Shown piece after piece: positions 1 to 42,400 of a DNA stretch of 42,400 nucleotides. Both the position numbers and the translations under genes were made by a program. The stretch's first letter is position 1. Each line of letters opens with the position of its first letter. The notes under the pieces were generated by a model. The model searched no databases, was not told the DNA's origin, and saw only the letters and a program-made list of their open reading frames with translations. The stretch covers positions 1 to 42,400 of the forward strand of contig JAVCCE010000048.1 of the NCBI GenBank assembly GCA_030765645.1, in the 5' to 3' direction. This stretch comes from Candidatus Hinthialibacter antarcticus. GTDB taxonomy: Bacteria > Hinthialibacterota > Hinthialibacteria > Hinthialibacterales > Hinthialibacteraceae.

Positions 1-126
1 AAAGCCCGCACTGAAGCGAGCAGAGTTGTACCCATGCCATACACAGCGAAAGATTAAGTATTGATGAAGAGGCTTCTATAAATCTCAATTCTATTTGTGA
101 AAAAGTATCCAAATACCGGATGAACC
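1..126 (+). mobile_element. Right part of MITE-like repeat element, cut by window start
   Basis: The window opens inside a repeat element. Bases 1-38 are the right end of the palindromic core (ending in GTTGTACCCATGCC) and 39-126 are its 3' tail, ending in TACCGGATGAACC. That end is the exact reverse complement of the left end GGTTCATCCGGTA of the complete element at 2656. The tail is nearly identical to the tail of the 2656-2918 copy, differing at only a handful of positions. The 8 bases after the end, 127-134, would be the target duplication, but the other side lies outside the window. Confidence 0.8.
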
Positions 127-155
127 AAAAACATAAAGGAACAACGAAAGCAGAT

Positions 156-2651
156 ATGAGAAATATCCAGTTCAATTGTGTATTGTATTTCGCGTTATTG
201 ATCTCCGCAGCAATCGCGGGTTATAACGTCCAGGCTCAACCCAGCGAAGCCACTGCGGTTGTCTCATCCACTCAAGTTTCAAGCGCAACCGTCGCCACAG
301 AAATTGACCCGAAAGTAAAAATTGAACAACTTCAGGGCAAGCGCAAATCCCTGCAAGAACAGATCGCCGCGAAACAAGCCGCCGCGAAAGAGGTTGGCGA
401 CGCCACCGCCGCCGCGCCCATCGTCCGCCAGGTTGAAATGCTTCAAACCATCGACCTGATCCAAGGCCAGAGAATCTCAGCCTATGAACAATGGATATCC
501 TTAAATGACCAGTTAAAGCAAGCAAAAGAAGAATTAGAAAAACTGAAAGAAACTCCCCAAGAAGGAGAATCTTCTTTTTTAGAATATAACCGCCTGCGAG
601 AACAATTAACGGTTGAAGAAGGCCGTAAAGACACCATCACCAATCGTATCGAGTTAGCGCAAAACTCTTTAAAGCAAGCGCAAAGCCAGTTGGAACAACG
701 CACAACGCAACTCGCGCAAATTCGGGCGAAATCAGAAAGCGCCGAAGAGGAAGCCGTCCGTATGCAACTGGCGTCGGACATGCTCGCATCCCAATACCAG
801 ATTCGCGCCGCCTCAGAAACGATCCAACTGCGAAAGATCGACCAGCACAATGAAGAATCCGGGCGCGAGGTCTATCAAGCCAAGTTGACGCTGCTGCAAG
901 AGCGCGTGAAGCGCATTGAACAGAATGTCGTCTTTTCTCAGGAAGACCTACAAGACCAAAAAAACCGCTTGGCCAAAGAAGAATTCACTCTCGGCCAGGA
1001 ACTCGACAAAGCACAAAAAGCCAAAACGAAAATCCAGGCGAAACTCGATAGCGCCAATCTGAGGCGAACCGCAGCGGCCGCTTCTACGCCCGCGCTGGAT
1101 GAAGAAGTCAACGCCAAGCAATTCGAGATAGATACGGTCAATATCCGAATTGAGAGCATCAACTCAAACCTGAAATGGATCCCGGTTCGGACATCGCTTT
1201 GGCAAAAGCGTTTTGACGTGTTTAACGAGACGGTGGAAGAAACCACCATGCTCGAATGGAAGCAGGAAATCAGCACCAACATCGAGACCCTGAACCAAAG
1301 CAGCCGCAGCATTGGATTTTCGCTGGAAGAAAAACAGTCGCGCATCACCACCATTCGAAATAGCCTCAGCAATTTGTCCACCGAAGCCAGCGACGCCAAA
1401 AAATGGCTCGAAGAACAAATTACCTTTCTCGATCAGTCGATTTCGCTCTATCGCGAGCGCCAAAGCCAGTTAGAGTCGGTGCGTCGGCTGCATAATAAAT
1501 TACTCGATGAAATCAACGAAAAAATTTCTCAGCAAACCTGGGATGAATACATCCACACGCTTCTTGAGAAGGAGTACTACCTAAATTCGGCCCGCGCATG
1601 GTTCTATGCGCTGACGGTTGGCTTCATCATTTTCATTATTTGCTACCTTATCCGTTGGGTCGTAACATGGCGGTTACGGCGATTGGCCAAAGACAGCAAA
1701 AGCGCGGTCACGCCCGTCGCCAGCGAAACCGTCAAGCGCATCAAACCGCTGTTCTTCCTAGTGCTCGCGGTGTATATCGCCTCCAAAATGCTGATCTTGT
1801 ATGAGGGCTACCCCACCTACATGAACAGGCTGTTTATCATCGCGCTGATTATGCAATGCGCGATCATCACCAGTTATTACTTAAAGCAATGGATTCTCAA
1901 ATATCTTCTGACGAAATCCAAACGCGACGAAACCAGCATGAGCGCTATGGCCATTTTCAATTTTATCGGCCAGCTATCGCTCTGGGCCATTACCCTCATT
2001 CTCGTTATACAAAACATGGGCTACGACGCCACCGGCCTGGTCACGGGTCTCGGCATTGGAGGTATTGCCATTGCGTTGGCGGTGCAGAAGGTGCTCGGAG
2101 ATTTGTTCGCCTCGCTTTCCATCGTACTCGATAAGCCCTTCGTCCACGGCGACTTCGTTATCTTTGACACCTTTCTCGGAAACATTGAACATATCGGCAT
2201 CAAATCGACCCGCATCCGCAGCCTGACCGGCGAGCAGATCGTCTGCTCCAACAGCGACCTGCTCAATGCCCGCATCCGTAACTTCAAACGCATGCACGAA
2301 CGCCGAATCGTGTTTGCGCTGGGCGTGACTTATCAAACATCAGCGGAGCAACTGGAAAAGATTCCCGGGTACATCCGCGAGATTGTTGAGTCAAAAGACA
2401 CAGTCCGCTTCGACCGCGCTCATTTTAAGGCGTACGGCGATTTTTCATTGAATTTTGAAACGGTCTATTATGTCCTTTCGCCCGACTACCCCGTTTATAT
2501 GGATATTCAACAAGACATCAACCTGAGGTTGTATCGTAAATTTGAGCAGGAAGGCATTGAGTTCGCCTATCCGACCCAAACCGTTTTTGTCGAAAAAGGC
2601 GACGGCGGCCCTGACGCCAATTGGCAGCCCCCGTCAGAACCAAGCCAATAA
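156..2651 (+). CDS. MscS-family mechanosensitive channel with long periplasmic coiled coil
   Basis: A pressure-gated inner-membrane channel of the large MscS/MscK-like type, expected to release solutes on osmotic downshock. From Met at 156 the product is 831 aa. A signal-like hydrophobic stretch at about residues 8-28 is followed by about 440 residues of Q/E/K-rich coiled coil. Four membrane segments follow (the first near residue 480). The conserved pore helix and beta domain contain GLGIGGIAIALAVQKVLGD and a DKPFVHGDFV stretch typical of MscS, and the end (YPTQTVFVE) is also typical. An in-frame ATG at 120 exists, but it lies in the inverted end of the upstream repeat element, and starting at 156 gives a cleaner signal sequence. 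The gene stands alone. Its terminator at 2932 is now separated from the stop codon by an inserted element. Family assignment is firm; which member is uncertain. Confidence 0.9.
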   Translation: MRNIQFNCVLYFALLISAAIAGYNVQAQPSEATAVVSSTQVSSATVATEIDPKVKIEQLQGKRKSLQEQIAAKQAAAKEVGDATAAAPIVRQVEMLQTIDLIQGQRISAYEQWISLNDQLKQAKEELEKLKETPQEGESSFLEYNRLREQLTVEEGRKDTITNRIELAQNSLKQAQSQLEQRTTQLAQIRAKSESAEEEAVRMQLASDMLASQYQIRAASETIQLRKIDQHNEESGREVYQAKLTLLQERVKRIEQNVVFSQEDLQDQKNRLAKEEFTLGQELDKAQKAKTKIQAKLDSANLRRTAAAASTPALDEEVNAKQFEIDTVNIRIESINSNLKWIPVRTSLWQKRFDVFNETVEETTMLEWKQEISTNIETLNQSSRSIGFSLEEKQSRITTIRNSLSNLSTEASDAKKWLEEQITFLDQSISLYRERQSQLESVRRLHNKLLDEINEKISQQTWDEYIHTLLEKEYYLNSARAWFYALTVGFIIFIICYLIRWVVTWRLRRLAKDSKSAVTPVASETVKRIKPLFFLVLAVYIASKMLILYEGYPTYMNRLFIIALIMQCAIITSYYLKQWILKYLLTKSKRDETSMSAMAIFNFIGQLSLWAITLILVIQNMGYDATGLVTGLGIGGIAIALAVQKVLGDLFASLSIVLDKPFVHGDFVIFDTFLGNIEHIGIKSTRIRSLTGEQIVCSNSDLLNARIRNFKRMHERRIVFALGVTYQTSAEQLEKIPGYIREIVESKDTVRFDRAHFKAYGDFSLNFETVYYVLSPDYPVYMDIQQDINLRLYRKFEQEGIEFAYPTQTVFVEKGDGGPDANWQPPSEPSQ

Positions 2652-2655
2652 TTAA

Positions 2656-2918
2656 GGTTCATCCGGTAAGTGAGTACTTGCATTGATGGATGGCCATAAT
2701 TTTGTTTAAGAAAACGTATTCGGGCATATTAAAAATTGACGAACCAATCAGGCATGGGTGCAACTCTGGGAGCGCCTGTGCATAAGGGCCTGAAAGCCCG
2801 CACTGAAGCGAGCAGAGTTGTACCCATGCCACACACAGCGAAAGATCAAGTATTGATGAAGAGGCTTCTATAAATCTCAATTCTATTTGTGAAAAAGCAT
2901 CCAAATACCGGAAGGACC
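2656..2918 (+). mobile_element. Complete 263-bp MITE-like element with 8-bp target duplication
   Basis: The left end is GGTTCATCCGGTA and the right end TACCGGAAGGACC, which match as inverted repeats at 11 of 13 positions. The element is bordered by the perfect 8-base direct repeat ATAATTAA at 2648-2655 and 2919-2926. The left copy of that repeat contains the TAA stop codon of the MscS gene (2649-2651). The palindromic core lies at 2751-2830: its arms GGCATGGGTGCAACTCTG and CAGAGTTGTACCCATGCC pair over 18 positions with one G-T. The element has no open frame that could be a transposase, so it is presumably mobilised in trans. Confidence 0.85.
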
Positions 2919-2931
2919 ATAATTAACGCTT

Positions 2932-2967
2932 TACGCCAGGCAGTCGAACAGCCTGCCTGGCGTATTT
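2932..2967 (+). terminator. Rho-independent terminator, probably originally of the MscS gene
   Basis: A perfect 12-base stem (TACGCCAGGCAG at 2932-2943 and CTGCCTGGCGTA at 2953-2964) with a 9-base loop, followed by a short T run. If the repeat element and one target copy are removed, this hairpin falls about 14 bases after the MscS stop codon, where a terminator belongs. Confidence 0.75.
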
Positions 2968-3016
2968 GATAATAAATGCACTTCACGTCTTTTTCATTTT
3001 CAAACACCAAGTACAA

Positions 3017-3045
3017 TTTACAAAGATTCGTGCCTTGTTTGGAAT
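3017..3045 (+). promoter_or_regulatory. Candidate promoter of the amidoligase operon
   Basis: TTTACA (3017-3022) and TGGAAT (3040-3045) are separated by 17 bases, matching the -35 and -10 hexamers at 5 and 4 of 6 positions. The predicted transcript would start about 25 bases before the first gene. This is a pattern match only. Confidence 0.35.
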
Positions 3046-3075
3046 CGACTTTGACAGCGTTGAAAGAACAATGCG

Positions 3076-3810
3076 TTGCAAACGAAGACGGAAATTGCCT
3101 TCGAAATCCAACCGCAGCCCAATGACGTCACCTGCGGCCCGACCTGCCTCCAGGCGGTGTATCAATATTACGGCGACGACATACACCTCGACCAAGTGAT
3201 TCGGGAAACGCCCAAGTGCGACGACGGCGGTACGCTAGCCGTCTTGCTGGCGCAACACGCCTTGATGCGCGGCTACAAAGCCACCATCTATTCATACAAC
3301 CTGCAAGCCTTCGACCCCACATGGTTCAATTTGCCCGCCGAAGCAATCCAGCGGCAACTGGCCCGCCAATTAGCGTTCAAAACAGACCCAAAACTCCAAT
3401 TTGTGATTTCGAGTTACATTGAATTTATTGAACGCGGCGGCGTGCTTCGCTTCGATGAGATCAAAGGCAGGCTGTTGCAAAAATACTTGACCCGCGAGCG
3501 GCCCATCCTCACCGGGTTGAGCGCAACCTACCTCTATCAGTGCGCGCGCGAACGCCAGTCGGAAACCGACCCTCACGCTTCGGAATACGATGACCTGCGC
3601 GGCGAGCCGACCGGGCATTTCGTCATCTTGCGGGGGTACGACAAAGAAAGCCGCAAAGTGTTGGTCGCCGATCCGCTCTATCCCAACCCAATTCAGCCCA
3701 GCCAGAATTACGAAGTCGGCTTCGACCGGCTTATTTGTTCGATTCTCTTAGGGACGATCACGTATGATTCGAACCTGTTAATCATCGAACCGCGAGGCGA
3801 TAAACACTAA
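3076..3810 (+). CDS. C39-like (papain-fold) cysteine peptidase, first gene of amidoligase operon
   Basis: Predicted cysteine peptidase or transpeptidase of the C39-like group. The N-terminus carries Q-x-x-x-D-V-T-C-G-P-T-C with candidate nucleophile Cys20. A later GHFVILRGYD motif supplies candidate His181, and ADP near residue 199 supplies the acidic residue, in the order expected for a papain-like triad. There is no signal peptide, transporter domain or membrane helix, so it is probably cytoplasmic and not an ABC-exporter leader peptidase. The start is TTG at 3076, with GAAAG 9 bases upstream; no ATG is in frame nearby. It ends 5 bases before the ATP-grasp gene. In some other bacteria a related peptidase is fused to a GNAT domain beside the same ligases; no GNAT domain is present here. 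The likely role is processing or transfer of the peptide made by the downstream ligases, which is inferred from context. Confidence 0.8.
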   Translation: MQTKTEIAFEIQPQPNDVTCGPTCLQAVYQYYGDDIHLDQVIRETPKCDDGGTLAVLLAQHALMRGYKATIYSYNLQAFDPTWFNLPAEAIQRQLARQLAFKTDPKLQFVISSYIEFIERGGVLRFDEIKGRLLQKYLTRERPILTGLSATYLYQCARERQSETDPHASEYDDLRGEPTGHFVILRGYDKESRKVLVADPLYPNPIQPSQNYEVGFDRLICSILLGTITYDSNLLIIEPRGDKH

Positions 3811-3815
3811 CCCAC

Positions 3816-5276
3816 ATGGACACGATCCTAGTTGTAAACAATCCCAAAAAATGGCGCCTACCCATACAAAACATCGAAACCGTTTCCGCCCGCGACTATT
3901 TGACGGCGGCGCACTATTTTGAACGGCGCGGCCTACACGTCATCAACCTATGCCGTTCTTACCGCTATCAGAGCCTGGGCTATTACGTCTCGCTGCTGGC
4001 GATTGCGCGGGGGCATAAGCCGTTCCCCAGCATCGAAACCATCCAGGACATGAAATCGCTTTCTATCTTGCGGGTTATCTCCGACGACATCGCTGAGTTG
4101 ATCCAGAAGAGCCTCAAACCGCTGGCGTCCGACCGCTTTCAACTCAGCATTTATTTTGGCAAGAACCTGGCCAAGCGCTACGACCAATTGAGCAAACAGT
4201 TGTTTCGCTTGTTCCCGGCGCCGATGCTGCGGGCCGAATTCAGAAAAATTGACGATGAATGGACGCTGCACAACATCCGCCCAGTATCGAGCAAAGACGT
4301 TCCAGAAGAGCATTACAGTTTCGTAACGGAACAAGCGCAACGGTATTTTTCGACGCGGCGCCGCATATCAAAAACCGCCCAACCGCGTTTTGATTTAGCC
4401 ATTCTTCATGATCCCGAAGAAATCGATCCGCCTTCGAACGACAAAGCGCTGGAGATGTTTACGCGCGCGGCCCGAAAAGTTGGCTTTCGCGTGGAATATA
4501 TCGAAAAAGACGACTACGAATTCATTCCCCAATTCGACGCGCTATTCATTCGCGAGACCACCAACGTCAACCACCACACCTACCGGTTTTCGCGACGCGC
4601 AGCGGCGGAAGGCCTGGTGGTGATGGACGACCCCGCGTCGATCCAAAAATGTTCAAACAAAGTGTTCCTCGCGGAACTGCTGACCCGCAACCGCATCCCC
4701 CACCCCAAGACGCTGATTCTACATAGCGACAATCGCGACTTGCTGGCGGAGACCATTGGCTTCCCGTGCATCATCAAAAAGCCGGACAGTTCGTTTTCGC
4801 AGGGCGTTTATAAAGCGAATTCGCAAGAAGAGCTCGACGCGCTTCTCGATACGCTGTTCGCTTCGTCCGATCTGCTCATCGCCCAGGAATTTCTGCCGAC
4901 GCCTTTCGATTGGCGGGTGGGCGTTCTTGACCGCAAGGCGCTCTACGTCTGCAAGTATTACATGGCGGGCGGACATTGGCAGATTCAAAATAACAACCTG
5001 ACCGGTGAAATGAAATACGGCGAAGTGGGCGCCTGTCCATTCGACTCTGTACCGCCAGCGGTCATCAAGTGCGCCTTACGCGCCGCTAACGCCATCGGCG
5101 ACGGGCTATACGGCGTCGATCTGAAACAGATCGGCTCCAAAGTGCGCGTGATCGAAATCAACGACAACCCCAGCATCGAACACGGCTTTGAAGACCAGGT
5201 GCTCAAAGACCACATTTACTCCACCATCATGGCGTCGTTCTTACGCCGGGTGGAAGAACGAAAGTCACTTACATGA
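3816..5276 (+). CDS. RimK-like ATP-grasp ligase with RLAN-type N-terminal domain
   Basis: An ATP-dependent carboxylate-amine ligase. Residues about 1-160 match the RLAN-type region found ahead of RimK-like ATP-grasp domains (ARDYLTAAHYFERRGLHVINL near the start). Residues about 190-475 are the ATP-grasp fold, with nucleotide-binding lysines in CIIKKPDSSFSQGV and the magnesium-binding motif IEINDNPS (Glu447, Asn449, Asn451). ATP-grasp enzymes of this type activate a carboxylate as acyl phosphate and join it to an amine, often adding glutamate or building short peptides. The length (486 aa) fits the family. The gene lies 5 bases after the peptidase, and its TGA overlaps the next start codon (ATGA at 5273-5276), so the products are made together. 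The substrate cannot be read from the sequence; ribosomal protein S6 modification, the classical RimK role, is unlikely given the neighbours. Confidence 0.85.
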   Translation: MDTILVVNNPKKWRLPIQNIETVSARDYLTAAHYFERRGLHVINLCRSYRYQSLGYYVSLLAIARGHKPFPSIETIQDMKSLSILRVISDDIAELIQKSLKPLASDRFQLSIYFGKNLAKRYDQLSKQLFRLFPAPMLRAEFRKIDDEWTLHNIRPVSSKDVPEEHYSFVTEQAQRYFSTRRRISKTAQPRFDLAILHDPEEIDPPSNDKALEMFTRAARKVGFRVEYIEKDDYEFIPQFDALFIRETTNVNHHTYRFSRRAAAEGLVVMDDPASIQKCSNKVFLAELLTRNRIPHPKTLILHSDNRDLLAETIGFPCIIKKPDSSFSQGVYKANSQEELDALLDTLFASSDLLIAQEFLPTPFDWRVGVLDRKALYVCKYYMAGGHWQIQNNNLTGEMKYGEVGACPFDSVPPAVIKCALRAANAIGDGLYGVDLKQIGSKVRVIEINDNPSIEHGFEDQVLKDHIYSTIMASFLRRVEERKSLT

Positions 5277-6508
5277 CATGGCATTTATTTGAAGGCTACG
5301 GCGTCGAGTTGGAATACATGATAGTGGAGCAGACGAACGGACGCGTTGCGCCGATTTCCGACTGGCTGCTGCATTCATTTTCTGGAACCTACGAATCGGA
5401 AATCGAAGGCGACGGCTTAAACTGGTCGAACGAGTTGGTCTTGCATGTCATCGAACTCAAAACCCAAGGCCCCGAACCATCGCTGCAACCGCTCGCGCAA
5501 GCCTTTCAGAAAAACGTCGGCGCCATCAACCAACGGCTGCAAGAAAAAAGCGCGCGCCTGATGCCTACAGCGATGCACCCCGGCATGGTCCCCGAACGCG
5601 AAACCAAACTATGGCCGCACGAATACAACCAGGTCTATGAAGCCTACAACCGCATTTTCGATTGCCGGGGCCACGGCTGGTCGAACCTGCAAAGCGTCCA
5701 CATCAACCTCCCGTTCGCCAACGATGACGAGTTTGGACGCCTGCACGCCGCCATCCGTTTGATTCTGCCCATCTTGCCCGCATTGGCCGCCAGCAGCCCA
5801 TTGGTTGAATATCAAGCCAACGGCGTTCTCGACAATCGCATGAAGTATTACGCCGTCAATTCAGCGAAGGTGCCGTCCGTCACCGGCAAAGTGGTTCCTG
5901 AAGCGGTGTTTTCTAAAGCCGATTACGAAGCCCAAATTTTGCAGAAAATTTATCGGGACATCGCGCCGTTTGATCCAGAAGAAACCTTGCAGGATGAATG
6001 GTGTAACGCGCGCGGCGCCATTGCGCGCTTCGACCGCAACGCCATCGAAATTCGCGTACTCGACATTCAGGAATGCCCTTTGGCGGACATAGCAATCGCG
6101 TGGTTGATCGTTTCAAGTTTAAAAGCGCTATGCAATGAGATTGCTTGCTCATATCAAACGCAGCAATCATTTCACGAAGACGGGCTGGCTGCCATTCTCC
6201 AACATTGCGTAACGCGTGGCTTGAACGCCGACATTGAAGACGCCGCCTATTTGCAAGTATTCGGTTTAAACAATCAAAACAGCGCATCCGTTCGCGAATT
6301 GTGGCAACGCCTGTTTGACGCCGCCAAACAAAACGCCGCACCGGGAGACGAACCATTCTTCGCGCCCATTGAGATCATCTTAAAACAAGGCAACTTATCG
6401 ACGCGCATTCTCAACGCCGTCGGCGACGCGCCACCGCCCTCTTCAATTGACGCCGTCTACGCGCAATTATGCGATTGCCTGTCAGAGGGGCGCCTGTTTG
6501 TTGGATAA
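5273..6508 (+). CDS. Glutamate-cysteine ligase-like (GCS2 family) enzyme
   Basis: A glutamine-synthetase-fold amidoligase of the GCS2/YbdK type, which forms an amide on the gamma-carboxylate of glutamate in characterised members. The N-terminus has the family motif YGVELEYMI (glutamates for metal and ATP), and NELVLHVIELKT follows about 50 residues later. An R-x-D-x-x-A-I-E-I-R-V-L-D segment lies near residues 250-265. The protein is 411 aa, a normal length. Its ATG overlaps the upstream stop by 4 bases. Next to an ATP-grasp ligase and an N-formylglutamate-amidohydrolase homologue it more probably works in a dedicated small-molecule or peptide pathway than as the first enzyme of glutathione synthesis, but gamma-glutamylcysteine formation cannot be excluded. 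Confidence 0.82.
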   Translation: MTWHLFEGYGVELEYMIVEQTNGRVAPISDWLLHSFSGTYESEIEGDGLNWSNELVLHVIELKTQGPEPSLQPLAQAFQKNVGAINQRLQEKSARLMPTAMHPGMVPERETKLWPHEYNQVYEAYNRIFDCRGHGWSNLQSVHINLPFANDDEFGRLHAAIRLILPILPALAASSPLVEYQANGVLDNRMKYYAVNSAKVPSVTGKVVPEAVFSKADYEAQILQKIYRDIAPFDPEETLQDEWCNARGAIARFDRNAIEIRVLDIQECPLADIAIAWLIVSSLKALCNEIACSYQTQQSFHEDGLAAILQHCVTRGLNADIEDAAYLQVFGLNNQNSASVRELWQRLFDAAKQNAAPGDEPFFAPIEIILKQGNLSTRILNAVGDAPPPSSIDAVYAQLCDCLSEGRLFVG

Positions 6509-7208
6509 CCTTATCATCACCTGCGAACATGCGGGCAATCACATCCCCAAGCGCTATCAGCCTCTTTTCGCCGAATACGGCGAATTGTTAGGTTCGCATC
6601 GCGGCTATGATCCGGGAGCATTGATGGCGGCGAAAAAAATGGCGGAGCATTTCGAAGCGCCTTTATTCTCAACCTCCATTTCGCGCCTGCTCATTGACTG
6701 CAACCGCAGCCTGCGCCACCACCATTTGTTCAGCGATATTTCCAAAGCGCTGCCGGACAGCGAGCGCGAACAGATTATCAATGACGTCTATCTCCCCTAT
6801 CGCAATCAAGTCATCCAGACAATACGCGCATTCAAAAACCAACGCCGCAAGGTCATCCACATCAGCGTCCATTCATTTACGCCGTCGCTAAATGGGGCCA
6901 ACCGCAATGCCGATATTGGATTGCTGTACGACCCAAGCCGCGCGCCGGAGCACAAGTTCTGCACCCACTGGCGCAATGAACTTCGCAAACAGGCGCCGCG
7001 TTGGGCCGTGCGGATGAATTACCCCTATCGGGGCATCGCAGACGGCTTCGCCACCGCGCTGCGCAAGCAATTCACCAAAAACCAATACATCGGCGTCGAG
7101 TTAGAACTCAACCACGGCCTGTGGTTCGAAGACAAGCCGCAATGGAACGCGATGGTGAATGATTGCATCAACGCCCTCAGCGCCGACCTGCCTCAAGCCA
7201 CCCCTTAG
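6501..7208 (+). CDS. N-formylglutamate amidohydrolase family enzyme
   Basis: A zinc-dependent amidohydrolase of the HutG/N-formylglutamate deformylase superfamily. Visible motifs in order: ITCEHAGNHIP at the N-terminus (His ligand region), SHRGYDPGA, DCNRS, ISVHSFTP, IGLLYDPS and the C-terminal VELELNHGL. The family motif begins directly after a TTG at 6501, which has AGAGGGG 10 bases upstream; that start gives 235 aa and an 8-base overlap with the ligase gene. A longer form from 6447 is possible but would overlap the ligase by 62 bases. No histidine-degradation genes are near, so a role in cleaving or proofreading the amide made by the adjacent ligases is more likely than histidine catabolism. 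It is the last gene of the operon. Confidence 0.83.
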   Translation: MDNLIITCEHAGNHIPKRYQPLFAEYGELLGSHRGYDPGALMAAKKMAEHFEAPLFSTSISRLLIDCNRSLRHHHLFSDISKALPDSEREQIINDVYLPYRNQVIQTIRAFKNQRRKVIHISVHSFTPSLNGANRNADIGLLYDPSRAPEHKFCTHWRNELRKQAPRWAVRMNYPYRGIADGFATALRKQFTKNQYIGVELELNHGLWFEDKPQWNAMVNDCINALSADLPQATP

Positions 7209-7241
7209 CCTCTCATCCGTTACCACGCCATTAGACGCGAA

Positions 7242-7286
7242 CGCATAAAATGCGATACCCTATCGTAGGAATGTAAAAAAATAGGG
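7242..7286 (+). other. Two small hairpins in the leader of the hydrolase gene
   Basis: CGCAT-AAA-ATGCG (7242-7254) is followed by CCCTAT (7258-7263) and ATAGGG (7281-7286) with a 17-base loop. The second right arm overlaps the ribosome binding site AGGGGA, so folding could hide it. No further evidence of function is visible. Confidence 0.3.
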
Positions 7287-7296
7287 GACGGATACG

Positions 7297-9012
7297 ATGC
7301 GTTATCTAACCAGAAATTTTCGCAAAATTATCATCGCGAGCCTGCTGGTGAATTCACTCTTCGTCAGTTCGGATGAAGAACCATTTATCCTTCCGCCTTC
7401 GCAGCCAGAAGAATCCTACGTCTACAAACAAACCCCACAGGGCGAACTGAAAATCCATTTCAATTTTCCGTCAGACTGGAAACTCGAAGACAAACGCCCC
7501 GCTATTGTATTCTTTTTTGGCGGCGGTTGGGTTGGAGGTTCCATTGATCAATTCGCCTACCAAGCCGCCTATTTTGCACAACGCGGCCTAGTCGTAGCGC
7601 GGGCTGACTACCGGGTGCACTCTCGCCACGCGACCTCCGCCACCGAATGTGTTGAAGACGCCAAGAGCGCCGTCCGCTGGCTGCGCGAAAAAGCCTTCAC
7701 CCTCGGCATCGACGAGAACCGCATCGTTGCGGCGGGCGGTTCAGCGGGAGCGCACATCGCCGCTTGCGCATACACCGTCGATGGTTATGACGCGCCGACA
7801 GAAAACGCCGCCGTCTCATCCAAGCCAAATTTGCTTGTATTGTTCAACCCTGTTTTGGATGTACTCGCCCCACGTTGGAGCAAGCGCGTCGATTCGCCCG
7901 AAACCGCCAAAGCGATCTCGCCTCTACATACATGGAGCGAAGAGACCCCGCCTGCGATTCTATTTTTCGGCAAAGACGATTCGCTGTTTGCGCCCGCCGT
8001 CGAATTAATGAAAACCGCCCGCGACTTGAAAGCGCCCGTCACGCTTTACACCGCCGATGGCGAACGCCACGGCTTCTTCAACAAACAGCCCTGGCTCGAT
8101 AAAACATTATTTCTCGCCGACCAGTTTTTGATCGACAATGGCTACCTCGACGGTGAACCGCTGAATGCCCCCAGTCCATTAGCGGCAATGACAAAATATG
8201 ACTCCGACGAATCCAACGCCGACGAATCAATCAAGACGGGGGTTTATCAAGCGCATTACAATGACCATCACCCTCTAGCCAACGTAGTAGAACTCAACAA
8301 ACGCTTTCGACTGGGGATCAAACTACGCGCCATCGGCCCCAAGCCGCAACTCTACGCCTATGATATTGGAGATGAATCATTTGAGGTTTATGTCCCTGAA
8401 GATTACGATGCGAAAACGCCCTACGGCCTGCTAGTCAATATCTCGCCCAGCGAAAGCGGCAAGCCTCCGTGGGAAGAACTTCCCGAAGAATTAAAAGATC
8501 GCAAGATGATCTTCATCGGCGCTAACAACTCCGGCAACCGCCATGACGTATTCGTCCGGCGCGTCCCCCTCGCGCTCGACGCCGCCCACAACATTCAGAA
8601 GCGCTATAACATTGATGAAGACCGCGTTTTTGTATTTGGAATCTCCGGCGGCGGCCGTACATCCAGCATGACGGCGTTTCATCACCCCGACGTGTGGAAA
8701 GGCGCCGCGTTCATCATCGGCGTGAACTACTGGGACGACATGCGCAACCCCGAAGAGACCCGGGTAAAATGGAAGTCGAGTTTCAATAAGCCGGAACCGC
8801 AATACCTTCGTATGGCGGCGGAAAACGGGCGCTATGTATTTCTCACTGGCGACCATGACGGCAACCGCGCTCAGACTCGATACTATTACGAACGCGGCTA
8901 TAGCAAATTACTCAACAACGCCATTTATCTTCAAGTTCCCGACATGGGCCACCAACGCCCGCCGTTTGAATGGATGCTCAAGACGCTTGATTACATCGAC
9001 CCGCAAAAATAA
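7297..9012 (+). CDS. Secreted protein with two fused alpha/beta-hydrolase domains
   Basis: A 571-aa putative exported esterase. A hydrophobic N-terminal signal (about residues 8-24) is followed by domain 1 (about 40-290), related to acetyl-esterase/lipase (HSL-like) enzymes. It has FFGGGW in place of the usual HGGG oxyanion loop, the nucleophile elbow GGSAG with Ser149, and a late DGERHGF segment providing the histidine. Domain 2 (about 340-571) is a second alpha/beta-hydrolase with the elbow GISGGG (Ser450) and a C-terminal VPDMGHQRP histidine, resembling feruloyl-esterase/PHB-depolymerase-like proteins. Both domains keep an apparent nucleophile and histidine. The ribosome site GGGGA lies 10 bases before the ATG. 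The gene stands alone between the amidoligase operon and a repeat cluster. Likely substrates are ester-decorated polysaccharides or lipids; this is inferred. Confidence 0.8.
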   Translation: MRYLTRNFRKIIIASLLVNSLFVSSDEEPFILPPSQPEESYVYKQTPQGELKIHFNFPSDWKLEDKRPAIVFFFGGGWVGGSIDQFAYQAAYFAQRGLVVARADYRVHSRHATSATECVEDAKSAVRWLREKAFTLGIDENRIVAAGGSAGAHIAACAYTVDGYDAPTENAAVSSKPNLLVLFNPVLDVLAPRWSKRVDSPETAKAISPLHTWSEETPPAILFFGKDDSLFAPAVELMKTARDLKAPVTLYTADGERHGFFNKQPWLDKTLFLADQFLIDNGYLDGEPLNAPSPLAAMTKYDSDESNADESIKTGVYQAHYNDHHPLANVVELNKRFRLGIKLRAIGPKPQLYAYDIGDESFEVYVPEDYDAKTPYGLLVNISPSESGKPPWEELPEELKDRKMIFIGANNSGNRHDVFVRRVPLALDAAHNIQKRYNIDEDRVFVFGISGGGRTSSMTAFHHPDVWKGAAFIIGVNYWDDMRNPEETRVKWKSSFNKPEPQYLRMAAENGRYVFLTGDHDGNRAQTRYYYERGYSKLLNNAIYLQVPDMGHQRPPFEWMLKTLDYIDPQK

Positions 9013-9054
9013 ATACTAAACCCCTTCGACAGTGTCATTGACTTTAGACTTTTA

Positions 9055-9102
9055 GCCCCCCTTTTTAAGGGGGGGGACGGCGCTGAAAGCGCCAGGGGGG
9101 AT
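9055..9102. repeat. C-run/G-run double hairpin repeat
   Basis: CCCCCCTT-TTT-AAGGGGGG is followed by a second perfect hairpin GGCGCT-GAA-AGCGCC and then GGGGGGAT. This resembles a dispersed palindromic repeat class seen in many bacterial genomes. It lies about 40 bases after the hydrolase gene and could stop transcription, though there is no clean T tract. Confidence 0.55.
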
Positions 9103-9221
9103 TTCAAAACAGCACAATTAAAGCGATACGTTCAAACTTAGTTTCAAGGGCTGGCTTCATTTTATTCAGCCTTGGCTCGCCACCCCTTACGTCAATGACA
9201 TTGGAATTAGAGGGGGGGGGC

Positions 9222-9290
9222 GTCTCTGTGAGCGCCTGTGCAAAAGGGCTTGAAAGCCCGCACCGAAGCAAGCAGAGTTGTACCCATGCC
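9222..9290 (+). repeat. Core repeat, left arm degraded (first of a pair)
   Basis: From GAGCGCCTGTGC to GTTGTACCCATGCC at 9290 this matches the 80-base core of the MITE-like elements, but the left palindrome arm is lost in a G-run. It carries GAAGCAAG in place of the usual GAAGCGAG, a variant shared only with the partner at 9449. Confidence 0.75.
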
Positions 9291-9368
9291 AGCAATATTT
9301 TTGGTATTAAAGTGCAATGAATAATCCCGCCGCAAGCAGCAGGGTATCAAATCAAGTATTTAGAGTAG

Positions 9369-9528
9369 TTACCAGAAAACTATGCGGATTGAGTTTTCAT
9401 AACTGTATCTATCGCTGAGCCCCTGCCTGCGCGCTTACCGCACAGTAAGGCATGGGTGCAACTCTGAGAGCGCCTGTGCATAAGGGCCTGAAAGCCCGCA
9501 CCGAAGCAAGCAGAGTTGTACCCATGCC
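9369..9528 (+). repeat. Second core of the pair with conserved 80-bp spacer
   Basis: Bases 9369-9448 are a spacer homologous to 12446-12530 (shared GCGGATTGAGTTTTCAT, TATCTATCGCT and CGCACAGTAA). Bases 9449-9528 are a complete core with both palindrome arms. The same core-spacer-core order occurs at 12328-12610, so the pair behaves as a unit. Confidence 0.75.
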
Positions 9529-9593
9529 TTTCGCAACGAAAGTGCAAATTATTCTGAGATGGCTTCAAGTATTTAATGTGATGTGTTGAATAA

Positions 9594-9627
9594 ACAAAAA
9601 CGCCCGGAGAGTTGAATCCTCCGGGCG
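9594..9627 (-). terminator. Terminator of the aldo/keto reductase gene
   Basis: A perfect 9-base stem, CGCCCGGAG (9601-9609) and CTCCGGGCG (9619-9627), is followed on the minus strand by TTTTTG. It lies 26 bases past the stop codon of the reductase gene. Confidence 0.8.
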
Positions 9628-9653
9628 CGATATCCGCTATTGTTACATTTAAC

Positions 9654-10694
9654 TTACGCCGAGGCGTAGGGGCATTGGAAGATGCCGTCCAGTTCAGGGT
9701 TCGCGACGGAGTATTGCTTCTGACGTTCTTCAAAGACCGAGAGGCTGCTCGAAGCGATTTCTTTCAGCGCCGTCAGTTCATCATCACTAACTGGCTGGTA
9801 CGTTTTCGCCGCAATCAGCGCTTTCTCAAAGAGATCAAGAAACCCCGGCGGGAACCCGATCACGACGCCCGGCTGCGACAAGGTATAGCGAACCGCCATG
9901 TTGACCTTGTCCTGGTCCTCAATCGGGCGATACCACCACTTGCGCGTACGCTCGACGCCTTCAGGCCAGTTGCCGCCGCACATCGGCTTGATCGCCAACA
10001 CCGCCGCGCCGATTTCATCCGCTTTGTCCATCACTTCGTCGCCAAAGCCGAACGCATAGTTTTCGATAAAGTTAATCGGGAACATCACCGTATCGAAATT
10101 ATAATTTTCCATCGCGAGCAACGCGCTTTTGGTCGTGTGAGCCGAGAAGCCCAAGAAACGCACCTTGCCCTCTTCTTTGGCTTTGAAAAACGTCTCCATC
10201 GCGCCGTTGGGGCCAAACGCCTCTTTGACTTCATCGGTGGTACGCAAATGGTGCATCTGATATACGTCGAAGTGGTCGGTTTTGAGGCGCTCGAGCGAAC
10301 GCTCGAGTTCTTCGCGGGCGCCGTCTTTTGTGCGCATTTTGGTCTTGCAGGCCAGCAGGTACTTGCTGCGGTCGACGCCGACCAGCGCCTTGCCGAGTTT
10401 GATTTCCGCATCGCCGTTGCCGTAGGCGGGCGCAGTGTCCAGATAATTCACGCCGCGCTCAATCGCGCTTTGTACGCTTTGGTTGCAGGCATCCTGTTCG
10501 CCGTGAATCAACGCCAGCGAGGAATAACCAATAATCGAAACCTTCTCGCCGGTACGCCCCAACATGCGATAAGGAACGCCGTGAACGCGGTCAACAATGC
10601 CGTCGCCAGCGCCCCAAACAGAGGAGGAGACCATCCCCATCGCGGCTCCGCCCGCCAATCCGCTCGATAATTTCAAAAAAGGCCGTCTTTTCAT
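9654..10694 (-). CDS. Tat-exported aldo/keto reductase
   Basis: An NAD(P)H-dependent oxidoreductase of the aldo/keto reductase superfamily. From ATG at 10694 the product is 346 aa. The N-terminus MKRRPFLK plus a hydrophobic Ala/Gly stretch is a twin-arginine signal, implying export of a folded, cofactor-bound protein. The catalytic tetrad is visible: Asp86 and Tyr91 (YLDTAPAYG), Lys117 (LACKTK) and His148 or His149 (YQMHHL). A cysteine near the C-terminus is present, but no ferredoxin domain. An in-frame start exists at 10766, but it would add 24 residues ahead of the Tat motif and would place the candidate promoter at 10717-10744 inside the gene, so the ATG at 10694 (GGATGG just upstream) is preferred. 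It is a single-gene unit. The substrate is unknown; sugar or aldehyde oxidation is typical of related exported reductases. Confidence 0.85.
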   Translation of the reverse strand: MKRRPFLKLSSGLAGGAAMGMVSSSVWGAGDGIVDRVHGVPYRMLGRTGEKVSIIGYSSLALIHGEQDACNQSVQSAIERGVNYLDTAPAYGNGDAEIKLGKALVGVDRSKYLLACKTKMRTKDGAREELERSLERLKTDHFDVYQMHHLRTTDEVKEAFGPNGAMETFFKAKEEGKVRFLGFSAHTTKSALLAMENYNFDTVMFPINFIENYAFGFGDEVMDKADEIGAAVLAIKPMCGGNWPEGVERTRKWWYRPIEDQDKVNMAVRYTLSQPGVVIGFPPGFLDLFEKALIAAKTYQPVSDDELTALKEIASSSLSVFEERQKQYSVANPELDGIFQCPYASA

Positions 10695-10716
10695 AGCACA
10701 CCATCCAAATAAAGAT

Positions 10717-10744
10717 ATTTTATAGATACGTCTATTTTTAGCAA
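10717..10744 (-). promoter_or_regulatory. Candidate promoter of the aldo/keto reductase
   Basis: On the minus strand TTGCTA (10744-10739) and TAAAAT (10722-10717) are separated by 16 bases, 4 and 5 matches to consensus. It lies 23 bases before the chosen start codon. Confidence 0.35.
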
Positions 10745-10890
10745 TATTTTGTTCCCATATTCGCATAAACTATCCATTTTGAATAGCATTTACTACCAGA
10801 TTGGCGTAAAAAATACCAATTTGTTGGAACCGGGAAATTCAACGGATGTAAAAAAAATAAAAAAACTGTTTCTTTTTTCCTAGAAATGAG

Positions 10891-11027
10891 TATACTACCG
10901 GAAATGCAACTCTTTCTGCCATACCGGAACACCCAAATGAACACCAGGTTTTACCAGTTGTTGTTTTGGCGTCCCTCCCAGTATCAAGAAAAGAGAAGCA
11001 ACATACTAGTAGTAGGAGGCCATCAAA
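10891..11027 (+). promoter_or_regulatory. Promoter -10 and long leader of the cold-shock gene
   Basis: TATACT at 10891-10896 is a good -10 hexamer with no convincing -35. It would start a leader of about 125 bases before the cold-shock gene, a length usual for cspA-type mRNAs whose leader folds with temperature. TACCGGAA occurs twice in the leader (near 10896 and 10923). The ribosome site TAGGAGG at 11013-11019 is very strong. The rest of the 10745-10890 gap is AT-rich and shows nothing else. Confidence 0.45.
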
Positions 11028-11231
11028 ATGGCAACAGGTAAAGTGAAGTGGTTTAACGAGCAAAAAGGTTACGGTTTCATCGAACAAGAAGACGGTCAAG
11101 AATTCTTTGTCCATCACACAGGCATCGCTGGCGACGGTTTCAAGAACCTCTATGAAAACCAAGCCGTTGAGTTCGATACCGAACAAGGCGAAAAAGGCCC
11201 CAAGGCTGTTAACGTCAAAGCCGTCGGCTAA
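11028..11231 (+). CDS. Cold-shock domain protein (CspA family)
   Basis: A 67-aa single cold-shock domain that binds single-stranded RNA and DNA and acts as an RNA chaperone in the cytoplasm. Both nucleic-acid-binding motifs are present: RNP1 as KGYGFIEQ and RNP2 as EFFVHHTGI. GKVKWFN opens the fold and EKGPKAVNV closes it. The start is fixed by TAGGAGG 8 bases upstream of the ATG. It is a monocistronic unit with a long leader and a strong terminator at 11254. Expression may be induced by cold or be constitutive; the sequence does not decide. Confidence 0.95.
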   Translation: MATGKVKWFNEQKGYGFIEQEDGQEFFVHHTGIAGDGFKNLYENQAVEFDTEQGEKGPKAVNVKAVG

Positions 11232-11253
11232 TACGCACCCTCACCACGAACAC

Positions 11254-11285
11254 AAAAGCCGCGATGAAAATTCATCGCGGCTTTT
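11254..11285. terminator. Bidirectional terminator between cold-shock and lipoprotein genes
   Basis: Perfect 15-base arms (AAAAGCCGCGATGAA and TTCATCGCGGCTTTT) with a 2-base gap. U-rich tails exist in both directions (TTTTCTTTT on plus, TTTT on minus), so it can serve both convergent genes. Confidence 0.85.
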
Positions 11286-11308
11286 CTTTTGCTATTTTGT
11301 TATGAAAT

Positions 11309-12109
11309 TCACATGCGCTTGACCCGCCCTGACGAACTGGTGTGGGCCTCAACCGAGGGATTGCCGCGATAATAGACGCCGCCGCTGCTCGAACAATCAG
11401 CCTTGAGCGACTCCGAAACATGGACCCAAGCGCCGCCGCTGCTGCTGCAATGAGCAACAACATCCTGGAACATCACATCCGCTGCTTTAAAATTACCGGA
11501 ACTGCTGCATTTCACATCCAGGCGATCAACCCTTCCCTCTTCAATATGGATATCGCCCGAACTGCTGATATTCGTCTCGACTCTGTCTGCGTTTAATGAG
11601 CCGAGCAAAACTCCGCCCGAACTGCTTACTTTTATATACGCTTTTTGCGTCTTCAAACCGTCCATTTTGAGGCCGCCCGAAGAACTGACCTTGATCTCGA
11701 ATGAATCGGTTTCAATGAAAGGCGCCACCGCTTTGCCGCTACTCGATAAAGCAATCGCCTCTAAATCGGGCGTGGTCACCGTATATCGCAGTTTAACGCT
11801 GGGGCGCAAATTAACGCCGCGTTCTTTATAGATTTGGAGTTCGCCGTTTTCGATTTCGGTGTGAATATAAGGCAGGATGTTATCGTCGCCTTCAACCACA
11901 ACCTCCGTTCTGGGGCCGAGTTGAAGCGTCATTTCGCCAACCGTTCTCAAAGAAACGCGTTGGAAACTCCCTGAAACATCGCGCTCTTCAACCGCTGCGT
12001 CGCCAGAGCCGTAAATCCGTTTTTGACTTGAATAATCATCAATGTCACACGCGCCAATCATCCCAACAATAACTGCAATGGTTCCAATCAGTAAATTCCG
12101 GTTCATCAT
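11309..12109 (-). CDS. Head-GIN (DUF2807) beta-helical lipoprotein with SSSG repeats
   Basis: A 266-aa putative surface or periplasmic lipoprotein. From ATG at 12109 (GAGGAGGGGA directly upstream) a hydrophobic signal ends in the lipobox IGAC, giving lipidated Cys21. After a short linker comes GSGDAAVEERDVSGSFQRVSL, typical of the head-GIN putative autotransporter-adhesin domain. The rest is built from about six repeats of roughly 20 residues, each ending in SSSG, a pattern expected for a right-handed beta-helix. No transporter or C-terminal anchor is present. The function of this family is not established; adhesion and stress roles are suggested only by annotation. A longer reading from 12181 would bury the lipobox and is rejected. 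Confidence 0.82.
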   Translation of the reverse strand: MMNRNLLIGTIAVIVGMIGACDIDDYSSQKRIYGSGDAAVEERDVSGSFQRVSLRTVGEMTLQLGPRTEVVVEGDDNILPYIHTEIENGELQIYKERGVNLRPSVKLRYTVTTPDLEAIALSSSGKAVAPFIETDSFEIKVSSSGGLKMDGLKTQKAYIKVSSSGGVLLGSLNADRVETNISSSGDIHIEEGRVDRLDVKCSSSGNFKAADVMFQDVVAHCSSSGGAWVHVSESLKADCSSSGGVYYRGNPSVEAHTSSSGRVKRM

Positions 12110-12251
12110 TTCCCCTCCTCTGTTGAGACGCACCGATACACCCGTCCCTATCAAGCAATACGCATGAGAAGCGCGTTTCATTCAATAAAAATGCACATCA
12201 AAGTATTTTTTGCCAAACGCTCTATCCATTGAGAAAACCGCGCTCAATCAA

Positions 12252-12296
12252 GGGCTGAACTCGCTTTGCTCATTCTTGCCCTTGCCACCCAACCGT
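12252..12296 (+). repeat. Third copy of the 'CAAGGGCTGAA' repeat
   Basis: Closely matches the reverse complement of 30771-30815: ATCAAGGGCTGAAC, TCGCT, GCTCATTCTTGCCC, TTGCCACCC. See the inverted pair at 30771-30880. Confidence 0.6.
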
Positions 12297-12327
12297 ATTT
12301 TTTCATCAATGAGTAAGCCTCTGAAGC

Positions 12328-12404
12328 GCGTGTGCAACTCTGGGAGCGCCTGTGCAATAGGGCCTGAAAGCCCGCACCGAAGCGAGCAGAGTTGTACCCA
12401 TGCC
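12328..12404 (+). repeat. Core repeat, left arm partial (first of second pair)
   Basis: Matches the 80-base core from GTGCAACTCTGGGAGCGCC to GTTGTACCCATGCC; the first bases of the left arm are changed (GCGCGTGTG in place of GGCATGGGTG). The tail after it (AACGAAAGACCAAGTATTTATGAG) is homologous to the tails of the complete elements. Confidence 0.75.
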
Positions 12405-12445
12405 GCATGTAACGAAAGACCAAGTATTTATGAGATGATTTCTAT

Positions 12446-12610
12446 AGTGGTTGCCAGAAACATGTGCGGATTGAGTTTTCATTACTGTATCTATCGCTAA
12501 GCCCCTACGGGCGCGCTTAACGCACAGTAAGGCATGGGTGCGACTCTGGGAGCGCCTGTGCAAAAGAGCCTGAAAGCCCGCACTGAAGCGAGCAGAGTTG
12601 TACCCAGGCC
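12446..12610 (+). repeat. Spacer plus second core of the second pair
   Basis: Bases 12446-12530 match the spacer at 9369-9448 and 12531-12610 form a full core. The final arm has one change (TACCCAGGCC). The tail to about 12690 again resembles the tails of the complete elements, ending near GTAACCGGTTTTCGG, a weak version of the inverted end. Confidence 0.75.
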
Positions 12611-12701
12611 GCAGCAACGAAAAACCAAGTATTTATGAGATGCCTTCTAGAAATCGCGATGCAATTGATGGAAAAGTAACCGGTTTTCGGAGCCCCCCCC
12701 C

Positions 12702-12732
12702 AAAAAAAAATTGCCCCTCCTTTCGGAGGGGC
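12702..12732 (-). terminator. Terminator of the dcw operon after ftsZ
   Basis: Stem GCCCCTCC (12713-12720) and GGAGGGGC (12725-12732) with a TTTC loop, followed on the minus strand by AA and nine T residues. It lies 55 bases downstream of the ftsZ stop. Confidence 0.85.
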
Positions 12733-12787
12733 GTGGGAAAACTATATGGGATGGAAAGGAGAGGTTCGGGACAGGCCCGATACCCGC

Positions 12788-14107
12788 CTAGCGTTCTTTT
12801 TTCAAATTACTGAACAACGACTTAGACATCGGCGGCAATGACTTGCCTTTGTCTGAGCGGGAGCGTTCGGCAAACGCCGAAGTCGGTGCGCTGGCTTTTT
12901 CAGCAAAAACCAATTCACGCAAATCATCAGGATCGCCTTCAACGGTTTCGCTCAGGCCTTTTTTCTCGACGTAGGGCAGCGGCCCTTTGAGAGCGTGGCC
13001 GCGTTCCTGCATCACCGGACGTTCATCGCGCGCCGTCTTCTTATAATCGCGGCGTTCGATCTGGTTGGCGCCGGTTGCGAGAATGGTCACCTTCATTTCA
13101 TCTTGCATGTCGTTGTCGATCACAACGCCGAAGATCACGTTGGCGTCTCCATCGGCGCGGTCGCGAATGTGTTTCGAGATGGCCTTGTCGATCTCAAGCA
13201 GTTTGATATCGGCGCCGCAAGTGATATTGATGAGGATGCCCTTGGCGCCTTCGATGACTTGCTCTTCCATCAATGGGCTGCTGGAGGCTTGCTTGAAGGC
13301 TTCTTCGGCGCGGTCGTTGCCATGACCGTAACCAACGCCCATCACCGTCGAACCGGCGGAATCCATGATGGATTTGATATCGGCGAAATCGAGGTTGATG
13401 AGACCAGGCCGCGTAATCAGGTCGGCGATTGACTGGACGCATTGCTTCAAGACGTTGTCCGCCACCTTGAACGCATCCAACAATGTGGTGCTTTCGTCAA
13501 CGACATTAATCAAACGCTGGTTGGGAACGGTAATCAGCGTATCGACTTTTTTGCGTAGAATCTGTTGGCCTTTTTCGGCGTGGCTGCGACGAATCGAGCC
13601 TTCAAAGTCGAACGGCTTGGTGGTAATCGCCACCGACAACGCGCCCATTTCTTTGACAATGTCCGCCACCACTGACGACGCGCCAGTGCCCGTACCGCCG
13701 CCGAGGCAAGCGGTGATAAACACCAGGTCGGCGCCTTCGAGTTCGCGGCGAATCAATTCGCGGTCTTCGTTCGCGGCCTGTTCGCCAAGCACCGGATTGG
13801 CGCCCGTGCCCAAGCCTTTGGTGATGCTTTTTCCGATATGGATTTTACGGGGCGTTTTGGCGCGTTGAATGGCCTGCACGTCGGTGTTCAATACAATGAA
13901 CTCAACACCGTCCAGGGCGCCGTCGCCCATTCCATCAACCGCGTTGCTGCCGCCGCCGCCAATGCCGACCACGGTAATTTTCGGCCCGCCGCGCAATTGT
14001 TGGACTTGTTCTTCGTCCGCCAGTTCAATCCGTCCGCGACGTCTTGCGTCGCCGTCGTCTTCGGGCTGGTTCCCGTAGTCGCTGCTATTTGCGAATTCAA
14101 TATTCAT
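12788..14107 (-). CDS. ftsZ: Cell division protein FtsZ
   Basis: The tubulin-like GTPase that forms the division ring. The product is 439 aa, longer than usual. The G-box GGGTGTG is at residues 136-142, about 30 residues later than typical because of an acidic, arginine-bearing N-terminal extension (residues 1-40). VEFIVLNTDVQAI, TTKPFDFEGSIRR and the T7 loop NLDFADIKSIM are intact. The C-terminal linker is charged, and the usual C-terminal peptide (D-I-P-x-F-x-R) that binds FtsA is not visible; the protein ends in KSLFSNLKKER. The start has AGGAGG upstream. A gap of 103 bases separates it from ftsA and could hold its own promoter, though none is convincing. It is the last gene of the cluster. 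Confidence 0.97.
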   Translation of the reverse strand: MNIEFANSSDYGNQPEDDGDARRRGRIELADEEQVQQLRGGPKITVVGIGGGGSNAVDGMGDGALDGVEFIVLNTDVQAIQRAKTPRKIHIGKSITKGLGTGANPVLGEQAANEDRELIRRELEGADLVFITACLGGGTGTGASSVVADIVKEMGALSVAITTKPFDFEGSIRRSHAEKGQQILRKKVDTLITVPNQRLINVVDESTTLLDAFKVADNVLKQCVQSIADLITRPGLINLDFADIKSIMDSAGSTVMGVGYGHGNDRAEEAFKQASSSPLMEEQVIEGAKGILINITCGADIKLLEIDKAISKHIRDRADGDANVIFGVVIDNDMQDEMKVTILATGANQIERRDYKKTARDERPVMQERGHALKGPLPYVEKKGLSETVEGDPDDLRELVFAEKASAPTSAFAERSRSDKGKSLPPMSKSLFSNLKKER

Positions 14108-14210
14108 CAGATCGTCCTCCTGGGGGCTCTATTTATAATTTGAAAAAATTCAATTTTTGCCGTCATCCATTTGGGGCTGCCGCGAACTTCGTTGCCCAAA
14201 GCGACGGCGA

Positions 14211-15449
14211 TTAAAACGCCTCGTTTAACCATCGCGTCGCCTTTCGCCAAATTCGTTTGATTCCCGCGCCATAGAGCGCATCATTTTCATCGCGTTTTTC
14301 AAAACCAAAATGCAACAACCCGACCGCCGAGGCATAGCCCGGGCTGGTGATGAGTTCTTCAAAGCCGACCACCCCGTTGGGGTAGCCGATGTTGATTTCT
14401 TTCTTGATGATGGACTGCGTTTTTTCGCGCATCCCGTCGAGCAGCGAACAACCGCCGGTCAACACCACCCCGCCGTACAAGGCGCTGAGCAAATCACGCG
14501 CGCGCAGCGAGCGGGTCACTTCATCGAGAATCTGCTCGACCCGCGCTTCGATGACTTCGCAAAGGCGGCGGCGTTTGACCACGATGGTGCGCCGGTTTTT
14601 AAAGCGCACCACTTCCAGCCGTTCTTCTTCATCAATGGATTCAGAAAACGCCGAGCCGGAATACTTTTTCAAGTTCTCTGCGTTCTCAAACGGCGTCTGA
14701 AAATAGTGATTGATGTCGCGGGTGATATCGCGCCCGCCCACGTTCAACGTCTCGCTGTGTTCAATAAATCCCTCATAAAACACCAGCACCGAGGTGGTAT
14801 CGCCGCCGATGTCAATCAGGGCGATGCCCGTCATCTTTTCTTCATCCGTCAGCACCGAATAACACGACGCGATCGGTTGAAACGCGAACCGTTCCACCTG
14901 AAAGCCCGCTTTGACGACGCAACGGCGTAAGTTCTTCAACACCGACTGCCGCCCGACGATGAGATGGATATCGGCTTGCAGTACGCTGCCTTCCATGCCC
15001 AGCGGCTCGCGGATATTTTGCGCTTCATCCAGGCGGTAGCCCCGGGGAATCGCATGAACCATGTCGTAATCTTTGGGCGTGGATTTTTGAATCGCCGCCT
15101 GCTTGCAGCGTTCAATGTCTTCATGAGTGACAGCGCGGCCATGCCGCGACAACACCACAGAGCCAGTGCAATTCTGGCTTTGCACAAACACGCCCGACAC
15201 GCCGACCACCGCGCTGCGAATATCCAACCCGGAGGTTTGGCTCAGCGCCTTGGCGCCCGCATGAGAAATCGAAGACACGATCTCTTCTAAATTCACCACG
15301 CCGCTGGCCGCCATGCCTTCGCAGGGGTGAATGCCGACCCCGACCACTTCAATGGCGCCGCGTTCATTGCGCTGCGCTGCGACGGCGCATACTTTGGTCG
15401 CGCCAATGTCAATGGCTAATAAGCCGTCGCGTTGATAGGTTTGGTTCAT
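14211..15449 (-). CDS. ftsA: Cell division protein FtsA
   Basis: An actin-like ATPase that anchors FtsZ to the membrane. From ATG at 15449, which overlaps the ftsQ stop as ATGA, it is 412 aa. Nucleotide-binding segments are IDIGATKVCAV near the N-terminus, LIDIGGDTTSVLV in the middle and VVLTGGCSLLDG later. The characteristic SHS2 domain lies between the first two. The C-terminus GIKRIWRKATRWLNEAF is an amphipathic membrane-targeting helix. Using the longer reading from 15530 would overlap ftsQ by 85 bases and add residues with no family match. Confidence 0.96.
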   Translation of the reverse strand: MNQTYQRDGLLAIDIGATKVCAVAAQRNERGAIEVVGVGIHPCEGMAASGVVNLEEIVSSISHAGAKALSQTSGLDIRSAVVGVSGVFVQSQNCTGSVVLSRHGRAVTHEDIERCKQAAIQKSTPKDYDMVHAIPRGYRLDEAQNIREPLGMEGSVLQADIHLIVGRQSVLKNLRRCVVKAGFQVERFAFQPIASCYSVLTDEEKMTGIALIDIGGDTTSVLVFYEGFIEHSETLNVGGRDITRDINHYFQTPFENAENLKKYSGSAFSESIDEEERLEVVRFKNRRTIVVKRRRLCEVIEARVEQILDEVTRSLRARDLLSALYGGVVLTGGCSLLDGMREKTQSIIKKEINIGYPNGVVGFEELITSPGYASAVGLLHFGFEKRDENDALYGAGIKRIWRKATRWLNEAF

Positions 15450-16351
15450 AGTTCCATTGCCGCCGCTTGCGTCAACAAGCCCTGGTTTCCGTATAATTTT
15501 TTCCACGCCTGACCGTCGCGTTCGTCCCAACGCACGGCAAATCCATGTTCAGGAAAACGGGCGTCCACATAAATCGCCCGCAGATTTTCCGTTTCCAATA
15601 CTTCCCAAAACGCTTTGAGTTGCGCCACGAGGTTGGGAGACTCCACATCACGCAACACAATCACGCCAGCGCGGCGCCGGGGATGAAGCGCCATGTTTCC
15701 ATTGTCGCGAAATTCCAACTCTGTGATCTCCGCCGCCAGCGCCGGCGCTTCCTCGGCCAACCGTTGGGTAAGCGCCAAGCCCGCCAACACCCGCTCATCT
15801 TCAATCACGGCGCCGGGCGTTACGACAGAAACCACGCCGGACACGAGCGGCTTGGACTGAATCAACGCAGCCAATCCTTGACGTTCATCCAGGCTTCGCA
15901 TTTGCATCGAACCGTCCAGGTACGGCGGCAGCACCACACCGTTTGCATCAATGCCGTACATCCGCCCTTCGTCTGCATTCAACACAAACACCGCCGGGAC
16001 GCGCTCTTCAATCACAATATGAATGCGGTGCGGCGGGATGCGTTGCACCGCGACCCGATGTACAACCGGGTGTTCTTCAATGCGCCGCCCCAATTCTTCT
16101 AATTTCACCAGCCAAAGGTTGGCGCCGGGCGCCAGGCCCGACCGCGCCCGAATTTCGTCTTCCTGGATTCGGCTTGCGCCCTCGATGGTGATTTGCTGAA
16201 TCGAAAAATCCGATGAATTAAACAAATACTTAAACAGGTCCACGCTGAGCAAAATGATGCCCGCCAAGGTGGCGCCCATCAAAAAGACCCGGCAAACATA
16301 GCGGAGGTTGGTCGCAAAACGCTGATACGTCTTGCTCATCCATTCATTCAT
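15446..16351 (-). CDS. ftsQ: Cell division protein FtsQ (POTRA domain)
   Basis: A bitopic division protein that links the Z ring to peptidoglycan synthesis. It is 301 aa. A short cytoplasmic N-terminus and one membrane helix (about residues 20-42) precede the POTRA domain (FSIQQITIEGASRIQEDEIRARSGL through IHIVIEERVPAV). The FtsQ/DivIB domain follows, ending near residue 280. It starts inside the murC stop (ATGA) and ends inside the ftsA start (ATGA), so it is coupled on both sides. In many genomes murB and ddl lie just before ftsQ; they are missing here. Confidence 0.93.
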   Translation of the reverse strand: MNEWMSKTYQRFATNLRYVCRVFLMGATLAGIILLSVDLFKYLFNSSDFSIQQITIEGASRIQEDEIRARSGLAPGANLWLVKLEELGRRIEEHPVVHRVAVQRIPPHRIHIVIEERVPAVFVLNADEGRMYGIDANGVVLPPYLDGSMQMRSLDERQGLAALIQSKPLVSGVVSVVTPGAVIEDERVLAGLALTQRLAEEAPALAAEITELEFRDNGNMALHPRRRAGVIVLRDVESPNLVAQLKAFWEVLETENLRAIYVDARFPEHGFAVRWDERDGQAWKKLYGNQGLLTQAAAMEL

Positions 16352-17751
16352 CGGACCGCCTCCGCCTTGGCTTCACGCAAACGCTCCAATAATTGGTCGC
16401 CCAACTTCCACACGTCGCCCGCGCCCATAGTGACGACCACATCGCCGTCGTGGGTCTCGCTGCACAAAAAATTCACCGCTTCGTCATGCTGGGGGATATA
16501 CAACGCAGGCGAGCCGTTGTTTCGCGTCGGCTGCAAGAGCGCCTCGCCGCTGACGCCCGCAACAGGTTGCTCGCGGGCGGCGTAGATGTCGGTCAACACC
16601 ACCAGGTCCAATCCCGTAAACGAACGCCCGAAATCGTCCAGCAATTTCAGGGTTCTTGAATATAAATGCGGCTGAAACACGCCAATCAACCGGTTGCGAT
16701 AGCGGTCGCGCAGTCCCTGAATGGTGGCGCGAATTTCATTGGGGTGATGGGCGTAATCGTCCACCACGGTCACGCCGCGTACGCAGCCTTTTTCTTCCAT
16801 GCGGCGCTGTACGCCTTCAAACGTCTTCAATGACTCCATCGCTTTCTCAATCGACAGCCCCGCCGCTTCGACCGCCGCCAGAACGCCCAACGCATTGTGG
16901 GTGTGGCAGCGCCCGCTGATTTGCAAGCGCATCGGGCCGCGCATTTCGCCGCGCACTACCACGTCGCAGCCCCAGCCGCGCGCATTGGCGTAATAATTTG
17001 TCCCGCATATATCGGCGTCTTCGGCGAAGCCGTAAGTCAACCGTTTTGGCCCGTTGGGCAGATTCAACTTGCGCGTGTATTTACAATCAGCAGAAGTCAA
17101 AATCCAGCCGTCTTTATGAACGCCCGCGAGAAATAGTTCAAATTGTTCGATGATGTCGTTGATGCCTTCGTAGTGGTCGAGGTGGTCGGCGTCGATGTTG
17201 TTCACCAACGCGATTTCTGGTTTGAGATAGATGAATGAACCGTCGCTCTCGTCGCCTTCGGCGATGGCCCATTCGCCTTTGCCCAGCAGGCTGTTGCCGC
17301 CCAATTGGCGTACGTCGCCGCCGATGTAAGCGCTGGGGTCTTCGCCTAATCCGAGAAAGACATGAGTCAGCATGGCGGTGAGCGTGGTTTTGCCGTGTGC
17401 GCCGGACGCAACGATGCCGCGCTTTTCGTTGACCAATGCGCCCAACATGCGCGCGCGCGCCCACACCGGGACGCCCGCCGCCTCCGCCGCCTTGCGTTCG
17501 GGGTTGTCGGGCGGGGCCGCCGAGGTAGCCACAACGAGGTCCACGCCGTTGATGTGTTCAGCGGCGTGCTCGTGGTATATTGTCACGCCCATCTCTTTGA
17601 GCCGTTCGGTCACGGCGTTTGACGCCGGGTCCGAACCGCTGACAGTACAGCCGCGAGCGAGCAACGCAGGCGCCAGAGCGCTTACGCCGATCCCGCCCGC
17701 GCCAATAAGATGGACGCGGTCCACTCCCCGTAGGGAGTCGCGGTCGTTCAT
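16348..17751 (-). CDS. murC: UDP-N-acetylmuramate--L-alanine ligase
   Basis: Adds L-alanine to UDP-MurNAc in the cytoplasm, the first amino-acid step of peptidoglycan precursor synthesis. It is 467 aa. Domain 1 starts VHLIGAGGIGVSALAPALL, the ATP-binding loop is ASGAHGKTTLTAML, and Mur-ligase motifs NNIDADHLDHY and VDDYAHHPNEI are present. It starts 4 bases after murG and overlaps ftsQ by 4 bases. Confidence 0.97.
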   Translation of the reverse strand: MNDRDSLRGVDRVHLIGAGGIGVSALAPALLARGCTVSGSDPASNAVTERLKEMGVTIYHEHAAEHINGVDLVVATSAAPPDNPERKAAEAAGVPVWARARMLGALVNEKRGIVASGAHGKTTLTAMLTHVFLGLGEDPSAYIGGDVRQLGGNSLLGKGEWAIAEGDESDGSFIYLKPEIALVNNIDADHLDHYEGINDIIEQFELFLAGVHKDGWILTSADCKYTRKLNLPNGPKRLTYGFAEDADICGTNYYANARGWGCDVVVRGEMRGPMRLQISGRCHTHNALGVLAAVEAAGLSIEKAMESLKTFEGVQRRMEEKGCVRGVTVVDDYAHHPNEIRATIQGLRDRYRNRLIGVFQPHLYSRTLKLLDDFGRSFTGLDLVVLTDIYAAREQPVAGVSGEALLQPTRNNGSPALYIPQHDEAVNFLCSETHDGDVVVTMGAGDVWKLGDQLLERLREAKAEAVR

Positions 17752-17755
17752 TCCC

Positions 17756-18868
17756 TCAACCTCTCAAAAAAGCAATTAAATCGCGCGCGATACGTTCCGC
17801 TGCGTCGGCTTTACATAAATCCGCCGCCCGCTGGCCCATACCGCGCCGTAGTTCTTCATCATTTAATAAAGTGTCGAGCTCATCCGCCAACTGTTTCGCG
17901 GTGAGGCCTTTTTCTTCAATCACCAAGGCCGCCCCGGCGTCGGCAAACACTTTCGCATTGACCGCCTGATGATTTTCCGCCGCATACGGATATGGAACCA
18001 GAACGGACGGCGTCGCCCACAACGCCAACTCCGAAAGAGAACCCGAACCTGCGCGGCTGACGGCAATGTCCGTCTTGGCATACGCCGTAGCCATATCATC
18101 GAGATACGGAGCAAGCGTCACGCCATCCACCGACGGCAGCGACTGCGCCCACTCATAATTTTTTTGTCCGGTTTGCAGGAGCGCGTTAAACGAACGCCCA
18201 CGCTCGCGCAGCAATCGAAACGCTTCCAGGCTGGCCTCAACCAGGCGTCGCGCGCCCTGGCTTCCGCCCATACTCAAAATCGCTGGAACGGCTCCCTCGC
18301 GATTGCGTTCACTATTTTTGTGCGCATCCAACATGTCTTTGCGCAACGGAAAACCGGATACCTGACAATTCACGCCCGTCAAATACTGCTGGGTAATTTC
18401 ATACGTTACATAAACGGCGTCGCAGCTTTTCGCGAGTATTCGGTTGACCAAACCCGGCACGGTATTCTGTTCATGCAAGGCGGTCTTCCAGCCCAGCAGG
18501 CGCCCCGCCGCTAACGCGGGAGCCGACGCATAGCCGCCGACGCCGAACACCACGCCGCGCGACATCGTCCGCATTCGCAGCAAACAACGAACCACGCCGC
18601 TGAACGCCAACCAAAGCGCCTTCAAATTGCTCACGGTAATCTTGCGGCGCAGGCCTTGCAGCGTCAGCCCCATAAAGGGGATGCCGCGCGATTCGACCTC
18701 GCGCCGGTCGCGTTCCGCCTCGCGCCCGATAAACAACAGGGGCGCATCGGGGGCCAACGCGCGCACCGCCTGCGCCACCGCCAATGCGGGGTACAGATGG
18801 CCGCCCGTGCCGCCTCCGGTAATCACGATGGAACCAACCTGCGTCGAATTCAACGCAATCTCCTTCAC
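17756..18868 (-). CDS. murG: Undecaprenyl-PP-MurNAc-pentapeptide GlcNAc transferase
   Basis: Transfers GlcNAc to lipid I to give lipid II at the inner face of the cytoplasmic membrane. It is a 370-aa GT-B glycosyltransferase with the N-terminal G-loop ITGGGTGGHLYPALAVA and a C-terminal donor-site stretch (AVSRAGSGSLSEL, then PYPYAAENHQ). The GTG at 18868 overlaps the ftsW stop as GTGA. A TTG five codons further on is preceded by AAGGAG at good spacing and may be the true start; the difference is only 5 residues. Confidence 0.96.
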   Translation of the reverse strand: MKEIALNSTQVGSIVITGGGTGGHLYPALAVAQAVRALAPDAPLLFIGREAERDRREVESRGIPFMGLTLQGLRRKITVSNLKALWLAFSGVVRCLLRMRTMSRGVVFGVGGYASAPALAAGRLLGWKTALHEQNTVPGLVNRILAKSCDAVYVTYEITQQYLTGVNCQVSGFPLRKDMLDAHKNSERNREGAVPAILSMGGSQGARRLVEASLEAFRLLRERGRSFNALLQTGQKNYEWAQSLPSVDGVTLAPYLDDMATAYAKTDIAVSRAGSGSLSELALWATPSVLVPYPYAAENHQAVNAKVFADAGAALVIEEKGLTAKQLADELDTLLNDEELRRGMGQRAADLCKADAAERIARDLIAFLRG

Positions 18869-20001
18869 CCTGTGCGCCGACGACTGGCCGGCGTCGAAGG
18901 TTCAATGTCAAACGTCTCTCGCGCAACGCGGACCATCAGCCCGATCATAATCATGTTGATAATCAGCGCCGATCCGCCGTAAGAAATAAACGGCAGCGCG
19001 ATCCCGGTGGTGGGGACGCTGCCCGTGACGACGGCAATATTTAACGCGGACTGAAATCCGATCGCGGTCGCGCAGCCGACGCACAATAACGACCCAAACG
19101 GGTTTTCGCAGCGAATCGCGATCCAGTAACCGATCAACACAATCAGCAAAAACGCCGCGATGAGGACCGCGCAATTGATAAACCCAAGTTCTTCGCCAAT
19201 GATGGCGAAAATAAAATCGGTATGCGATTCGGGCATAAAACCCAGTTGCTGAACGCCGTTGCCGATTCCTTCTCCAGTCAAACCGCCGTGCGCAAAACCG
19301 ATCTTGGCTTGCAGCACCTGATAGTATTTTGTGTTCGCGTATTTTTCGGGTTCCATAAAAGCGGTGATGCGCTGCCACAAATGCGGCTTGCTATATAACG
19401 CGGCGCCAATCGCCGCAACAAATGCGACCGCGCCGGGAACCATGTGCATCATTTTTCCGCCCGCGCAAAACCATAACGCAATCGCGACGATGCCGATAAA
19501 GAACGCCGTTCCGTGGTCAGGCTGCAAAAGAATGAGTCCCAACGTGAATCCAACCAATAGCATCGGAAAAAACACGCCGCGAAAAAATGAACCCATCTGT
19601 TCGCGCCGCTCGGCCCAAACCGCCGCGAGATAAAAAATCACCGCGATTTTCGTCACATCAGACGGTTGAAAACGAAAGCCCACGTTTAACCAGCGTTGCG
19701 CCCCCTTGGCGGAGTCGCCCATCGGGGTCAACACCAACGCCAGCAAAATCAGATTCACAATCATGATGGGACGCGCCCAGCGTTCCCACTGGTTATAATC
19801 CGCCGTAGCGAAATACGTAAAACACGCCAAGCCGATGCTGAAACGTATCAACTGCCGCCCCATAAATTGATAGACGTTGGTATCGGGGTTCCTCAACATC
19901 ATAAATTGGCTGGAACTCAACACCATCACCAGCCCTAATAAAATCAGGCCAAGCATAAGCACCATCAGCGAGCCGTTTATCAGCGAGTCGGAGCGAATCA
20001 T
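18865..20001 (-). CDS. ftsW: Peptidoglycan glycosyltransferase FtsW (SEDS family)
   Basis: A division-specific SEDS glycan polymerase that works with FtsI. It is 378 aa with about ten membrane helices. Family marks are QPDHGTAFFIG in the middle and the extracellular-loop segment GLTGEGIGNGVQQLGFMPES followed by HTDFIFAIIGEELG. Near the end, SYGGSALIINM is conserved. The start overlaps the murD stop as ATGA. Confidence 0.96.
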   Translation of the reverse strand: MIRSDSLINGSLMVLMLGLILLGLVMVLSSSQFMMLRNPDTNVYQFMGRQLIRFSIGLACFTYFATADYNQWERWARPIMIVNLILLALVLTPMGDSAKGAQRWLNVGFRFQPSDVTKIAVIFYLAAVWAERREQMGSFFRGVFFPMLLVGFTLGLILLQPDHGTAFFIGIVAIALWFCAGGKMMHMVPGAVAFVAAIGAALYSKPHLWQRITAFMEPEKYANTKYYQVLQAKIGFAHGGLTGEGIGNGVQQLGFMPESHTDFIFAIIGEELGFINCAVLIAAFLLIVLIGYWIAIRCENPFGSLLCVGCATAIGFQSALNIAVVTGSVPTTGIALPFISYGGSALIINMIMIGLMVRVARETFDIEPSTPASRRRTG

Positions 20002-21392
20002 ACCTGGCGCTCCTTCACGGCGCGTTTAAAACATTCGCCGCGCTCTTCATAATTGGCGAACATGTCCCAACTGGCGCAGGCCGGAGACAGCAACACCAAG
20101 TCGCCTGGCTTCGCATCGTTGGCGGCATGGGCCGCAGCGTCTTCTAACGAGCCTTCGCGATGGACTTCAATGATTGAACCCCACGCGTCTTCAAATTGCT
20201 GCGCGTCGCGTCCAATCAAATAGGCGCTGGCGACTTTCTCGCGCAGCAGCGGTTCGAGCGTCGTCAGATCATCGCCCTTCGCCATGCCCCCGGCGATTAA
20301 GCGCACCGGGCCTTGCAGCGAACGCAGCGCCGCTTCGAGCGCATGAACATTGGTCGCTTTTGAGTCGTTATAAAATTTCACGCCGTTGATTTCAGCGACG
20401 AATTCCAATCGGTGCGGCAGCGCCTGAAACGTCTTGACCGCCTGCGCAGCGTCTTCTAGCGAGGCGCCGTAAGATGTCGCCATTCCGATAGCGGCGAGCG
20501 CATTCAACACCATTTGTTGCGGCCATTCCTGCAAAAACTCGGCCTTGCATTCTTCTTCCTGCTGCGAGTCGCGGACCCGAAGGGTCCCGCCAAGGAAATA
20601 TACGCCGTCAGGTCCCAAGTCATGTATTGCAAACGCGCGTTTCCTCGACGGAACCCACTCAGGACAAATACCCTCAACCCCGGGACCCATCCAAAGCGCC
20701 TCCGTTGACGCTTGATTGGCTGCGATTTTAAACTTCGACTGGTAATACGCTTCGACCGATTCGTAGCGGTCGAGATGGTCCGGCGCCAGATTGGTAATCA
20801 CGGCGGCGCGCGGACGGAATTCTTCAAAGGTCTCGCATTGATAGCTGCTGACTTCCAACACCATCGGTTGGCGGCTGATGCGCCGTTCTTTGAGCGCGGC
20901 TTCGCACACCGCCACGCCGACGTTGCCCGCCGCCAGCGGTTCATAACCGCATTGCTTTAAGATGTGCGCGATCATTCGCGTCACGGTGGTTTTTCCGTTC
21001 GTACCCGTCACGGCGAGAATCGGGCGCTGGAAGAAGCGACAGCCGAGTTCCATCTCGCCGATGGTATAGATATCGTTGCGCCGCACTTGCTCCATCAGCG
21101 GATGCGTCGGCGAAAAGCCAGGGCTCAGCACGCAATAGTCGATGCCGTCCATCTGCGCTGGTTCGCGTTGCAGCACGGGCAATTTATAGGGCGCCCACTC
21201 ACGGCGAAGCACCGAGGCGCGTTCGGGATCGCTTTCAAAGGCCACGCCGCGCCCGCCTTCCTGCATAATCAACTTCAGGGCGGCCTGCCCCGATAATCCC
21301 ATGCCGGCGATGAGCGCACACATGCCCGCCGCTTGGGGCAACGGCCCCTGCAGCATTTCGCGCGCTTCTTGTTTTAACATTCCTGCCAACAT
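19998..21392 (-). CDS. murD: UDP-MurNAc-L-alanine--D-glutamate ligase
   Basis: Adds D-glutamate to UDP-MurNAc-L-Ala. It is 464 aa, with an N-terminal Rossmann segment (GMCALIAGMGLSGQAALKL), the ATP loop VTGTNGKTTVTRM, and Mur-ligase motifs NLAPDHLDRY and FYNDSKATNVHA. GAGGA lies 5 bases ahead of the ATG, 12 bases after mraY. Confidence 0.96.
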   Translation of the reverse strand: MLAGMLKQEAREMLQGPLPQAAGMCALIAGMGLSGQAALKLIMQEGGRGVAFESDPERASVLRREWAPYKLPVLQREPAQMDGIDYCVLSPGFSPTHPLMEQVRRNDIYTIGEMELGCRFFQRPILAVTGTNGKTTVTRMIAHILKQCGYEPLAAGNVGVAVCEAALKERRISRQPMVLEVSSYQCETFEEFRPRAAVITNLAPDHLDRYESVEAYYQSKFKIAANQASTEALWMGPGVEGICPEWVPSRKRAFAIHDLGPDGVYFLGGTLRVRDSQQEEECKAEFLQEWPQQMVLNALAAIGMATSYGASLEDAAQAVKTFQALPHRLEFVAEINGVKFYNDSKATNVHALEAALRSLQGPVRLIAGGMAKGDDLTTLEPLLREKVASAYLIGRDAQQFEDAWGSIIEVHREGSLEDAAAHAANDAKPGDLVLLSPACASWDMFANYEERGECFKRAVKERQV

Positions 21393-21404
21393 GGCGTCCT
21401 CTTT

Positions 21405-22517
21405 TTAGCGCACCTTGAGCGTTGCGAGTCCTACAAACGCAAACACGGCGGCCAAGATCCAAAACCGGACCACGATGGTCGTCTCCGACCATCCCTTCAT
21501 TTCAAAATGATGATGCAGCGGCGCCATCAAAAATACGCGCTTCTTATTACGGTATTTATATGACGTCACCTGGATAATCACCGACAGCGACTCCATCACA
21601 AACACGCCGCCGATGATGAAAAGTAAAAGTTCTTGTTTGATTAACACCGCCAAAGCGCCCAAGGCGCCGCCTAAGGCGAGAGAACCGGTATCGCCCATGA
21701 AGACCTTCGCGGGGTGCGCGTTAAACCATAAAAACGCCATGGTCGCGCCGACCAGCGACGTTGCGAACACGGTCAACTCTCCCGATTTGGGGACGTACAA
21801 AATCCCCAGATAGGCGCTGGTATCCACGCGCCCAACGCCATAAGCCAACATAGCGAAGGCAAGCCCGGCGATGATAAAACACCCGCTGGCGAGCCCATCC
21901 AGGCCGTCGGTGAGGTTGACGGAATTAGACGCGCCCGTCACCACGCAAGCAACGAATGGGATATACAAAATACCCAAGGGAATAAACACGCTCTTCAAAA
22001 ACGGCAGCGGCAAACTGTAGGGCTGCTCGCTGACCAACGGGTGCAAGAAATACAACCCCGCGCCCAAGCCAAGCCCGACGCTAAGTTGTACGAACAATTT
22101 TTGTTTGGCGCGAACGCCTTTGTACATTTTCTCTTTGAGTTTGGTGTAATCGTCAATGAACCCTAACGCGCCCAACGCCATGGTTACCGTGAGCGCAGTG
22201 ATGACTAACTCGTTGCGCCAGTTGCCCCACAACGCCATCGACAGAAAGGCCGCGGCGAGAATCAACACGCCGCCCATGGTGGGCGTACCGGATTTTTCTT
22301 TGTGCAAATCATAAAGCGCCTTCACGCCTTCGCCGCGAATGGTCTGGCCGATCTTCATCCGCTCCAGCCATGCAATCAAAATCGGCCCCAGGCACACGCC
22401 TACGATCATGGCGGTCACCGCCGCCATCGCCGCGCGGAACGAGATGTACTTGGTCACGTTCAAGAAGCCCAGCGCCTCATACATCTCAGAAAGCGGGTAT
22501 AGAAATTCCAGCGCCAT
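21405..22517 (-). CDS. mraY: Phospho-MurNAc-pentapeptide transferase
   Basis: Makes lipid I from UDP-MurNAc-pentapeptide and undecaprenyl phosphate. It is 370 aa with about ten membrane helices. Active-site motifs are FIDDYTKL, NSVNLTDGLDGLASG, FMGDTGSLALGG and the histidine cluster PLHHHFEMKGW. It overlaps murE by one base (TAATG). In most clusters murF sits between murE and mraY; here there is no room for it. Confidence 0.97.
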   Translation of the reverse strand: MALEFLYPLSEMYEALGFLNVTKYISFRAAMAAVTAMIVGVCLGPILIAWLERMKIGQTIRGEGVKALYDLHKEKSGTPTMGGVLILAAAFLSMALWGNWRNELVITALTVTMALGALGFIDDYTKLKEKMYKGVRAKQKLFVQLSVGLGLGAGLYFLHPLVSEQPYSLPLPFLKSVFIPLGILYIPFVACVVTGASNSVNLTDGLDGLASGCFIIAGLAFAMLAYGVGRVDTSAYLGILYVPKSGELTVFATSLVGATMAFLWFNAHPAKVFMGDTGSLALGGALGALAVLIKQELLLFIIGGVFVMESLSVIIQVTSYKYRNKKRVFLMAPLHHHFEMKGWSETTIVVRFWILAAVFAFVGLATLKVR

Positions 22518-23989
22518 TACGCCGCCCCCTTTCCAAGATCATGCAAATGCTTTCGGGCGGTTTCGCGGTCGTCGAAGTGAATTTTTTCGCGCCCGAGAAT
22601 TTGATAGGTTTCGTGGCCTTTGCCAGCGATTAACAAAATATCGCCTGGCTGTAACTCTTCCACCGCCGCGCGAATCGCCTGGTCGCGGTCAGCAATGACG
22701 ATAGATTCGCCCTCGCCCGTCATGCCCGCGACGATGTCGTTTAGAATCGCTTGCGGATCTTCCGTGCGTGGATTATCAGACGTTACAAACGCCTTGTCGC
22801 TCATGCGCAACGCAGTCGCGCCCATCTGCGGACGCTTGGTTTTATCGCGGTCGCCGCCGCAGCCAAACACGGTGAGAATGCGCTGATGGGGCACGGCGTT
22901 GAGCGTCTCAAGGCATTTCTCTAGCGCATCCGGCGTATGGCTATAATCGACCACCACCAGAGCGCCGATTGCGCTTTCGACTTGCTCTAAGCGCCCCGGC
23001 GCCGCGCACAATTTTTCGACGCACTGCGCCAGATGAGCAGAACCAACGCCCTGGCTATAAGCCGCCGCAACAGCACATAAAATATTGTAAACATTGTGGC
23101 GCCCTTGCAGCGGCGTCAGCAAATCGAACGAGCCATCCGGGAACCGCAAAGTAAAGCGCGTTCCTTCGAGGCGGATTTCCAGATCAAGCGCCTGAATCTC
23201 AGCCGGGCGCTCTATGGCAATATTCAATTGTTTGATGGATTTCAATTCATCAGAAAAACGCCGCCCGGTTTCATCATCCAGATTCAAAACCGCCGTCCCG
23301 TCGCTAGCGAGAAATTCGCTGAACAAGCGTTTTTTGGTCTCGCGATAGTCATCCATCGTATGATGGAAATCGAGATGGTCCTGGCTGAGATTTGTGAAAA
23401 CAGCGGTATGGAATTGCAATCCATCGACGCGGTGCAGCGCGAGGCCGTGCGACGAAACTTCCATCGCGGCGCGTGCGCATCCCCGGTCAGCGATCTCGCG
23501 CAAGACGCGTTGCATTTCATGCGGCAGCGGCGTGGTGGTTTGCGCGTCCTGGTGAAAATCTTGATAGCGGTATTCAATGGTGCCAATCACGGCGATGGGT
23601 TCGCCCATCGACTGATAGATTTGTTCGAGCAAATAGGTTGTCGTGGTTTTTCCGTTGGAACCAGTAACGCCAAAGAGGTTAAGTTGTTTTGCGGGGTGAC
23701 GATAATAGTTTGCGGCGAGAACGGGCAGCGACGCCAGCGAGTCGGCCACGCGCACTTGGGGCATGACGGCGTCGCAATACTCCTCGACCACCGCGACCCC
23801 GGCGTTACGCCCGGCCACGTCAGCGAGAAAGCGGTGACCGTCAGACGCATCGCCCCGCAATGCGACAAATGCGTCGCCCGGTTTCACCAGGCGGCTGTCG
23901 CATACAAGGCCGTCTACCGTCATCGGCAGATCGCCGCGAACGTCTAATACCTCTACGCCCTGAAACAATTCGTTTCCCTCAATCATCAT
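22517..23989 (-). CDS. murE: UDP-MurNAc-tripeptide synthetase, meso-DAP type
   Basis: Adds the third stem-peptide residue. It is 490 aa from the ATG at 23989 (MMIEGNELFQGVEVL), which matches the usual MurE N-terminus; a TTG 8 codons upstream is also in frame. The ATP loop is GVTGSNGKTTTTYLL. The motif SDNPRTEDP contains DNPR, which marks selection of meso-diaminopimelate over lysine. The 110-base gap before it, after ftsI, is AT-rich and contains TATTAT-like hexamers but no clear promoter. Confidence 0.96.
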   Translation of the reverse strand: MMIEGNELFQGVEVLDVRGDLPMTVDGLVCDSRLVKPGDAFVALRGDASDGHRFLADVAGRNAGVAVVEEYCDAVMPQVRVADSLASLPVLAANYYRHPAKQLNLFGVTGSNGKTTTTYLLEQIYQSMGEPIAVIGTIEYRYQDFHQDAQTTTPLPHEMQRVLREIADRGCARAAMEVSSHGLALHRVDGLQFHTAVFTNLSQDHLDFHHTMDDYRETKKRLFSEFLASDGTAVLNLDDETGRRFSDELKSIKQLNIAIERPAEIQALDLEIRLEGTRFTLRFPDGSFDLLTPLQGRHNVYNILCAVAAAYSQGVGSAHLAQCVEKLCAAPGRLEQVESAIGALVVVDYSHTPDALEKCLETLNAVPHQRILTVFGCGGDRDKTKRPQMGATALRMSDKAFVTSDNPRTEDPQAILNDIVAGMTGEGESIVIADRDQAIRAAVEELQPGDILLIAGKGHETYQILGREKIHFDDRETARKHLHDLGKGAA

Positions 23990-24099
23990 TTGCGTTTCGC
24001 AGCCGCTGCCCAAGCGGCGTCGAGCATACCATTCACTTCAACGCGAATTTCTATAATAAAAATTACAAATAAATCCAAATTTCGTTTTCGTCTTACTTA

Positions 24100-26169
24100 T
24101 TAGCGTTGCGCCGCCAACATCGCGCCCTCGCGCAAGGTCGGGTCGGTCAACGCCGGTTCACAACGAATTTCCGCCGCAGTGCGCGCTGAAAGCGACGCCC
24201 CGACGGGCGGGTCTTGCCACATCACTTTGCCCACGCCGTCTATGTGGGCGTCTAAGCCGATAAGGCGCAATTGAACATACGCATCCCGCAGCGGCATCCC
24301 GACCAAATTCGGCATACTGCTTACTTGAGAATCAATCGAACTCGCAATCGGCGCGGGAAGTACGCGATTCACGCCGAAGGTTTCCGCCTTACCATCGCCA
24401 TCTTCTTTTCTGGCGAGCGCTTTGTTCTGAGACTCTTCCAGCAATGGATCAAACTGATTGGTTGGCGAAATGCCCCAATAGGCGATGATCTCTTCTGCGA
24501 TTTTTTTCCACACCGGCCCCGCAACCGCGCCGCCATATTTGGCCTTATGCGGGTCGTCGATCACAACAGCAATCACCACTTCGGGGTCTTCAGCGGGAAA
24601 GAAACCGCAGAACGACGCAATGTGCATTCCATAGCCATAGCCGCCGGTTTCGGGGTCATACTTTTGCGCGGTGCCCGTCTTGCCCGCGATATGAAAACCG
24701 GGGATGCGGACCTTGTCGCCAGTGCCTTCCGGGTCTTCGGTGACATCGACCAACATGCGAACAATTTGTTCCGCCGTGTTTTCAGACACCACGCGCCGAG
24801 GTTCTTCTGAGTCGCGCCCAATGAATAGCCCGTCTTGACCGCGATAACCGCGAATAAACTTCGCCGGGCGATAGAGCCCGCGATTGGCTAACGCGGTGTA
24901 TGCAGTCGTGAGAACCAACGCGTTCGTTGAAAACTCTTGCCCATACGGAACAGCGCCAATCGAGGCTGGATGCCACTGGTTTGGAGAACGAAGTTGGCCT
25001 TTGCTTTCGCCGGGCAAGTCGTATGTGCTCTTTTCACCGAAACCGAATTTTGTTAAATAATGAAAAAGAACCTGCGCCTGACCGCGCCAATCTTCTGACA
25101 TCAGCTGCGCGATTTTCACCGTTCCGATGTTGCTCGAACGCACCAACACGTCATGCACGGACATCAATCCAAAACGATGGATATCATCTCGAATCGGTTT
25201 GCGCCCCGGGAACGACATCGAACCGTTCTCACAAAAAATCATGGTGTCGGAGGTGACTTTGTTTTCTTCAATCGCGGCGGCGATCACAAACGGCTTCACC
25301 ACCGACCCCGGTTCAAAAATATTAGCAATCGCCCGGTTTTTTCGCGTCAACTCTGAATAGTCGTCATAATGGTTGGGATCAAACTTCGGCGCATTGGCCA
25401 GCGCCAACACTTCGCCGCTCTTGGCGTGCATCACCACCACATATCCTTGTACCGCCTGGTATTTTTCAACGACGGCTTGCAATTCGCGTTCGACAACATA
25501 CTGAATATAACCGTCAATGGTCAGGATCGCGTCGGCGCCCTGCGTAAAGTATTTGGTATAATCTTCTTCCGCTAACAACTTTCGGCGCGGGTCTTTTTTG
25601 CTTTCAATTTCTTTGCTGGAACCCTGAAGCCAGTCGTCGTTACTGAGTTCTAAGCCTTCAAGGCCGCTATTGTCTCGTCCGGTAAAACCAAGCAGTTGCC
25701 CCGCCAGCGCGCCTTCCGGGTAATAGCGGTAGTCCGTTTTTTCAAAATGGATGCCCGGCAGTTTCATGGCTTCCAATTGGTTTTTAGTGTCCTGAGTCGC
25801 GTCGAGTTGAATCTGGCGTCCTCGAAGCCCGACTTTTGCGTTCAAATGCGATTCAATTTGTTCAGTAGAAAGCCCCAGGGCATCGCCCGCTTGCGTCAGT
25901 GTTTCGCGCGGATCGTCCATGCGCGTCAAATCAGCGGTGACGGTATAACGCCAAACGCCCTGCGCGAGCGGGCGTTTATTGCGATCAACAATCCGCCCAC
26001 GCGCAGGGGGCAACTCTTCGGTATAATTCCGCGCCCGCGCACTACGTTCTTTCGTCTCTTCGGCGCGAACAATCTGCAAGTAGTACAGACGTCCCATCAG
26101 ACCGACGAACGCAACGCTCGCCGCCAACATGAGAATGAATACGCGCACAGCAGGAATCCGTTGTGACAT
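24100..26169 (-). CDS. ftsI: Division transpeptidase FtsI (PBP3-like) with a C-terminal PASTA domain
   Basis: A class B penicillin-binding protein that crosslinks septal peptidoglycan. It is 689 aa. An N-terminal membrane anchor (about residues 9-28) precedes the dimerisation domain and the transpeptidase domain, with SVVK (Ser289 nucleophile, Lys292), SSN in VRSSNIGTVK, and KTGTAQK. After about residue 615 comes one PASTA-like domain (MPNLVGMPLRDAYVQL through WQDPPVG), as in Spo/FtsI-type proteins of several phyla but not in E. coli FtsI. It is preceded by ftsL with a 10-base gap. Confidence 0.95.
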   Translation of the reverse strand: MSQRIPAVRVFILMLAASVAFVGLMGRLYYLQIVRAEETKERSARARNYTEELPPARGRIVDRNKRPLAQGVWRYTVTADLTRMDDPRETLTQAGDALGLSTEQIESHLNAKVGLRGRQIQLDATQDTKNQLEAMKLPGIHFEKTDYRYYPEGALAGQLLGFTGRDNSGLEGLELSNDDWLQGSSKEIESKKDPRRKLLAEEDYTKYFTQGADAILTIDGYIQYVVERELQAVVEKYQAVQGYVVVMHAKSGEVLALANAPKFDPNHYDDYSELTRKNRAIANIFEPGSVVKPFVIAAAIEENKVTSDTMIFCENGSMSFPGRKPIRDDIHRFGLMSVHDVLVRSSNIGTVKIAQLMSEDWRGQAQVLFHYLTKFGFGEKSTYDLPGESKGQLRSPNQWHPASIGAVPYGQEFSTNALVLTTAYTALANRGLYRPAKFIRGYRGQDGLFIGRDSEEPRRVVSENTAEQIVRMLVDVTEDPEGTGDKVRIPGFHIAGKTGTAQKYDPETGGYGYGMHIASFCGFFPAEDPEVVIAVVIDDPHKAKYGGAVAGPVWKKIAEEIIAYWGISPTNQFDPLLEESQNKALARKEDGDGKAETFGVNRVLPAPIASSIDSQVSSMPNLVGMPLRDAYVQLRLIGLDAHIDGVGKVMWQDPPVGASLSARTAAEIRCEPALTDPTLREGAMLAAQR

Positions 26170-26179
26170 GGTTTCGCCG

Positions 26180-26629
26180 CTACTCCAATGCTTGTTTGGC
26201 CCACTGCTTAATGCGTGAGCTGGTCGCCGTCCATCGATCTCGGACGTTCAAAATCCAACTGGTTTCTTCCGGCGACAATGTAACCGCCGTCGGAAGGCCG
26301 CGATGCATAATTAATCCGTTCACTGGAATGCTGATCGCAGGATGCCGGGGCGGCCCGAGTTGAGGCAAACTTTCCCGCACCTTCGCTTCAATGCGCTCAT
26401 AACTTTCCAGTTCAAGTATCTTTTGGTCTAATCGCCGCAAGTCGTCCAACAGCGCAACTTTCTCGTTGTATTTGTCGGTCATGTGATAGTGCGTCCGCCT
26501 GACCTCAATCGCCGCCTGCACGATGAACAACACCGAACCAAACAGCGCAATCAACCAGATATACCCCAACACCATGCGAACCATGGGGACGGAAGATTCA
26601 TAATCGGCTTTGCGTTTTTTTCGGCTCAT
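26180..26629 (-). CDS. ftsL: FtsL-like division protein
   Basis: A small bitopic protein with a basic cytoplasmic N-terminus, one membrane helix (about residues 17-40) and a coiled coil (about 50-85) where FtsL pairs with FtsB. It is 149 aa, with a C-terminal extension longer than E. coli FtsL. FtsL sequences diverge strongly, so identification rests on topology and position between rsmH and ftsI. Its ATG overlaps the rsmH stop by 4 bases (ATGA). Confidence 0.8.
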   Translation of the reverse strand: MSRKKRKADYESSVPMVRMVLGYIWLIALFGSVLFIVQAAIEVRRTHYHMTDKYNEKVALLDDLRRLDQKILELESYERIEAKVRESLPQLGPPRHPAISIPVNGLIMHRGLPTAVTLSPEETSWILNVRDRWTATSSRIKQWAKQALE

Positions 26630-27579
26630 GCTTCACGCTCCACCACCCGCAGTTGCGCGCTTCGGCATCGCGGGTTCCGGCTTTTTTCCGCCGCGCAGGG
26701 GGTAATCGCTTTTCGGACCAACACGCGCCCCGGCGCTTTTTTCGCTGGCGCCAGTTGCTCCGGCCCGGGCAACGGCCCCACCAATCCACAAAACCGGCGG
26801 AACCATTCTTTGACAATGCGATGTTCAAGGGAGTGATACGACAAGACGGCCAGGCGTCCGCCTCTGGCCAACCGCTTCAAACCGCCCTCTAACCCTTTAC
26901 GCAATTGGTCCAATTCATCGTTCACCTCAATGCGCAGCGCCTGAAAGACGCGCGTCGCCGGGTGAATGCCTTCTTGATGCTGATAACGTTTAGGAATCGC
27001 GTTCAACACCACATCGGCCAGTTCCTGCGTTGTTTCAATCGGCTCTTCTTTACGCCGCCGCATAATCGCTTTTGAAATTTTGCGGGCGAAGCGTTCATCA
27101 CCGTAGTTTTTAAACAACTCAGCCAAGGCGCGGTCGTCCCATGAAGCAAGAATGCTCGCTGCGGTGATTGGTTGCGTTCGGTCCATCCGCATATCCAGGG
27201 GCCCGTCCTTGATAAAACTAAATCCGCGTTCGGCGCGGTCGACTTGGGGCGACGAAAACCCAATGTCGAACAAGATGTAATGAGCGTGTTGTATTCCCTC
27301 CCGCTCCAGCATTTCATCTACATGGTCAAATCCGCTATGAATCAGCGTGACCTGAAAGGGCGCGTCGCCAAATCGCTTGCGGCAATGCGCCAGTGCGTCT
27401 TCATCTCGATCAAGCCCGACCAAGCGGTCTTCGGCCCGAAAGTGTTGCGTCATTGCCGCGCTATGCCCGCCAAACCCGATGGTGCAATCAACGACCACCA
27501 ACGGTTCGTCTAAAACAGGCATAAACTCCACAATCTCCCGTTCCATCACAGGAAGGTGAAGCGCAGCAGGTTCGCTCAT
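26626..27579 (-). CDS. rsmH: 16S rRNA (cytosine-1402 N4) methyltransferase
   Basis: Methylates C1402 of 16S rRNA using S-adenosylmethionine. It is 317 aa. It opens with the family motif LHLPVMEREIVEF and the SAM site VDCTIGFGGHSAAM. FDIGFSSPQVDRAERGFSF, HPATRVFQALRIEVNDEL and LSYHSLEHRIVK are diagnostic. It sits 9 bases after mraZ, the standard order. Confidence 0.97.
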   Translation of the reverse strand: MSEPAALHLPVMEREIVEFMPVLDEPLVVVDCTIGFGGHSAAMTQHFRAEDRLVGLDRDEDALAHCRKRFGDAPFQVTLIHSGFDHVDEMLEREGIQHAHYILFDIGFSSPQVDRAERGFSFIKDGPLDMRMDRTQPITAASILASWDDRALAELFKNYGDERFARKISKAIMRRRKEEPIETTQELADVVLNAIPKRYQHQEGIHPATRVFQALRIEVNDELDQLRKGLEGGLKRLARGGRLAVLSYHSLEHRIVKEWFRRFCGLVGPLPGPEQLAPAKKAPGRVLVRKAITPCAAEKSRNPRCRSAQLRVVEREA

Positions 27580-27588
27580 TCATTTCGA

Positions 27589-28149
27589 TCAATTCTGGCG
27601 GATTTCCGCCTCAAAACTCTCTAACGTCTTCTGGCCTTTGGCCAGCTGCATCACCGCCGGAAAGCGCTCCGTCACAGTGACGTCGTCCGCCTCAACCTGA
27701 TCGCGGTAGTAGGTATGGTTCCATACCGTAATTTTGTCCCAGTCGCCGAGCAGCATGATCTTTCCGTCCAGGCGCGCATATTCGACCATGTCGGTCGGGA
27801 CAACGATGCGGCCTTCTTTGTCCATGCTGATCTCGCGGGCATGGGCGAACATTTGATGGCGCACCGTCAAACCAATCTCTGTATATAGGTCTAACCGGCT
27901 AATTGACTCCGCAAACGGAAGCCAGTTGCACTCCGGGAAAATCGCCAGGCTGCGTTTGAGCCAGCGCACCATGATTAACGGGTGCTCGCCCAACTTGTCG
28001 CGCAACTGGTTCGGAAGCCCGATGCGCGATTTCGAATCGAGCTTCTTGTCATAACTGCCGATCAGTTTGGTTACAGGCGGGCGAAACTCCGGCGTCATAG
28101 CCGGGGCCGTCACTTCTAGCGCCACATCGCCGCTGCCTTTACCGATCAT
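27589..28149 (-). CDS. mraZ: Transcriptional regulator MraZ with extended N-terminus
   Basis: A ring-forming DNA-binding protein that represses its own dcw promoter. Two AbrB-like repeats are visible: SYDKKLDSKSRIGLP and the later REISMDKEGRIVVPTDMVEYA. The usual protein is about 145 aa; this one is 186 aa from the ATG at 28149. About 28 extra residues precede the first repeat and a C-terminal tail follows the second. The ATG has GGGGAGA just upstream; a TTG four codons earlier overlaps that site and is unlikely. It is the first gene of the cluster, behind a promoter and an array of candidate MraZ boxes. Confidence 0.93.
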   Translation of the reverse strand: MIGKGSGDVALEVTAPAMTPEFRPPVTKLIGSYDKKLDSKSRIGLPNQLRDKLGEHPLIMVRWLKRSLAIFPECNWLPFAESISRLDLYTEIGLTVRHQMFAHAREISMDKEGRIVVPTDMVEYARLDGKIMLLGDWDKITVWNHTYYRDQVEADDVTVTERFPAVMQLAKGQKTLESFEAEIRQN

Positions 28150-28174
28150 CAGTCTCCCCAAATTGGATCAATAC

Positions 28175-28242
28175 CGGGATTAATCGGGAATAAGAGGTAT
28201 TATCCTGGGATATTTCTGGACTAACTGGGATACTAGCATGGG
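28175..28242. promoter_or_regulatory. Array of MraZ-type GGGA boxes (operator)
   Basis: On the plus strand, boxes occur as CGGGA (28175), CGGGA (28185), a degenerate GAGGT (28194), TGGGA (28206), CTGGA (28216), TGGGA (28226) and ATGGG (28238). Spacing is about 9-13 bases. The first two are exactly 5+5, the spacing of the TGGGN repeats known for E. coli MraZ. The array covers the -10 hexamer and the start of the mraZ transcript, as expected for a repressor site. It is read on the strand opposite to mraZ. Confidence 0.6.
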
Positions 28243-28258
28243 TAAAGAGGGCTTGCAA
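28230..28258 (-). promoter_or_regulatory. Candidate promoter of the dcw operon
   Basis: TTGCAA (28258-28253) and TAGTAT (28235-28230) with a 17-base spacer on the minus strand, each matching consensus at 4 of 6 positions. The -10 overlaps the MraZ box array. The leader to the mraZ ATG would be about 75 bases. Confidence 0.5.
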
Positions 28259-28506
28259 GTAAGAAATTTGAGTTTTTACGTATTACTAACCGTTCGATCC
28301 CCCAACGAATACTGAACTTGTGTTCAGTTCACTAAATTGAAAGCAACTCGATTATCACCTATGAATTACATTTTAAAGAATATAATTTATACTAACCCAA
28401 GTAGATAAAACAGAGCAACAGGATAACCGAATGAATTAAAAGTATGGAACCTGAATTGATAACACAGGTATACTCATATCAGTAAAAAACGAAAAAGAAA
28501 ATCCAA
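28259..28506. other. AT-rich gap between mraZ promoter and DUF1499 gene
   Basis: A divergent intergenic stretch. Apart from being AT-rich, I see no repeat, RNA gene or convincing promoter; TATACT near 28469 could be a -10 for the downstream gene but lacks a -35. Confidence 0.4.
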
Positions 28507-28995
28507 ATGAAAAAAATAAATAAAAAAATGTACATCTATCTCGCGATTTTTATTGTTGTCACGCCTCTTGTTCTTACTTTTGGCGCAATTCTATTAAACC
28601 AAGCCCACTTGTCAGGCCCTCCCGGCTTTGGTTCGCGCCTAAAAACCTACCTCACCACAAATGTCGCCAAGACCGGGCAGGCGCCCGTTTTCCCTGAGTT
28701 GCAAACGCCAGTCTTTGATCGTCCCGCAGATGCGCTTTATCAGGATGCGTTAGATGCGATTGAAAAAGAGGGCTGGACGCTTGAGGAAAGCAATCAGGAA
28801 GCGCTTCGCATCAAAGCAATCGTGGTCACGCCGCTTTGGCGATTTCGCGATGACGTCGAAATTCAAATCGAGCAAATAAAACCGGAACAATCGTCGCTTA
28901 CGATAACCTCATCATCACGAATTGGCCGGGGAGACCTTGGCGCAAACGCTGGACATATATTATGTTTAGTCAAATTATTAAAGGAACAGAGTTAA
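28507..28995 (+). CDS. DUF1499 family membrane-anchored protein
   Basis: A 162-aa protein with a lysine-rich start, one membrane helix or uncleaved signal (about residues 8-32) and a C-terminal DUF1499 domain. The conserved features are WTLEESNQEALRIKAIVVTPLWRFRDDVEIQI and the ending SSSRIGRGDLGANAGHI. The family has no established biochemical role. The gene stands alone, transcribed away from the dcw cluster. The start is ATG at 28507, 7 bases after a purine-rich AAAGAAA stretch. Confidence 0.8.
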   Translation: MKKINKKMYIYLAIFIVVTPLVLTFGAILLNQAHLSGPPGFGSRLKTYLTTNVAKTGQAPVFPELQTPVFDRPADALYQDALDAIEKEGWTLEESNQEALRIKAIVVTPLWRFRDDVEIQIEQIKPEQSSLTITSSSRIGRGDLGANAGHILCLVKLLKEQS

Positions 28996-29045
28996 AGCAA
29001 GTAAATCGAACAAGTTTTTTAGATTAAAAAAACTCAAAAAACCCC

Positions 29046-29073
29046 TTCACAAAGTTTAAAAAAATCATATAAT
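29046..29073 (+). promoter_or_regulatory. Strong sigma-70-type promoter
   Basis: TTCACA (29046-29051), 16 bases, then perfect TATAAT (29068-29073). The -35 matches at 5 of 6 positions. A transcript would start near 29080, about 60 bases before the 24-codon reading frame at 29142. A small hairpin (CGCC-GTTTG-GGCG) lies in that leader. Confidence 0.65.
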
Positions 29074-29141
29074 AGAATTCGTAAGTTTGTAAAACGCCGT
29101 TTGGGCGCTTTCAAAATGATTCGATTTCGAGGTTGAGGCTT

Positions 29142-29216
29142 ATGTTTGCATTCGCATTTGTTACACTTGGTTTCGCCTGCGGTATGGGCTTAATCGTATA
29201 CGGAGTCATTAAGTAA
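29142..29216 (+). CDS. Very small hydrophobic protein (24 aa), function unknown
   Basis: A short frame beginning MFAFAFVTLGFACGMG and ending YGVIK. It is almost wholly hydrophobic, with one terminal lysine, so it would form a single membrane helix. GAGG/TGAGG motifs lie within 15 bases upstream of the ATG, and a near-consensus promoter lies at 29046-29073. The TAA stop is the last base triplet of the target duplication TTAAGTAA, and the MITE-like element begins at the very next base. It resembles the single-helix small proteins found beside cytochrome oxidases or in stress responses only in size. No homologue is recognised; it could be a chance frame. Confidence 0.5.
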   Translation: MFAFAFVTLGFACGMGLIVYGVIK

Positions 29217-29452
29217 GGTTCATCCGGCAAGTGAGTACCTACATTGATGGATGGACATGATTAGGTTAAAAAAACCTATTCCTGCATATCAAAAATTGAT
29301 AAACCAAATATAGGCATGGGTGCAACTCTGGGAGCGCCTGTGCATAAGGGCCTGAAAGCCCGCACTGAAGCGAGCAGAGTTGTACCCATGCCATACACAG
29401 CGAAATCTCAATTCAATTTATTAAAATTAAGTGTCCAATTTACGGAAAAACC
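29217..29452 (+). mobile_element. Complete 236-bp MITE-like element with 8-bp target duplication
   Basis: The left end is GGTTCATCCGGCAA; the right end is TTTACGGAAAAACC. The element is flanked by a perfect direct repeat TTAAGTAA (29209-29216 and 29453-29460). The palindromic core 29313-29392 is identical at all 80 positions to the core at 2751-2830, while the flanking segments have diverged considerably and the tail is shorter. Confidence 0.85.
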
Positions 29453-29487
29453 TTAAGTAACCCCTCCGATTCACCCCTTCTCGCTCA

Positions 29488-29513
29488 ACGCACAGGGTGT
29501 CAATACTGTGCGT
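29488..29513. terminator. Possible terminator hairpin near the TPR gene end
   Basis: ACGCACAG (29488-29495) and CTGTGCGT (29506-29513) form an 8-base stem with a 10-base loop, just past the stop of the minus-strand TPR-like gene. The T tract is poor on both strands. Confidence 0.35.
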
Positions 29514-29522
29514 AGGCTTTCA

Positions 29523-30110
29523 TTAAACTACTTGCATAACTATCGGCGTTTCCTGTCTGGTAATCCTTATGATGAGGCGATGCACGTTGGCAGCGTCTTG
29601 GTTTCGGTTTTGCGTACGGCACATTTGGCGCAATAGATAAAGAGACGAGAGACACCGTGTTTGCGTATGCGTCATTCGCCCCAAAAGCCGCAACGCCCGC
29701 GAGCGCCAAATTTGCGCTGCTCCTTTTTCTTGTTGCTGCAAGCAGTTCCAGGCAAGATGTACATATAGGCGTAAAACAAAAGAGGAACGCTGTTTTCTCA
29801 AATGGATCGCAGTTTTCAACGCCTCCAGCCAATAGAACTCAGCAGCGCCAAACTCTTTCTGATAGGCGGCCAGCCGTCCCAAACGCCAGTAGCCGCGAGC
29901 AACGCAAACGCTCTCCTCGCCGAACGCCAATGCCTCCGCCAACGCAGACTGATAGAGATGCTCAGCCTGCTTGAGTTGCCGGTTTTGCATCGCCAGCCGC
30001 GCACTGTGCGACAACACTTTCCAATGGACAAGAGAACCAAATCTTCGCGCATTCATTTGTTCAACACCAATTCCGCCAATATTTCCGAATAACGGCCTTA
30101 CTATTTTCAT
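29523..30110 (-). CDS. TPR-like repeat protein, function unknown
   Basis: A helical protein of about 195 aa from the ATG at 30110. Repeats of the tetratricopeptide kind are visible: AMQNRQLKQAEHLYQSALAE, GRLAAYQKEFGAAEFYWLEAL and a weaker third in LHLAWNC-like helix pairs. No signal peptide or catalytic motif is present. The start is uncertain: a GTG at 30197 and an ATG at 30056 are in frame and none has a good ribosome site. The gene is divergent from the GNAT acetyltransferase. TPR proteins usually act as scaffolds; no partner can be named. A competing frame at 29500-29832 on the same strand lacks repeats and is taken as a shadow. Confidence 0.6.
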   Translation of the reverse strand: MKIVRPLFGNIGGIGVEQMNARRFGSLVHWKVLSHSARLAMQNRQLKQAEHLYQSALAEALAFGEESVCVARGYWRLGRLAAYQKEFGAAEFYWLEALKTAIHLRKQRSSFVLRLYVHLAWNCLQQQEKGAAQIWRSRALRLLGRMTHTQTRCLSSLYLLRQMCRTQNRNQDAANVHRLIIRITRQETPIVMQVV

Positions 30111-30239
30111 CGGCCAGCCAGCCGAAATGCTTAGTTTTTTATAAAAAAGCGAACATATTATTCCGTGCAGCAATTCGTTCTCATGGCTCAAATGCACAGT
30201 CGATTCATGCTATGCTTTGCGCCATCCAGGAGGAGTTCC

Positions 30240-30722
30240 ATGACCGATTTTATTATTCGTATTGCCACGCCGGACGATGTAGACGCCATCCATGACATGA
30301 TTCTTGAATTGGCCGAGTATGAAAAATTACTCGACATCGTTGACGCCACGGCGGACGATTTGCGCAGCGCGTTGTTTGGAGACCGCCCCGTCATCGAGGC
30401 GTTCTATGCGGAATGCGAAGGCAAACCAGCGGGCTATGCAATTTTCTTTCACAACTATTCGACTTTTGTCGGTCGCCCTGGAATCTATTTGGAAGATTTA
30501 TACGTTCGCCCTGAAAATCGCGGCATGGGAATCGGCACAAAATTCCTGGCCCGTCTCGCCCAACTGGCGCAAGAACGCAACTGCGGACGCGTCGAATGGT
30601 GCGTGCTCGATTGGAACACACCGTCGATTGAGTTCTATAAAAACCTGGGCGCGAAGATGATGGACGAGTGGAACATCTGCCGCCTCAATAAAGACGCCAT
30701 CGCCAAAATCGCGAGCATGTGA
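30240..30722 (+). CDS. GNAT N-acetyltransferase, SSAT (diamine/thialysine) type
   Basis: An acetyl-CoA-dependent N-acetyltransferase, 160 aa. The start is set by AGGAGG 6 bases before the ATG. Visible GNAT features are IRIATPDDVDAIHDMI at the N-terminus, the IYLEDLYVRPENRGMGIGTKFL acetyl-CoA loop (R-G-M-G-I-G) and VEWCVLDWNTPSIEFYKNLGA. The last stretch is characteristic of the spermidine/spermine and thialysine acetyltransferase subgroup. The likely substrate is a polyamine or small amine, inferred from the subgroup. The gene is monocistronic and convergent with the aminotransferase, with a long inverted repeat between them. Confidence 0.88.
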   Translation: MTDFIIRIATPDDVDAIHDMILELAEYEKLLDIVDATADDLRSALFGDRPVIEAFYAECEGKPAGYAIFFHNYSTFVGRPGIYLEDLYVRPENRGMGIGTKFLARLAQLAQERNCGRVEWCVLDWNTPSIEFYKNLGAKMMDEWNICRLNKDAIAKIASM

Positions 30723-30770
30723 TCTCTATTACCACACCCAAATAAAGTTTGAAACAACTGTGTAATCGTC

Positions 30771-30880
30771 GGGTGGCAAGGGCAAGAATGAGCGAAGCGA
30801 ATTCAGCCCTTGAATCTAATGATCAAAGGCTGAACCTGCCTACGGCAGGCAGGCTCGCTATGCTCGTTCTTGCCTTTGGC
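30771..30880. repeat. Long inverted repeat pair between convergent genes
   Basis: The left arm 30771-30813 (GGGTGGCAAGGGCAAGAATG onward to AGCCCTTGA) pairs with the right arm 30823-30880 (TCAAAGGCTGAAC through TTGCCTTTGGCAC). The right arm carries an 18-base insertion, CTGCCTACGGCAGGCAGG, itself palindromic. A third copy stands alone at 12252-12296. The pair can fold into a large cruciform or RNA hairpin and may stop transcription from both sides. Confidence 0.65.
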
Positions 30881-30896
30881 ACTCAACACCTTACTC

Positions 30897-32003
30897 TTAA
30901 TACTCCCCCGCCAGGCGTTGCAGAATTTCGATCCCCTTGTCGATGGTCGTGTCTTCGGCGGCGTACGAAATACGGAAGTGCGTCTTTCGCTCAGAGAACA
31001 CGCTGCCAGGCACAATCAGCAAATTGTTCTCAATCGCTTTCTTGACAAAGGCGTCGCCGTCTCCGCCCGGCGCCTCAGGGAAAATATAAAACGCCCCGCC
31101 CGGCTTCACCACGTTGAAGTGGTCTTTGAGTCCGTTATAAATGCGTTCGCGCTTGCCCCGGTATTCATCGCAGCGCGGCGCCATATCGAGGTCGAAGGCT
31201 TTGAGGCAAGCGTGCTGTGCAATGCTGGGCGCGCACACGAACGAATACATCTGAATGTTGAGCATCGCGCCAATCAGGTCGCTCGGGCCGTACGCCCAAC
31301 CCATGCGCCAGCCGGTCATCGCGGCGGATTTCGAAAAGCCGCCCAACACCAGCGTGTTTGGATATAACGCGCCCGGCGAAACCAAATCGCCGTCATAGAG
31401 AAACGATTCGTATATCTCATCCGAGATCAAAACCAGGTCCTGTTTTTGCGCGACGTCGATGATTCCCTTCACCACCTCTTCTGAATAAACAACGCCTGTC
31501 GGGTTGCCAGGGCTGTTGAGCAGAATCGCCTTGGTGCGCGGCGTAACCAGCGACGCGACTTTGTCGGGGTGCATCTGAAAATCAGGATAGGTATCGAGAT
31601 ACACCGGCTTGGCGCCGATGAAATTGACCAGGTGTTTGTACATCACAAAAAACGGGTCCGGCAAAATGATCTCGTCGCCTTCATCCAGCAGCGCCATCAG
31701 CGAGAGCAGAATGCCGCCCGAAACGCCAGAGGTAATCATCACGTCGCCCAGGTCGGGCCAGTTGCGCTCCGTATAAGATTGCTTGATTTTCTCTCGCAAC
31801 GGGGGGATGCCCGCCGTCAGGGTGTAGCTGTTTTTGCCGTCGCGAATCGCGTCAATCGCGGCGTCTTTGACGATGTCTTCCACATCGAAATGCGGCTGCC
31901 CGATCGACAAGTTCACGGGGTCTTTCAGGTCCGCCGCCAGGGCGAAGACTTTACGAATGCCGGAAGAATCAATGCGGGTCGTGCGTTGCGCCAGTTTAAC
32001 CAT
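30897..32003 (-). CDS. Class I/II pyridoxal-phosphate aminotransferase
   Basis: A fold-type I aminotransferase of the aspartate/aromatic group, 368 aa, cytoplasmic. Visible features: the substrate region NLSIGQPHFDV, cofactor contacts in SGVSGGILLSL, NSPGNPTGVVYS, SDEIYESFLYDG, and the Schiff-base lysine in GGFSKSAAMTGWRMGW. The C-terminal FRISYA arginine binds the substrate carboxylate. The exact amino donor cannot be settled. It starts at ATG 32003 with a GAGAG motif upstream. It is divergent from the small membrane protein gene. Confidence 0.92.
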   Translation of the reverse strand: MVKLAQRTTRIDSSGIRKVFALAADLKDPVNLSIGQPHFDVEDIVKDAAIDAIRDGKNSYTLTAGIPPLREKIKQSYTERNWPDLGDVMITSGVSGGILLSLMALLDEGDEIILPDPFFVMYKHLVNFIGAKPVYLDTYPDFQMHPDKVASLVTPRTKAILLNSPGNPTGVVYSEEVVKGIIDVAQKQDLVLISDEIYESFLYDGDLVSPGALYPNTLVLGGFSKSAAMTGWRMGWAYGPSDLIGAMLNIQMYSFVCAPSIAQHACLKAFDLDMAPRCDEYRGKRERIYNGLKDHFNVVKPGGAFYIFPEAPGGDGDAFVKKAIENNLLIVPGSVFSERKTHFRISYAAEDTTIDKGIEILQRLAGEY

Positions 32004-32100
32004 GATTTTCTCTCGTCGTTTTCCTTATCGGGTATTTGCAAGATTCTAGCGGCGGAGACGGCGCATCCGCAACCTTGGGGAAGCATACGCAAGATGTTTT

Positions 32101-32109
32101 TGATATAAT
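32101..32109 (+). promoter_or_regulatory. Extended -10 promoter element
   Basis: TGATATAAT at 32101-32109 is a perfect extended -10. No -35 is seen at normal spacing. It lies 30 bases ahead of the small membrane protein gene and may also serve the MetE-like gene. Confidence 0.5.
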
Positions 32110-32138
32110 ACGCTCAGGTGAAAGTAGGACGATATTGT

Positions 32139-32348
32139 ATGAATGAAAAACGCGAATGGATCAAATGTTCGGCGCTGTCTGTCGCCTTCTATTTGATTGT
32201 TTATGTGATCTTAGGCTCGACGATACTTGATTACTTCAACCCCTGGTTAATCGGCGTTGTCATCGTGATGACGATTGGCGACATCATCGGATTAAAATGG
32301 ATGATTCACCACTTCGGCGATTCCAACAATGACGATGAGTATCCATAA
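32139..32348 (+). CDS. Small two-helix membrane protein, unknown function
   Basis: A 69-aa protein with two hydrophobic helices (about residues 11-30 and 37-55), a basic N-terminus and an acidic C-terminal tail (GDSNNDDEYP). There is no recognised family. The ATG at 32139 is chosen; a GTG seven codons earlier lies too close to the -10 element at 32104 to be a start. The MetE-like gene follows by 20 bases, so the two are probably co-transcribed. Confidence 0.65.
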   Translation: MNEKREWIKCSALSVAFYLIVYVILGSTILDYFNPWLIGVVIVMTIGDIIGLKWMIHHFGDSNNDDEYP

Positions 32349-32368
32349 ATTTATTTGGGAGAATGAAC

Positions 32369-33373
32369 ATGGCAAGTAATATCAAAACCACCGTGGTCGG
32401 AAGTTATCCCGCGCCCAATTGGCTGTTGGGTCAGACCTCTAAACTCATTTTAAAAGACGCCATCATGGTCGTCTTCAAAACCCAGGAACTCGCAGGCGTC
32501 GACCTAATCGGCGACGGCGAACTCAACCGCTTCGACCCCAGCCACCCCGAAACCAACGGCATGATCGACTATTTCGTCCGCCCCATGAGCGGCGTTAAGA
32601 CAAAGTACGCGCTGTCTGACATTGACCGCTTTCGCGCAGACGCCGGCATGGAATACCGTTCCGAACCCGCCGGCGTGGTCGAAAGCGCTATCGGCGAGGG
32701 CACGCTCAACCTGCGTTCTGATTATGAATTTATCCGCCCGCTGACCACGGCGCCGCTCAAGTTTACCTGCACCGGCCCGCACATGCTCGCCAAAGTGCTG
32801 GTTGACAACCACTACGGCGGCAAGCCTGCGCTCGCGCTCGAAATCGCCAAAATCCTCAAAGCCCAACTCGCCAGCATCAACGCCGACGTGATCCAAATTG
32901 ACGAAGCCAACATTCCCGGCCACCCCGAAGACGCGCCCTGGGCGGCGGAAGCGCTCAACATCGTGTTTGAAGGAATCAAACAAACCAAGGCGCTGCATAT
33001 TTGCTTTGGAAACTACGGCGGACAGACCATCCAGCGCGGGCAATGGAAAAACCTCACCGACTTCATTAACCTGCTGAACGTCGATTTTCTGGTGTTGGAA
33101 TTTGCGCGGCGCGGTTATGACGAACTGGCGGCGCTGAATGACATTAAAGAGGAGATCGGCCTGGGCGTCGGCGTCATCGACATCAAAGACAACGAAGTCG
33201 AGTCGCCCGACCAGATCGCAAAACGCATCGAAACCATCGTCGACGCCTGCGGCGAGGGACGCTTAAAATACATCCATCCCGACTGCGGCTTCTGGATGCT
33301 GCAACGCAACGTCGCCGACCGCAAAATGCGCGCCCTGGTCGAAGGCCGCAACCTATACGAGGGATCGCATTAG
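32369..33373 (+). CDS. MetE-core-like (cobalamin-independent methionine synthase family) methyltransferase
   Basis: A single-domain relative of the C-terminal catalytic half of MetE, 334 aa against about 750 for full MetE. The expected zinc ligands are present: His210 and Cys212 in LHICFGNYG, Glu244 in FLVLEFARRG and Cys306 in IHPDCGFW. The N-terminus TTVVGSYPAPNW is typical. Family members move a methyl group to a thiol such as homocysteine; short forms may take it from a corrinoid protein or another donor rather than methyltetrahydrofolate. The true donor and acceptor are unknown. GGGAG lies 7 bases before the ATG at 32369, so the ATG at 32363 is not used. Confidence 0.85.
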   Translation: MASNIKTTVVGSYPAPNWLLGQTSKLILKDAIMVVFKTQELAGVDLIGDGELNRFDPSHPETNGMIDYFVRPMSGVKTKYALSDIDRFRADAGMEYRSEPAGVVESAIGEGTLNLRSDYEFIRPLTTAPLKFTCTGPHMLAKVLVDNHYGGKPALALEIAKILKAQLASINADVIQIDEANIPGHPEDAPWAAEALNIVFEGIKQTKALHICFGNYGGQTIQRGQWKNLTDFINLLNVDFLVLEFARRGYDELAALNDIKEEIGLGVGVIDIKDNEVESPDQIAKRIETIVDACGEGRLKYIHPDCGFWMLQRNVADRKMRALVEGRNLYEGSH

Positions 33374-33404
33374 CGCCGGATACTGATAAGCAGATCAAGA
33401 TAGA

Positions 33405-33428
33405 GGTGGGCTCGCGCAGCAGCCCGCC
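33405..33428. repeat. GGTGGGCT hairpin, copy 1
   Basis: GGTGGGCT-CGCGCAGC-AGCCCGCC: 8-base arms with one mismatch. The loop sequence is identical to copy 2 at 33568. Confidence 0.6.
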
Positions 33429-33440
33429 ATGCAAACTTCC

Positions 33441-33524
33441 GTGTCATTGCGAGGAGGCCGTAGGCCGACGCGGCAATCTCGTTTTTATGTTACCGAGATT
33501 GCTTCGCTTCGCTCGCAATGACAC
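33441..33524. repeat. GTCATTGCGAG-type palindromic repeat
   Basis: The outer arms GTGTCATTGCGAG and CTCGCAATGACAC are perfect 13-base inverted repeats. The inner arms GCAATCTCG and CGAGATTGC form a second stem around an AT-rich loop. GCGAGCGAAGCGAAGCAATCT-like sequences of this type are dispersed in genomes of many unrelated bacteria. Confidence 0.75.
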
Positions 33525-33567
33525 TGATGTTTTTAATCCTGAAATTTGGTGGGTTAAGCCAAGGTAG

Positions 33568-33591
33568 GGTGGGCTCGCGCAGCAGCCCACC
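33568..33591. repeat. GGTGGGCT hairpin, copy 2
   Basis: GGTGGGCT-CGCGCAGC-AGCCCACC with perfect 8-base arms. With copy 1 it brackets the GTCATTGCGAG repeat. Confidence 0.6.
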
Positions 33592-33623
33592 GCGATGAAT
33601 TGATTACTTTGCTTGGTAGGCTA

Positions 33624-33774
33624 ACAAACCAATTCAGGCATGGGTGCAACTCGGGGAGCGCCTGTGCATAAGGGCCTGAAAGCCCGCACCGAAGCGAGCA
33701 GAGGTGTACCCATGCCACATGCAGCGAAATCTCAATTCAATATATAAAAAAAGTATCCAATTAACGGAAGAACC
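33624..33774 (+). mobile_element. 5'-truncated MITE-like element
   Basis: Contains a full core at 33637-33716 (arms altered at two positions) and the 3' tail ending TTAACGGAAGAACC at 33774. The first half of the element is missing; homology starts at CAAACCAATTCAGG. It ends 20 bases from the stop of the LVIVD-repeat gene. The tail is most like that of the 29217-29452 copy. Confidence 0.75.
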
Positions 33775-33793
33775 GAAATTATGCTAACTTGCC

Positions 33794-35824
33794 TTAATGC
33801 AGCGCCCACTCGTTTACATTGCTGTCGTCGTTGATGCGAAACACATAAAACCCGGCGTCCCCGCCAGGGACGTAAATGTAATCACCGAGTGCAGCAACGC
33901 CAAATGCAGTATGGGTCTCGATTCGCCCAAACGTATAACGAAACACTTGTTCTGGCGCCTCGCCTGGAGGCGCATGATAAATTACTACCTCCTGAAAAGG
34001 CAATCGCACAAAACTAGTCGAAGGGCCTAGCGCTAATATAAGATACTGCTGATGAAAAAACATTCTGCCGTATGAAGAATACGCACCATATATAAATTGG
34101 TGTTTTAATTCTAAATGCAACGGGTCGGTTATATCAAAAAAAACAATGGAATCTCCTAATATACTTACAAGCCAATCATTATTTGCGGTAACGCTCCCAA
34201 AAGAATAAATTGATATTCCTGATGGAATTGATCCAACTAACTCCGGCGCCAATGGATTAGCAATGGAAAAAATGCCTATCTCATTTTTTCCATCAGAATC
34301 AAGGTCCATCGGCGTGTAAATATATTCGCCTTGAACAGCCGCCCGCTGTAATAGATCATTTGTATTCTTATTGCTCCAACCCGTAACCGGCCGATAATAT
34401 TCTTGCAACGAATTAACAATAAAAGTGCGGCTTGTTTGCAATTTTCGATATAAAATTCCATTCGACAGGAATGCGGCGCGATAAGATGAATCTTCAAAAA
34501 TCCGGTAAATATTACCTGTCAGCGAAGTAACAATTCGAATTTCATCAGGACTGACAATGTCATACACTGTTAGGCCTTCACTCGACTGGACTACAAGCAA
34601 ATTATTATCTAACAAAATCGCCCCATTTCGCTGGTCTGCTGGCGGGTAAACTAAGGGAGAATTAATTTGAAACTTTAACGCGGCGTTAAATTCTAATTCT
34701 GATTTTCTATTAAGAAGACTATACGTATCCTGATACTCGCCATTCGCAAAAACACTTTCATGCGCGACAAACACTTCGCCACTTGTTGCAACATTATGCG
34801 CCTTATATGAACCCTCAAACACTTTCGAAAAAGAACTTGCGTCATCACCGTAAGGCTGCATACAAAACATCCCATCCGTAACGCCATAGACAATCCCGTT
34901 AACGACTGATTGCGGCTCGAATAAAAATGCGCATTCATTGCTTTTCTCTAATGTATACTTATTTCCTTTTTCCAGATCATACTCAACCAGTTTCATGTCG
35001 CGCCAAATATATACACGGCCTCGATCAATTGACGGCTTCAAATCAATAGCGTCAATCCTTACGCTACCTAAACTTTTGGTTTCAGGTAAAAAATCTAAGT
35101 CATGAAAAGTGATTAAATTCTCAAAACACATAATCCCAACATTTTTTTCATGACTGTACGATATTAAATCACCCCGATTAAATGAATTATCATTACTTGT
35201 TTTGAAATAAGAAACCTTTTCTACTCCATCATAAATATCAATTTGATTATAATATGTAATAAAGGCATATTTTTTATCATTTTCTTCATCAAAGTACGAA
35301 TCAAAAAAACCAAATATAAGATTCTGATTGCCCCATTTCGCCAGTTCGATGGGGCTATCATAATCACTCAAATCATAAATATAATTCGTAAAATACCCTC
35401 GCGCCGGGCTTGAATTAATTCGCGAGTTCGTCCAGTACAAAAAATCTTCACACATCACAATATCAGTAGCAGGAATATCAATGTGCGAGAGCAATGTAGG
35501 CAATTCAGGATTAGCAATGGAATAAATCCATATTCCCTTCAAACCATTGGCGACAATCAATCGGCCTTTATCAATAATGACTTCAAACGCCAAATCTGCA
35601 TCGAGTTGGACGCGCTTTATTACGTGTGGATTGCGCCAGTCGCTGACGTCCACAATCGAGAACGCGCCGCCGTGGGCGACGTAGGCGTAGGTTTTGCCGT
35701 TTGGGGCGGGATAAATTTCAAAATCGAGCGGCGTGGTTCCCGTTGAACCAATGTATTCAATTTCACAGAACGCGCTGAGAGAAAACAAGAGGAAAATAAG
35801 ACTTAAAACGGCGCTGGTTCGCAT
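33794..35824 (-). CDS. Secreted LVIVD-repeat (beta-propeller-like) protein
   Basis: A 676-aa exported protein with a Sec signal (MRTSAVLSLIFLLFSLSAFC). The mature part is a chain of LVIVD-type beta units such as GGAFSIVDVSDWRNPHVI, GIWIYSIANPELPTLLSHI, IGIFSIANPLAPELVGSIP, DSIVFFDITDPLHLEL and, at the end, DAGFYVFRI. These probably fold into one or two propellers. The sequence after the first two repeats is more divergent. The coding strand is noticeably AT-richer than its neighbours, especially at 34000-35500. The ATG at 35824 is chosen over a TTG at 35839. No enzymatic motif is visible; the role is probably binding outside the cytoplasm. Confidence 0.78.
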   Translation of the reverse strand: MRTSAVLSLIFLLFSLSAFCEIEYIGSTGTTPLDFEIYPAPNGKTYAYVAHGGAFSIVDVSDWRNPHVIKRVQLDADLAFEVIIDKGRLIVANGLKGIWIYSIANPELPTLLSHIDIPATDIVMCEDFLYWTNSRINSSPARGYFTNYIYDLSDYDSPIELAKWGNQNLIFGFFDSYFDEENDKKYAFITYYNQIDIYDGVEKVSYFKTSNDNSFNRGDLISYSHEKNVGIMCFENLITFHDLDFLPETKSLGSVRIDAIDLKPSIDRGRVYIWRDMKLVEYDLEKGNKYTLEKSNECAFLFEPQSVVNGIVYGVTDGMFCMQPYGDDASSFSKVFEGSYKAHNVATSGEVFVAHESVFANGEYQDTYSLLNRKSELEFNAALKFQINSPLVYPPADQRNGAILLDNNLLVVQSSEGLTVYDIVSPDEIRIVTSLTGNIYRIFEDSSYRAAFLSNGILYRKLQTSRTFIVNSLQEYYRPVTGWSNKNTNDLLQRAAVQGEYIYTPMDLDSDGKNEIGIFSIANPLAPELVGSIPSGISIYSFGSVTANNDWLVSILGDSIVFFDITDPLHLELKHQFIYGAYSSYGRMFFHQQYLILALGPSTSFVRLPFQEVVIYHAPPGEAPEQVFRYTFGRIETHTAFGVAALGDYIYVPGGDAGFYVFRINDDSNVNEWALH

Positions 35825-35895
35825 CGTTGAAATCCCCAATCAAAAATGAATCGACACAGAGAAATATATCACCGCGCCAACCAAGCGTCACCTTT

Positions 35896-36882
35896 TTATT
35901 TCCTCTTCCCCACCAACACGGTTGAGTTGCAGCCGACGGGCGATTCGGAGACGAGCGAGAATCCGGCTGTTACGAGCCAGGCGAGATACTCCGTACGGGT
36001 ATAACAGTCGCCGCCGTCAGTATTGACCAGCATGTTGACCGCGAACTGCGTCATCCATTCCGGCCCGGTGCGGTCTTCATCTAGCAAGAAATCTTTGACG
36101 GCGACGTATCCGCCCGGGTTCAGCGCCGCTGCGCAACGTTGCAGGGTTTTCTGGTTTTGTTCGGGAGAAAAAATGTGGAGAAAATTTGAAATAAGAATCA
36201 GGTCATAGCCGCCGCCCAAGCCATCGTTCAGCGCATCGCCCGCTTGGGTTGAGACGCGATCTTCTAATCCAGCCTTGGTGATATTCTCCCGGGTGACGAC
36301 CAGGGTTTCTTCGGTATCAAAGACGACGGCGTGTAATTCAGCATTCGCCCGGGCGCATTCGATGGCGTACAGCCCCGGCCCGCCGCCCAGGTCGAGTAAG
36401 CGCTTCACGTCATGCAACGGCAAGGCCACAGCGGTTTCCGCGGCGCTCATTCGCGCAATATCCGCCATGGCGCGCGCGAACGCGAGTTCGTTGCGCTTCA
36501 AGCGCGGGTCAATTTCATTTTCCGGCGCGGGCGTCCCGAGTTTGACGGCGTCATAGAGGCGCCCCCAGGTTTCATACAAGCGGGCGCCGTTGAGCATCAT
36601 CGCCGCTTTGCTGTTAGGCGACCCAGTCAGCAAGACATCCAACGCGGCCTCGCTATTGCGATACCCCTTTGCGTTTTTTTCTAAAAGCCCGATGCCGCAC
36701 AAGGCGTCGCATAAGATACGCAGCCCGCGCACATCGGTTTTCAGGCGCGGGTTTAATTCTTCGAGAGAACAAACGTCGCGCCCAATGGTTTCAAATAGCC
36801 TCAAACGCAAGGCGGTGAATAACACCTGAGCGTTTTTGTAGCCGTTAGCGAGTTCTTCAATTTTCTGTGGGTTCAGCGTCAT
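35896..36882 (-). CDS. SAM-dependent O-methyltransferase-like protein
   Basis: A 328-aa small-molecule methyltransferase of the plant-type/hydroxyneurosporene O-methyltransferase group. The N-terminal winged-helix dimerisation domain (about residues 1-90, ALRLRLFETIG) is followed by the Rossmann SAM domain: motif I LLDLGGGPGLYAIECA, an acidic residue in VVFDTEET, and the ISNFLHIFSPEQ and LNPGGYVAVKDFLLD segments. The catalytic His of plant enzymes may be HIFS. Its ATG at 36882 lies 26 bases inside the end of the upstream gene, with GGAAACC before it. It is last in the hyp-gene transcription unit; the substrate is unknown and a link to hydrogenase maturation is not established. Confidence 0.83.
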   Translation of the reverse strand: MTLNPQKIEELANGYKNAQVLFTALRLRLFETIGRDVCSLEELNPRLKTDVRGLRILCDALCGIGLLEKNAKGYRNSEAALDVLLTGSPNSKAAMMLNGARLYETWGRLYDAVKLGTPAPENEIDPRLKRNELAFARAMADIARMSAAETAVALPLHDVKRLLDLGGGPGLYAIECARANAELHAVVFDTEETLVVTRENITKAGLEDRVSTQAGDALNDGLGGGYDLILISNFLHIFSPEQNQKTLQRCAAALNPGGYVAVKDFLLDEDRTGPEWMTQFAVNMLVNTDGGDCYTRTEYLAWLVTAGFSLVSESPVGCNSTVLVGKRK

Positions 36883-37402
36883 TGGTGGTTTCCTCAGGAA
36901 GCGATTTATTGCTGTTTTCAATCACGTCTTCAACGCCGCTCTTGGTTTTATCGACGCTGGTTTTGACCCGCTCCATCAAATCGTCCATCCGGTTTGCCAG
37001 ATCGCCTGAATCGACCTTAATCAGTTTGTTCATCGCGCCGCTGATGTCGCCTTTGATTTTCGCAAACGCCTCTGACGGGTCGGTATAATGCCCCGTGTTT
37101 GAGGTATCAATTTCCGGTTTATTTTTGCGTTCTTCTTCAAGGCGCTTTTGTTCTTCCCGCGTTAGTTGGGGCACGTCATCCAGCGCATAAAACCGGTCTT
37201 GGACATCTTTGATCAGGTCTTGCACATCCGAATTCATCGACGGTTGTTGTTGGTCAACCATCTGTTGAAGTTCAAGCAACGGCCCCATAATTTCATCGGG
37301 AACAATCGGCGCATCGGGGTTCTCTTGTTTTTGCGTATAAACGCCTGCGCCCACCAAGCCTGCAATAATGAGTAACAACAAAAATTGAACCTTGCGCTTC
37401 AT
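36857..37402 (-). CDS. Membrane-anchored hypothetical protein
   Basis: A 181-aa protein with one N-terminal membrane helix or signal anchor (about residues 5-22) and a hydrophilic, highly charged remainder. Predicted helical stretches include LLELQQMVDQQQ and REEQKRLEEERK; the last 15 residues are acidic. There are no cysteines or recognised motifs. GGAG lies 5 bases ahead of the ATG. It starts 19 bases after hypE and overlaps the methyltransferase, so it is part of that transcript. The function is not recognisable. Confidence 0.75.
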   Translation of the reverse strand: MKRKVQFLLLLIIAGLVGAGVYTQKQENPDAPIVPDEIMGPLLELQQMVDQQQPSMNSDVQDLIKDVQDRFYALDDVPQLTREEQKRLEEERKNKPEIDTSNTGHYTDPSEAFAKIKGDISGAMNKLIKVDSGDLANRMDDLMERVKTSVDKTKSGVEDVIENSNKSLPEETTNDAEPTEN

Positions 37403-37421
37403 GGTTTCTCCTGAATATTTG

Positions 37422-38471
37422 TTAACAAATACGCGGCAGTTGCTCGCCGCTGAGCCGATCTAGAATGCGCACCGCGCCCAACGCGCTTTTGACCAACACG
37501 GGAGCGCTTGCCGCCGCTTCGACGCAGCCGATCACAGCGGCGCCTTGTCCGTGTTCATGCCGGGCGATGATCTCGACCGCCCGCGCTGCGTCTTGCGGCG
37601 CAACGAAAGCGGCGAAGCGCCCTTCATTCGCAACGTACAACGGGTCGAACCCCAATAATTCGCAAACGCCTTGCACGTCGTCGCGCACTGGCGCCGCGCT
37701 TTCATCAACGCTGACTGTTACCTTGGCGATCTCTGCAATTTCATTGAGCGCCGACGCCAGCCCGCCGCGGGTCAGGTCGCGCAGGCAATGCACTTCGACG
37801 CCCGCCGCCAGCAAGGATGCAACCATATCATGCACCGGGGCGGAGTCGCTCTCAATCGGCGAAGAAAATTGCAGCCCCTCGCGTACGGTAAGAACTGCGA
37901 TGCCGTGGCGCCCCAGGTCACCATTGACGATGACCGCATCGCCCTCGCGCACTTCAGTCGGCGCGATCACGCGGTCTTGTTCGATCACGCCAATTCCGGT
38001 GGTATTGATAAACACGCCGTCGCCTTTGCCTTTGTCGACTACCTTGGTGTCGCCCGTAACGATATCCACCCCGCAACGTCGCGCCGCGTCGCGCATCGAG
38101 TCAGCGATTTTGCGCAGGGTTTCAATCGGTAAGCCTTCTTCGAGAATGTAGCCCGCGCTCAACGCCACCGGACGCGCTCCACTCATGGCGAGATCGTTCA
38201 CCGTGCCATGCACCGCCAACGAACCGATATCGCCGCCGGGAAAAAACAGCGGATGCACCACATACGAATCGGTGGTAAACGCGATGCGGGCGCCGCCCAC
38301 ATTTAACACGGCGCTATCGTGGCGCTGGTCGAGCGTCTCATTACGAAACGAGGCGCGAAAAACGGATTCAATCAGGCGGTCCATCAAGGCGCCGCCGCCG
38401 CCGTGCGCCATCACTACGCGCTCATATTCATTTTTAGGAACCGGACACACCGGAGCAAATTCGTCCATCAT
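37422..38471 (-). CDS. hypE: Hydrogenase maturation protein HypE
   Basis: An ATP-dependent dehydratase that turns the carbamoyl group received from HypF on its C-terminal cysteine into a cyano ligand for the NiFe site. It is 349 aa. The N-terminus has [16 protein letters not shown], the PurM-like ATP site has [19 protein letters not shown], and the C-terminus ends in the required PRIC (thiocyanate-carrying Cys). It starts within the hypD stop (ATGATG; the first ATG at 38471 or the second at 38468). Upstream in-frame residues from 38645 overlap hypD and are rejected. Confidence 0.96.
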
Positions 38472-39583
38472 TTCTCCACGTTTGCTGCTTGGATCTCGCG
38501 GCGCCGATAACGATAATACGCTGCGCAGGCGCCTTCGTTCGACACCATCGGCGCACCCAAGGGGTGCTCCGGCGTACAACGCACGCCAAACGCCGCGCAT
38601 TGATGCGGCTTTTGAACGCCCGTCAGAATTTTGCCGCTGATGCACTCCGCCGGTTCATGCGACGCCGCGTCGTTGGCGCATCCAAATCGCTGTTCCGCGT
38701 CATACCCCGCAAATTTTTCCCGCAAGCCAAAGCCGCTTTCTGGAATCACGCCCAATCCGCGCCATGCGCGATCAACCGGCTCGAACACTTCATGCAAAAC
38801 CCGCAACGCCGCCGGGTTGCCCTCGCGCTTTACGATGCGGCGGTATTGGTTTTCGACTTCAGCGCGGCCTTGTTCCAATTGCTTCAAACAGGCGAGCACG
38901 CCCTGCAACAAATCAACCGGCTCGAAGCCCGTCACCACAATAGGAACACGAAATTGCTGCGCAATCGGCGGATATTCTTCATAGCCCATCACCGCGCAAA
39001 CATGCCCGGCGGCGAGAAAGCCTTCGACCTGCACATCCGGCAACGACAACAGCGCCGTCATCGCGGGGGGGACGCGCATCTGTGATACCAACAGCGAAAA
39101 ATTCTTGAGACCTTCGCGCTTGGCTTGCAGCGCCGCCATCGCGTTGGGCGGCGTCGTTGTTTCAAAACCAATCGCGAAAAACACCACCTCGCGTTCCGGG
39201 TTCTCCCGCGCCAGTTTCACCGCATCCAGCGGCGAATACACCACGCGAACATCGCCGCCGTTGGCTTTCACGCTGAACAAATCGCTGTTCGTCCCCGGCA
39301 CGCGCAGCATATCGCCGAACGAGCAAAAAATCACTTCGGGGCGGGCGGCGATTTCAAAGGCTTTATCTAAAATCGCCGTCGGCGTCACGCACACCGGGCA
39401 GCCCGGCCCGTGAATCAGGTTCAGTGATTCGGGCAATAGTTGGTCAAGCCCGTTTTTGAGAATGGAGTGGGTCTGCCCGCCGCAGATTTCCATCATAGAA
39501 CACGGGCGTGAAATGGTTTTGTGAATTTCACCCAGCAGGCGTTTCGCCGCTTCGGGGTCGCGATACTCGCGCAGGTGCTTCAT
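38468..39583 (-). CDS. hypD: Hydrogenase maturation protein HypD
   Basis: An iron-sulfur scaffold on which, with HypC, the Fe(CN)2CO unit is built. It is 371 aa. The conserved cysteine motifs are [20 protein letters not shown] (thiol redox pair region), and a C-terminal cysteine set for the 4Fe-4S cluster (CISGKILTG through [13 protein letters not shown]). [12 protein letters not shown] and SGFGLREKF are typical. The ATG at 39583 overlaps the hypC stop (ATGA). Confidence 0.96.
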
Positions 39584-39831
39584 GGCGCGTCTTCCTGCGC
39601 GGCGCACTCGCCCAACAGGCGAAGATCGTCTAACACCTGCTGCGCCTCTTCTTCATCAATCACGTTGAGCGCAAAGCCCGCATGAACGATCACGTAATCA
39701 TTCAATTCGGCGTCGGGCGTATAGGCAAGCGAAATTTCTTTCACCGCGCCGCTAAAATCGACTTCGCCGCTGCGGTAGATGGGGTCGTCGTTGGTGATAC
39801 GAATTATTTTGCCTGGAACACCTAAACACAT
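39580..39831 (-). CDS. hypC: Hydrogenase maturation chaperone HypC
   Basis: A small chaperone (83 aa) that works with HypD and delivers the Fe unit to the hydrogenase large subunit. The N-terminus MCLGVPGKI carries the essential Cys2, and [17 protein letters not shown] is typical of the C-terminal half. It starts 3 bases after hypF and overlaps hypD by 4 bases. Confidence 0.96.
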
Positions 39832-39834
39832 GGT

Positions 39835-42183
39835 CTAACTCCTTCGAAGCGCAATCGCCAGCTGCCCATAAGACAAGCCGCCGTCATTGGGCGGCAATTG
39901 CAGATGGCGATACGCGGTGAACCCTTCTTGTTGCAGGCGCTTTAACGCCCGTTCGGTCAGGTAGGCGTTTTGAAAACATCCGCCCGTCAACGCGACGCGC
40001 TCAACGCCGGCCCGCTGCGCAACCGCAAGCGCCATTTCTATTATTGTATTATGAAAGCGCGCGGCGGTTTCGGCTACCGTCATGCCGTCTCTCAGCGACG
40101 AAATCGCCTCCTCAATCAACGGCCCCCAATCAACTCGATACGCAGGCGCTGCTTCCCTGCCCTGCATCACCGCCCCGTCCGGCGCCAGCCAGGCGCTTGG
40201 TTCTGTATTTTGAATTTCAAACGAAAACGCGGCGTCTGACTGATAATCGCCCATCGCCCATTCCAGTTCCATCGCGCCCTGGCCTTCGAATGAAACCGAT
40301 TGCCGCAATCCCAGCAGAGAAGAAAACGCATCAAACAATCGCCCCATGCTGGAGGTGCGCGGGCAGTTCAAATTTTTGTTGAGCATCTGCCGCAACATTG
40401 CGATTTCATTTTCTTTGAAGGATTTTAGACAAGCGAGGTCGCGGCGTTCAAAGGCCGGGTCTCCCCACAATTCATAGAGCAGACCCAGCGCGGTGCGGCG
40501 CGGTTCTTTGACGGCGTTATCGCCTGACGGCAGCGGGAACGTCCGCAGATGCGCAGCGCGATGAAAGCCGCTCCAATCGCAGAGCAAAAATTCTCCGCCC
40601 CAGATGCTCCCGTCAGTCCCGAGACCGGTACCGTCCCATGACAAAGCCAATACGGGACCATCGAGATTGTGCTCCGCCATGCAGGCGGCGGCGTGGGCGT
40701 AGTGGTGTTGCACTTGCAGCACCGGCAGGTTTAAACCTTGCGCATAGCGCGATGAGAGATAATCGGGGTGCAGGTCGCAAACGGCTTCATCCGGCTGCAA
40801 GTCGTACGCCCGCTGAAACGTCTTTGCCATTTCATGGAACGCCTCATGGGCGGATAGGGTTTCCAGGTCGCCGATGTGTTGGCTGACAAACGCCAATCCA
40901 TTTCGATTGATGGCGACGGTATTTTTGAAATGCGCACCCAGCGCCAGCACGGTCTTGCCTGACCCTGTACACGGCAGCGGCAGCGGCGCATAACCGCGCG
41001 CGCGGCGTAAAAACATCGTCTCTCCCGCGACCACGCGCACCACCGAGTCGTCCACATAGCGGGTAATGGGGCGGTTGTGGACGAGAAAGAAATCCGCAAT
41101 GCCGCGCAGCCGTTCAACCGCTTCATATTCATTGGTGCAGATGGGTTCATCGGTAAGGTTGCCGCTGGTCGCGACCAACGGCGCGGCGAAATCATCCAGC
41201 AAGATGCAATGCAGCGGCGTGTAGGGCAGCATCACGCCCAAGCAGGGGTTGCCCGGCGCCAGCGAAGAGGCCAAGTTGGTATTTTCGCGCTGCTTCAACA
41301 AGACAATCGGCGCTTCGCATGAACACAACAGCGCCTCCTCTTCCACCGAAACAAAACAAAATTCTTGTATGGCTTCCATCGAAGGCGTCATCACTGCCAG
41401 CGGCTTTTGTTCGCGGCGTTTGCGTTGGCGCAGGCGTTGAACAGCATCGTCATTTTTTGCATCAACCATCAAATGAAAACCGCCCAGCCCCTTCACCGCG
41501 ACGACGCCTCCCTCGCGCAATGCGTTGACGCATTGTTGAACAGCCTCTTCACGCTGCGCGGTCTCTCGCCCGGCTTCGTCCCAAAACGCAACTTGCGGCC
41601 CGCAGCTTGGGCAGGCGTTGGGCTGCGCATGAAAGCGGCGGTCAGCGGGGCCCTCATACTCCGCCCGGCAGGCGTCGCACATCTCGAACGGCTTCATGGT
41701 GGTGTTGGCGCGGTCATAGGGCAGGTCGTTGATGATCGAAAAGCGAGGCCCGCAGTTCGTACAATTAATAAATGGATAGCGGTAGCGTCGGTCGCCGGGA
41801 TCAAGCAACTCGCGGCGGCAATCGTCGCAGATCGCCAAATCAGGCAGCATCAGCGCCGATTTTTCGCCCGCCCCATCGCTGGCTTTGATAATAAATTCAC
41901 TCTCACCGCGAGACGCAATGTCTGAAATCTCTATTGAAAGAACCCGTGCATGCGGCGGCGCGTCCCGTTGTAAACGTACAACAAATTGTTCAAGGTTGGT
42001 TGCTGCGCCTTCGACTTCGATCAGGCATCCGCTCACATCATTCATCACCCAACCCGCCAGTTGTTCTTCTTTGGCGATGCGGAATACAAACGGGCGAAAG
42101 CCAACGCCCTGAACCGCGCCCTGGATTTGGACGCGCTTGCGTTGAACGAAAGATTGTGAGCCAGCGGCTGATTGTTTCAACAT
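39835..42183 (-). CDS. hypF: Carbamoyltransferase HypF
   Basis: Makes the CN ligand precursor by transferring a carbamoyl group to HypE. It is 782 aa with the normal domain order: acylphosphatase (residues about 15-100, GAVQGVGFRPFVFRIA), two zinc fingers (CDDCRRELLD through CTNCG, then CDACRAEYEG through CPSCG), the YrdC/Sua5-like domain (about 210-400, GVVAVKGLGGFHLMVDA, KQRENTNLASSLAP), and the Kae1-like domain with HHYAHAAACMAEH and SWDGTGLGTDG. The ATG at 42183 has no strong ribosome site. It is the first gene of the operon; hypA, hypB and hydrogenase structural genes are not in the window. Confidence 0.96.
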   Translation of the reverse strand: MLKQSAAGSQSFVQRKRVQIQGAVQGVGFRPFVFRIAKEEQLAGWVMNDVSGCLIEVEGAATNLEQFVVRLQRDAPPHARVLSIEISDIASRGESEFIIKASDGAGEKSALMLPDLAICDDCRRELLDPGDRRYRYPFINCTNCGPRFSIINDLPYDRANTTMKPFEMCDACRAEYEGPADRRFHAQPNACPSCGPQVAFWDEAGRETAQREEAVQQCVNALREGGVVAVKGLGGFHLMVDAKNDDAVQRLRQRKRREQKPLAVMTPSMEAIQEFCFVSVEEEALLCSCEAPIVLLKQRENTNLASSLAPGNPCLGVMLPYTPLHCILLDDFAAPLVATSGNLTDEPICTNEYEAVERLRGIADFFLVHNRPITRYVDDSVVRVVAGETMFLRRARGYAPLPLPCTGSGKTVLALGAHFKNTVAINRNGLAFVSQHIGDLETLSAHEAFHEMAKTFQRAYDLQPDEAVCDLHPDYLSSRYAQGLNLPVLQVQHHYAHAAACMAEHNLDGPVLALSWDGTGLGTDGSIWGGEFLLCDWSGFHRAAHLRTFPLPSGDNAVKEPRRTALGLLYELWGDPAFERRDLACLKSFKENEIAMLRQMLNKNLNCPRTSSMGRLFDAFSSLLGLRQSVSFEGQGAMELEWAMGDYQSDAAFSFEIQNTEPSAWLAPDGAVMQGREAAPAYRVDWGPLIEEAISSLRDGMTVAETAARFHNTIIEMALAVAQRAGVERVALTGGCFQNAYLTERALKRLQQEGFTAYRHLQLPPNDGGLSYGQLAIALRRS

Positions 42184-42249
42184 ACCAATAGTCTATCTTT
42201 GAATGCTGTCTTCGGCTTGGAGCAAAGATACATTCTTAACCAAATTTAT

Positions 42250-42400
42250 GGTTCATCCGGTAAGTGAGTACCTACCTTGATGAATGGCCATGATTTTTAT
42301 TCAGAAACAGGCTCCGGCATTTCACAAATTGACAAACCAATCAGGCATGGGTGGAACTCTGGGAGCGCCTGTGCATAAGGGCCTGAAAGCCCGCACTGAA
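42250..42400 (+). mobile_element. Left part of MITE-like element, cut by window end
   Basis: Begins with GGTTCATCCGGTAAGTGAGTA, identical over those positions to the complete copy at 2656. The core starts at 42344 and runs to the window end, differing from the 2751 core by one base. The 8 bases before it, AAATTTAT (42242-42249), should reappear at its right end. It sits 66 bases upstream of hypF. Confidence 0.8.

Follow-up and report, generated by a model that had tools for sequence, protein, structure and literature searches.

We found that the genome of Candidatus Hinthialibacter antarcticus carries a family of MITEs, well over a hundred copies of about 260 bases each, which is non-autonomous and is very probably mobilised in trans by a DDE transposase of the ISL3 family, encoded by an insertion sequence (IS) present in multiple copies in the same genome. 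The window, the whole 42,400-nucleotide stretch that was analysed, is the entire contig C48 of this 5.15-Mb, 78-contig genome, and the assembly broke inside MITE repeats at both of its ends.

A sequence-only reading of the window had described two complete copies with inverted, related ends and perfect 8-bp target duplications, at 2656–2918 and 29217–29452, together with partial copies ending at 126 and starting at 42250. All four were borne out. The first copy starts with GGTTCATCCGGTA and finishes with TACCGGAAGGACC, and ATAATTAA borders it on both sides; the second has TTAAGTAA on each side, and each partial copy is cut by a contig end. We found a further, left-truncated copy at 33634–33774 that was absent from that reading. 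The features of the MITE copies in the window are as follows.

2648–2655, no strand: left 8-bp target duplication ATAATTAA, by flank comparison.
2656–2918, plus strand: complete MITE copy of 263 bp with inverted ends and flanking duplications; copies 96–97% identical to it occur on contigs C45 and C21.
2656–2704, minus strand: 49 bp that take in the terminal inverted repeat and derive from the 3′ end of an ISL3-family transposase gene; ~45 of the 49 agree with the IS 3′ end at loci L091, L093 and L094.
2751–2830, plus strand: 80-nt hairpin core, common to elements without IS ends, from its fold and a match to RNA model R1 at 2749–2831.
2902–2918, plus strand: right terminal inverted repeat, ~17 bp matching the IS 5′ end, by comparison with the IS 5′ end on C66.
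2919–2926, no strand: right 8-bp target duplication ATAATTAA, by flank comparison.
29209–29216, no strand: left 8-bp target duplication TTAAGTAA, by flank comparison.
29217–29452, plus strand: complete MITE copy of the short subfamily, 236 bp, from its ends and flanks.
29313–29392, plus strand: hairpin core of the second complete copy, with an R1 match at 29311–29393.
29453–29460, no strand: right 8-bp target duplication TTAAGTAA, by flank comparison.
1–126, plus strand: right portion of a MITE copy interrupted by the contig start, by sequence comparison.
42250–42400, plus strand: left portion of a MITE copy interrupted by the contig end, by sequence comparison.
33634–33774, plus strand: truncated MITE with hairpin and right arm, its left end gone, by sequence comparison.

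Transposase coding capacity is absent from both complete copies, neither of which contains an ORF of at least 100 aa. The earlier statement that no transposase frame lies inside holds for the entire element; its left 49 bp, however, are the 3′ tail of the ISL3 transposase gene, read on the minus strand.

The family was then followed through the genome. The 21-nt left end, allowing up to 3 mismatches, gave 144 matches and the reversed control pattern gave 0. The flanks were tabulated, as the sequence-only reading had proposed for other copies, in an unbiased sample of 1.56 Mb of contigs from this genome, the window included, from which every complete copy was taken (n = 28, mostly 232–263 bp, range 191–321 bp). 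The eight bases on either side were identical in 11 copies (39%) and matched at seven of eight positions in 5 more, while pairing left and right flanks across different copies gave 0.66% at 8/8 and 1.85% at 7/8. Exact flank matches in these 28 copies stop at 8 bp and none is longer. When all other examined loci were added, perfect duplications were present in 20 of 49 copies against 0.30% in the control, and the A+T content of the perfect duplications in this 49-copy set was 91%. In 12 of the 28 sampled copies six or fewer flank bases match; we put these weak flanks down to age, deletion or tandem arrangement, the individual cases being unproven. The two MITEs of a tandem pair at C47:3226–3715 (L125) are separated by 8 bp, GAAATTAA, and the pair is bordered by the 8-bp duplication ACTTTTAT, as would be expected of a dimer that moved as a single unit.

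We also found empty sites. The MITE at C27:57176 sits within another dispersed repeat. When its two flanks are joined and one duplication is removed, the result is ~95% identical over 111–112 bases to members of that repeat at C70:22882–22993 and C63:74952–75062, which are unfilled and have the target site ACAGCACAAATAAAGCGATAC intact. These sites are paralogous, lie within the same genome and concern one MITE copy; they are direct evidence for insertion with an 8-bp duplication. The dispersed repeat itself, GGGGGGACGGCGCTGAAAGCGCC...TTCAAGGGCTGGCTTCATTTTATTCAGCC, also occurs at 9061–9174 of the window, and one of its copies is the MITE target. That these are ordinary intergenic repeats, never transposed, with flanks that match by chance is a reading that the AT-rich flanks might seem to favour, as they raise the rate of chance matches. 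However, the cross-paired control has the same composition and reached 0.7% perfect matches where 39% were observed, exact runs end at 8, empty sites exist and the parent IS is bordered by duplications of the same kind. We regard this reading as already refuted, with practically no chance of being correct. The earlier view of the family as a non-autonomous, transposed MITE is thus supported by its ends, by exact 8-bp AT-rich duplications and by empty sites within the genome.

The sequence-only reading had left the transposase unidentified and had suggested looking for a full IS with the same ends and a transposase gene. We found such an IS, of the ISL3 family, in the same genome. The transposase can now be named to family from PF01610 (ISL3 transposase) fragments, which lie mostly at contig edges; its proposed action in trans is still something that we infer. 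One fragment, starting RFLDQW and ending in IMAIHQCRYSFTG before the stop, matches PF01610 with E=3.3e-21. On C37, C30 and C77 the last codons of the gene (ending in KIMAIHQCRYSFTG and the stop) enter the terminal repeat GGTTCATCCGGTAAATGAGTA, read inwards. It is this 3′ end of the gene that the left 49 bp of the MITE match (~92% identity), so that they consist of the gene's last codons, and the right end of the MITE matches the IS 5′ end over ~17 bp. Thus the terminal inverted repeats are common to the MITE and to an IS that was read at both ends, its middle unassembled.

IS 5′ ends lie at the starts of C6, C66 and C68. The 8-bp duplications match across assembly gaps, with ATAAATCT for C66/C37 and ATAATTTT for C6/C30, while the 5′/3′ pair C68/C77 has no common duplication. 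Since the flanks pair across gaps, at least two full-length IS copies, read at their ends, probably interrupt the assembly across contig breaks. Many contig ends fall in MITE or IS copies, among them those of C7, C9, C24, C27, C30, C36, C37, C48, C66, C70 and C77. These repeats explain many of the contig breaks in the assembly, and the flanking 8-bp duplications at contig ends are usable for contig joining.

Relatives of the transposase are widespread. With the 84-aa fragment as query, named genomes yielded 279 relatives from Planctomycetota, Desulfobacterota, Bacteroidota and others; identity reached 70% in the best of them. Several of those in other phyla are complete elements, mostly 1.25–1.38 kb long. 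Their ends are of the GGTTCATCCG type and contain the stop codon of the transposase gene, and the 8-bp duplications that border them are perfect and AT-rich. One full-length relative carries PF01610, HTH_Tnp_ISL3 and Zn_ribbon_ISL3, and scores 332.9 bits against NF033550, for which the NCBIfam cut-off is 180. The ISL3 transposase would bind the ends common to IS and MITE (GGTTCATCCGGTA / TACCGGAAGAACC) and move the segment between them, and 8-bp staggered cuts at AT-rich sites would be repaired into the duplications.

Simple deletion within the IS does not account for the MITE. Between the IS-derived ends, its interior matches a separate dispersed repeat, here called type B, which has the same 80-nt hairpin within the inverted repeat GAAGCCATCTCAAAA...TTTTGAGATGGCTTC and has no ISL3 ends. 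Some MITEs (C77:10234, locus L089) retain the right terminus of type B, GAGATGGCTTCTA; the left one is gone. Most simply, the MITE would have arisen when a type-B copy became enclosed by IS ends, with loss of its left terminus and retention of the right one in some copies. Type B and related hairpins are also present in the window.

9447–9529, plus strand: type B hairpin without ISL3 ends, by R1 model and repeat comparison.
12529–12611, plus strand: type B hairpin without ISL3 ends, by R1 model and repeat comparison.
12332–12404, plus strand: type B related hairpin with a damaged left stem, by repeat comparison.
9216–9291, plus strand: related hairpin with a damaged left stem and no ISL3 ends, by repeat comparison.

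Type-B elements such as C66:129782–129967 and C63:63899–64087 are ~190 bp long with inverted ends GAAGCCATCTCAAAA, and some copies adjoin TA. Type B may be a further MITE family, with an IS partner of its own. An assignment to IS630-like elements with a TA duplication was considered, was only suggestive and was not adopted, few complete pairs being found.

The 80-nt core folds into a long stem with a structured tip. We found 119 matches to it in the 1.56 Mb, partial ones counted, in three settings: solo, in type-B elements and in MITEs. The solo copies lie between genes, mostly near stop codons. Their stems vary by locus yet remain paired (GGCATGGG/CCCATGCC, GGCTTGGG/CCCAAGCC, GGCGTGGG/CCCACGCC and GGCCTGGG/CCCAGGCC). 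Rfam gave no family over the window or over three hairpin-bearing stretches, and a hit of mir-5856 on the MITE (E=0.84) was set aside as a chance hairpin match.

We considered whether the hairpin is a selected RNA element, a 3′-end stabiliser or terminator, with the MITEs that carry it surviving because their insertion is harmless to neighbouring transcripts. Among 29 mainly solo and type-B copies, changes on both sides of a base pair were found in 30 cells against 11.8 after shuffling (0/500), a shuffle that leaves relatedness uncontrolled; template-switch correction of quasi-palindromes could mimic such covariation. Solo stems extend into locus-specific flanks by a mean of 3.2 pairs, compared with 0.9 in a cross-paired control. 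Counting every ORF of at least 100 aa as a gene, which is a heuristic, we found a stop codon no more than 36 nt before 11 of 17 solo copies, against 13% at random intergenic placement, and 8 of 17 lie between convergent genes, against 83 of 426. These observations favour a selected RNA. However, inside MITEs paired and unpaired positions change at equal rates (3.5% and 3.9%), and broken pairs far outnumber compensatory ones (52 to 5). The hairpin inside MITEs thus behaves as cargo. The solo copies have no consistent T-tract, for which reason an intrinsic terminator was rejected, and the RNA-element explanation as a whole seems to us unlikely.

Another explanation makes the hairpin, as a REP-like palindrome, the spreading unit, which entered several repeat families and for which the ISL3-ended elements are merely one landing site. 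Its occurrence in three settings and the clustering of solo copies just after stop codons would fit, as would the conservation among MITE copies, which is 93.5% in the hairpin core and 76–82% in the arms; gene conversion among several hundred copies would also account for this difference. The genome further contains three genes resembling REP-type tyrosine transposases (RAYTs), two of which pass the NCBIfam RAYT cut-off. The three have different palindromic repeats at their flanks, and one, which is frameshifted, is followed by two tandem hairpins.

L305:1435–2289 (contig C1): RAYT-like gene with a frameshift, lying between GGGGAGGGCGAACC...CTCGCCCTCCCC repeats, then two tandem 80-nt hairpins.

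The two intact RAYT genes, L303 (C74) and L304 (C42), each lie between copies of a palindromic repeat of their own, TCAAGGGCTG... and GTAGGGTGGGTTCTTAACCCACC respectively, and no hairpin was found near either. Against the hairpin as the moving unit, the sample held no MITE lacking the hairpin among the ends listed, hairpin orientation and position are constant in aligned MITE copies, and it is the ISL3 ends, not the hairpin, that the 8-bp duplications border. We consider this explanation quite improbable.

We hold to transposition through the ISL3 ends, and read the hairpin as most likely a REP-like palindromic repeat captured as cargo, a reading to which we give about even odds. A broader suggestion, which we offer tentatively and which may well not hold, is that the 80-nt hairpin is a portable module, repeatedly captured and amplified by unrelated transposon ends, so far in one lineage, with at least three vehicles: solo copies at gene 3′ ends, the GAAGCCATCTCAAAA-ended element and the ISL3-ended MITEs.

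Searches of 60 other genomes, 5 of which belong to the same family, and of plasmids and phages did not find the MITE. The hairpin model had no match in 14 other genomes, which included the same 5. The type-A hairpin pattern had no match in genome_contigs, nor a looser pattern in viral_contigs, collections that may leave out this genome. The MITE left end was found on one contig in viral_contigs, IMG/VR L306, which has phage head genes and host-like flanks and ends inside a MITE core (L306:1–149, 87% identical to the window copy). Since L306 is mostly without a match in this genome, it is no test of insertion polymorphism. It comes from metagenome 3300035698, a number also borne by a Candidatus Hatepunaea meridiana MAG (L238). 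The MITE family appears to be lineage-restricted, its partner IS belonging to a widespread family.

Taken together, this single uncultivated genome offers a clean case in which a MITE can be seen along with its partner IS, its target duplications and empty sites. The transposition is ordinary; the nested hairpin cargo is the less usual part. That the MITE interior is itself a dispersed hairpin repeat bears on the origin of MITE interiors.

The hairpin resembles REP repeats in being a high-copy extragenic palindrome close to stop codons in a genome with REP-type tyrosine transposases. Described REPs are 20–40 bp long (PMC3733652, PMC3116915) and have a GTAG or CGTC end tag (PMC3733652). In contrast, the hairpin is 80 nt long, has ends of the form GGCnTGGG/CCCAn′GCC and was not found on both sides of any of the RAYT-like genes. 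Because it lacks the GTAG or CGTC tag we do not file it as a REP, although it is like a REP-type palindrome. With the ISL3 family (PF01610, NF033550) the MITE and IS share GGTTCATCCGG... ends and 8-bp AT-rich duplications, and the IS has a transposase fragment matching PF01610, with the stop codon falling inside the terminal repeat, which is also the case for relatives in other phyla. The MITE differs from the family in having no transposase and in deriving from the IS only in its left 49 bp and right ~17 bp. Like bacterial MITEs generally, it is short, non-coding and high-copy, with the ends of an IS partner and target duplications. The similarity of MITEs to their partner IS outside the ends is usually low (PMC3852290); here, the interior is not unrecognisable sequence but can be identified as a second repeat family, one that carries a structured hairpin.
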